Assembly: GCA_017516465.1 (NCBI GenBank)
Contig: JAFXCR010000027.1
Span: 1 to 36,008 of the forward strand
Source of the DNA: Ruminococcus sp.
GTDB lineage: Bacteria; Bacillota; Clostridia; Oscillospirales; Ruminococcaceae
Direction of reading: 5' to 3'
DNA length: 36,008 nt
Below are positions 1 to 36,008 of the stretch, piece after piece. The notes below the pieces were generated by a model, which was not told the DNA's origin, searched no databases, and was given only the letters and a program-made list of their open reading frames with translations. The position numbers were made by a program, and so were the translations under genes. Within the stretch, counting starts at the first letter, position 1, and each line of letters begins with the position of its first letter.

Positions 1-424
1 CATGTGCTGACGCACATTCCTATGTCCGGCATGGTCAGTAAAAGCTCGCTCGCTTAAACTATTACCTCGGCAGTTAATTATAAATGCCAGCGGGCAGCGT
101 GACGCTGCACCCAGTTCACGTTCCCATGTGCTGACGCACATTCCTATGTCCGGCATGGTCAGTAAAAGTTCGCTCGCTTAAACTATTACCTCGGCAGGCA
201 GCGTGACGCTGCACCCAGTTCACGTTCCCATGTGCTGACGCACATTCCTATGTCCGGCATGGTCAGTAAAAGCTCGCTCGCTTAGACTATTACCTCGGCA
301 GTTAATTATAAATGCCAGCGGGCAGCGTGACACTGCACCCGACACCAGCGGTGCCCCCGAAACACGTTCCCATGTGCTGACGCACATTCCTATGTACGGA
401 GCGGCAGTCTACTATCGCATACGA
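1..424. repeat. Tandem array of palindrome-rich intergenic repeats
   Basis: This gene-free stretch is built of four imperfect units starting at 1, 125, 229 and 371, each opening with CATGTGCTGACGCACATTCC. Unit lengths are 124, 104 and 142 bp plus a partial fourth. Unit 2 lacks about 20 bp present in units 1 and 3, and unit 3 carries an extra GACACCAGCGGTGCCCCCG block. Each unit contains short perfect hairpins: GCAGCG-TGA-CGCTGC, TGTGC-TGAC-GCACA and, in the last unit, GGCACC-like AGC-loop palindromes. The end of the array (about 341-424) matches blocks at 1551-1632 and 1682-1762, and further copies lie at the right end of the window. No convincing coding frame or promoter is seen. It is probably a REP- or MITE-like dispersed repeat family; function unknown. 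Confidence 0.85.
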
Positions 425-447
425 TAAAAATACCTGACGATAATTTT

Positions 448-524
448 GTAGGGACGCCCATTGGGCGTCCGCATAACGTAAATATACGAAAAAATAATGG
501 GCGGACACATGGGTCCGCCCCTAC
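448..524. repeat. 77-nt double-hairpin intergenic element, copy 1
   Basis: The element starts GTAGGG and ends CCCCTAC, giving short terminal inverted repeats. Inside are two hairpins: GGACGCCC-ATT-GGGCGTCC (452-470) and GGGCGGAC-6 nt-GTCCGCCC (499-520), joined by an AT-rich linker containing CCGCATAACGT. A second copy of the same length lies at 4009-4085. It abuts the stop codon of the minus-strand antiporter gene. It resembles a small non-autonomous repeat (MITE or REP type), which is inference from structure only. Confidence 0.75.
499..520 (-). terminator. Rho-independent terminator for the antiporter gene
   Basis: An 8-bp perfect stem GGGCGGAC/GTCCGCCC with a 6-nt loop lies 8 nt beyond the antiporter stop codon. 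Read on the minus strand it is followed by ATTATTTTTT, a U-rich tract. It is part of the 77-nt repeat element, so the repeat appears to double as terminator. Confidence 0.6.
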
Positions 525-527
525 TTG

Positions 528-1466
528 TCATCTTACAAAGAGATATACAGTATATCCCGCATAGAGAGCCACCATGGAGAGACCATGCCAGCGGACAAGC
601 TTCTTTTTGGGAGCACAGAAGCAAAGAGCAAGCAGGCTTACAGCGATGAAGAAAAGCGTATCAATGCAGTTCTGGGTGGTGAAGGCAATCGGGGAGATAA
701 CAGCAGCAATTCCGAGAACAAGAAGAATATTGAAAACATTCGAGCCGATAACGTTACCCATAGCCATATCGGTTTCGTTCTTCTTTGCGGCAACGATTGA
801 AGTTACAAGCTCAGGAAGACTTGTTCCGAGTGCAACAATAGTCATGCCGATAAGGTTGTCCGACATACCAAAGCTCTTGGCGATGTCAGAAGCTCCTGAA
901 ACAACCATTTTACCGCCTGCGGCAATAGCTATAACTCCGCCAATGATGTATATTGCACATTGCCAGCCGGGAAGAAGCTTGATTTCCTCATCCTCAGCGG
1001 AAGCAGTACCGGCTTTTCTTGCTCTGAGAGCACTGCTTATCATCAGGTAGAGGAAGAATGAAAAGAATGCAAGCAGAACAGCTCCAGCAATGCGCGAGAT
1101 TTCGTCTGTAAAAAATCCGAAGCCAAGAAGAATCGCCGCTGCGATTATCGAGTACGGAAAATCTCTTTTCAGCGTTTCAGAATTTATCGGCAGAGGATGG
1201 AAAACTGCACATACTCCGGCAACGATGAGCAGATTGAAGATATTAGAGCCGACTGCGTTACTTATTGAAAGATCGTTTGCTCCGGCTAAAGAAGCCGTTA
1301 CACTGACAGAGGTTTCCGGCAGGCTTGTACCCATTGCAACGATGGTCATACCGATGATAAGCGGCGGTATACTGAGCTTTTTGGCAACTGAGGAGCTTCC
1401 TTCTACAAAGAAGTCAGCACCCTTGATAAGCAGGATGAAGCCTGCGATGAGGATGACGTACATCAT
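528..1466 (-). CDS. Calcium/sodium antiporter (CaCA family, YrbG-like)
   Basis: Predicted 312-residue inner-membrane cation antiporter that would exchange Ca2+ for Na+ or H+. It shows the two inverted alpha repeats of the CaCA superfamily: the first has MGTSLPETSVS and then GSNIFNLL, the second has LGTSLPELVTSI and then GSNVFNILLVLG. The acidic residue in each GTSLPE motif is the expected ion ligand. About ten hydrophobic segments cover the protein, and the length is normal for the family. The start is the first of two adjacent ATG codons, with GGAG 10 nt upstream. The gene stands alone on the minus strand, divergent from the permease at 1954, with its own promoter at 1501-1529. Cation specificity cannot be read from sequence alone. 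Confidence 0.9.
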   Translation of the reverse strand: MMYVILIAGFILLIKGADFFVEGSSSVAKKLSIPPLIIGMTIVAMGTSLPETSVSVTASLAGANDLSISNAVGSNIFNLLIVAGVCAVFHPLPINSETLKRDFPYSIIAAAILLGFGFFTDEISRIAGAVLLAFFSFFLYLMISSALRARKAGTASAEDEEIKLLPGWQCAIYIIGGVIAIAAGGKMVVSGASDIAKSFGMSDNLIGMTIVALGTSLPELVTSIVAAKKNETDMAMGNVIGSNVFNILLVLGIAAVISPIAFTTQNCIDTLFFIAVSLLALCFCAPKKKLVRWHGLSMVALYAGYTVYLFVR

Positions 1467-1500
1467 GGTGAAATTTCTCCTTTAAAAAAATATTGAAAAC

Positions 1501-1529
1501 ATTATATCACATATTCCGACAAATTGCAA
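1501..1529 (-). promoter_or_regulatory. Sigma-A-type promoter of the antiporter gene
   Basis: On the minus strand TTGCAA (1529-1524) and TATAAT (1506-1501) are separated by exactly 17 nt. The -10 box lies about 35 nt upstream of the antiporter start codon. Near-consensus boxes and ideal spacing make this a good call, though it is not experimentally shown. Confidence 0.7.
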
Positions 1530-1550
1530 GCAAAAAAGACAAAATAATTT

Positions 1551-1795
1551 GGCACCAGCGGTGCCCCCGATTCACGTTTTCGTGCGTAAACGCACTCACT
1601 CTGTACGGAACGGCAGTCTGCTATCGCATACGAAAGAAATCAAAGGCGGTAATTTATATACAAAGCGTGACGCTGCACCCGACACCAGCGGTGCCCCCGA
1701 TTCACGTTTTCGTGCGTAAACGCACTCACTCTGTACAGACAGGCAGTCTGCTATCGCATACGCATTACGCATTACGCATTACGCATTACGAATTA
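1551..1795. repeat. Direct repeat pair with palindromes and an ATTACGC microrepeat
   Basis: This lies within the 487-nt gap between the divergent genes. Two copies of an about 80-nt block (1553-1632 and 1683-1762) contain GGTGCC/GGCACC palindrome remains, the hairpin GTGCG-TAAA-CGCAC, and end in TCGCATACG. Between them is AGCG-TGA-CGCT, the core of the left-end array palindrome. From 1759 to 1795 an 8-nt unit (CGCATTAC) is repeated about four times and ends in GAATT. The same microrepeat recurs at 4136-4168 and, reversed, at 6567-6598. The rest of the gap (1796-1882) is AT-rich and shows nothing further. Confidence 0.8.
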
Positions 1796-1882
1796 AATAG
1801 AAGGCAAGTTACCCAAAAAAAAGACAAAAGAGTGAATGTTGGGACATTATTTGTAGAAAATCCACGACAAATAGGAATTTCC

Positions 1883-1911
1883 TTGAAAAAAGGAAAGTAA
1901 TGTGCTATAAT
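1883..1911 (+). promoter_or_regulatory. Extended -10 promoter of the permease gene
   Basis: TTGAAA (1883-1888) and TATAAT (1906-1911) are separated by 17 nt, with TGC directly before the -10 box (extended -10). It lies about 42 nt upstream of the permease start and should drive the permease and the kinase-like gene. Confidence 0.75.
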
Positions 1912-1953
1912 TCGTAATGGATTAAATATACTTGAATTATGTGGAGGTTTATT

Positions 1954-3303
1954 ATGACAGCACAGATCTTTGCCGTTATAATCTTCGTGGCGATGTTCAT
2001 TATGATCGTCCTTGACAAGATAGAACGGCATTATGTAACTCTCGGAAGCGGAATCCTTACACTTACCGTAGTTTTCGGAATCTGCAAGCACAGCTGGACT
2101 TCTATCTGGAACACACTTGCAGTCAAGGATTTCGCAAAGGCTGAGTTCTGGTACGCAACATCCGAAAGCGAAAGCAAGGGAATCAACTGGGCAACGATTC
2201 TTTTCATCGCCGGAATGATGATAATGGTCGAGGGAATGGCAAAAGCCGGCTTCTTCCGGTGGCTGTGCATGAGGATAGCGTTCCTTGTAAAATGCCGTAC
2301 TATCCCTGTTTTCATCACATTCATGCTCATGTCTGCGGTGCTTTCAATGTTCATCGACAGCATTACCGTAATCATGTTCCTTGCAGCTGTAACTATCGAG
2401 CTTGCAAATCTGCTTAAATTCAATCCTGTGCCGATGATTCTTGCAGAAATTTTCTGTGCAAACCTCGGCGGAAGTGCAACAATGTGCGGAGATCCGCCCA
2501 ACATCATCGTGGGAACTTCACTTGGATATTCCTTCTTTGACTTCCTCTCGAATACAGGTCTTGTGGCTGGAATTTCACTTGTATTTTCAGTGGTATTCTT
2601 CTACTTTGCATTCAAAAAGGAGCTTGTTTCTGACGGCGGAGAAAAGGTTGATATCAGCAAGCTTCCTAAGCCTTCAGAGGCTATCACCAACAAGAAAGAT
2701 TTCATAATCAGCAGTCTTATTTTTGCACTTGCCGTAGTTCTTCTCATCACTCACGCAGTAACTCATCTCACAGTTGCAACAATAGGTCTTGGTATAGCAG
2801 TAATAACTATACTCACATCCGGAAAAAATACTCCTGAGATAATGAAAAAGGTCGATTACAAGACGCTCGTGTTCTTTATCGGACTTTTCATCGTGGTAAG
2901 CGGTCTTGAAGAAACAGGTATCCTTGAGCTTATTGCTGAGTTCATCGAGAAGATAAGTGCAGGCAATACAATGGCTATGATCGCTATTATCCTCTGGGTA
3001 TCGGCTGTTGCAAGTGCATTTGTAGATAATATCCCATTTGCCGCAACTATGGTTCCTGTAATACAGAGCCTTTCAGCTTCAACAGGAGTAAGCCTCCCCA
3101 CACTCGCATGGACGCTCTCTATCGGTACTGATATCGGCGGAAGTGCAACTCCTATCGGAGCTTCTGCAAACGTTGTCGGAACAGCCGTTGCCGCTAAAAA
3201 CGGTCATCCTATCAGCTGGGGCAGATACTGCAAAAAGCTTGCACCGGCTACGGTAATGGTTCTTGCAATTTCAACCGTATATCTCTTTGTACGCTATCTT
3301 TGA
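1954..3303 (+). CDS. SLC13/ArsB-NhaD-type anion permease
   Basis: Predicted 449-residue integral membrane transporter of the ion-transporter superfamily that includes citrate carriers, ArsB and NhaD. About eleven hydrophobic segments are seen. Two pseudo-symmetric halves are visible: GGSATMCGDPPNIIVGTSLG in the first half and TDIGGSATPIGASANVVG in the second, both resembling the substrate- or cation-binding hairpins of these carriers. The start at 1954 is chosen because GTGGAGG sits just upstream; an in-frame ATG at 1939 would place that ribosome site inside the gene. The gene lies 21 nt upstream of the kinase-like gene, so the two are probably cotranscribed. The substrate (dicarboxylate, sulfate, arsenite or Na+/H+) cannot be decided here. 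Confidence 0.82.
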   Translation: MTAQIFAVIIFVAMFIMIVLDKIERHYVTLGSGILTLTVVFGICKHSWTSIWNTLAVKDFAKAEFWYATSESESKGINWATILFIAGMMIMVEGMAKAGFFRWLCMRIAFLVKCRTIPVFITFMLMSAVLSMFIDSITVIMFLAAVTIELANLLKFNPVPMILAEIFCANLGGSATMCGDPPNIIVGTSLGYSFFDFLSNTGLVAGISLVFSVVFFYFAFKKELVSDGGEKVDISKLPKPSEAITNKKDFIISSLIFALAVVLLITHAVTHLTVATIGLGIAVITILTSGKNTPEIMKKVDYKTLVFFIGLFIVVSGLEETGILELIAEFIEKISAGNTMAMIAIILWVSAVASAFVDNIPFAATMVPVIQSLSASTGVSLPTLAWTLSIGTDIGGSATPIGASANVVGTAVAAKNGHPISWGRYCKKLAPATVMVLAISTVYLFVRYL

Positions 3304-3324
3304 TTAATTTTTAAGGAGGAAGTT

Positions 3325-3915
3325 ATGGGACAGATAATTATTTCAGTCGGACGTGAATTCGGCAGCGGCGGACGAGTTATTGCTGAGGCTCTTGCAAAAA
3401 GATTTGATTTACCGATCTACGACCGCCACCTTATCCTTGAAATCGCTGAAAAGACAGGTCTTGCACCTGAGCTTATCGAGAAGTACAACGAAAACCCAAA
3501 ACACCGTCTTATCTCACGCAATGTCAGAGGTTACAGCAACTCTATTGAGGATAATATCGCTGAAATGCAGTTCAAGTTCATTGAGGACAAGGCTGCAAGC
3601 GGAGAATCATTTGTTGTTGTGGGACGCTGCTCTGAGTCGAAGCTCAGAAAATACGACTGCCTCGTTTCGCTGTTTGTTCTCGGCGATATGAGCGAGAAAA
3701 TTAAGCGTGTAATGCAGGTTTACGACTTGTCTGAGGAAAAGGCTGAGGAGCTTATCAGCAAAAAGGACAAAAAGAGAAAGCGTTATCACAACTATCACTG
3801 TACTGCTCACTGGGGCGATTCAAGACTGTATGACCTCTGTATCAACAGCAGCCGTCTTGGTATCGACCGCACTGTGGATATTCTTGAAGAATACATCAGA
3901 GCAAGAGCTAAATAA
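3325..3915 (+). CDS. Cytidylate kinase-like family protein
   Basis: A 196-residue cytosolic protein of the cytidylate-kinase-like P-loop family (AAA_26 type). The N-terminus reads IIISVGREFGSGGR, the variant P-loop of this family, followed by the YDRHLI segment. A lysine/arginine-rich lid-like stretch (KKDKKRKRYHNYH) lies at about residues 150-165. It is shorter than bona fide Cmk (about 220 residues) and lacks the classic GPxGSGK P-loop, so it is probably not the essential CMP kinase. Relatives occur widely in gut Firmicutes, often near transporters, with unproven substrates. A strong AAGGAGG ribosome site precedes the ATG. It is followed by a terminator hairpin at 3923. Confidence 0.8.
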   Translation: MGQIIISVGREFGSGGRVIAEALAKRFDLPIYDRHLILEIAEKTGLAPELIEKYNENPKHRLISRNVRGYSNSIEDNIAEMQFKFIEDKAASGESFVVVGRCSESKLRKYDCLVSLFVLGDMSEKIKRVMQVYDLSEEKAEELISKKDKKRKRYHNYHCTAHWGDSRLYDLCINSSRLGIDRTVDILEEYIRARAK

Positions 3916-3922
3916 ATCTGAG

Positions 3923-3949
3923 GGGCGAACCAATGTGTTCGCCCTTTTT
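3923..3949 (+). terminator. Rho-independent terminator
   Basis: The perfect 8-bp stem GGGCGAAC/GTTCGCCC with a 6-nt loop is followed directly by TTTTT. It sits 8 nt after the kinase-like stop codon. The stem is a sequence variant of the hairpins in the dispersed 77-nt elements. Confidence 0.85.
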
Positions 3950-4008
3950 AATGCGTAATTGTGGTATCGGCATTTGCCGGAATAATGAATTGATTTCCGG
4001 AAACGATT

Positions 4009-4168
4009 GTAGGGATGACCATTGGTCGTCCGCATAACGTGAAATATCCGATAAAACATCACGGGCGAACACAGTTCGCTTCTACGGAATGTTGTTAGAA
4101 AATTTTTTCAATCCGTCCCGTCAGTGTCACTATAATTACGAATTACACATTACGCATTACGAATTGAA
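4009..4168. repeat. 77-nt double-hairpin element, copy 2, plus ATTACG microrepeats
   Basis: The 343-nt gap between the kinase-like gene and the cysteine desulfurase gene holds a second copy of the 77-nt element at 4009-4085, running from GTAGGG to CTAC. Its hairpins are GGATGACC-ATT-GGTCGTCC (4013-4031) and GGGCGAAC-ACA-GTTCGCTT (4063-4081). Differences from copy 1 keep pairing through G-T wobbles or paired changes. At 4136-4168 are ATTACGAATT/CATTACGCATTACG microrepeats like those at 1759-1795. The rest of the gap holds the terminator at 3923 and the promoter at 4178. Confidence 0.75.
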
Positions 4169-4177
4169 TCATAATTG

Positions 4178-4206
4178 TTGCATTTTTTCTGGATTTGTGG
4201 TATAAT
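4178..4206 (+). promoter_or_regulatory. Extended -10 promoter of the desulfurase-thiI unit
   Basis: TTGCAT (4178-4183) and TATAAT (4201-4206) are spaced by 17 nt, with TGG directly before the -10 box. It is about 50 nt upstream of the cysteine desulfurase start. Confidence 0.75.
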
Positions 4207-4258
4207 AAGATGTTACATAAAAATAATAAGGTATTGCCTTAAGAATTAGGAGCAGAAA

Positions 4259-5389
4259 ATGTCAGTTTACCTTGATAATGCCGCAACTACAAAGCCCTGC
4301 GTTCCGGCAGTTGAAGCCGCCATTGACGCAATGACTGTAAATTTCGGGAATCCGTCCTCCCTGCACCGTGCAGGTCTTGACGCTCAGCTTGTCGTTGACC
4401 GTGCAAGAAAAATAATTGCAGATTCAATCGGAGCTTCCCCTGAAAATATCATATTTACTTCCGGAGCAACCGAGAGCAACAACCTCGCTCTGCGTGGAGC
4501 CTCTGCCGCTTACGGCAGAAAACGGCGTAAAATCGTGATTTCCGCTGTCGAACACGCTTCCGTTGACGAGACTGCCTCTGCACTTGAAAAATCCGGCTTC
4601 GAGCTTGTCAGGGTTCCTCCTCGTGAGGACGGTCGTATCTATGCCGCAGATTTCCTTGCCGTGTGCGATGAAAATACCTGCCTTATCAGCATGATGCTCG
4701 TCAATAACGAAACCGGTTATATACTCCCTGTAAAGGAAACTTTTTCCGCAGTCAAACGGAAATTCCCCGATATCATCACACACTGCGACTGCGTTCAGGG
4801 CTATATGAAGCTTCCTATGAAGGTTAATACGCTCTGTGCAGACCTTATATCCCTCAGCGGTCATAAAATACACGGAGTAAAAGGTGCAGGAGCATTATAC
4901 ATCAGAAAGGGAATCAGAGTTCTGCCTGTTGTTACCGGCGGAAAGCAGGAAAAAAGTATTCGTTCCGGAACTGAAAGCGTTCCGGTGATAGCAGCATTCG
5001 GAGCCGCCGCAGAATATCTTGCACCGACTATCGCACAGCGGAGCGAAAGAGCCTCACAGCTGAAAGGATATCTCCTCAGCCGGCTGTCGGAATCGGAGAA
5101 TATCGCCGTGAATTCGCCGGAGGACGGCTCTCCGTACATTATAAATATCTCGGCAATGGGAAAGCGGTCGGAGATAATGCTGCATTTCCTTGAAAACCGT
5201 GGAATCTACGTTTCAAGCGGCTCGGCTTGCTCAAAGGGCGTGCAGAGCGGAGTTCTCGGAATGTTCGGAATCACCGGAAAAAGAGCCGACAGTGCACTGA
5301 GAATCAGCATTACAGCGGAAACGACCAAGAATGAGCTTGATGAATTTGTATCCGCACTGAATGATGGACTTGAAAAATTAAGAGGATGA
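4259..5389 (+). CDS. Cysteine desulfurase (NifS/IscS family, NifZ-like)
   Basis: A 376-residue PLP enzyme that takes sulfur from cysteine as a persulfide and leaves alanine. It opens with YLDNAATTKP, typical of the family. The PLP-binding lysine is K203 in SGHKIHG, and the persulfide-forming cysteine is C324 in SSGSACSKG. Length is normal. The gene ends 13 nt before thiI. In Bacillus subtilis the desulfurase NifZ is encoded beside ThiI and serves it specifically in 4-thiouridine formation, so the same role is inferred here. No iscU or sufU neighbour is present, which argues against a general Fe-S role but does not exclude it. AGGAG precedes the start. Confidence 0.9.
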   Translation: MSVYLDNAATTKPCVPAVEAAIDAMTVNFGNPSSLHRAGLDAQLVVDRARKIIADSIGASPENIIFTSGATESNNLALRGASAAYGRKRRKIVISAVEHASVDETASALEKSGFELVRVPPREDGRIYAADFLAVCDENTCLISMMLVNNETGYILPVKETFSAVKRKFPDIITHCDCVQGYMKLPMKVNTLCADLISLSGHKIHGVKGAGALYIRKGIRVLPVVTGGKQEKSIRSGTESVPVIAAFGAAAEYLAPTIAQRSERASQLKGYLLSRLSESENIAVNSPEDGSPYIINISAMGKRSEIMLHFLENRGIYVSSGSACSKGVQSGVLGMFGITGKRADSALRISITAETTKNELDEFVSALNDGLEKLRG

Positions 5390-5402
5390 AAGGATAATCG
5401 AA

Positions 5403-6575
5403 ATGAAGGAAGTTGTACTTGCAAAATACGGAGAAATGGCTCTGAAAGGGCTTAACAAGCGTACCTTTGAGGATATGCTCACAAAAAATATCAGACGCAG
5501 ACTCAGACCTCTCGGCAGCTTTACGCTGACAAGAGCACAGTCAACGCTGTACATCACTCCAGATGAGGAAAATACTGATCTTTCTGAGGTTGTTGACGCT
5601 GTCGGAAGGATTTTCGGAATCGCCGCATACTGCCGTGCGTGCGTCTGCGAGAAGGATTTTGCCGATATCGCAGAAAAGAGCGTGGAGTATCTTGAAAACA
5701 TCCTCAGCACAGCAGGAACATTCAAGGTGAACGCAAAGAGAGCTGACAAGGCATTCCCCATGAAATCGCCTGAAATCTGCATGGAGCTTGGCGGAATTAT
5801 CCTTGAAAAGTTCCCGCATCTGACCGTTGACGTGAAGAATCCGGAGGTAACTGTTACCGTTGAAATCCGTGATACTAACGCTTATGTCCACGGTGAGAAT
5901 CTCAAGGGTGCAGGCGGACTTCCCGTTGGCAGCAGCGGAAAGGCTATGCTTCTTCTTTCCGGCGGAATTGACAGTCCTGTTGCCGGCTGGATGATGGCGA
6001 AAAGAGGCGTTCACATTGAGGCTATCCACTATGTGAGTCCGCCCTATACATCTGACCGTGCAAGGCTCAAGGTTGAGACTCTCTGCGAGAAAATGACTCC
6101 CTACTGCGGAGGAATTGCCTTCTACTGCGTACCGTTCACAGAGCTTCAGGAGGCTATCAGAGACAACTGTCCGGAGGAGTTCTTTACGATTATAATGAGA
6201 CGACTGATGATGGAAATTGCCCAGAGAATCGCTGCAAAGGACAACTGTCTTGCTCTTATCACTGGTGAAAGCGTGGGACAGGTTGCAAGTCAGACGATGG
6301 CGGCTATTGCCTGCACTGACGCTGTGTGCAGAATTCCCGTATTCCGTCCGCTTGTCGGAATGGATAAGACGGAGATTATTGAAATTTCACGAAAAATAGA
6401 TACTTTCGAGACATCAGTTCTTCCTTATGAGGATTGCTGTACGGTATTCACACCTAAGCATCCGAAGGTAAGACCTCAGCTTTCCGACGTCGAGAAGGCT
6501 CAGAACAGCTTTGATTTTGAGCCGCTTATCCAGAAGGCAATAGAGGAAACGGAGCTTAAGACATTTAATGCGTAA
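5403..6575 (+). CDS. thiI: tRNA 4-thiouridine synthetase ThiI
   Basis: A 390-residue cytosolic enzyme that adenylates U8 of tRNA and inserts sulfur to form 4-thiouridine; some homologues also take part in thiamine thiazole synthesis. An N-terminal ferredoxin-like region and a THUMP domain occupy about residues 1-165. The PP-loop ATP-binding motif LSGGIDSPVAGW follows, with its serine at residue 186. The protein ends soon after the catalytic domain and lacks the C-terminal rhodanese domain of the E. coli form, so it should rely on the adjacent desulfurase for persulfide sulfur. The last two codons and stop (AATGCGTAA) coincide with the start of a dispersed ATTACGC-type repeat, so the C-terminus may have been trimmed or altered by repeat insertion. 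Confidence 0.93.
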   Translation: MKEVVLAKYGEMALKGLNKRTFEDMLTKNIRRRLRPLGSFTLTRAQSTLYITPDEENTDLSEVVDAVGRIFGIAAYCRACVCEKDFADIAEKSVEYLENILSTAGTFKVNAKRADKAFPMKSPEICMELGGIILEKFPHLTVDVKNPEVTVTVEIRDTNAYVHGENLKGAGGLPVGSSGKAMLLLSGGIDSPVAGWMMAKRGVHIEAIHYVSPPYTSDRARLKVETLCEKMTPYCGGIAFYCVPFTELQEAIRDNCPEEFFTIIMRRLMMEIAQRIAAKDNCLALITGESVGQVASQTMAAIACTDAVCRIPVFRPLVGMDKTEIIEISRKIDTFETSVLPYEDCCTVFTPKHPKVRPQLSDVEKAQNSFDFEPLIQKAIEETELKTFNA

Positions 6576-6713
6576 TTCGTAATGCATAATGCGTAATTGG
6601 CACCAGCTGTGTCCCCGAATCACGTTTCCTACAACAACGGGTGAACACAGTTTGCCCCTACATAGAATAACGTATAATAGCTATTTCGTAGGGGCGGATA
6701 TCATCCGCCTGAT
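6567..6713. repeat. Composite of dispersed intergenic repeats
   Basis: Four repeat modules are packed into the gap after thiI. Reversed ATTACGC-type microrepeats occupy 6567-6598. A GGCACCAGC...CCCCGAATCACGTTTCC block at about 6599-6630 matches those at 1551 and 1682. A half element GGGTGAAC-ACA-GTTTGCCC followed by CTAC (6639-6661) keeps pairing by two G-T wobbles. GTAGGGGCGGAT-ATC-ATCCGCC lies at 6688-6709. A TATAAT at 6673-6678 could be a -10 box for the downstream unit, but no good -35 box accompanies it. Confidence 0.7.
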
Positions 6714-6760
6714 AAATAGATATATTGTTAATTAATGCCAAAAACAGAGGTTTTTCAACA

Positions 6761-7288
6761 ATGAAAATTATGGAAAATAGTGGATGTACACCCGAAAATC
6801 TTGACAAATTGGTTACAAGTGTTGTAAAATTACTATTATATAGGGGCGTATCCATTTCCACGGCAGAAAGCTGCACAGGCGGTCTTTTATCGGAGCTGAT
6901 AACGGCTGTTTCCGGTGCGTCACAGATTTTCCAGCTCGGAATATGCACCTACTCGGAGCAGATGAAAACGGAGTTCCTTGGTGTATCTCCCGATATTATG
7001 CGGAATTACGGCGTTGTCAGCCGTGAAACTGCTCTTGCCATGGCGGCAGGACTAAAGAAAATTTCCGGAGCTGATATCTGTGTTTCTGTGACAGGAATTG
7101 CAGGTCCCGGCGGCGGAACTCCCGAAAAACCGGTGGGAACAGTCTTTACCGGCTTTGATATCTTCGGCAGACTGACATCATCTCAGCTGCCATTCAGCAC
7201 CATCACGGATTTCAGCCGTGCCGGCATACGCATGGCGGCGGCTTACCATATATTTGAAACGATTAAAAATGCACTTACGGAGGTGTAA
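6761..7288 (+). CDS. CinA C-terminal domain protein (nicotinamide-nucleotide amidohydrolase type)
   Basis: A 175-residue stand-alone version of the CinA C-terminal domain (PncC type), predicted to deamidate nicotinamide mononucleotide in NAD recycling. The hallmark STAESCTGGLLSELIT lies near residue 30 and GIAGPGGGTPEKPVGT near residue 115. The N-terminal molybdopterin-like domain found in full-length CinA is absent. ATG at 6761 is chosen because AGAGG lies 10 nt upstream; a TTG at 6725 is in frame but without a ribosome site. The gene ends 7 nt before the first sortase gene, whose ribosome site overlaps its last codons, so they are probably cotranscribed. The link to sortases may be only positional. 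Confidence 0.87.
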   Translation: MKIMENSGCTPENLDKLVTSVVKLLLYRGVSISTAESCTGGLLSELITAVSGASQIFQLGICTYSEQMKTEFLGVSPDIMRNYGVVSRETALAMAAGLKKISGADICVSVTGIAGPGGGTPEKPVGTVFTGFDIFGRLTSSQLPFSTITDFSRAGIRMAAAYHIFETIKNALTEV

Positions 7289-7295
7289 TACCGGA

Positions 7296-9023
7296 ATGAA
7301 CGATTTACACGGTGGTTCTGAGGAACTCACCAGAGCTGAAAAAATTAAAAGAATAAAAAAAATAATACATCAGGACGCACCTGCACCGAATCCGGCAATT
7401 CCCGAAGTTCCTGCACCGAAGCCGGCAGTTCCGGAAGCACCCATACCGCAGTCTGATGTTCCTGAGATTCCTGTACAGAAGCCGGCTGTTCCGGAAGCTT
7501 TTGCACCGAATCCGGAAGTTCCTGCATCAGAGCCGGTCAGTGTATCTGCGGAATTCGATTGGGAACGCAGCATTGCACGGATTTTAGAGAAGAAATCGCA
7601 GGAGAAAAAGAACTCCGGCGGAAATACGGCTGAAAGTATTCTTGCTGAGCTTTTCGGCGAGGACTGCCTGACTTCCTCACCGGAGCAGGAAATCATCCGT
7701 GAGCCGGTACCGGAGCCGGAAATCATCCGTGAGCCAGTACCGGAGCCGGAGATAATCCCCGAACCAGTGCCGGAGCCGGAGGTAATCCCCGAACCAGTGC
7801 CGGAGCCGGAAATCATCCGTGAGCCAGTACCGGAGCCGGAGGCAATTCCCGAACCAGTGCCGGAACAGGAAGAATTCGGCAAAAAGAAAAAGGGAAAAAA
7901 GAATAAGGAAAAGAGTTCCGGAGCTGTCACAAAGAAAAAGAAGAAAAGGACTCTCAAACAGCGATTATTAGGGCTTTTTCCGCAGAAGGGCGACAAGGTT
8001 TCCGAAATCATACGCAAGATAGTCTTTCTGATTTCTATAATCGCAATCGTGGTCTGCGGCTATCTCGTGGGGGACTACTACTTCGAGCTGTGGCAGAGCA
8101 AGAAAATTACTGAGGAGGTCAGCAATCTCTACTGGACGTACGAAACAACAGAGCCGGCAACAGGTGAGGAGCATCCCGAAATTGAGCCGGAAGAAGAGGG
8201 CAGGGAAAAGAAGGTCTACAAGCTTCTGCCCGGAGCAGAAAAGCTGCTCGATATGAACAAGGATGTTATCGGCTACATCAAGATAGACGGTACTCCTGTT
8301 GACAACGTTATACTCAGGGGCGAGGACAACGTTGAATACCTTGACAAGAAAATAAGCGGCGAAAAGAACAGAACAGGAGAGCTTTTCCTTGACTGGCGCA
8401 ATCACTTTGACGACGTTGACGAGGAAGGTCATCTCAAGTACGGCAATTCGCACAATCTCATTATTCACGGTCACGCCATGAAGGATGAGTCGATGTTCGG
8501 ATCGCTTATAAAATACCGCACAACGGACGGCTATTACAGCGAGCATCCGATAATTTACCTCAACTCGAATTACAGCCACTATACCTACAAGATTTTCTCT
8601 GTTTTCGTTGTTGACGCTGAGGATAAGACCGATACGAAGATGAACTGCTGGGATAAACTCAATTTTACCAGCGAGGTGGATTTCTACAACTTCGTAAACG
8701 ATGCAAAGAGGAGAACAATCCACACAAATGACGTGGATGTACAGTACGGCGATCAGCTTCTTACGCTGTCAACGTGTGATACCTACCTCGGCGACAGGGG
8801 ACGTCTTATTATCATGGCCCGACGCGTCAGAGAGGGCGAGGATCCTCTTGAGGGAACTCAGAACAGTACCAGAAACCACAATATCAAGTGGCCTACGCTG
8901 TACTATAACTCGAATTCCGGCAAGTATGATCCCAATGATTTCGTTCCGTACAATGCACCGGCAGAGGAAAAAAAGCCTCAGTCCGGAGCTGAACAGACAA
9001 CAACGGTATCCTCAGGAGTGTGA
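7296..9023 (+). CDS. Class B sortase with long repeat-rich cytoplasmic N-terminus
   Basis: A 575-residue membrane-anchored transpeptidase predicted to attach surface proteins to peptidoglycan. The catalytic domain covers about residues 320-520, with His393 in LIIHGHAM, Cys494 in TLSTC and Arg503 in GRLIIMARR, the SrtB-type triad. One membrane segment (about residues 245-265, IIRKIVFLISIIAIVVCGYL) follows a very basic stretch (KKKKGKKNKEK, TKKKKKRTLK), so the preceding 230 residues should lie in the cytoplasm. That tail has two sets of ten-residue Pro/Glu repeats: about five of the APKPAVPEAP type, then six of EIIREPVPEP (7689-7868). Typical SrtB proteins are about 250 residues, so the tail is unusual. 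The start is fixed by GGAGGTG 10 nt upstream. No obvious substrate with a sorting signal is seen in the window. Confidence 0.88.
   Translation: MNDLHGGSEELTRAEKIKRIKKIIHQDAPAPNPAIPEVPAPKPAVPEAPIPQSDVPEIPVQKPAVPEAFAPNPEVPASEPVSVSAEFDWERSIARILEKKSQEKKNSGGNTAESILAELFGEDCLTSSPEQEIIREPVPEPEIIREPVPEPEIIPEPVPEPEVIPEPVPEPEIIREPVPEPEAIPEPVPEQEEFGKKKKGKKNKEKSSGAVTKKKKKRTLKQRLLGLFPQKGDKVSEIIRKIVFLISIIAIVVCGYLVGDYYFELWQSKKITEEVSNLYWTYETTEPATGEEHPEIEPEEEGREKKVYKLLPGAEKLLDMNKDVIGYIKIDGTPVDNVILRGEDNVEYLDKKISGEKNRTGELFLDWRNHFDDVDEEGHLKYGNSHNLIIHGHAMKDESMFGSLIKYRTTDGYYSEHPIIYLNSNYSHYTYKIFSVFVVDAEDKTDTKMNCWDKLNFTSEVDFYNFVNDAKRRTIHTNDVDVQYGDQLLTLSTCDTYLGDRGRLIIMARRVREGEDPLEGTQNSTRNHNIKWPTLYYNSNSGKYDPNDFVPYNAPAEEKKPQSGAEQTTTVSSGV
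7689..7868 (+). repeat. Six in-frame 30-bp repeats inside the sortase gene
   Basis: Six consecutive 30-bp units encode variants of EIIREPVPEP, with R/P and I/V/A substitutions at positions 2 and 4. Third-position changes differ between units, so the array is not entirely fresh. Such tandem arrays can vary in copy number between strains. Confidence 0.9.
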
Positions 9024-9029
9024 TATCTT

Positions 9030-10007
9030 ATGAACAATAAAATAAAAACTGCGGTCGCTGCTTTGTCTGCGGCTGCTGCCGTTGGAATGGGAGTTTTCGT
9101 TTTTTCTATCAGCAAGGATGGAAATGACAATCCGACTGTAAGCTCCTCTCAGGAAATTACAGAGCCCTCCACTCCGGAGCCGACAACGGAATTCGTTCTG
9201 CCGGACGACTGGTCGAAGAATGTTGACTACGTTCCGTCCGACCACGGAATTACTCCGAAGGCAAGGGCAGTCAGCAGTGTGAATCCCGACTACATCGCAT
9301 GGATGAAGATTGACGGTACTCAGGTTGATTACCCGATATTGCTCGATCCCGGCGAAATACAGGCGAACGACGGCTTCCACGGAACTGAAAATGCCGGAGA
9401 GATTTACTACTACCTCTACCGGAATATCTACAAGGCTTACGAATTTGCAGGCTCAATTTTCATGGATTACCGCAATGTTCTCAATGCCTTCGGCGATGAA
9501 CAGTCGGAAAATCTGATTCTGCACGGTCACGATATGCTCAACGAGAGTATGTTCGGCTCGTTCAGAAGATACCGCAATGAAACCGGCTTCTACGATAAAT
9601 GCCAGTTTATGGAGATTGAATCAAAATACGGCAAGCAGGATTACGTTATCTTCGCATATCTCCCTACAAAGGGTGTGTACGAGGAAGGCGGCTTCAATTA
9701 CTGGGATATGTGCGAGCTTGATACAAAGGAGCAGTTCGACGCCTATGTGAAGACCTGCAAAGACGGAGCCTACCTCGATACAGGAATTGATGTGCAGTAC
9801 GGCGACAAGCTTGTTACAATGTCAACGTGCTTCAACGATCAGGCGGATATGCGGTTTATCGTTGTGGCAAGAAGCCTCAGGGAAGGTGAGACAATCAGCG
9901 ATTCCACAAGCATCGAACATACACAGGAATGGCACGACGCACAAAAGGCTGCCGCAGAAGCGGAAGCCGCAAGCAGGGCAGAAGCAGAATCTGCCGCCGC
10001 AACCTGA
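9030..10007 (+). CDS. Second class B sortase
   Basis: A 325-residue sortase, 6 nt after the first. An N-terminal hydrophobic segment (about residues 5-27, AAVGMGVFVFSI) acts as signal anchor, followed by a Thr/Pro/Glu-rich spacer (residues 35-60). The catalytic residues are His167 in LILHGHDM, Cys267 in TMSTC and Arg275 in MRFIVVARS. It shares the YIAWMKIDGTQVDYPILL segment with the SrtB family and resembles the first gene, so the two may be diverged duplicates; unlike it, this one has no long cytoplasmic tail. The C-terminus is Ala/Glu-rich (AAAEAEAASRAEAESAAAT). The two sortases may act in sequence or on different substrates, which the sequence does not show. Confidence 0.88.
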   Translation: MNNKIKTAVAALSAAAAVGMGVFVFSISKDGNDNPTVSSSQEITEPSTPEPTTEFVLPDDWSKNVDYVPSDHGITPKARAVSSVNPDYIAWMKIDGTQVDYPILLDPGEIQANDGFHGTENAGEIYYYLYRNIYKAYEFAGSIFMDYRNVLNAFGDEQSENLILHGHDMLNESMFGSFRRYRNETGFYDKCQFMEIESKYGKQDYVIFAYLPTKGVYEEGGFNYWDMCELDTKEQFDAYVKTCKDGAYLDTGIDVQYGDKLVTMSTCFNDQADMRFIVVARSLREGETISDSTSIEHTQEWHDAQKAAAEAEAASRAEAESAAAT

Positions 10008-10023
10008 TTTATAGGTGATTTTT

Positions 10024-11652
10024 ATGAAAAACAGACAATCCATGAAAAGTACTGCCGCTGTTCTGGCAGGACTTATCGCTCTGACGGGAACGGTCTCGCT
10101 TATCGGCTACGCAGCCGGTCAGGAGCCTTCCTCAACAACTGAAATCAGCACGGCTGAAACAAGCACAACCGAAACCGGCACCTCCGGAAGTACCACAGAA
10201 ACTCAGGCAGATACTGAAGCATCCTCAGAAATTGTGGAAAAACCGGAAGAATCGGAAGAATCGGCAGAGAAAATCGACTGGACAAAGGCTGATATCTCGG
10301 CTTATGACGAAAGTCTGTCGCTTGTGAGCTACGAGGAGACAACTCCTGAAATGCTTGAAACAGTCGGAGTGAAAACGGCTTCTGAGGAAGGCGATGAACT
10401 CACTGAGGAGGAATTCGCGGCTATGACTGAAAGACGCCGGAAAATCAAGAAGCTCTCTCCGTCCCTGACAAGAAAGGGCAGCAATGCAGAGCCGACAACA
10501 GTCGATCTGTATCTCTCAGGAAAGCCGGTCGGTGAGATTCCGCCCTCTCAGGGAGTTGACGCGGAAGGTCAGCCCGGAAGCTTCACCTTTGTTACATACG
10601 GCTGGGGACACGGAGTCGGTCTCAGCCAGAACGGTGCAAACTTCTATGCTTCGTACAGCGGCTGGACATATCAGGATATCCTGTTCCACTACTATCCCGG
10701 AACGTTCCTGATGAATACCGGTCTGACTGACTACGAGGAGCTTACTGTCCGTCATCAGCCTTATGGTGAGGATACCCTTGACCTTGTATCGCAGATTGTA
10801 TACAACGAGGTCGGCGGCTCCATGGCTTACGAGGCAATAAAGGCTCAGGCGGTTGCTGTATATACATATATAAAGTATAACGGCGATGATTCCAACGATC
10901 TCCGCCCGAAGGCAGATCCGCCGCAGATTGTAATTGACGCGTGTGCTGAGGTACTCGGAGAGGCTCTTTTCTATGACGGAGACTACGCTCTGACGATGTT
11001 CTATGCGTCAAGCGGAGGCTGTACAGCCAACTGCTACGAGATATTCTATCAGGATATTCCCTATCTGACGTGTGTTCCCAGCGATTACGACGGTGCTTAT
11101 GATCCTCATTTCGGAACTGTTACATACATAAGCTCAGCGATGATGAGGTACAAAATTGAAACTGCGTATGGAATCACGCTGTCGGACGATCCCTCGAACT
11201 GGATTGTACCGATATATTCCGAGGATACAGGCTATATAACTGATGTTCTTATAGACGGACAGATGTACGTCAAAGGCTATGCGTTCTCGCTTGCAATGGG
11301 ACTTAAATCGTGCAAGTTTGATCTGTTCTATACTCCGACAGATGAGGAAGCAGCAGGCGGACTTCTTGGTGAAGCTCCCATGCCCGATGTTGATATGCCG
11401 GATGTTCCGGTATCAGAAATTCTGCCGGAAATACAGATACCTACCGAGGAGTCGTCAGAGGAGTCAACAGAGGAAACTACTGAGGATTCCACAGGTGAGC
11501 CGACAGAAGAACCCACAGAGGAACCCACAGAGGAACCCACGACTTCCGGCGATGTCACAGAGCCTTCAACAGAGGAGACAACAACCTCCGGAGATGTTAC
11601 AGAGCCTTCAACGACTTCCGGTGATGTTACAGAGACTTCAATCCAGAATTAA
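10024..11652 (+). CDS. Secreted SpoIID/LytB-type glycan-strand lyase, apparently circularly permuted
   Basis: A 542-residue exported protein with an N-terminal signal or anchor (residues 10-30), a Ser/Thr/Glu-rich spacer, and a SpoIID-like domain at about residues 155-435. SpoIID proteins are lytic transglycosylases that cut peptidoglycan glycan strands. The canonical order is catalytic-Glu segment, ALKAQAVAARTY, SSSGG, LGLRS, then GWGHGVGMSQ and HYYPGT. Here GWGHGVGLSQNGA (from residue 193) and LFHYYPGT come first; then YNEVGG with the likely catalytic Glu262, AIKAQAVAVYTY, YASSGGC (Cys333, Cys337) and finally MGLKSCKF (residues 425-432). All parts are present but rotated. A Thr/Pro/Glu repeat tail (EEPTEEPT, TSGDVTEPS) ends the protein, with no LPxTG-like signal. 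ATG 10024 is preferred over GTG 10015 because AGGTG lies just upstream. Confidence 0.85.
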   Translation: MKNRQSMKSTAAVLAGLIALTGTVSLIGYAAGQEPSSTTEISTAETSTTETGTSGSTTETQADTEASSEIVEKPEESEESAEKIDWTKADISAYDESLSLVSYEETTPEMLETVGVKTASEEGDELTEEEFAAMTERRRKIKKLSPSLTRKGSNAEPTTVDLYLSGKPVGEIPPSQGVDAEGQPGSFTFVTYGWGHGVGLSQNGANFYASYSGWTYQDILFHYYPGTFLMNTGLTDYEELTVRHQPYGEDTLDLVSQIVYNEVGGSMAYEAIKAQAVAVYTYIKYNGDDSNDLRPKADPPQIVIDACAEVLGEALFYDGDYALTMFYASSGGCTANCYEIFYQDIPYLTCVPSDYDGAYDPHFGTVTYISSAMMRYKIETAYGITLSDDPSNWIVPIYSEDTGYITDVLIDGQMYVKGYAFSLAMGLKSCKFDLFYTPTDEEAAGGLLGEAPMPDVDMPDVPVSEILPEIQIPTEESSEESTEETTEDSTGEPTEEPTEEPTEEPTTSGDVTEPSTEETTTSGDVTEPSTTSGDVTETSIQN

Positions 11653-11691
11653 GAATTAAACAATGTCTGCCAGCTTTGTATAATGTTGATG

Positions 11692-11729
11692 AAAATGCAC
11701 AATTCCGTAGGTTGGATTTGTGCATTTTT
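11692..11729 (+). terminator. Rho-independent terminator after the sortase/SpoIID unit
   Basis: A perfect 11-bp stem AAAATGCACAA/TTGTGCATTTT with a 15-nt loop ends in a T-run (TTTTT), 40 nt after the SpoIID-like stop. The stem is AT-rich, but position and symmetry support a terminator separating this unit from the dcw promoter. Confidence 0.7.
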
Positions 11730-11733
11730 GCAC

Positions 11734-11762
11734 TTGTAAAATTTTTCAGTTCGTTGTATAAT
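11734..11762 (+). promoter_or_regulatory. Main dcw promoter (upstream of mraZ)
   Basis: TTGTAA (11734-11739) and a perfect TATAAT (11757-11762) are spaced by 17 nt. Transcription should start near 11769, giving a leader of about 95 nt that carries the candidate MraZ boxes. Confidence 0.8.
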
Positions 11763-11769
11763 TATAGTG

Positions 11770-11838
11770 TGGTGAAAAAAGGTGATTGGATGGTAAAATT
11801 TCCAAAAAAATGGTGAAGTTTTCCACATCCGGTTGAAA
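11770..11838 (+). promoter_or_regulatory. Candidate MraZ operator boxes
   Basis: A run of TGGTGAAA/AGGTGAtT/TGGTAAAA-like repeats starts right at the expected transcription start. The GGT core recurs at 11771, 11781, 11792, 11812 and 11831, that is, at steps of 10, 11, 20 and 19 nt, on one face of the helix. MraZ is known to repress its own promoter by binding direct repeats spaced about 10 bp apart near the mraZ promoter, so these are strong candidates for its sites. Confidence 0.65.
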
Positions 11839-11864
11839 ACGAAGTTGAAAGTGAGGCGAAGTTC

Positions 11865-12302
11865 ATGAATGATCCGTTATGCGGTACCTTTTATCCAAGT
11901 ATGGATCAGAAGGGACGTATGAGCTTCCCGACAAAGCTTCGTGAGATACTCGGTCCGGAGTTCTATCTCTGTGCCGGTCATGATAATCACTATATCGCCG
12001 TATACTCTCCTGAGGAATTTCAGGTGTACAGAAGCAAGCTCCTTTCCATTAAAGGTAAGGCGGGCAGCGATATCCGCCGTCTTCTCCTTTCCTGTGCCGA
12101 TAAGCAGGTGCCGGACAAGCAGGGAAGAATCCTTATTACCCAGACTCTCAGAGATCATGCCGGTATAGGCACTGAGGATGACGTTGTAGTTATCGGCTCT
12201 GAAAACAGGGCGGAAATATGGAAAAGGGCAAAGTGGGAGGAATTCAACAGCACTATCTCAATAGAAGATATTGCAGACGCGCTGTCAGACCTCGTCCTTT
12301 GA
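11865..12302 (+). CDS. mraZ: Transcriptional regulator MraZ
   Basis: A 145-residue DNA-binding protein of the AbrB-like fold, first gene of the dcw cluster, known to repress its own operon. Two repeats of the MraZ domain are visible: an N-terminal copy with GRMSFPTKLREILG (about residues 16-30) and a C-terminal copy with DKQGRILITQTLRDHAGI (about residues 84-102), followed by the EIWKRAKWEEF signature. Length is normal. GAGG lies 8 nt before the ATG. It is 93 nt upstream of rsmH, a gap in which I see no signal besides the rsmH ribosome site. The repeats just upstream are probably its own operator. Confidence 0.95.
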   Translation: MNDPLCGTFYPSMDQKGRMSFPTKLREILGPEFYLCAGHDNHYIAVYSPEEFQVYRSKLLSIKGKAGSDIRRLLLSCADKQVPDKQGRILITQTLRDHAGIGTEDDVVVIGSENRAEIWKRAKWEEFNSTISIEDIADALSDLVL

Positions 12303-12395
12303 TAACATTTATGAAGTCCGGCGTGCTTACAGTCAGGCCCGTGAAAAAACGGTGTGCTTAGAGATTGCAGGCCCGGATAAAAGGAGTAAGGAAAA

Positions 12396-13337
12396 ATGGA
12401 ATTTACCCATGTTCCCGTGCTGGCACAGGAGTGCATGGAGGGGCTTGATATCAAGCCGGATGGAATCTACATCGACGGTACTGCCGGTGGCGGCGGTCAC
12501 TCGTTCCTCATAGCGTCCCGTCTCAGCGAAAAGGGAAGGCTTATATCACTTGACCGTGATCCTGACGCAGTCGCCGCCGCTTCAAAAAGGCTGGCTGGCT
12601 TTTGCAACGCTCAGGTCATTCACAGTAATTACTCTCAGCTGCGTGAGGTGCTTGACGAACTCGGAATCGCTGCCGTAGACGGTATACTTATGGATCTCGG
12701 CGTGTCGTCCTATCAGCTCGACGAGGGAAGCAGAGGCTTCTCCTATCACCTTGACGCTCCCCTTGATATGCGTATGAGCAAGGAGGGGATCAGTGCTGCG
12801 GATATCGTAAATACATACTCCGAGCAGGAGCTGGCAAGGATTATCTTTGAGTACGGTGAGGAGAAATTCTCACGCCGTATTGCAGCTAATATCGTGAAAG
12901 AACGTGCTGTCAGACCAGTTGAGACAACATCGCAGCTCGCAGATCTGATAAGACTCAGTGTTCCTCAGAAGGCAAGACGTGAAAAAAACCCATGCAAAAA
13001 AACCTTTCAGGCAATAAGAATCGCCGTAAACGGTGAGTTCGAGCATCTCTCGCAGGGACTCGACAGTGCTTTCAAAAGCCTGAAAGCAGGAGGCAGACTT
13101 GCAGTTATAACCTTCCACTCGCTTGAGGACAGACTCGTCAAGCAGAGATTCGCAGGATGGTGCAAGGGCTGTATATGTCCTCCGGATTTTCCCCAGTGCG
13201 TATGCGGACGCAAGCCGCAGGGAACTCTTGTGAACAGAAAGCCCATTGAGGCAAATGAAAAAGAACTGGAAAACAACAACAGAAGCAGAAGCGCAAAGCT
13301 CAGAGTTATAGAAAGGAGTGCGGAAGCTGATGGCTGA
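12396..13337 (+). CDS. rsmH: 16S rRNA (cytosine-1402 N4)-methyltransferase RsmH
   Basis: A 313-residue SAM-dependent enzyme that methylates N4 of C1402 in 16S rRNA. The SAM-binding loop GTAGGGGHSFLIASRL lies near residue 30. DLGVSSYQLDEGSRGFSY follows near residue 105 and FHSLEDR near residue 240, all family hallmarks. The C-terminus has the usual NPRSRSAKLR-like stretch (NNNRSRSAKLRVIER). The ATG follows a good AAGGAG. Its 3' end overlaps the start of the ftsL-like gene by 8 nt, which suggests translational coupling. Position directly after mraZ is the conserved dcw order. Confidence 0.96.
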   Translation: MEFTHVPVLAQECMEGLDIKPDGIYIDGTAGGGGHSFLIASRLSEKGRLISLDRDPDAVAAASKRLAGFCNAQVIHSNYSQLREVLDELGIAAVDGILMDLGVSSYQLDEGSRGFSYHLDAPLDMRMSKEGISAADIVNTYSEQELARIIFEYGEEKFSRRIAANIVKERAVRPVETTSQLADLIRLSVPQKARREKNPCKKTFQAIRIAVNGEFEHLSQGLDSAFKSLKAGGRLAVITFHSLEDRLVKQRFAGWCKGCICPPDFPQCVCGRKPQGTLVNRKPIEANEKELENNNRSRSAKLRVIERSAEADG

Positions 13338-13869
13338 TAATTTCGCCTTCCTGTTTAACGACATCGACGACGATTTCAGCTACGTCTTTTCTGATACTCC
13401 CCATGTATCCGGCAGTGAAGCGTCTGTACCGGAACCGCCGGACTCTGAAACGGAATCGGAAAAAGAAGAAAAACCCGTTGTCAGATACAGACGTACTGAG
13501 GCAAGAAAAGGCTCGGTTTTCAGGATTATCGTAATATCCTTACTCGCTGCGGGACTGCTCGGCTCGGTTATCTACTCCCTTGACAGAAGAAGCTCCATGT
13601 ACAACAAGGTGACTTCCTACAATGACAAGCTGGAGCTTGCAGAAGCCGAAAATGCCAGACTGCAGTCTGAGCTTGAAAGCAAAATGTCTGTGAAAAACGT
13701 CGAAGAATATGCAGAAAATGTTCTCGGTATGCAGAAGATAGATCCTTCGCAGATCGAATTCATTAAGATACAGACAGGTGACGTGGTGATTATTCCGGAG
13801 CAGAAAAAATCCTTTTTCGATAAAGTCGGGGATTTTTTTGACAAGTGTGCGGAATATTTCAAAGGGTAG
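13330..13869 (+). CDS. ftsL: FtsL-like septum formation protein
   Basis: A 179-residue bitopic membrane protein in the ftsL position of the dcw cluster. An acidic cytoplasmic N-terminus (residues 1-60) leads to basic residues (RYRRTEARKGS), one membrane segment (about residues 63-83, IIVISLLAAGLLGSVIYSL) and a short external coiled coil (about residues 95-120, LELAEAENARLQSELESK). The conserved hydrophobic motif AENVLGMQK follows. FtsL pairs with DivIC and FtsQ in the divisome. Sequence is weakly conserved in this family, so the name rests on architecture and position. ATG 13330 is chosen; AGGAG lies 12 nt upstream, slightly far, while the GTG at 13318 touches that site. Confidence 0.82.
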   Translation: MADNFAFLFNDIDDDFSYVFSDTPHVSGSEASVPEPPDSETESEKEEKPVVRYRRTEARKGSVFRIIVISLLAAGLLGSVIYSLDRRSSMYNKVTSYNDKLELAEAENARLQSELESKMSVKNVEEYAENVLGMQKIDPSQIEFIKIQTGDVVIIPEQKKSFFDKVGDFFDKCAEYFKG

Positions 13870-14290
13870 TACAAATATAAATAATAAGGGCGGCAAGGTA
13901 CAAGGTCTAAGGCGGATCTTGCAGTGAGCTGTCATACACTGCCCGTAATTTATTAATGACGCTATCGGCAGAAGTGCCGTAGTTATATGTAGGACACGGA
14001 GATACAGCGAGTGGTCGGATAAGGAATCACCTTCCCGGATCCATAAAAATCCGGGAAAGGCGGTTCTGTGCTTGGACAGCGACAGGATCCTTCGTCGTAT
14101 CAGATGAAAAAAGGACGTCTGAAGATGTTCAGAGGCGGGGCAGATTTTCTTACCCTGCCTTATTCTATTTATGCCAATTTACTGCTCCACCAACTAAACC
14201 CTGCCGTCAGATATCCGGCACAAAGAAAATTTTTTTCTGTTCCGGCAAAGTTTAATTGGTGGAGCAATACAAGCAGGTCAGGAGGCTTTT
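13870..14290 (+). ncRNA. Candidate structured RNA or leader between ftsL-like and PBP genes
   Basis: A 421-nt gap inside an otherwise tight operon, without a convincing reading frame. It holds a chain of strong hairpins: GCAGTG/CACTGC (13921-13942); CTA-CGGCA-GAAG-TGCCG-TAG with a bulged T (13962-13982); TTCCCGGAT/ATCCGGGAA with 8-nt loop (14032-14057); TCTGAA-GATG-TTCAGA (14118-14133); AGGCGGGG/CCCTGCCT with one wobble (14133-14160); and a long arm TGCTCCACCAACTAAAC (14183-14199) pairing with GTTTAATTGGTGGAGCA (14250-14266), 16 of 17 positions. The last stem ends 14 nt before the PBP ribosome site. I do not recognise a known RNA family. It may be a cis-acting leader controlling the PBP, a processed small RNA, or a structured mobile repeat. 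Confidence 0.55.
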
Positions 14291-16657
14291 ATGGCAAATT
14301 ACAATCCCTCGTTTTCAATGAGATTCAGGACAAAGGTCGTCATGACGGCAGTGTTCTTCGTCCTGTTCGCTCTTGTTGCCGCAAACTTCTTCAAGATATC
14401 AGTTTTGAACAACAAGAAATATCAGGCAATGGCAAACAGTCAGCACTTCGGCTCGATTACAATATCCGCCCACAGAGGAACTATCTTCGACTCCGGCGGA
14501 AATGCTCTCGCAAAGAGTGCAACCGTATACAAAGTGTATCTTGATCCGTCAATGTTCAAGACAGAGCTTGAGGAGCTTCAGAAGCGTATCGACAAGCGGA
14601 ACAAGGACAAGAAAAACGGCGACTACAAGCCGGAATACGACGAAAACGGTGTTGAAAAGAATGCTCTGCCGGAATCCTCCTACGCATTTACCGAGCAGAT
14701 GGTTGCCTTTGTTGCTGAAAAGCTTGTAATAGAGCCGGATAAGATTAGAAAGGCTATGGAGGAGGATACACAGTACAGCGTGCTTCAGGATCAGGTGGAA
14801 AAGCCTGTTGCCGACGAGGTTCTCGGCTTCTTCAACCAGTACGGAATGATTTCACTTGCCGTTGAGGAGGATACAAAGAGATACTATCCGCAGTCGGAGC
14901 TTGCGGCTTCTGTAATCGGCTTCACAACTGCAGACGGAAACGGTATCTACGGAATTGAATCCTACTACGATGAATACCTTTCCGGCATAGACGGCAGGAC
15001 AATCTCGGCAAAGGATTCAAACGGAAACGAGCTTCCGTACAGATATTCAAAGACTTATGACGCCAAAAACGGCGATGATATATATCTTACAATAGATATG
15101 AAGATTCAGTATATCCTTGAACAGCATCTTCAGGAAATGGTCGAGGAACACAAGGTTAAAAACAGGGGATGTGCAATTCTCATGAATGCCAAGACCGGCG
15201 AAGTCTACGGAATGGCTCAGTATCCAAACTTTGATCTCAACAATCCCTACAAGATAGACGAGGCAAAGGAGGCAGAAATCAAGAGGGAAAAGGATGAGAC
15301 AAAGTCGAATATGCTTCTTGCCGCAGAGCGTGAGGCTCAGTGGAAAAACAAGAATATCACTGAGGTATACGAGCCGGGCTCTGTATTCAAGGTAATTACA
15401 AGTGCAGCAGGCTTCGAGGAAAATCTCATCCTTGAAAATGATAAGTTCTACTGTAAGGGATATGTGGAACTTGAAGGTCATGCTGCCCCTATTCACTGTC
15501 ACGATACTGCCGGTCACGGAACTATCCCGTATCAGGTGGCTCTGACGAAATCGTGCAACCCTGCCTTTATGGAAATAGGCAGACGTCTCGGCATACATAA
15601 ATTCTCATACTACCTTGACGCATTCGGTCTGAACCAGAAAACGGGAATTGACCTTCCGGCGGAAAGCAAGGGCGTTGTAATCGAAGAAGAAAAGATGACT
15701 CATGTCGATCTGGCGGTACATTCATTCGGACAGGGCGAAACTGTTACCCCAATTGAAATGATAACGGCATATTGTGCCGCAATTAACGGGGGATATCTGC
15801 TCCAGCCATACGTTGTTGACAAAATCGTTGACGAGGACGGAAATACAGTTCTTCAGAATGAAAGAACAGTCCGCCGTCAGGTTGTATCCGAGGAAACCTC
15901 AGCCAAGATGAGAGACGCTCTTTTCCATGTTGTTGAGGACAACAACGGCGGAAACGTTTCAATCAAGGGTTATGCAATCGGCGGAAAATCCGGTACTGCC
16001 CAGCGACTCAGTGTTACCAGTCAGGACGAGGAAATCACCGAGGAGGGCGAAAACAAGGAGATTCAGGAGTATGCGGCATCGTATGTATGCTTCACCCCTG
16101 CTGATGATCCTGAAATAATACTGCTTGTAATGGCAGATATGCCCGACAAGACAAACAACCAGTATTACGGAAGCGTCGTTGCTGTTCCTACGGCAAGAGA
16201 TATCCTCACAGATGTTCTTCCGTATCTTGGAATAAGCCCTGAATATTCCGACGAGGAAATAAAGAATCTTGACGTCAAGATTCCGCTGCTTGAAGGCTCG
16301 CTCGATGACGCCAAAAAGACTCTTGAAGGTCTTGGCATGAGATACGAGGTAATCGGCAACGGAATCGAGGTTGTGGCACAGTCTCCGCAGACGGGATCTG
16401 CTGTCGCAAAGGATGGCTGTGTATACCTCTACACAGAACAGGGACATACCGCTGACTACACGACCGTTCCCGATGTTGTGGGCGGATATCTCGACTGGGC
16501 TAACGAACAGCTTACATACTGCGAGCTTAATTACGTCGCAAGAGGAGCAATGCGCTCTGAGGCTGTCGTGAGCAGTCAGTCACTCCCACCCGGAACAAGG
16601 GTAAAGGTCGGAACGGCTATCGAGCTTGAATTTACTGTCTACGAAAGCGGAGACTGA
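14291..16657 (+). CDS. Class B penicillin-binding protein (PBP2/SpoVD-like) with two PASTA domains
   Basis: A 788-residue septal transpeptidase that crosslinks peptidoglycan outside the membrane. An N-terminal membrane anchor (about residues 16-36) is followed by a dimerisation domain starting near AHRGTIFDSGG, with a charged insertion (residues 98-125, KRNKDKKNGDYKPEYDE). The transpeptidase motifs are S364-V-F-K367, S421-C-N and K566-S-G-T. Two C-terminal PASTA repeats follow (about residues 665-720 and 727-785). Bacillus SpoVD has one PASTA repeat and PbpB has two, so the closest equivalent is PbpB/FtsI in domain count. GGAGG precedes the ATG. It is the only PBP gene in this cluster, so probably the essential divisome enzyme, partner of the SEDS protein at 19213. 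Confidence 0.94.
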   Translation: MANYNPSFSMRFRTKVVMTAVFFVLFALVAANFFKISVLNNKKYQAMANSQHFGSITISAHRGTIFDSGGNALAKSATVYKVYLDPSMFKTELEELQKRIDKRNKDKKNGDYKPEYDENGVEKNALPESSYAFTEQMVAFVAEKLVIEPDKIRKAMEEDTQYSVLQDQVEKPVADEVLGFFNQYGMISLAVEEDTKRYYPQSELAASVIGFTTADGNGIYGIESYYDEYLSGIDGRTISAKDSNGNELPYRYSKTYDAKNGDDIYLTIDMKIQYILEQHLQEMVEEHKVKNRGCAILMNAKTGEVYGMAQYPNFDLNNPYKIDEAKEAEIKREKDETKSNMLLAAEREAQWKNKNITEVYEPGSVFKVITSAAGFEENLILENDKFYCKGYVELEGHAAPIHCHDTAGHGTIPYQVALTKSCNPAFMEIGRRLGIHKFSYYLDAFGLNQKTGIDLPAESKGVVIEEEKMTHVDLAVHSFGQGETVTPIEMITAYCAAINGGYLLQPYVVDKIVDEDGNTVLQNERTVRRQVVSEETSAKMRDALFHVVEDNNGGNVSIKGYAIGGKSGTAQRLSVTSQDEEITEEGENKEIQEYAASYVCFTPADDPEIILLVMADMPDKTNNQYYGSVVAVPTARDILTDVLPYLGISPEYSDEEIKNLDVKIPLLEGSLDDAKKTLEGLGMRYEVIGNGIEVVAQSPQTGSAVAKDGCVYLYTEQGHTADYTTVPDVVGGYLDWANEQLTYCELNYVARGAMRSEAVVSSQSLPPGTRVKVGTAIELEFTVYESGD

Positions 16658-16694
16658 TATATTGCTCAAAAATAAAGTAAAAAGGAGGATCTGC

Positions 16695-18140
16695 ATGAAG
16701 CTTTGTGATCTGCTTGAAAATAATGCTCAGACTAATATCGGAGATATCGAAATATCCTCTCTGACGGACGATACAAGAAAGGTGACGGATGGGTCTCTCT
16801 TCGTCTGCGTGAAGGGCGGAAGCTTCGATGGTCACAACGCCGCCGCTGAAATGCTTGAAAAGGGTGCGGCAGCCGTTGTCTGCGAGCGTGACCTCGGTCT
16901 CGGCGACAGACAGATTATTACGGAAAATTCCCGCAGTCTTTATGGAAAGCTCTGTTCTGCGTGGTTCGGGCATCCTGAACGTCAGCTGAAAATGATAGGA
17001 GTTACCGGCACAAATGGAAAAACTACCATTACAAGCGTTATCAAGTATATCCTCATGGCGAACGGTCACAAGACAGGTCTTGTCGGAACAATCTGCAACG
17101 AGATAGGCGATGAGGTTCTTCACACCGAGAATACTACACCGCTTGCATACGACTTTATGGCTCTGCTCCGCCGCATGGCTGACGAGAACTGCGAGTATGT
17201 AGTTATGGAGGTAAGCTCCTTCGGTCTCGTGCAGAACAGAATCGGAAGCTCTCACTTTGATATAGCAGTTTTCACGAATCTCACGCAGGATCACCTTGAC
17301 TATCACAAGAACATGGAAAGCTACTATCAGGCAAAGAAAATGCTCTTTGATATATGCGATACAGCGATTATCAACGCTGACGATGAATACGGCAGACGTC
17401 TCTATGACGAGATTTCCTGCGACAAGCTGAAATTCAGCGTGAAGTCGGCAGAGGACTTCTATGCGGACGGAATCAGGATACAGGCAGGAGGCTCCGGCTT
17501 CTGGTTCTGTGACGGTCAAAAGTCGTACCTTGTAAAATCACGGATTCCGGGAGCCTTCAACGTATCAAACCTTACCGCCGCTATGGCTGTATGCCTTAAG
17601 GCAGGTCTTGACATCAGCGATATCATCTCTGCCGCTGAATCCTGCACCGGAGTCAAGGGAAGATGCGAGGTTATTCCCACTGATACTGATTTCACCGTTA
17701 TCTGCGACTACGCACATACTCCAGACGCCGTTGAGAATGTTCTCCGGAGCGTCAGGGAATACACGAAAAACAGGCTTATCTGCCTTTTCGGCTGCGGCGG
17801 AAACCGTGACGCGGCTAAGCGTCCGAAAATGGCTGCGGCTGCGGCAAAATATGCTGACAGACTTGTAATTACCTCCGATAATCCACGCAATGAGGACCCC
17901 GAAGCTATCATCAGCGATATCATAAAGGGGCTTGACGGCTGCGATATCCCGTACGATACCGTGACCGACAGAAGAAAAGCTATCTTCCATGCCTTGAAAA
18001 TTGCTGAAAAAGATGATATAATAGTTCTTGCAGGCAAGGGACACGAGGATTATCAGGTTCTTGCCGGAATGGAAAAAATTCACTTCGATGAACGTGAGAT
18101 AGTCCGTGAGGGACTTGAACTCCTGCGTAATCAGAAATAA
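16695..18140 (+). CDS. murE: UDP-MurNAc-tripeptide synthetase MurE
   Basis: A 481-residue cytosolic ligase that adds the third stem-peptide residue to UDP-MurNAc-L-Ala-D-Glu. The ATP-binding motif is GVTGTNGKTT at about residues 108-117. The motif DNPRNEDP near residue 398 matches the DNPR signature of meso-diaminopimelate-adding MurE, so the peptidoglycan is probably of the mDAP type rather than lysine type. Length is normal. ATG at 16695 follows AAAGGAGGAT; in-frame codons further upstream overlap the PBP gene and have no ribosome site. The gene lies 37 nt after the PBP gene and 16 nt before mraY. Confidence 0.95.
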   Translation: MKLCDLLENNAQTNIGDIEISSLTDDTRKVTDGSLFVCVKGGSFDGHNAAAEMLEKGAAAVVCERDLGLGDRQIITENSRSLYGKLCSAWFGHPERQLKMIGVTGTNGKTTITSVIKYILMANGHKTGLVGTICNEIGDEVLHTENTTPLAYDFMALLRRMADENCEYVVMEVSSFGLVQNRIGSSHFDIAVFTNLTQDHLDYHKNMESYYQAKKMLFDICDTAIINADDEYGRRLYDEISCDKLKFSVKSAEDFYADGIRIQAGGSGFWFCDGQKSYLVKSRIPGAFNVSNLTAAMAVCLKAGLDISDIISAAESCTGVKGRCEVIPTDTDFTVICDYAHTPDAVENVLRSVREYTKNRLICLFGCGGNRDAAKRPKMAAAAAKYADRLVITSDNPRNEDPEAIISDIIKGLDGCDIPYDTVTDRRKAIFHALKIAEKDDIIVLAGKGHEDYQVLAGMEKIHFDEREIVREGLELLRNQK

Positions 18141-18156
18141 GGAAGGAATCAGATAA

Positions 18157-19188
18157 ATGTCTTACTGGATTATAAATCTTTCAGTCACGCTGCTGTCATT
18201 CGTTGTTGCCGGAGTATCGGGAATATTCCTTGTACCCTTTCTCAGGCGTATAAAATTCGGACAGCCGATAAAAACAGAGGACGGTCCTCAGTGGCACGCA
18301 AGCAAGCAGGGAACTCCCACCATGGGCGGCTTCATGTTCATAATTGCATCGGTTGCCGTTTCGATGATAGGCTACTGGATATACAGGCTCAGGGGCGGCA
18401 TTGACGTTACCTCGCAGGAGGTTCAGCACTCTTTCTTCCGGATGCTCAGCGTTGTTGTATTCGCCGTGCTTTTCGGACTCATCGGCTTCATTGACGACTT
18501 CACAAAGGTTGCAAGAAAGCATAACGACGGTCTCAGTGCAAAGCAGAAGATAGTTCTCCAGACGCTGTTTTCCGTTGGCTTTCTCTTTGCACTCAGTAAA
18601 TTTGGTGACGGCTCAACAAGGCTTGATCTCGGCTTCTGGGAGTCGCCCTCACTCGGAATCTTCTACTATATCATCATGATTCCCGTGATTATTTACCTCA
18701 CAAACGCCGTGAACCTTACTGACGGCGTTGACGGTTTGTGCGGTTCAGTTACATTTGCGGTAATGCTGGTGTTCACTGTATGCTGTTCTATCCTCAAGGA
18801 ATCAGAGCTTTCTCTCTTTACAATGGCTCTTGCCGGAGGATGTCTCGGCTTCCTTATCTGGAATCTCAATCCGGCTAAGTGCTTCATGGGCGATACAGGC
18901 TCGATGTTCCTCGGAGCAGCAGTTACCGGCACCGGTCTTGTTCTCCACAAGCACCTGCTTCTCTTCCTTGTTGCACTCGTGTATATCATCGAGGCACTTT
19001 CAGTAGTGATTCAGGTATCGTACTTCAAATACACAAAGAAAAAGACGGGCGAAGGCAAGCGTATCTTTAAGATGACGCCTATTCATCACCATTTTGAAAT
19101 GAGCGGCTTCAGCGAATACAAAATCGTGATAACCTTCACTCTTACAGGCATTATTTTCGGAGTTCTGGGAATAATAACCTTACTGTAA
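18157..19188 (+). CDS. mraY: Phospho-MurNAc-pentapeptide transferase MraY
   Basis: A 343-residue polytopic membrane enzyme that joins phospho-MurNAc-pentapeptide to undecaprenyl phosphate, making lipid I. About ten membrane segments are seen. Family signatures are GTPTMGG (residues 50-56), FIDDFTKV with the DD pair near residue 112, NLTDGVDGL near residue 188, FMGDTGSMFLG near residue 246, and PIHHHFE near residue 308. All expected motifs are present and length is typical. AAGGAAGG precedes the ATG. It is followed 24 nt later by the SEDS gene; no murD or murF intervenes as in some other dcw clusters. Confidence 0.96.
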   Translation: MSYWIINLSVTLLSFVVAGVSGIFLVPFLRRIKFGQPIKTEDGPQWHASKQGTPTMGGFMFIIASVAVSMIGYWIYRLRGGIDVTSQEVQHSFFRMLSVVVFAVLFGLIGFIDDFTKVARKHNDGLSAKQKIVLQTLFSVGFLFALSKFGDGSTRLDLGFWESPSLGIFYYIIMIPVIIYLTNAVNLTDGVDGLCGSVTFAVMLVFTVCCSILKESELSLFTMALAGGCLGFLIWNLNPAKCFMGDTGSMFLGAAVTGTGLVLHKHLLLFLVALVYIIEALSVVIQVSYFKYTKKKTGEGKRIFKMTPIHHHFEMSGFSEYKIVITFTLTGIIFGVLGIITLL

Positions 19189-19212
19189 TAAACGTGGGAA
19201 AGGAGATGCTCA

Positions 19213-20505
19213 ATGGCGTCAGGCAGAAAAAAGAAACAAACGACCTTTCAGCAGCTTTGGAAAACCTTTACAGGCGAAGGCAGAAACAGCGATCTCAGCC
19301 TTTCATTCTTTGCCTACGTTATGATACTGCTTGTAGTCGGAATCGTAATGATGTCCTCTGCCAGCTATGCGTGGGCTTACAGCGAGCATGACGGAGACGG
19401 TCTTTTCTATGCGAAGAATCAGGTCAAGAATGCGGCTATCGGTCTTGTCGCATTGTTCTTCTTCATGAAAATGGACTACCACAATCTGAAGAATATCAAG
19501 CTGCCGGTACTCAAGAAATTCAATATCGCCGGACTTCTCTATGTTCTCGGTGCTATACTGCTTGTAGTCGTGCTGTTCATCGGAAGCGACGAGGGTGGTA
19601 CCATGGGTGCGAAAAGATGGCTTTCACTCGGAGCTTCACTGAGCTTCCAGCCATCCGAGGTTGCAAAGCTTGCTATAATCATCTTCTTTGCGTACAGCAT
19701 GGAGCGTGACGGAAAGAAAATGAACGATTTCCGCGTAGGAATCCTCAAATATGCCGGTCTCATGGGTGTATATGCCTTCCTTCTGCTTAGGGAGCCGCAT
19801 CTGTCCGGTATCATACTTGTTGCAACAATCTCCGTTGCGATGATACTCTGCGGCGGTGCGAACAGAAAACAGTTCATTATACTCGGAGCGTCCGTTCTGG
19901 CGATAGCAATTGTAATCATCGTGGTTCAGGCGAATACTCCGGGAAGCTACGTTGCGGTAAGAATAAAATCGTGGCAGAATCCCTTTGCGGACGTCCTCAA
20001 CGATACATGGCAGACTGCAAACTCCATTATCGCAATAGGCTCCGGCGGACTTTTCGGTCTTGGACTTGGAAATTCACGACAGAAATATCTCTACCTCCCT
20101 GAAACAAAAAACGACTTTGTATTCCCTATCGTCTGCGAGGAACTCGGCTTTGTCGGAGCACTTGCGATAATTCTTGTGTTCTTCCTGCTTGTTATTGAGG
20201 GATTTTCAATAGCCGTCCGCTGCAAGGACCGCTTCGGAATGCTCATTGCAGTCGGAATTACAACGCAGATAGGAATCCAGACAGTTCTGAATCTGGCGGT
20301 TGTAAGCAATCTCATACCGAATACGGGAATCAGTCTGCCGTTTTTCAGCTACGGCGGAACGGCTCTGATAATGCAGCTTGCCGAAATGGGCATCATGCTG
20401 AATATCTCGCAGCAGAGGTATTATCCCGATGAAAATAAAACGAAAAAGAAAAAATCCGCTCCGAAGCAGAAGAAGTCTCCGGAAAGCGGAAGAAATCCGG
20501 CATAA
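19213..20505 (+). CDS. SEDS-family peptidoglycan glycosyltransferase (FtsW/SpoVE)
   Basis: A 430-residue polytopic membrane protein of the SEDS family, which polymerises lipid II with a partner class B PBP. The conserved FQPSEVAKLA segment lies near residue 150 and the C-terminal GISLPFFSYGGTALI near residue 375. About ten membrane segments lie between a basic N-terminus (ASGRKKKQT) and a basic tail (NKTKKKKSAPKQKKS). Its place in dcw between mraY and murG matches Bacillus spoVE and other ftsW genes, so septal FtsW is likely, but RodA cannot be excluded by motif. AAAGGAG precedes the ATG. Confidence 0.92.
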   Translation: MASGRKKKQTTFQQLWKTFTGEGRNSDLSLSFFAYVMILLVVGIVMMSSASYAWAYSEHDGDGLFYAKNQVKNAAIGLVALFFFMKMDYHNLKNIKLPVLKKFNIAGLLYVLGAILLVVVLFIGSDEGGTMGAKRWLSLGASLSFQPSEVAKLAIIIFFAYSMERDGKKMNDFRVGILKYAGLMGVYAFLLLREPHLSGIILVATISVAMILCGGANRKQFIILGASVLAIAIVIIVVQANTPGSYVAVRIKSWQNPFADVLNDTWQTANSIIAIGSGGLFGLGLGNSRQKYLYLPETKNDFVFPIVCEELGFVGALAIILVFFLLVIEGFSIAVRCKDRFGMLIAVGITTQIGIQTVLNLAVVSNLIPNTGISLPFFSYGGTALIMQLAEMGIMLNISQQRYYPDENKTKKKKSAPKQKKSPESGRNPA

Positions 20506-20535
20506 ACCGGAGCGTGAACAGAGAAAGGTGATACT

Positions 20536-21672
20536 ATGAAGGTACTTATTTCCTGCGGAGGCACCGGAGGACATATCAATCCCGGTCTTGCCATTGCAGA
20601 TATCATAAAGACGAAATATCCGGACGCAGAGTTCCTTTTTGCGGGAACTCCCAATGGCATGGAATCAAAGCTTGTCCCGAAGGCAGGATACAGGCTCGAA
20701 ACAATAAAGGTTGCCGGCTTTCAGAGAAGGATTTCGCTGGAGAACGTCGGCAGAAACGCAAAGGCTCTTGCGTACCTTGCGACCTCCGGAAAGAGGGCAA
20801 AGGAGATAATCAGCGGTTTTTCGCCTGATATCGCCATAGGTACGGGCGGATATGCTGCCGGTCCTGTTATACGCAAGGCGGCTAAAATGGGAATTCCCAC
20901 TGCTATCCATGAGCAGAACGCATATCCCGGCGTGACGAACAGGCTTCTCTCCAAGGAGGTTGACTATGTTATGCTGACGGTCAAGGAAGCACTTGATTTC
21001 ATGGACAAAAGCAAGTTCGAGTACAGCGTTACGGGACTTCCCGTGAGAAGCAATATCAATACGATGAGCAAGGCTGAGGCAAGAAGGAAGCTCGGCTTTG
21101 ACGACAGCTTCACGATTCTTTCGTTCGGCGGAAGTCTCGGTGCAGGCTGCATAAACGATACCATGACAGAGGTCGTGAAGTGGCATACCGGCGAGGGACT
21201 TGAAATCAACCACATTCACGGCTACGGCGGCATGGGTAAGGATACCTTTCCGCAGGCGATGAAGGCGGCTGGAATTCCGCTGAAAAGTAATCATCTGAGG
21301 ATAACCGAGTACATAGATGACATGGATGTATGTCTTGCGGCGGCAGATCTCGTGATATGCCGTTCAGGAGCGTCCACACTTGCAGAGCTTCAGGCGGCAG
21401 GAAAGGCTTCAATCCTCATTCCTTCGCCGATTGTTGCAGGAAATCACCAGTACCACAACGCAATGGTTCTCGGCAGGGCAGGAGCCGCTGTTGTAATGGA
21501 GCAGAAGGATGTCACCAATGAAAAGATGGTATCCGAGCTGAAAAGGCTTTATGAATCGCCTGATACGGTGGAAATTATGTCCGAATGTGCGGCAAAGCTC
21601 CACCTTAAGGATACAAACGAGCGTATTCTTGCCGTTGTGGAGAAGCTCCTCGCAAAGAAGAACGCAAAGTAA
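20536..21672 (+). CDS. murG: UDP-GlcNAc:lipid I GlcNAc transferase MurG
   Basis: A 378-residue peripheral membrane glycosyltransferase (GT28) making lipid II on the cytoplasmic face. The N-terminal glycine-rich loop GGTGGHINPGLA (residues 8-19), HEQNAYPGVTNRLL near residue 125, FGGSLGA near residue 196 and CRSGASTLAEL near residue 275 are the family motifs. Length is normal. AAAGGTG precedes the ATG, 30 nt after the SEDS gene. A hairpin that includes the murA ribosome site follows 10 nt after its stop. Confidence 0.95.
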   Translation: MKVLISCGGTGGHINPGLAIADIIKTKYPDAEFLFAGTPNGMESKLVPKAGYRLETIKVAGFQRRISLENVGRNAKALAYLATSGKRAKEIISGFSPDIAIGTGGYAAGPVIRKAAKMGIPTAIHEQNAYPGVTNRLLSKEVDYVMLTVKEALDFMDKSKFEYSVTGLPVRSNINTMSKAEARRKLGFDDSFTILSFGGSLGAGCINDTMTEVVKWHTGEGLEINHIHGYGGMGKDTFPQAMKAAGIPLKSNHLRITEYIDDMDVCLAAADLVICRSGASTLAELQAAGKASILIPSPIVAGNHQYHNAMVLGRAGAAVVMEQKDVTNEKMVSELKRLYESPDTVEIMSECAAKLHLKDTNERILAVVEKLLAKKNAK

Positions 21673-21682
21673 CAAACAATCC

Positions 21683-21720
21683 CCTCACAGCATAATATAA
21701 AAAAAATTGCTGTGAGGTGG
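21683..21720 (+). promoter_or_regulatory. Hairpin sequestering the murA ribosome binding site
   Basis: A perfect 10-bp inverted repeat CCTCACAGCA (21683-21692) and TGCTGTGAGG (21708-21717) flanks a 15-nt A-rich loop. Its 3' arm contains GAGG of the ribosome site GAGGTGG (21714-21720), 4 nt before the ATG at 21725. It could lower murA translation or act as a weak terminator-like pause, although no T-run follows. Confidence 0.65.
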
Positions 21721-21724
21721 TATA

Positions 21725-22984
21725 ATGCAGAAACTGATAATAAACGGCGGCAGACGGCTCAGGGGCGAGCTTTCGCTTCAGGGGAGCAAGAACAGCTCAC
21801 TGCCGATAATGGCGGCTTCACTGCTTTGCAGGGGAGAATGTACTCTTAAGAACTGTCCGAGGCTTACCGATGTGTATTCTGCCGCAAGAATCCTGAACTG
21901 CGTGGGATGCAGATGCAATTTTTCGGGGAATACGGTCACGATTGATTCCTCGGTAATAAGCGGAACGGTTATTTCCGAAGCTCTCATGCGTGAAATGCGG
22001 TCGTCGATAATATTCATGGGTGCAATGGTCGGAAGTTCCGGCGAATGTACCGTGAGTATCCCCGGAGGGTGTGAGCTTGGTCCACGCCCGATTGATATGC
22101 ACCTTGCCGCACTGCGGAAAATGGGTGTGGATATCAAGGAAAACGGCGGAAAAATCGTGTGCAGAATTCCGTCCGGAAGTGCAAGGGGAGCAAGGATTTC
22201 ACTGTCGTTTCCGTCGGTCGGAGCAACGGAGAATATCATCCTTTGTGCAGTGACCGCTGACGGCGAGACTATCATAAACAATGCGGCAAGAGAACCGGAA
22301 ATCTGCGATCTGTGTGGATTTCTGAGAGCCTGCGGAGCCGATATATCGGGCGACGGAGAAAGCCGTATTGTCATAAGGGGCAGAAAGAGGCTCCATGGCT
22401 GTGAATACCGTATCATGGCGGACAGAATCGCCGGTGCGACGTATCTTTCGATGACGGCAGCCACAAGGGGCGAAATTATACTTACAGACGCCTGTACCGC
22501 TGAAATGGAGCCGTTCCTGTCTGTTCTGGAGCAGACGGGATGCAGTATCTATACACGGGGCGACAGAATCTACCTGAGGAACGGTTCACGGCTCAGGGCG
22601 GTCAGGGAAAGGATAAGGACAATGCCGCATCCGGGATTTCCCACGGACGCTCAGGCAGTTCTGATGGCGGCACTGATAACGGCTGAGGGAACAAGCGTGT
22701 TCGAGGAGAACATCTTCCACTGCCGGTATCGTCACACGGACGCCTTTGTGAAAATGGGGGCGGATATACAGGTTCTCGGAAAGGCAGCGATAATAAAGGG
22801 TGTGCCGTCGCTCTGCGGAGCTTCGGTCGAGGCTACCGACCTTCGGGGCGGAGCAGCAATGGTAGCAGCGGCACTCTCGGCTGAGGGAACCTCGGAGATA
22901 AGCCGGATATCCCACATCGACAGGGGCTACGAAAAAATAGAGGAGGTCATCAGGGGACTGGGCGGAGATATCGTCCGCGTCTGA
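21725..22984 (+). CDS. murA: UDP-GlcNAc 1-carboxyvinyltransferase MurA
   Basis: A 419-residue cytosolic enzyme for the first committed step of peptidoglycan synthesis: enolpyruvyl transfer from PEP to UDP-GlcNAc. The N-terminus has the LRGELSLQGSKNSSLPI motif, and the catalytic loop is IPGGCELGPRPIDMHL with Cys116 at the position of the fosfomycin-targeted cysteine of the family. HPGFPTDAQAVLMAALI lies near residue 300. Length is normal. In Bacillus dcw this position holds murB, so murA here is a lineage variation. It may be one of two MurA paralogues common in Firmicutes. Translation may be limited by the hairpin over its ribosome site. Confidence 0.94.
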   Translation: MQKLIINGGRRLRGELSLQGSKNSSLPIMAASLLCRGECTLKNCPRLTDVYSAARILNCVGCRCNFSGNTVTIDSSVISGTVISEALMREMRSSIIFMGAMVGSSGECTVSIPGGCELGPRPIDMHLAALRKMGVDIKENGGKIVCRIPSGSARGARISLSFPSVGATENIILCAVTADGETIINNAAREPEICDLCGFLRACGADISGDGESRIVIRGRKRLHGCEYRIMADRIAGATYLSMTAATRGEIILTDACTAEMEPFLSVLEQTGCSIYTRGDRIYLRNGSRLRAVRERIRTMPHPGFPTDAQAVLMAALITAEGTSVFEENIFHCRYRHTDAFVKMGADIQVLGKAAIIKGVPSLCGASVEATDLRGGAAMVAAALSAEGTSEISRISHIDRGYEKIEEVIRGLGGDIVRV

Positions 22985-23001
22985 TGACGAATGGAGATAA
23001 T

Positions 23002-24018
23002 ATGAAGGACGTTGAGAAAACAAGCGTTAAGAGGAACAACAGCCGCAAGCGTACAAGACGACGCGGACGCTGGATGAACCTCTACGGGCTGGCAGTTGCA
23101 CTCATTGTACTGACGGTCGGAATAACATTCTGTTATACATTTTTATTCAATCTGAATGAGATAAGAGTCTCAGGAGAGTCGGATATGTACTCTGCCGAGG
23201 AAATCGTTGCGGCGGCAGGAATAAACAAAGGCGATAATCTCCTGAGACTTGAAACGGAAAAGAGCGAAAAGCAGATTCTGGACAAGCTGCTTTACGTTGA
23301 AACGGCAAAGGTGACAAAGAAGTTCCCGTCATCGGTTGAAATCAAGGTAACACGCTGTATTCCGGCATATAATGTCTTTCATGAGAACGGTGTTCTTCTG
23401 GTGAGCAAGAAGGGAAAGATTCTTGCGGCAAACAGCTCTCCGTCGGCAGAGGCAGTAAGCGGACTCCCGTCGATATACGGCTATGAACCGTCAGTTGTGA
23501 CAGCCGGAAAGATGCTTGATACGGAAAATGACCACAAGAACGAGGCGTTCAGCGAGCTTGTTTCATGTCTGGCTACAAAAGGCGATGTCGATATAACGTC
23601 GGTTGATATGACAAATGAGTTTGCTATCACGGTCAACTATAAGAACGGAATGGTATTCCGGATGGGTGGCTGGACGGATGTCGAGTACAAGCTTAGCCTT
23701 GCCGAAAGCGTTATGCAGGAGGAATCAATCAGGGGCAAAAAGGGCTATCTTACGATGATTGGAACTAATCAGTGCAGCTTCAGAATTAGTGACAAGCCGG
23801 TGGGAAATTCCGGAGACAGCGGCACGGAGGATCAGCTCGGAGAAATCGCCGGAAACGTTACGGGAGAAGTAAATCCCGATCAGGAAGCACTTTTTGATGA
23901 GTTCGGAAATTACAGCGGACAGTCAGGAACTGAAATTCCTCAGGAGCAGTACGGTGATGATTACAGTCAGAATGACGCTGCAGGAGATCAGTATACGGAT
24001 GATACGGTGCTGTATTAG
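23002..24018 (+). CDS. Cell division protein FtsQ/DivIB
   Basis: A 338-residue bitopic divisome protein. A strongly basic N-terminus (KRNNSRKRTRRRGR) precedes one membrane segment (about residues 27-48, LAVALIVLTVGITFCYTFLF), a POTRA domain beginning FNLNEIRVSGES (about residues 48-120) and a beta domain to about residue 265. The last 70 residues are rich in Gly, Asp, Glu and Gln and look unstructured. FtsQ binds FtsL and DivIC. ATG 23002 follows GGAG by 5 nt; an ATG at 22984 overlapping the murA stop (TGATG) is in frame and possible but has no ribosome site. It is the last gene before the ftsZ promoter. Confidence 0.88.
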   Translation: MKDVEKTSVKRNNSRKRTRRRGRWMNLYGLAVALIVLTVGITFCYTFLFNLNEIRVSGESDMYSAEEIVAAAGINKGDNLLRLETEKSEKQILDKLLYVETAKVTKKFPSSVEIKVTRCIPAYNVFHENGVLLVSKKGKILAANSSPSAEAVSGLPSIYGYEPSVVTAGKMLDTENDHKNEAFSELVSCLATKGDVDITSVDMTNEFAITVNYKNGMVFRMGGWTDVEYKLSLAESVMQEESIRGKKGYLTMIGTNQCSFRISDKPVGNSGDSGTEDQLGEIAGNVTGEVNPDQEALFDEFGNYSGQSGTEIPQEQYGDDYSQNDAAGDQYTDDTVLY

Positions 24019-24100
24019 TCTGAAGATCTGTACAAAATAAACTAAAATTGCTCTTTGTGATTGTAAAATGTGCTGAAATTTGAAAAAATTAAATAATACC

Positions 24101-24129
24101 TTGCAAAAGGGACGATATTGTGCTAAAAT
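24101..24129 (+). promoter_or_regulatory. Extended -10 promoter of ftsZ
   Basis: TTGCAA (24101-24106) and TAAAAT (24124-24129) are spaced by 17 nt, with TGC directly before the -10 box. It lies in an AT-rich 183-nt gap and would give a leader of about 65 nt, so ftsZ can be transcribed apart from the dcw operon. Confidence 0.75.
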
Positions 24130-24201
24130 AATATGTGTATTTATAGTGTATTATCATGTCTGTTTAAATATACAGGATAAAATATGTAGGAGGAGTATAC
24201 A

Positions 24202-25326
24202 ATGTCTGATTTCAATTACGAAGAAGCTCTTGAACCCGATGTAAATATAAAGGTCATCGGTGTCGGCGGCGGCGGCGGAAATGCCGTAAACTGCATGGTA
24301 GATTCAGGAGTAAGTAATATCGAATATATCGCAGTCAACACAGACGCCAAGGCTCTTAACAAGTCAAAGGCTACTACAAGAATTCCGATCGGTGCAAAGC
24401 TGACAAAGGGCAGAGGTGCAGGCAACAAGCCTGAAATCGGTCAGAGAAGTGCAGAGGAAAACCGTGACGAAATTGAATCACACCTCAAGGGTGCTGATAT
24501 GATCTTTATCACTGCCGGAATGGGCGGCGGTACGGGTACCGGTGCGGCTCCTGTTGTTGCAAGAATCGCTAAGGAAATGGATATCCTTACTGTTGCAGTA
24601 GTTACAAAGCCCTTCCACTTTGAAAGAGAACAGAAAATGGCTCAGGCAGAAAAGGGTATCGCTGAACTTAAAAAATACGTTGATTCTCTTATTGTTATCC
24701 CTAACGAGCGTCTCCTCGTTGGTCTGGACAAGCCCCTCACAATGATGCAGTCCTTCGCTCTTTCAGATGACGTCCTCAAGACAGGTGTAAAGAGCATTTC
24801 CGACCTCATCGTTGAGGAAGGCTACATAAACCTCGATTTTGCCGATGTATCCACAATCATGAAGGGTGCAGGCTACGCTCACATGGCTATCGGTCACGGC
24901 TCCGGCAAGGACAAGGCAAGAGACGCTGCAAATGCAGTAATCTCCAGCCCTCTCCTCGAAACATCTATCTCCGGTGCCAAGAGACTTCTTATCAATATCG
25001 CTATGTCTGAGGATATTCTCTCCTCCGATGTTGACGCTGCTACAAAGATGATCACTGATACAGCAGCTGAAGGTGTTGAGTTCATCTTCGGTACAGCTTT
25101 CAAGGAAGATATGCAGGATGAAATGACTATCACTGTTATCGCTGCCGGCTTCGATGAGGAAGATGGTGCAGGCGAAGCAGCTGAATCTCCTTCTGTTGAA
25201 GAGGAAATCATTCAGATCGACAATCCTCTCATCGACGGACTTGGTCTTGGTGGAAGTACTTCCAAGCCGTCAGCTTCGAGTCAGGATTATGACCTTGACG
25301 ATATCTTCAAAATGCTGGGCAACTGA
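24202..25326 (+). CDS. ftsZ: Cell division protein FtsZ
   Basis: A 374-residue tubulin-like GTPase that forms the Z-ring. The nucleotide-binding motif [15 protein letters not shown] lies near residue 108, [13 protein letters not shown] near residue 21, and the synergy loop [13 protein letters not shown] near residue 210. After the globular part (to about residue 318) comes a short acidic linker and the C-terminal end [13 protein letters not shown]. The usual C-terminal peptide has a D/E-I-P-x-F-hydrophobic-R/K pattern; here proline and the basic residue are missing. No ftsA is next to it, so SepF is a likelier membrane tether. AGGAGGAG precedes the ATG. Confidence 0.97.
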
Positions 25327-25337
25327 TATGAAAATTC

Positions 25338-25370
25338 AAGCGGTTTCTCTTTCAGGGAAGCCGCTTTTCT
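25338..25370 (+). terminator. Rho-independent terminator of ftsZ
   Basis: A 12-bp stem AAGCGGTTTCTC/GGGAAGCCGCTT (with two G-T wobbles) and a 5-nt loop is followed by TTTTCTT, starting 11 nt after the ftsZ stop. Confidence 0.88.
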
Positions 25371-25458
25371 TATACTCCGGCACAATTCGTCTTGCGGAAA
25401 GCTCTTTTTTTTATATCAAATGCACTAAAATCACGTCCAAAATTCTACATATTAGTAA

Positions 25459-25487
25459 TTGAAATTCTCATCGGGATGTGTTATAAT
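25459..25487 (+). promoter_or_regulatory. Promoter of the DivIVA-like gene
   Basis: TTGAAA (25459-25464) and TATAAT (25482-25487) are spaced by 17 nt. The about 65-nt leader contains CCTCG-TTCATC-CGAGG (25523-25538) just before the GGAG ribosome site. Confidence 0.8.
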
Positions 25488-25556
25488 ATTTCAAAGGCAT
25501 TTTATTTCCTTGAAATTTTTAACCTCGTTCATCCGAGGGGAAATGGAGTTTTACAA

Positions 25557-27119
25557 ATGGCAGAACCATCAATACTCAGAGAAACTAAAATCGGTCAGAA
25601 GGGCTATGTTAAGGAAGACGTAATGACTTACATAGACGAGCTTAATTCTAAGATCGTTTCCCTTGAGGGCGAGATCAAAAAAGGCACACCTGCTACGCCT
25701 GTCGATCAGCAGGAAATAATCAAGTACCGTAATCAGATCGATAACCTTCAGGAAAAGCTCAATGCTTCAAACAACGCTCTCAGAGCAGCTAAGAAGGAAG
25801 TTGAAGATCTTCAGAAGCAGCATGACACTGATCTTAAAATTATAGAGCAGCTCAAGGCAGGCGGCCCTGGCGCAGCAGCAGCAGCAGCTCAGTCAAATGC
25901 TCAGACAGCAGCAGCTCTTGAAGCAGCTAAAAAGGAAATTGACAAGCTCAATGCTCAGCTTAAGGAAGCTCAGGCTAAGGCAGCAGCTCCTCAGGCAGCT
26001 CCTCAGCAGAACGCTCAGAATGCTCAGGCTGTTGCAGCTCTTGAAGCAGCTAAAAAGGAAATCGACAGACTCAACGCTCAGCTTAAGGAAGCTCAGGCTA
26101 AGGCAGCAGCTCCTGCACCTGCTGAACAGGCAGCAAATAACGCAGAAATCGCTAAGGTTAAGCAGGAAATCGCAAGACTTACAAGCGAACTCGGAAATAA
26201 ATCCAAGGAAATCGCTGAGAGAGATAATACAATCGATCAGATTACCAAGGATAAGGAAAATGCAGCGGCTCAGCTCAAGTCTAAGGACGATGAAATCGCT
26301 AAGCTCAATGGCGAAATTATATCACTCAAGGAAGCTGCAAACGATCCTACTGCTCAGATGGGACTTATCTTTGCTGAGGCTCAGAAGACTGTAAATATGC
26401 TGAAAACTCAGGCTAAGGCTGACGCAGAAAAGACTGTATCAGAAGCAACTGAAAAGGCTGAGGCTATTCTCAGTGAGGCAAATGCCAAGGCTGAAAAGAC
26501 AATCAGCGAGGCTAACGTTACTGCTGAAGCCTGCATCAATGAAGCTAATGATCAGGCTAAGTCCACAGTTGAAAACGCTAACAAGCATGCAGATAAGGTG
26601 AATGAGATGTCCTCATCAGTAAGAGCTATTCTCCTTAAGGAAATCGAAAGCGTTAATACTAAATTCAACGATATATCTTCAGTTCTTAACCGACTTACAA
26701 GTCAGGCAACTGACCGCATGAGCGAAGCTCAGCTTATTATCGGTGACGCTAAGAAGTCAATCAGCAGTGCTGAGGGAATCCAGAAGGCTGAGGCTCCAAA
26801 GGCAGATTTTAAGGCTTCTGAAGCTCCTAAGGCATCACTCTCCGATATCGGCAAGGAAGCTCCGTCGGCATCATCTGACGCTAAAAATGGCGATAAGTAT
26901 GATCCCTTCGCAAGCATTGGCTCTGCCGGATCGTATGCAAGCAAGAATCCTGCTTATAATAACAACAGCAAGCCGGCGGCTCCTGCACATTCATCTGCCC
27001 CTGCACCGGCACCTGCACCAAAGCAGAATGCAGCTCCCAAGAAGAATAACTTCGGCTTTGATATGGAAGCTCTCCTTAAGGCTGCTGAAGAAGAAGCAGC
27101 CAAGAATCCCGAGGAATAA
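25557..27119 (+). CDS. DivIVA-like coiled-coil protein
   Basis: A 520-residue cytosolic protein. The N-terminal 45 residues (ETKIGQKGYVKEDVMTYIDE) resemble the DivIVA membrane-targeting domain, with the GY-x4-V pattern. A long coiled coil runs from about residue 30 to 400, rich in Ala, Lys, Glu and Gln, and contains a duplicated block LEAAKKEIDKLNAQLKEAQA. A helical stretch with repeated TISEANxxAE-type units lies at about residues 290-340. A Pro/Ala/Ser-rich tail (PAAPAHSSAPAPAPAPK) ends in a short helix (FGFDMEALLKAAEEEAAKN). DivIVA proteins sense curved membrane and organise septum or pole; position after ftsZ supports a division or growth role. It is longer than Bacillus DivIVA (164 residues). 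ATG 25557 has GGAG 8 nt upstream; upstream in-frame codons overlap the promoter. Confidence 0.72.
   Translation: MAEPSILRETKIGQKGYVKEDVMTYIDELNSKIVSLEGEIKKGTPATPVDQQEIIKYRNQIDNLQEKLNASNNALRAAKKEVEDLQKQHDTDLKIIEQLKAGGPGAAAAAAQSNAQTAAALEAAKKEIDKLNAQLKEAQAKAAAPQAAPQQNAQNAQAVAALEAAKKEIDRLNAQLKEAQAKAAAPAPAEQAANNAEIAKVKQEIARLTSELGNKSKEIAERDNTIDQITKDKENAAAQLKSKDDEIAKLNGEIISLKEAANDPTAQMGLIFAEAQKTVNMLKTQAKADAEKTVSEATEKAEAILSEANAKAEKTISEANVTAEACINEANDQAKSTVENANKHADKVNEMSSSVRAILLKEIESVNTKFNDISSVLNRLTSQATDRMSEAQLIIGDAKKSISSAEGIQKAEAPKADFKASEAPKASLSDIGKEAPSASSDAKNGDKYDPFASIGSAGSYASKNPAYNNNSKPAAPAHSSAPAPAPAPKQNAAPKKNNFGFDMEALLKAAEEEAAKNPEE
25911..26113 (+). repeat. In-frame coiled-coil duplication
   Basis: An 80-nt block starting GCAGCTCTTGAAGCAGCTAA occurs at 25911 and again at 26034, offset 123 nt (41 codons), and is nearly identical at DNA level. 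This points to a recent in-frame duplication within the coiled coil. Confidence 0.85.
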
Positions 27120-27197
27120 GCTATATACCGCATAAGGTATGACGTATGGTCCGGTAAAGACTTTGTGTGACATGAAATTGTAGTTTTTTTCATATTC

Positions 27198-27288
27198 GAG
27201 TCTGACCGATTCTGGTTCGGATCGGCAGACTTAAGCCTCCAGATCCGGAGGAGTTCACTCCTCCGGAATATACGACCGTGTAGCTTAA
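27198..27288 (+). ncRNA. Candidate structured leader of the zinc-ribbon gene
   Basis: Within the 244-nt gap after the DivIVA-like gene are two strong hairpins. GTCTG-A-CCGAT pairs with ATCGGCAGAC around a 10-nt loop (27200-27230, one bulged A). TCCGGAGGAG-TTCA-CTCCTCCGGA is a perfect 10-bp stem (27244-27267). A further helix TTAAGC (27231-27236) with GCTTAA (27283-27288) would enclose the second hairpin. No T-run follows, so a simple terminator is unlikely. A short stretch at about 27308-27335 (GGTGTGAGTCCAACC) faintly recalls cobalamin riboswitch cores but the rest is missing. I do not recognise the family. Confidence 0.5.
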
Positions 27289-27363
27289 AAAGAGCATTGA
27301 TATTCAAGGGTGCTGGTGTGAGTCCAACCGTGGTCAAAAATTAACTAAGAGAGGTATATCCAA

Positions 27364-27639
27364 ATGTACGAAGACAAGACATTAGTCTGCAAAGAATGTG
27401 GAAATGAGTTTATTTTTTCTGCAGGTGAGCAGGAATTTTACGCTGAAAAGGGTTTTGTAAACGAGCCACAGAGATGCAAGTCATGCCGTGACGCAAGAAA
27501 AAATGCTGGCAGAACTGAAAGAGTTATGTATACTGCTGTATGTGCATCATGCGGCGGCGACGCTAAGGTTCCCTTTGAACCCAAGGAAGGCAGAGCTGTT
27601 TACTGCAGCGAGTGCTTCGCAAAAATGAACGAGGCTTAA
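27364..27639 (+). CDS. Small zinc-ribbon protein
   Basis: A 91-residue cytosolic protein with four CxxC knuckles: CKEC (residues 9-12), CKSC (about 38-41), CASC (about 58-61) and CSEC (about 79-82). This gives two zinc ribbons in tandem. The N-terminal ribbon with FIFSAGEQEFYAEKGF matches the probable zinc-ribbon (zf-trcl) family, and the second resembles the CxxC-CxxC domain often joined to it. Function is unknown; nucleic-acid or protein binding is possible. AGAGAGG precedes the ATG. It has a structured leader upstream and a hairpin 15 nt after its stop, so it may be a single-gene transcript. Confidence 0.85.
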   Translation: MYEDKTLVCKECGNEFIFSAGEQEFYAEKGFVNEPQRCKSCRDARKNAGRTERVMYTAVCASCGGDAKVPFEPKEGRAVYCSECFAKMNEA

Positions 27640-27653
27640 TTGATGTCGTTAAG

Positions 27654-27680
27654 GTACAGTCGGATTTATTCCGACTGTAC
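27654..27680 (+). terminator. Hairpin after the zinc-ribbon gene
   Basis: A perfect 11-bp stem GTACAGTCGGA/TCCGACTGTAC with loop TTTAT. Only a weak T-stretch (CCCTTTTG) follows 8 nt later, so it may be a terminator or an mRNA-stabilising stem. Confidence 0.55.
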
Positions 27681-27793
27681 TATAAACCCTTTTGCCCGAT
27701 TACGCTGTATCTGTGAGTTTATGTCAGATTTTCGGCAGGATCTCACAGGGACAGCTTATTCGCTGTACCAAACAATCGAAAGGATGAAATATA

Positions 27794-27994
27794 ATGCAGG
27801 TAACAAAAGAAACAATTATCGGTGATGTTCTTGACGCAGACTTTGAGGTTGCACCCTTTTTCCTTGAAATAGGAATGCACTGTCTCGGATGCCCCGCGTC
27901 AAGAGGAGAATCAATCGAAGAAGCGTGCGCCGTTCACGGAACAGACGCAGATGCTCTTGTCGAGAAGCTTAACGCTTATTTTGCTTCTAAGTAA
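27794..27994 (+). CDS. DUF1858 domain protein
   Basis: A 66-residue cytosolic protein that is entirely one DUF1858 domain. It begins with VTKETIIGDVLDADFEVAPF and contains the GMHCLGCPAS motif with its two cysteines (CxxC, residues 30-33), described for the family as a possible redox disulfide. These domains are common in anaerobes and are linked with hybrid-cluster proteins or other Fe-S enzymes; the function is not established. AAAGGATG lies upstream of the ATG. Its 150-nt leader contains CTGTGAG/CTCACAG (27711-27748) and ACAGC/GCTGT (27751-27766). A terminator-like hairpin follows at 28004. Confidence 0.87.
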   Translation: MQVTKETIIGDVLDADFEVAPFFLEIGMHCLGCPASRGESIEEACAVHGTDADALVEKLNAYFASK

Positions 27995-28003
27995 TGGAAA
28001 CCG

Positions 28004-28038
28004 GCGTGCTGTAAATTCTGCGGCACGCTGTTATTTTT
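28004..28038 (+). terminator. Terminator-like hairpin before the trmK-nif3 gene
   Basis: The stem GCGTGCTG/CGGCACGC (8 bp with one wobble, 9-nt loop) is followed by TGTTATTTTT. It is only 16 nt from the next start codon, so if it terminates efficiently the downstream gene must depend on readthrough; no promoter fits between. Confidence 0.55.
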
Positions 28039-28054
28039 GATAAGAGGTGCATAA

Positions 28055-29506
28055 ATGCTTGATAATAGATTAAAAATATGTGCGGATTTCGTTTCCGGTC
28101 GTGGTATTGCCGTTGATGTCGGAACGGATCATGCTCATCTTGCCGCAGAGCTGATAAATTCAGGGAAATGCAGCAGAGTAATTGCCTCCGATATCAACGA
28201 GGGACCGCTTGAATCGGCTCGGAAAACTGTCGAAAAGCACGGAATTTCCGACAAAGTGGAGCTTGTTCTCTCGGACGGGCTTGAAAATGTTGATCTTGAG
28301 GGAGTAACCGATATCGTGATTGCCGGAATGGGCGGCGAGACTATCGCTGAAATTATCCTTAATGCAGGAATTTGCAGCGATGATATCAGGCTGATTCTCC
28401 AGCCGATGAGCAAGCCGGAGCTTCTGCGAAAAATGCTGTATGAGAATAATTTCGGGATTGTGGAGGAAAAGGGCGTTGAGGTCGGAGATAAGCTATATAC
28501 CGTGATTTGTGCAGTTCCGGAGTATGAAAATCACCGCCTTCTGACTGAGTATGAGGCTATCGCAGGCTTCTTCGCTGACGACGATGAGGCAGGAAGAAAA
28601 TTCCGTCAGAAGGAATCTGAACGTCTCGGAAGGATTGCCGCATCGCTTGGTAAATCGGGAAAAACTGAGGAATACCAGCATTACAGTTCCCTGAGCCTTC
28701 GTGTCGCAGAGGGAATCTGCGGCGAATCCCAGAGGGCAGTTTATGACTTCATAAACGAGAAATATCCGCTGTCCCTTCAGGAAAAATGGGACAATTCCGG
28801 CTGGCTTGTATGCTCGGTGAATGCTCACTGCCGGAGGATTCTGCTTTCTCTGGACATAACGAACGATGTCGTTTTCGAGGCTCAGCGAAAGGGTGCGGAT
28901 ATGATAATTTCGCATCATCCCGTGATTTTCGAGCCGCTGAGGAGTATTCAGCCAGATAATCCGGTCTATCATCTCGTCCGGAACGACATTTCGGCTTTGT
29001 GCATCCACACAAACCTCGATATCGCTGATGGCGGCACGAACAGCGTGATTGCACGGAAAATCGCAGAAAAGGTCGGCATTTCAGGAACTCCGCAGGTTCT
29101 TGAGGAGCTTGGAAACGGAAGCTCTCTTGGCTGTATCGTTGAGCTGAGTGAGAAAATCACGACGGAAAAGATTGCGGAAATTCTTCGGGAAATCTTCGGC
29201 TGCCGTTACATCAGGACGAATTCTGACAGCAATAAATGCCTCTCAAAAATTGCGGTTTGTTCAGGTTCCGGAGGCTCTCTCACCAATATTGCAATGGCAA
29301 AAGGCTGTGACGCACTCGTTACAGGCGATGTAAAACACGATGTCTGGATTGCGGCGAACAACAAATTGTTCACGATTTTCGACTGCGGACACTTCCATAC
29401 GGAGAATCTCGTTCTGCCTGAAATCCGCCGTGTTCTTGAGGAGAAATTTCCTCTCGTTGATGTGGAAATTTCCGAGAATTCGACTGACCCGACCGTGTAT
29501 TTCTGA
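28055..29506 (+). CDS. Fusion of TrmK tRNA methyltransferase and Nif3-like protein
   Basis: A 483-residue protein with two complete domains. Residues 1 to about 225 match TrmK, the SAM-dependent enzyme that makes m1A22 in tRNA: VDVGTDHAHLAAELI is the SAM site and VIAGMGGETI the catalytic region. Residues from about 228 to 483 match the Nif3/YqfO dinuclear-metal family: EKWDNSGWL, SHHPVIF (His287, His288), HTNLDIADGG and DCGHFHTE carry the metal ligands. No Met codon lies at the junction (EGICGESQRAVYDFINEKYP), so this is one frame and not two overlapping genes. In Bacillus the two genes (trmK and yqfO) are separate neighbours. The Nif3 part seems to lack the extra PII-like insert of YqfO given its length. 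AAGAGG precedes the ATG. Confidence 0.9.
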   Translation: MLDNRLKICADFVSGRGIAVDVGTDHAHLAAELINSGKCSRVIASDINEGPLESARKTVEKHGISDKVELVLSDGLENVDLEGVTDIVIAGMGGETIAEIILNAGICSDDIRLILQPMSKPELLRKMLYENNFGIVEEKGVEVGDKLYTVICAVPEYENHRLLTEYEAIAGFFADDDEAGRKFRQKESERLGRIAASLGKSGKTEEYQHYSSLSLRVAEGICGESQRAVYDFINEKYPLSLQEKWDNSGWLVCSVNAHCRRILLSLDITNDVVFEAQRKGADMIISHHPVIFEPLRSIQPDNPVYHLVRNDISALCIHTNLDIADGGTNSVIARKIAEKVGISGTPQVLEELGNGSSLGCIVELSEKITTEKIAEILREIFGCRYIRTNSDSNKCLSKIAVCSGSGGSLTNIAMAKGCDALVTGDVKHDVWIAANNKLFTIFDCGHFHTENLVLPEIRRVLEEKFPLVDVEISENSTDPTVYF

Positions 29507-29515
29507 GGTGGCTGA

Positions 29516-30340
29516 ATGGATATACTAATTTGTCCCGTATGTGGGAAAAAGCTCGGATTTTCGGGAAAAACCTATGTTTGTCCGGAGCGTCACAGCTTCG
29601 ATATCTCAAAGAGCGGCTATGTGAATCTTCTCCTGTCGAAGCACATTGGCAGGACTGTTCACGGAGACAACAAGCTCATGCTTCAGGCTCGCCGGAGCTT
29701 CCTTGAAAAGGGATACTACTCGCCCCTTCGTGAGGAGCTTTGCGGCATGGTGCAGAGGAACTTCCGGAGTGGTGTGATTCTTGATGCCGGATGCGGAGAG
29801 GGATACTATACCTCCGCAATATATGGTCAGCTGGAACAGTCGGAAATTGCGGCGGAAATCTACGGAATTGACATATCAAAAATTGCGGTGGAAATGGCAG
29901 CAAAACGCAGAAATAACATCACCTATGCCGCTGCAAGCGTCTTTCACATCCCTGTTGAGGATTCCTCGTGCAGCATGATCGTGACACTTTTTGCACCCTA
30001 TTGCGGAGAGGAATTCCGACGGATCCTTGCGCCGGACGGAATGATGATTATGGCGATCCCGTCAGAAAATCATCTATGGGAAATGAAGCGTGCAATCTAC
30101 GATATACCGTACAAAAATCAGGTCAAGCCGTACGAGCTTGAGGGCTTTCGTCTGGAAGAAAAAAAGCGGATTTCCTACCGTATCACGCTTGAATCCCAAG
30201 AGGATATACAGTCACTTTTCTCCATGACACCCTACTATTACCGGACAGCGGCAAGCCAGAAGGAACGACTTTCGTTGCTTGACAGACTTGAAACAATGGC
30301 CGATTTTGAGCTTCTTGCATATCGGGTTGACCGCAAATAA
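29516..30340 (+). CDS. 23S rRNA (guanine-N1)-methyltransferase, RlmA family
   Basis: A 274-residue SAM-dependent enzyme. An N-terminal zinc ribbon has Cys6, Cys9, Cys22 and His26 (ICPVCGKKL, YVCPERHSFD), followed by SGYVNLL, typical of RlmA. The SAM motif LDAGCGEGYYTSAI lies near residue 91, and the catalytic-region sequence TLFAPYCGEEFRRIL near residue 157. RlmA(I) methylates G745 and RlmA(II) G748 of 23S rRNA; the latter affects tylosin binding. Which site is used here cannot be decided. It begins 9 nt after the trmK-nif3 gene with GAGGTGG as ribosome site. Confidence 0.9.
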   Translation: MDILICPVCGKKLGFSGKTYVCPERHSFDISKSGYVNLLLSKHIGRTVHGDNKLMLQARRSFLEKGYYSPLREELCGMVQRNFRSGVILDAGCGEGYYTSAIYGQLEQSEIAAEIYGIDISKIAVEMAAKRRNNITYAAASVFHIPVEDSSCSMIVTLFAPYCGEEFRRILAPDGMMIMAIPSENHLWEMKRAIYDIPYKNQVKPYELEGFRLEEKKRISYRITLESQEDIQSLFSMTPYYYRTAASQKERLSLLDRLETMADFELLAYRVDRK

Positions 30341-30374
30341 TGGTCAGTCCTCTAAGGAAATACTGACCAAATTT
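30341..30374 (+). terminator. Weak intercistronic hairpin
   Basis: TGGTCAGT (30341-30348) pairs with ACTGACCA (30362-30369), followed by AATTTTAAT. The T-run is short, so partial termination or an RNA-processing stem is as likely. Confidence 0.4.
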
Positions 30375-30393
30375 TAATAAAAGGAATGATTTC

Positions 30394-32145
30394 ATGGCTC
30401 TTGACGGAGCATTTTTATACGCAGTGAAAACCGAACTCCAGCCGCTGGTCGGAGGTCGTGTGGACAAGATTTACCAGCCTTCACGAGAGGAAATTGTAAT
30501 TACAATCAGAACGAAGCAAGGTGCGAAAAAGCTCTATATATCGGCAAATGCGAGCAGTGCTCGTGTCTGCCTGACCGACAGGAGCATAGATAATCCGCAG
30601 GTGCCGCCGATGTTTTGTATGCTGCTTAGAAAGCACATCGGCAGCGGACGTCTGATCGGAATCAGGCAGGACGGACTTGAGCGAATTCTTTATCTTGATT
30701 TCGAGTGCGTCAACGAGCTTGGCGACATCGTTACCGTTACGCTTGCCTGTGAAATCATGGGACGCTGCTCCAATCTCGTGGTCGTCAATCACGAGGGGCG
30801 GATTATCGACAGCATTAAGCGTGTGGACGGCGAAATGTCCCGTGAGCGACTTGTTCTGCCGGGGATGACGTACTCGCTTCCGCCGAGAGACAGCCGCCTG
30901 AACTTCATGACCGCCACTGACGAGGAGATGATTTCCGCAATCTGTGGTGCCTCACCTGCGGAACTTTCAAAGGCTCTTATTCGTGTTTTTGAAGGTATAT
31001 CGCCGATTCTTGCCCGTGAGTGGACGTTCTTTGCCGGCAGGGGATCGCACATCGACAGCAATCTTATATCCGAAGATCAGCTCAGCAGACTGCTTTTTGT
31101 AATTAAACGTACTCGTGACCAGCTGGTTTCTGGTGAATGCTGCTTCACTGTCGCAGGCACTAAGGATGGTCAGTTAAAAGATTTTTCATTTATTCGGCTG
31201 TCGCAGTTCGGAGCATTGATGATCACCAAGGAACTGCCGGCTGCGTCCGCACTTCTCGATTATTTCTACTCCGAGCGTGACAGCTCGCAGCGTACGAAAC
31301 AACGTGCCAACGACCTTTTCAAGCTTCTTTTGAATCTTACGGAGCGTGTTTCACGCCGAATTTCCGCCCAGCGTGAGGAGCTTGCCGAATGTGCTGAAAA
31401 GGACTACTTCAAGCTTTGCGGAGATCTCCTTTCCGCTAATATGTATCGTCTCAAAAAAGGCGATATTTGGTTTTCTGCGGAGAATTTCTACGAGGAGGGA
31501 TGTCCGGTTATGGAAATTCCGCTTGATCCTCAGAAATCGCCCTCGCAGAATGCTCAGAAGTATTACAGTGAGTATAAAAAACGCATTACCGCCGAGGAAA
31601 TGCTTACCGTCCGGATATCCAAGGGCGAGGAGGAATTACAGTATCTGGAAAGCGTTTTTGACGCTCTTACAAGAGCAGATTCAGAGAACGATATCATCCA
31701 GCTTCGTCTTGAACTGCGTGATCAGGGATATATAAAATCTGCCGGAGGAAAGACAAAGCCGCCGAAGGCACTTCCACCGATTGAATATAAATCGAGCGAT
31801 GGATTTACGATTCTTGTCGGACGAAACAACTGTCAGAACGACCAGCTTTCATTGAAATTTGCCGAAAAATCGGACTTGTGGCTTCATACTCAGAACATCA
31901 CCGGCTCACACGTCATAATCGTGACGGACGGTCAGACTCCGCCGGACAGAACTATCGAGGAGGCGGCAGTTATCGCAGCCTGTAACAGTCGGGGACGTGA
32001 TTCAAATCTCGTGCCGGTAGATTATTGTCTTGCCGGATACGTCAGAAAGCCTTCCGGAGCAAAGCCGGGAAAGGTCATTTTCTCAAACTACAAAACAGCT
32101 TTTGTACGTCCGGATACTGAGCTTGAAAAACAACTGAGGGTATAA
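30394..32145 (+). CDS. rqcH: Ribosome quality-control protein RqcH (NFACT family)
   Basis: A 583-residue protein of the NFACT/Rqc2 family, also called FbpA or fibronectin-binding-like. In Bacillus, RqcH binds stalled 50S-peptidyl-tRNA and adds C-terminal alanine tails that mark the peptide for decay. The NFACT-N domain begins MALDGAFLYAVKTEL with VDKIYQPSREEIV. Helix-hairpin and coiled-coil regions span about residues 270-440. The NFACT-R domain has ILVGRNNCQNDQLSLKFA and DLWLHTQNITGSHVII near residues 470-510. Length is normal. AAAGGAA lies upstream of the start; the next gene begins 2 nt after its stop. Confidence 0.93.
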   Translation: MALDGAFLYAVKTELQPLVGGRVDKIYQPSREEIVITIRTKQGAKKLYISANASSARVCLTDRSIDNPQVPPMFCMLLRKHIGSGRLIGIRQDGLERILYLDFECVNELGDIVTVTLACEIMGRCSNLVVVNHEGRIIDSIKRVDGEMSRERLVLPGMTYSLPPRDSRLNFMTATDEEMISAICGASPAELSKALIRVFEGISPILAREWTFFAGRGSHIDSNLISEDQLSRLLFVIKRTRDQLVSGECCFTVAGTKDGQLKDFSFIRLSQFGALMITKELPAASALLDYFYSERDSSQRTKQRANDLFKLLLNLTERVSRRISAQREELAECAEKDYFKLCGDLLSANMYRLKKGDIWFSAENFYEEGCPVMEIPLDPQKSPSQNAQKYYSEYKKRITAEEMLTVRISKGEEELQYLESVFDALTRADSENDIIQLRLELRDQGYIKSAGGKTKPPKALPPIEYKSSDGFTILVGRNNCQNDQLSLKFAEKSDLWLHTQNITGSHVIIVTDGQTPPDRTIEEAAVIAACNSRGRDSNLVPVDYCLAGYVRKPSGAKPGKVIFSNYKTAFVRPDTELEKQLRV

Positions 32146-32147
32146 TT

Positions 32148-32666
32148 ATGGCAAAAATTCTTACTGACGACTTCTTTCACCGTGACGCTCTGGAGGTCGC
32201 ACCTGAGCTTGTTGGAAAGATTCTCGTGAGGACGCTTGACGACGGAACGGAGCTTCGTGAACGCATCACCGAAACCGAGGCATATCGCGGCGAGGAGGAC
32301 AAGGGCTGTCATGCCGCAAAGGGACGCACGAAGCGGACGGAGGTTCTCTACGGCGAAAGCGGCAGAATTTACGTCTATCTCTGCTATGGCGTGCATTGGC
32401 TGATGAACGTCATAACCGGTGAAATCGACCAGCCGCAGGGCGTGCTTTTCAGGTGCGGCGAGCTTCACAATGGTCCCGGAAAGCTGACGAAATTTCTCGG
32501 AGTGGACGGCTCCTTCAATGGTGGAAGTTTCTGTGGAAACGACAGAATCAGGATAGAGGACGACGGCTTCAGACCGCAGCTCAGAACGGCTCCGAGAGTA
32601 GGAATTGATTACGCGGGGGATTACTGGAAGAACGTAGAATGGCGATTCATAGCCGACAGGAAGTGA
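32148..32666 (+). CDS. DNA-3-methyladenine glycosylase (AAG/MPG family)
   Basis: A 172-residue base-excision enzyme that removes alkylated purines. ITETEAYRGEEDKGCHA (about residues 40-56) carries the catalytic glutamate and the family pattern, and YGESGRIYVYLCYGVHW (about residues 66-82) contains the tyrosine-rich DNA-binding region. HNGPGKLTKFLGV near residue 108 matches the GPGKL signature. At 172 residues it is somewhat shorter than the usual 190-210. The usual ASH is replaced here by GCH. It starts 2 nt after rqcH and ends 4 nt before the AraC gene. With nth downstream, two base-excision genes sit in one operon. Confidence 0.88.
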   Translation: MAKILTDDFFHRDALEVAPELVGKILVRTLDDGTELRERITETEAYRGEEDKGCHAAKGRTKRTEVLYGESGRIYVYLCYGVHWLMNVITGEIDQPQGVLFRCGELHNGPGKLTKFLGVDGSFNGGSFCGNDRIRIEDDGFRPQLRTAPRVGIDYAGDYWKNVEWRFIADRK

Positions 32667-32670
32667 TTTT

Positions 32671-33450
32671 ATGAACATTTACAGCGTGGGATTCCATTCG
32701 GTTTTCGACAGCGGATATGATGTCCGCCGGAGCATCGGGAATGATCGTTTTTTCCTGATTTTTACGAAAAGTAGGGTTCTTCTGGATTTCGGAAACGGAT
32801 ATGACGGATATCCGGCAGGAACGTCAGTTCTCTGCGGCGATGGATATATTACCGGATTCCGTGCTGATTCTGAGCCTTTTATCTGCGACTGGATTGAATT
32901 CGGCGGTCAGAATGCCCGTGATTTCGTTGGCTCCCTTGATATCCGGCTGAATCACCCGATGAGAGTATCAGACGGCGACTTTATCAGCGGACTTATCAGG
33001 AATATTACAACGGAATTTTACTCGCTCAGCTCCCGACGTGTGAATATGCTTGACAGCCTTCTGAAAACGCTCCTGATGAAGCTCTCGGAAACCGGTGTTC
33101 AGCGGAACAGTCCGCAGCTCTCCACAGTGCCGCACTACAATGAGCTTGTTGAGCTTAGATCGAAGATATATCGTAATCCACAGATGAAATGGAATGTGGA
33201 TTCAATGGCGGCTGACGTCAATATGTCAAGGTCGTACTTCCAGCATCTTTACAGCGAAATCTTCGGTGTATCGTGCATTACGGATGTGATAAACGGCAAG
33301 ATTGAAAAGGCAAAGGAGATTCTCAGCGAGACGAACTGTACCATTTCGCAGGTTGCTTCGATGTGCGGCTACGACAACGAGGAGCATTTTATGAGGCAGT
33401 TCAAGAAGGTTGTAGGAACAACAGCGGCAAAATACAGGAAGAACGGATGA
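32671..33450 (+). CDS. AraC-family transcriptional regulator
   Basis: A 259-residue regulator. The N-terminal part (about residues 1-130) has the look of a cupin-like sensing domain (LLDFGNGYDGYPAGTS). The C-terminal part (about residues 160-259) has two helix-turn-helix motifs of the AraC/XylS type: MAADVNMSRSYFQHLYSEIF, then ISQVASMCGYDNEEHFMRQF with the family GY-x4-F-x3-FK pattern. Such regulators often respond to sugars, but no ligand can be inferred. Its position between DNA-repair genes, in the same direction and 4 nt after the glycosylase gene, does not reveal a local target. Confidence 0.87.
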   Translation: MNIYSVGFHSVFDSGYDVRRSIGNDRFFLIFTKSRVLLDFGNGYDGYPAGTSVLCGDGYITGFRADSEPFICDWIEFGGQNARDFVGSLDIRLNHPMRVSDGDFISGLIRNITTEFYSLSSRRVNMLDSLLKTLLMKLSETGVQRNSPQLSTVPHYNELVELRSKIYRNPQMKWNVDSMAADVNMSRSYFQHLYSEIFGVSCITDVINGKIEKAKEILSETNCTISQVASMCGYDNEEHFMRQFKKVVGTTAAKYRKNG

Positions 33451-33460
33451 GGTGCGTAAA

Positions 33461-33823
33461 ATGACGGAATATCTGAAAAAATACATGAAATCCATAAATG
33501 AACGGCTTTCCGGTTACAGCAGCCGCGAGGAGCTTGAGGAAATTTTCAGCGAGCATAAAGACAAAATCGCATTCATGCAGCATGAGCGTATTGTTCATTT
33601 CCTCGTTACGATGATGTTCGCCGTGATTCTCACGATATTCATGGCGGCAGTGCTGTTTCTGGAAAACCTCATGCTGATTGTCCTTGTGACGATCATCATG
33701 ATTCTGCTTGGATTCTACATAAAGCACTACTATTTTCTTGAAAATACCGTGCAGGAGATGTACAGGGTGTACGACAGAATCCTCGAAGAACGCAGAAAAA
33801 CGGCGAAGGAGGAAGAAGCTTGA
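33461..33823 (+). CDS. Small membrane protein of unknown function
   Basis: A 120-residue protein that I do not recognise. Two adjacent membrane segments are clear at about residues 46-66 (FLVTMMFAVILTIFMAAVLF) and 68-88 (NLMLIVLVTIIMILLGFYI), flanked by charged cytoplasmic ends. The N-terminus (LKKYMKSINERLSG) and the C-terminus (RILEERRKTAKEEEA) look helical. ATG 33461 is chosen, with GAGGTG 6 nt upstream. Its stop overlaps the TTG start of nth (TTGA), so translation is probably coupled. Confidence 0.75.
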   Translation: MTEYLKKYMKSINERLSGYSSREELEEIFSEHKDKIAFMQHERIVHFLVTMMFAVILTIFMAAVLFLENLMLIVLVTIIMILLGFYIKHYYFLENTVQEMYRVYDRILEERRKTAKEEEA

Positions 33824-34461
33824 CGAAAAAGGAAATTGCAGCTCTTGCGTGTAAGGAGCTTGAAAGACTCTATCCCGATATCGGATGTACTCTCGACTAC
33901 GAAAAGCCCTATGAGCTGATGTTTGCGGCACGTCTTGCGGCTCAGTGTACGGACGCAAGGGTGAATGTCGTCACGAAAACGCTTTTTGTGAAATATCCCA
34001 CGCTTCAGGCATTCGCAGATGCCGATCTTCAGGAGCTTGAACAGGATGTCCGACCGTGCGGATTTTACAGGACAAAGGCACTCAGTCTGAAAACAATGGC
34101 GGCACAGCTGATTGAGAATTTCGGCGGCGAGGTTCCCTCCACTATGGAGGAGCTTCTCACGCTGTCAGGAATAGGCAGAAAGACAGCAAATCTCATGCTC
34201 GGCGATGTTTTCGGAAAGCCGGCAATTGTTACCGATACGCACTGCATCAGGATTTCGGGACGTCTTGGACTTACCGAAAGCAAGGAGCCTGCAAAGGTCG
34301 AAAGGGATCTTGTAAAGCTGATTCCGCCGGAAATTTCGTCTCATTTCTGTCACCAGACAGTTCAGTTCGGACGTGATATATGCAGTGCAAGAAGCCCGAA
34401 ATGCGGTATATGTCCGCTGAATTATTTCTGCAAATATTATAAAAGGAAGTTGATTAAATGA
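33820..34461 (+). CDS. nth: Endonuclease III
   Basis: A 213-residue DNA glycosylase/AP lyase that removes oxidised pyrimidines. The helix-hairpin-helix LSGIGRKTANLML carries catalytic Lys121, and Asp139 lies in VTDTHCIRIS. The C-terminal 4Fe-4S ligands follow the Cx6Cx2Cx5C pattern (C-SARSPK-C-GI-C-PLNYF-C). The start is TTG, overlapping the previous stop, with AAGGAGG 7 nt upstream; no other start fits as well. The stop overlaps the ATG of the SGNH gene (ATGA). Confidence 0.95.
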   Translation: MTKKEIAALACKELERLYPDIGCTLDYEKPYELMFAARLAAQCTDARVNVVTKTLFVKYPTLQAFADADLQELEQDVRPCGFYRTKALSLKTMAAQLIENFGGEVPSTMEELLTLSGIGRKTANLMLGDVFGKPAIVTDTHCIRISGRLGLTESKEPAKVERDLVKLIPPEISSHFCHQTVQFGRDICSARSPKCGICPLNYFCKYYKRKLIK

Positions 34462-35843
34462 ACAGGAAGCTTAAAAGGTTAATTTCATCCGCAGCGTCGC
34501 TGACAGCAGTGCTTACTTTCTCAGCCTCGATGGCTACTTATGCCGATATTGAGCCAAATCCTCTCATCAGCAGAAATGCTCCGGCATACGATAACGCAGG
34601 TGCTTCGTACTCCGCAAAGCAGGGCAATGACGAGCATTATTTTTCCTTCTGGAACGTCAGCGCTCCGAATTATCTTGCCTACGATCTCTCAGCAGTTCCT
34701 CAGGAACAGCGTAAATCCGTCATGGCGGTGTGGTACAATACAAGCTCCTACGACGGAATAGGTCAGTATCAGTCACGGAACATGGAGCCTTTCAGCTACA
34801 CTATTGAGGTGAACAAGGCTGATGGCGGCGAATATCCGGAGGACGGCTGGGAAGTTGCTGTAACCGTGGACGATAACACGCTCAGCTCTCGTCAGCATGC
34901 CGTTGAAATGGAGGGATACAACTGGATACGCCTTAATGTGAAGTCAACAGACGGCGGTACAGGCTCGAATATCAGCGTGAATTTTGATGTCCACGATATA
35001 TCCGGCGGAATTTCGGACAGCTGGCTGTTTTTAGGGGATTCCATTACTGCCGGAGGAATGCACAACTGCTACGGCACCGGCTTTGCAACGTATGTTAATC
35101 AGCTTGACAGCCGATATTTTCCCATTCAGGAGAACGGCGGAATCGGTGGAATACGCTCCGATGACGGCAAGGAGAACATCGACCGCTGGCTTGAAGCCTA
35201 TGGCGGAAAATACGTCAGCATTGCCTACGGAACCAACGACGCATGGGGTAATGACGGCTCCGGTGCAGAAACCTACTACAATAACACAAAGTACATGATA
35301 GATGCAGTTCTTGCGGCTGGGAAGGTTCCCGTACTGCCGAAGATTCCGTATTCCACCAATGCTGATGTTGCCGGACATCTCGGCGATTTCAACGAAATGA
35401 TCGATATGCTCTATGAGGAATACGGCGAAAAACTCGTTCAAGGACCTGATTTTGAAACGTATTTCCGTAAGAATCCCGAAGGTCTCAGCAGTGATGGAGT
35501 TCATCCTTCGTCCGAGGGCTATGACGAAATGAGAAGGCTGTGGGCGGAAATGATGTACGAAAGGGTGTACAAAGCGGAAACTGCAACTCCGCCGGCTGAT
35601 GAGCCAGACTACGGTGATGCAAATCTTGATGGCAATGTAAATCTGTCTGATGCCATTCTGATAATGCAGTCGATAGGAAATCCCGATATGTACGGAATTA
35701 AAGGCAGTGATTCCTCTCATATAACGGAAAAGGGAGCGAAATATGCCGATGTTTCCGGCGGCGGAGACGGTATAACCAACAATGACGCTCTTACTATCCA
35801 GAAATATCTCCTTAAAATGATTGAAAAACTTCCGGAAGCTTAG
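34458..35843 (+). CDS. Secreted SGNH hydrolase with C-terminal dockerin
   Basis: A 461-residue exported protein. A signal peptide (about residues 1-30; basic NRKLKRL, hydrophobic core, ending near TYADI) is followed by a beta-rich domain (about residues 35-185), possibly a carbohydrate-binding jelly roll. The SGNH/GDSL esterase domain has GDSITAGG (catalytic Ser195), GGIRSDDG, YGTNDAW and DGVHPSSEGY (Asp346, His349). A dockerin from about residue 386 has two calcium loops: DANLDGNVNLSD and DVSGGGDGITNND. Dockerins attach enzymes to cohesins in cellulosomes, so this is probably a carbohydrate esterase for plant cell wall. It is the last gene of a housekeeping operon, ATGA-coupled to nth, which is an odd setting. 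The esterase family and substrate are not certain. Confidence 0.9.
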   Translation: MNRKLKRLISSAASLTAVLTFSASMATYADIEPNPLISRNAPAYDNAGASYSAKQGNDEHYFSFWNVSAPNYLAYDLSAVPQEQRKSVMAVWYNTSSYDGIGQYQSRNMEPFSYTIEVNKADGGEYPEDGWEVAVTVDDNTLSSRQHAVEMEGYNWIRLNVKSTDGGTGSNISVNFDVHDISGGISDSWLFLGDSITAGGMHNCYGTGFATYVNQLDSRYFPIQENGGIGGIRSDDGKENIDRWLEAYGGKYVSIAYGTNDAWGNDGSGAETYYNNTKYMIDAVLAAGKVPVLPKIPYSTNADVAGHLGDFNEMIDMLYEEYGEKLVQGPDFETYFRKNPEGLSSDGVHPSSEGYDEMRRLWAEMMYERVYKAETATPPADEPDYGDANLDGNVNLSDAILIMQSIGNPDMYGIKGSDSSHITEKGAKYADVSGGGDGITNNDALTIQKYLLKMIEKLPEA

Positions 35844-36008
35844 GCACCAGCGGTACCCCCCGGCAGCGTGACGCTGCACCCGGTTCACGTTTCCGTGCGT
35901 AAACGCACTCACTCTGTACGGCATGGTCAGTAAAAGCTCGCTCGCTTAGACTCTGTACGGAGCGGAAGTCTATTATCGCATACGGTAGGCAGCGTGACGC
36001 TGCACCCG
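35844..36008. repeat. Palindromic intergenic repeats, right end
   Basis: The sequence after the SGNH stop contains the modules of the left end: GGCACCAGCGGTACC, GGCAGCGTGACGCTGCACCC (twice, about 35863 and 35988), GTGCG-TAAA-CGCAC, GGCATGGTCAGTAAAAGCTC, and a TATTATCGCATACGG block. Order and spacing differ from the left array, so modules seem to be shuffled. It runs off the window. Confidence 0.8.

Follow-up and report, generated by a model that had tools for sequence, protein, structure and literature searches.

Rotated order of the SpoIID/LytB sequence blocks in a protein encoded behind two class B-like sortases in Ruminococcus

The locus and the rotated gene

The window analysed here, a stretch of 36,008 nucleotides from Ruminococcus sp., makes up one contig of a 1.99 Mb genome assembled into 55 contigs. 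Its genes follow each other on one strand in the order nifS, thiI, cinA, two class B-like sortases, the gene at 10024-11652, mraZ, rsmH and a division/wall cluster; nifS, thiI, cinA, mraZ and rsmH are presumptive names read from the sequences, and the sortases and the permuted gene were scored. The features used below are as follows.

7218..9023, + strand: class B sortase 1 (TIGR03064, 157.5 bits), the exact start of its ORF being uncertain
9030..10007, + strand: class B-like sortase 2, 16 nt upstream of the permuted gene (TIGR03064, 116.1 bits)
10024..11652, + strand: permuted SpoIID/LytB-domain protein, 542 aa (single open frame; TIGR02669 match)
10024..10119, + strand: probable signal peptide or N-terminal membrane segment, residues 1-32, predicted (read from the sequence)
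10576..10722, + strand: G-block, residues about 185-233, SFTFVTYGWGHGVGLSQNGA...HYYPGT, C-terminal in the canonical domain (block HMM; C-terminal end of 5i1t)
10735..11331, + strand: E-block, residues about 238-436, from the catalytic-Glu block to LKSCKF, N-terminal and middle part of the canonical domain
10807..10809, + strand: Glu262, equivalent of C. difficile E101 (alignment to solved SpoIIDs; invariance)
10861..10863, + strand: Tyr280, at the position of an Arg in 24 of 27 other canonical-order SpoIIDs
11340..11649, + strand: low-complexity Thr/Glu/Ser tail with tandem repeats
11680..11745, + strand: hairpin with a U-rich tail, 3' of the permuted gene (-19.9 kcal/mol, z -4.59)

The open frame proved exact as first described, with its ATG at 10024 and its stop codon ending at 11652. 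Since only 6 nt separate the two sortases and 16 nt the second sortase from the permuted gene, and since a stable hairpin trailed by U-rich sequence lies 3' of the latter, the three genes are likely to form one operon, and the permuted gene is probably co-transcribed with both sortases. The hairpin, absent from the terminator matches of a pattern scan, is the probable operon end. Sortase 1 scores above the TIGR03064 cut-off (153.75 bits) and sortase 2 below it; both retain the His, Cys and Arg motifs that have a catalytic role in sortases (HGH, TLSTC and RLIIMARR in the first, HGH, TMSTC and RFIVVARS in the second). Two of the six sortase matches in the genome lie at this locus.

The preliminary description had read in this protein all hallmark blocks of SpoIID in rotated order, and our analysis bears this out: the G-block stands ahead of the E-block in one open frame. 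GWGHGVG starts at residue 193, as had been stated, HYYPGT at 222 and EAIKAQAVAVYTY at 270, E262 lies within YNEV, and ASSGGC and MGLKSCKF come after EAIKAQAVAVYTY; the start of the domain, which had also been placed at 193, is nearer to 185, at the strand SFTFVTY. TIGR02669 matches the 542-aa protein with 93.2 bits (cut-off 83.3) in two out-of-order stretches, the N-terminal of which, residues 130-230, corresponds to the profile end, 195-269/270. Once the blocks are restored to canonical order, the same profile aligns in one stretch (13-269/270) and its score rises from 86.9 to 96.3 bits; TIGR02870 likewise gives a single stretch and rises from 103 to 118.1 bits. Hence, as the order is G-block then E-block and collinearity with TIGR02669 (E-block then G-block) appears only after rotation, we regard the protein as a permuted variant and not as an ordinary TIGR02669 member. 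TIGR02870, the stage II sporulation protein D equivalog, scores 101.7 bits, under its cut-off of 234.75, and therefore we do not assign the protein as spoIID; a canonical-order SpoIID (L001) is encoded at another locus of the same genome.

In the alignment to solved SpoIIDs, residues 175-229 fall on 273-326 of 5i1t, its C-terminal end, and residues 257-290 and 306-434 on 72-105 and 150-278. The Glu-bearing piece 257-290 is weakly matched when compared alone with the solved chains (5.7 bits); it is the part that the Pfam SpoIID family matches above its cut-off (PF08486, 23.4 bits against a gathering score of 23, spanning 33 residues only). That GWGHGVG might come from a second, complete SpoIID domain, an objection raised beforehand, is ruled out, as the block HMMs found a single G-block and a single E-block.

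Conservation of the block order and of the neighbourhood

A scan of species genomes provided 71 relatives, the closest found being Ruminococcus and many of them R. flavefaciens. A database search for the same block order had been suggested, and GxGHGVG indeed stands ahead of EAxKAQ in one frame in 70 of the 71, the exception (L071) beginning inside the gene at a contig end. The order is therefore not due to chance, given that 70/71 relatives share it and that reordering merges the TIGR02669 stretches and raises the score. It is present in isolates too, e.g., ATCC 19208, 007c and YAD2003. In an alignment of 69 sequences (the window and 68 loci, with L070, L071 and L072 left out), H196, G197, V198, G199, S201, Q202, H222, E262, K273, Q275 and Y280 are invariant. 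The GHGVG core is kept in all 69, and E262 in these 69 rotated-type sequences as well as in all 85 rows of an alignment spanning both orders.

Within the window's family, the rotated-domain profile found matches in at least 188 of 197 genomes, those outside 30 fetched loci being classed by query range only, among the matches listed. The fetched loci comprised 20 rotated (19 close ones, including that of the genome itself, and L097) and 10 canonical genes. Wider sampling yielded 21 loci at the level of the order (295 genomes, threshold 1e-30), three of them rotated and one of these from another family (G396, L129), 15 new loci at that of the class (391 genomes, 1e-25), one of them rotated (G822, L146), and 13 new loci at that of the phylum (398 genomes, 1e-22), canonical throughout. 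Altogether, the 148 non-repeat block-scored ORFs fall into 93 with G-E order, 55 with E-G order and no mixed form; the 71-relative and genome-search sets may share genomes, as L051 and L076 appear to be one and the same sequence when aligned. Counting repeats and frames cut by contig ends, the G-block lies within two residues of the ORF end in 62 of 65 canonical-order ORFs, and in 40 of 107 rotated ones, which have no window-type tail, the E-block lies within three residues of it; thus, the ends of both forms fit the rotation of a self-contained domain. One rotated gene (L087, G027) carries a stop codon within the E-block, which is either gene decay or a sequencing error.

The locus nifS-thiI-cinA-class B sortases-SpoIID harbours a canonical-order SpoIID in related genera. 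Such canonical-order, sortase-linked sisters make up 28 rows (L094-L104 without L097 and L127-L145 without L129). The association with sortases, to which the preliminary description had drawn attention, is strongly conserved: a sortase is upstream of or fused to the gene in 68/68 close relatives of the permuted gene, 13/14 other rotated genes and 26/27 sisters, versus 0/18 other canonical SpoIIDs, and thiI lies upstream in 61/68, 12/14, 17/27 and 0/18, respectively. Flanks were taken for 14 of 22 genome-search rotated genes (22 including that of the genome itself), all 28 sisters in the tree and 20 of 27 other canonical rows, and the counts omit rows with less than 1.5 kb upstream (3 of 71, L116 of 28, L201 and L209 of 20). 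The two exceptions are L175 (rotated) and L187 (canonical); the genome of the latter (G406) has another copy, L186, which sits behind sortases.

Several variants of the neighbourhood were observed. A sortase and a canonical-order SpoIID share one open frame in L124 (3659-6796), L182 and L189; the L124 frame also holds a CinA-like part, and its sortase has lost both Cys and His in the alignment with the window sortases. Four successive sortase matches precede a canonical-order SpoIID in L117-L119, L121-L123, L181, L186 and L194. Loss of sortase activity in the neighbours was considered and rejected: a motif scan did not pick up the Cys in 25 of 224 sortase matches, but 8 of these 25 were aligned with 2 others and the two window sortases, and 7 of the 8 keep it, the fused sortase of L124 being the exception.

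Ancestry of the rotated form

The sisters, at most 42% identical to the window domain, resemble the rotated form in the sortase link, in a Tyr where Arg is usual and in a short following loop, but have the E-block before the G-block. The position of the usual Arg holds Tyr in 29/30 and His in 1/30 rotated rows, and 25 Tyr, 2 His and 1 Ile in the 28 sisters. By comparison, the 27 other canonical tree rows (not the solved chains) have 24 Arg and 3 His. The stretch that follows spans 28-35 residues in rotated rows and 31-36 in sisters, versus 42-62 in the other canonical rows. As the rotated and sister forms share the Tyr and the short loop, the rotation most likely arose within a sortase-linked SpoIID subfamily already formed.

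For 85 of the 148 non-repeat ORFs, we put the domain into one common block order (250 columns) and built a maximum-likelihood tree; most of the close Ruminococcus rows were omitted, as was L087 with its stop codon in the E-block. This tree needs three changes of block order, with the rotated rows found as a clade of 27 from the window's family (98/100), as L129 with L146 (100/99) and as L097, which sits on a long branch next to the other canonical rows; L146 is a long branch as well. Forcing all rotated rows into one clade costs 26.5 log units and is not rejected by the AU test (p 0.126); hence, a single origin remains compatible with the data. In three further AU tests, for groups chosen after the tree had been seen (the all-rotated group was set by block order), p was 0.315 for the clade of 27 with L129 and L146, 0.107 for the clade of 27 with L097, and 0.0253 for L097 with L129 and L146. 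We lean slightly against, but take seriously, the reading that SpoIID has undergone several permutations, as many as three (in the Ruminococcus clade, in G396 with G822, and in G001), mostly at the same sortase locus. If this were true, SpoIID would be a wall enzyme that has been rewired repeatedly, and this locus would tolerate or favour rotation.

Probable function and alternative explanations

We consider it probable that the gene encodes a secreted wall protein whose SpoIID/LytB domain was circularly permuted in nature, within the sortase-linked subfamily, and that this domain cuts glycan strands. The G-block of about 50 residues, which ends the canonical domain, here stands at the domain start, where a short linker connects it with what used to be the N-terminus of the E-block; the two blocks may refold into one SpoIID domain. 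This domain would act as a lytic transglycosylase on the glycan strands of peptidoglycan, with Glu262 serving as the putative catalytic acid/base, possibly opening or tidying the wall at the sites of sortase-mediated surface protein attachment. Judging from its motif, the invariant Glu and the locus, a secreted lytic transglycosylase acting at these sites is the most likely role.

The solved canonical SpoIIDs (5i1t/5txu of C. difficile and 4rwr of B. anthracis) have the motif blocks, the catalytic Glu and the E-block fold in common with the permuted protein, which differs from them in its rotated block order and sortase locus and from the 27 other canonical tree rows in its shorter loop and Tyr. 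E262 aligned with E101 of C. difficile SpoIID; we take E88 of B. subtilis SpoIID to be the same position and the usual Arg, Tyr280 here, to be B. subtilis R106. E101 is required for activity in C. difficile (PMC6221140) and E88 is the catalytic residue in B. subtilis (PMC6635528); the C. difficile protein also has a zinc-binding stretch (PMC6221140). Because Tyr replaces the usual Arg and the following loop is short, this zinc-binding stretch is probably absent from the permuted protein.

Alternatively, the permuted domain might fold but be non-catalytic and assist the sortases by binding glycans or acting as a scaffold. The Tyr or His instead of the usual Arg, the short loop and the poorly predicted GHGVG loop (pLDDT <50) would agree with this; however, the invariant Glu262 and GHGVG core point to a retained active site, and the Tyr and the short loop also occur in the canonical-order sisters and are therefore not products of the rotation. 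Hence, we find a non-catalytic module rather unlikely. A domain-swapped dimer or chain, with each E-block completed by a G-block from a different molecule, appears less probable still. Intra-chain packing of the G-block is putative: the best structure model is of moderate quality (pLDDT 75.3, pTM 0.65), and trimming to the domain worsened the prediction (pLDDT 65.5, pTM 0.52). Moreover, the structural aligners used keep sequence order, so that they compared the E-block only and could not show the rotated block. Against swapping speaks the direct adjacency of the blocks with a short linker, as would be expected if the old termini lay side by side; G-block and E-block matches abut in 102 of 107 rotated ORFs, an argument weakened by the cut point of the block models, which lies there and partly creates the abutment.

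Duplication followed by trimming is a usual route to circular permutation, and a tandem-duplication leftover without domain function would be conceivable on this general ground; yet E-G-E-G or G-E-G forms number zero among the block-scored ORFs, and both blocks are strongly conserved, which also argues against an assembly error. Such an artefact is ruled out by the order shared with 70/71 relatives, the named isolates included, and leftover and artefact together strike us as barely credible.

To our knowledge, it is rare to observe a circularly permuted enzyme domain while relatives still carry the unrotated counterpart at the same chromosomal position. Here a gene-for-gene comparison of the two orders is possible, so that experiments can directly address how the rotation affects fold and catalysis. 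The protein offers a natural case of end-to-end rewiring kept in many relatives, and it marks out a sortase-linked SpoIID subfamily that would couple glycan cutting with the attachment of surface proteins in gut bacteria. Our literature search, which covered titles and abstract starts and mostly lacked subscription papers, found neither a permuted SpoIID nor a sortase-linked SpoIID locus or subfamily. Permuted NlpC/P60 domains (YaeF/G6R and LRAT-like families) likewise show a circularly permuted fold in a wall-enzyme superfamily (PMC6403190), but theirs is a cysteine-dependent fold unrelated to SpoIID. Two further reports describe the sortase-dependent anchoring of the R. flavefaciens cellulosome and its scaffoldin ScaE (PMC4081043) and, in C. 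acetobutylicum, a SpoIID-like protein as one of four potential sortase substrates (PMC4877998).

Two further observations concern SpoIID-like genes. An Alistipes-labelled contig (L042) carries a Ruminococcus-type gene and is probably a mislabelled metagenome bin, and the window's own genome encodes, on contig 53, a third SpoIID-like protein (L003) of 486 aa with a degenerate GHGVG block and apparent peptidoglycan-binding repeats.
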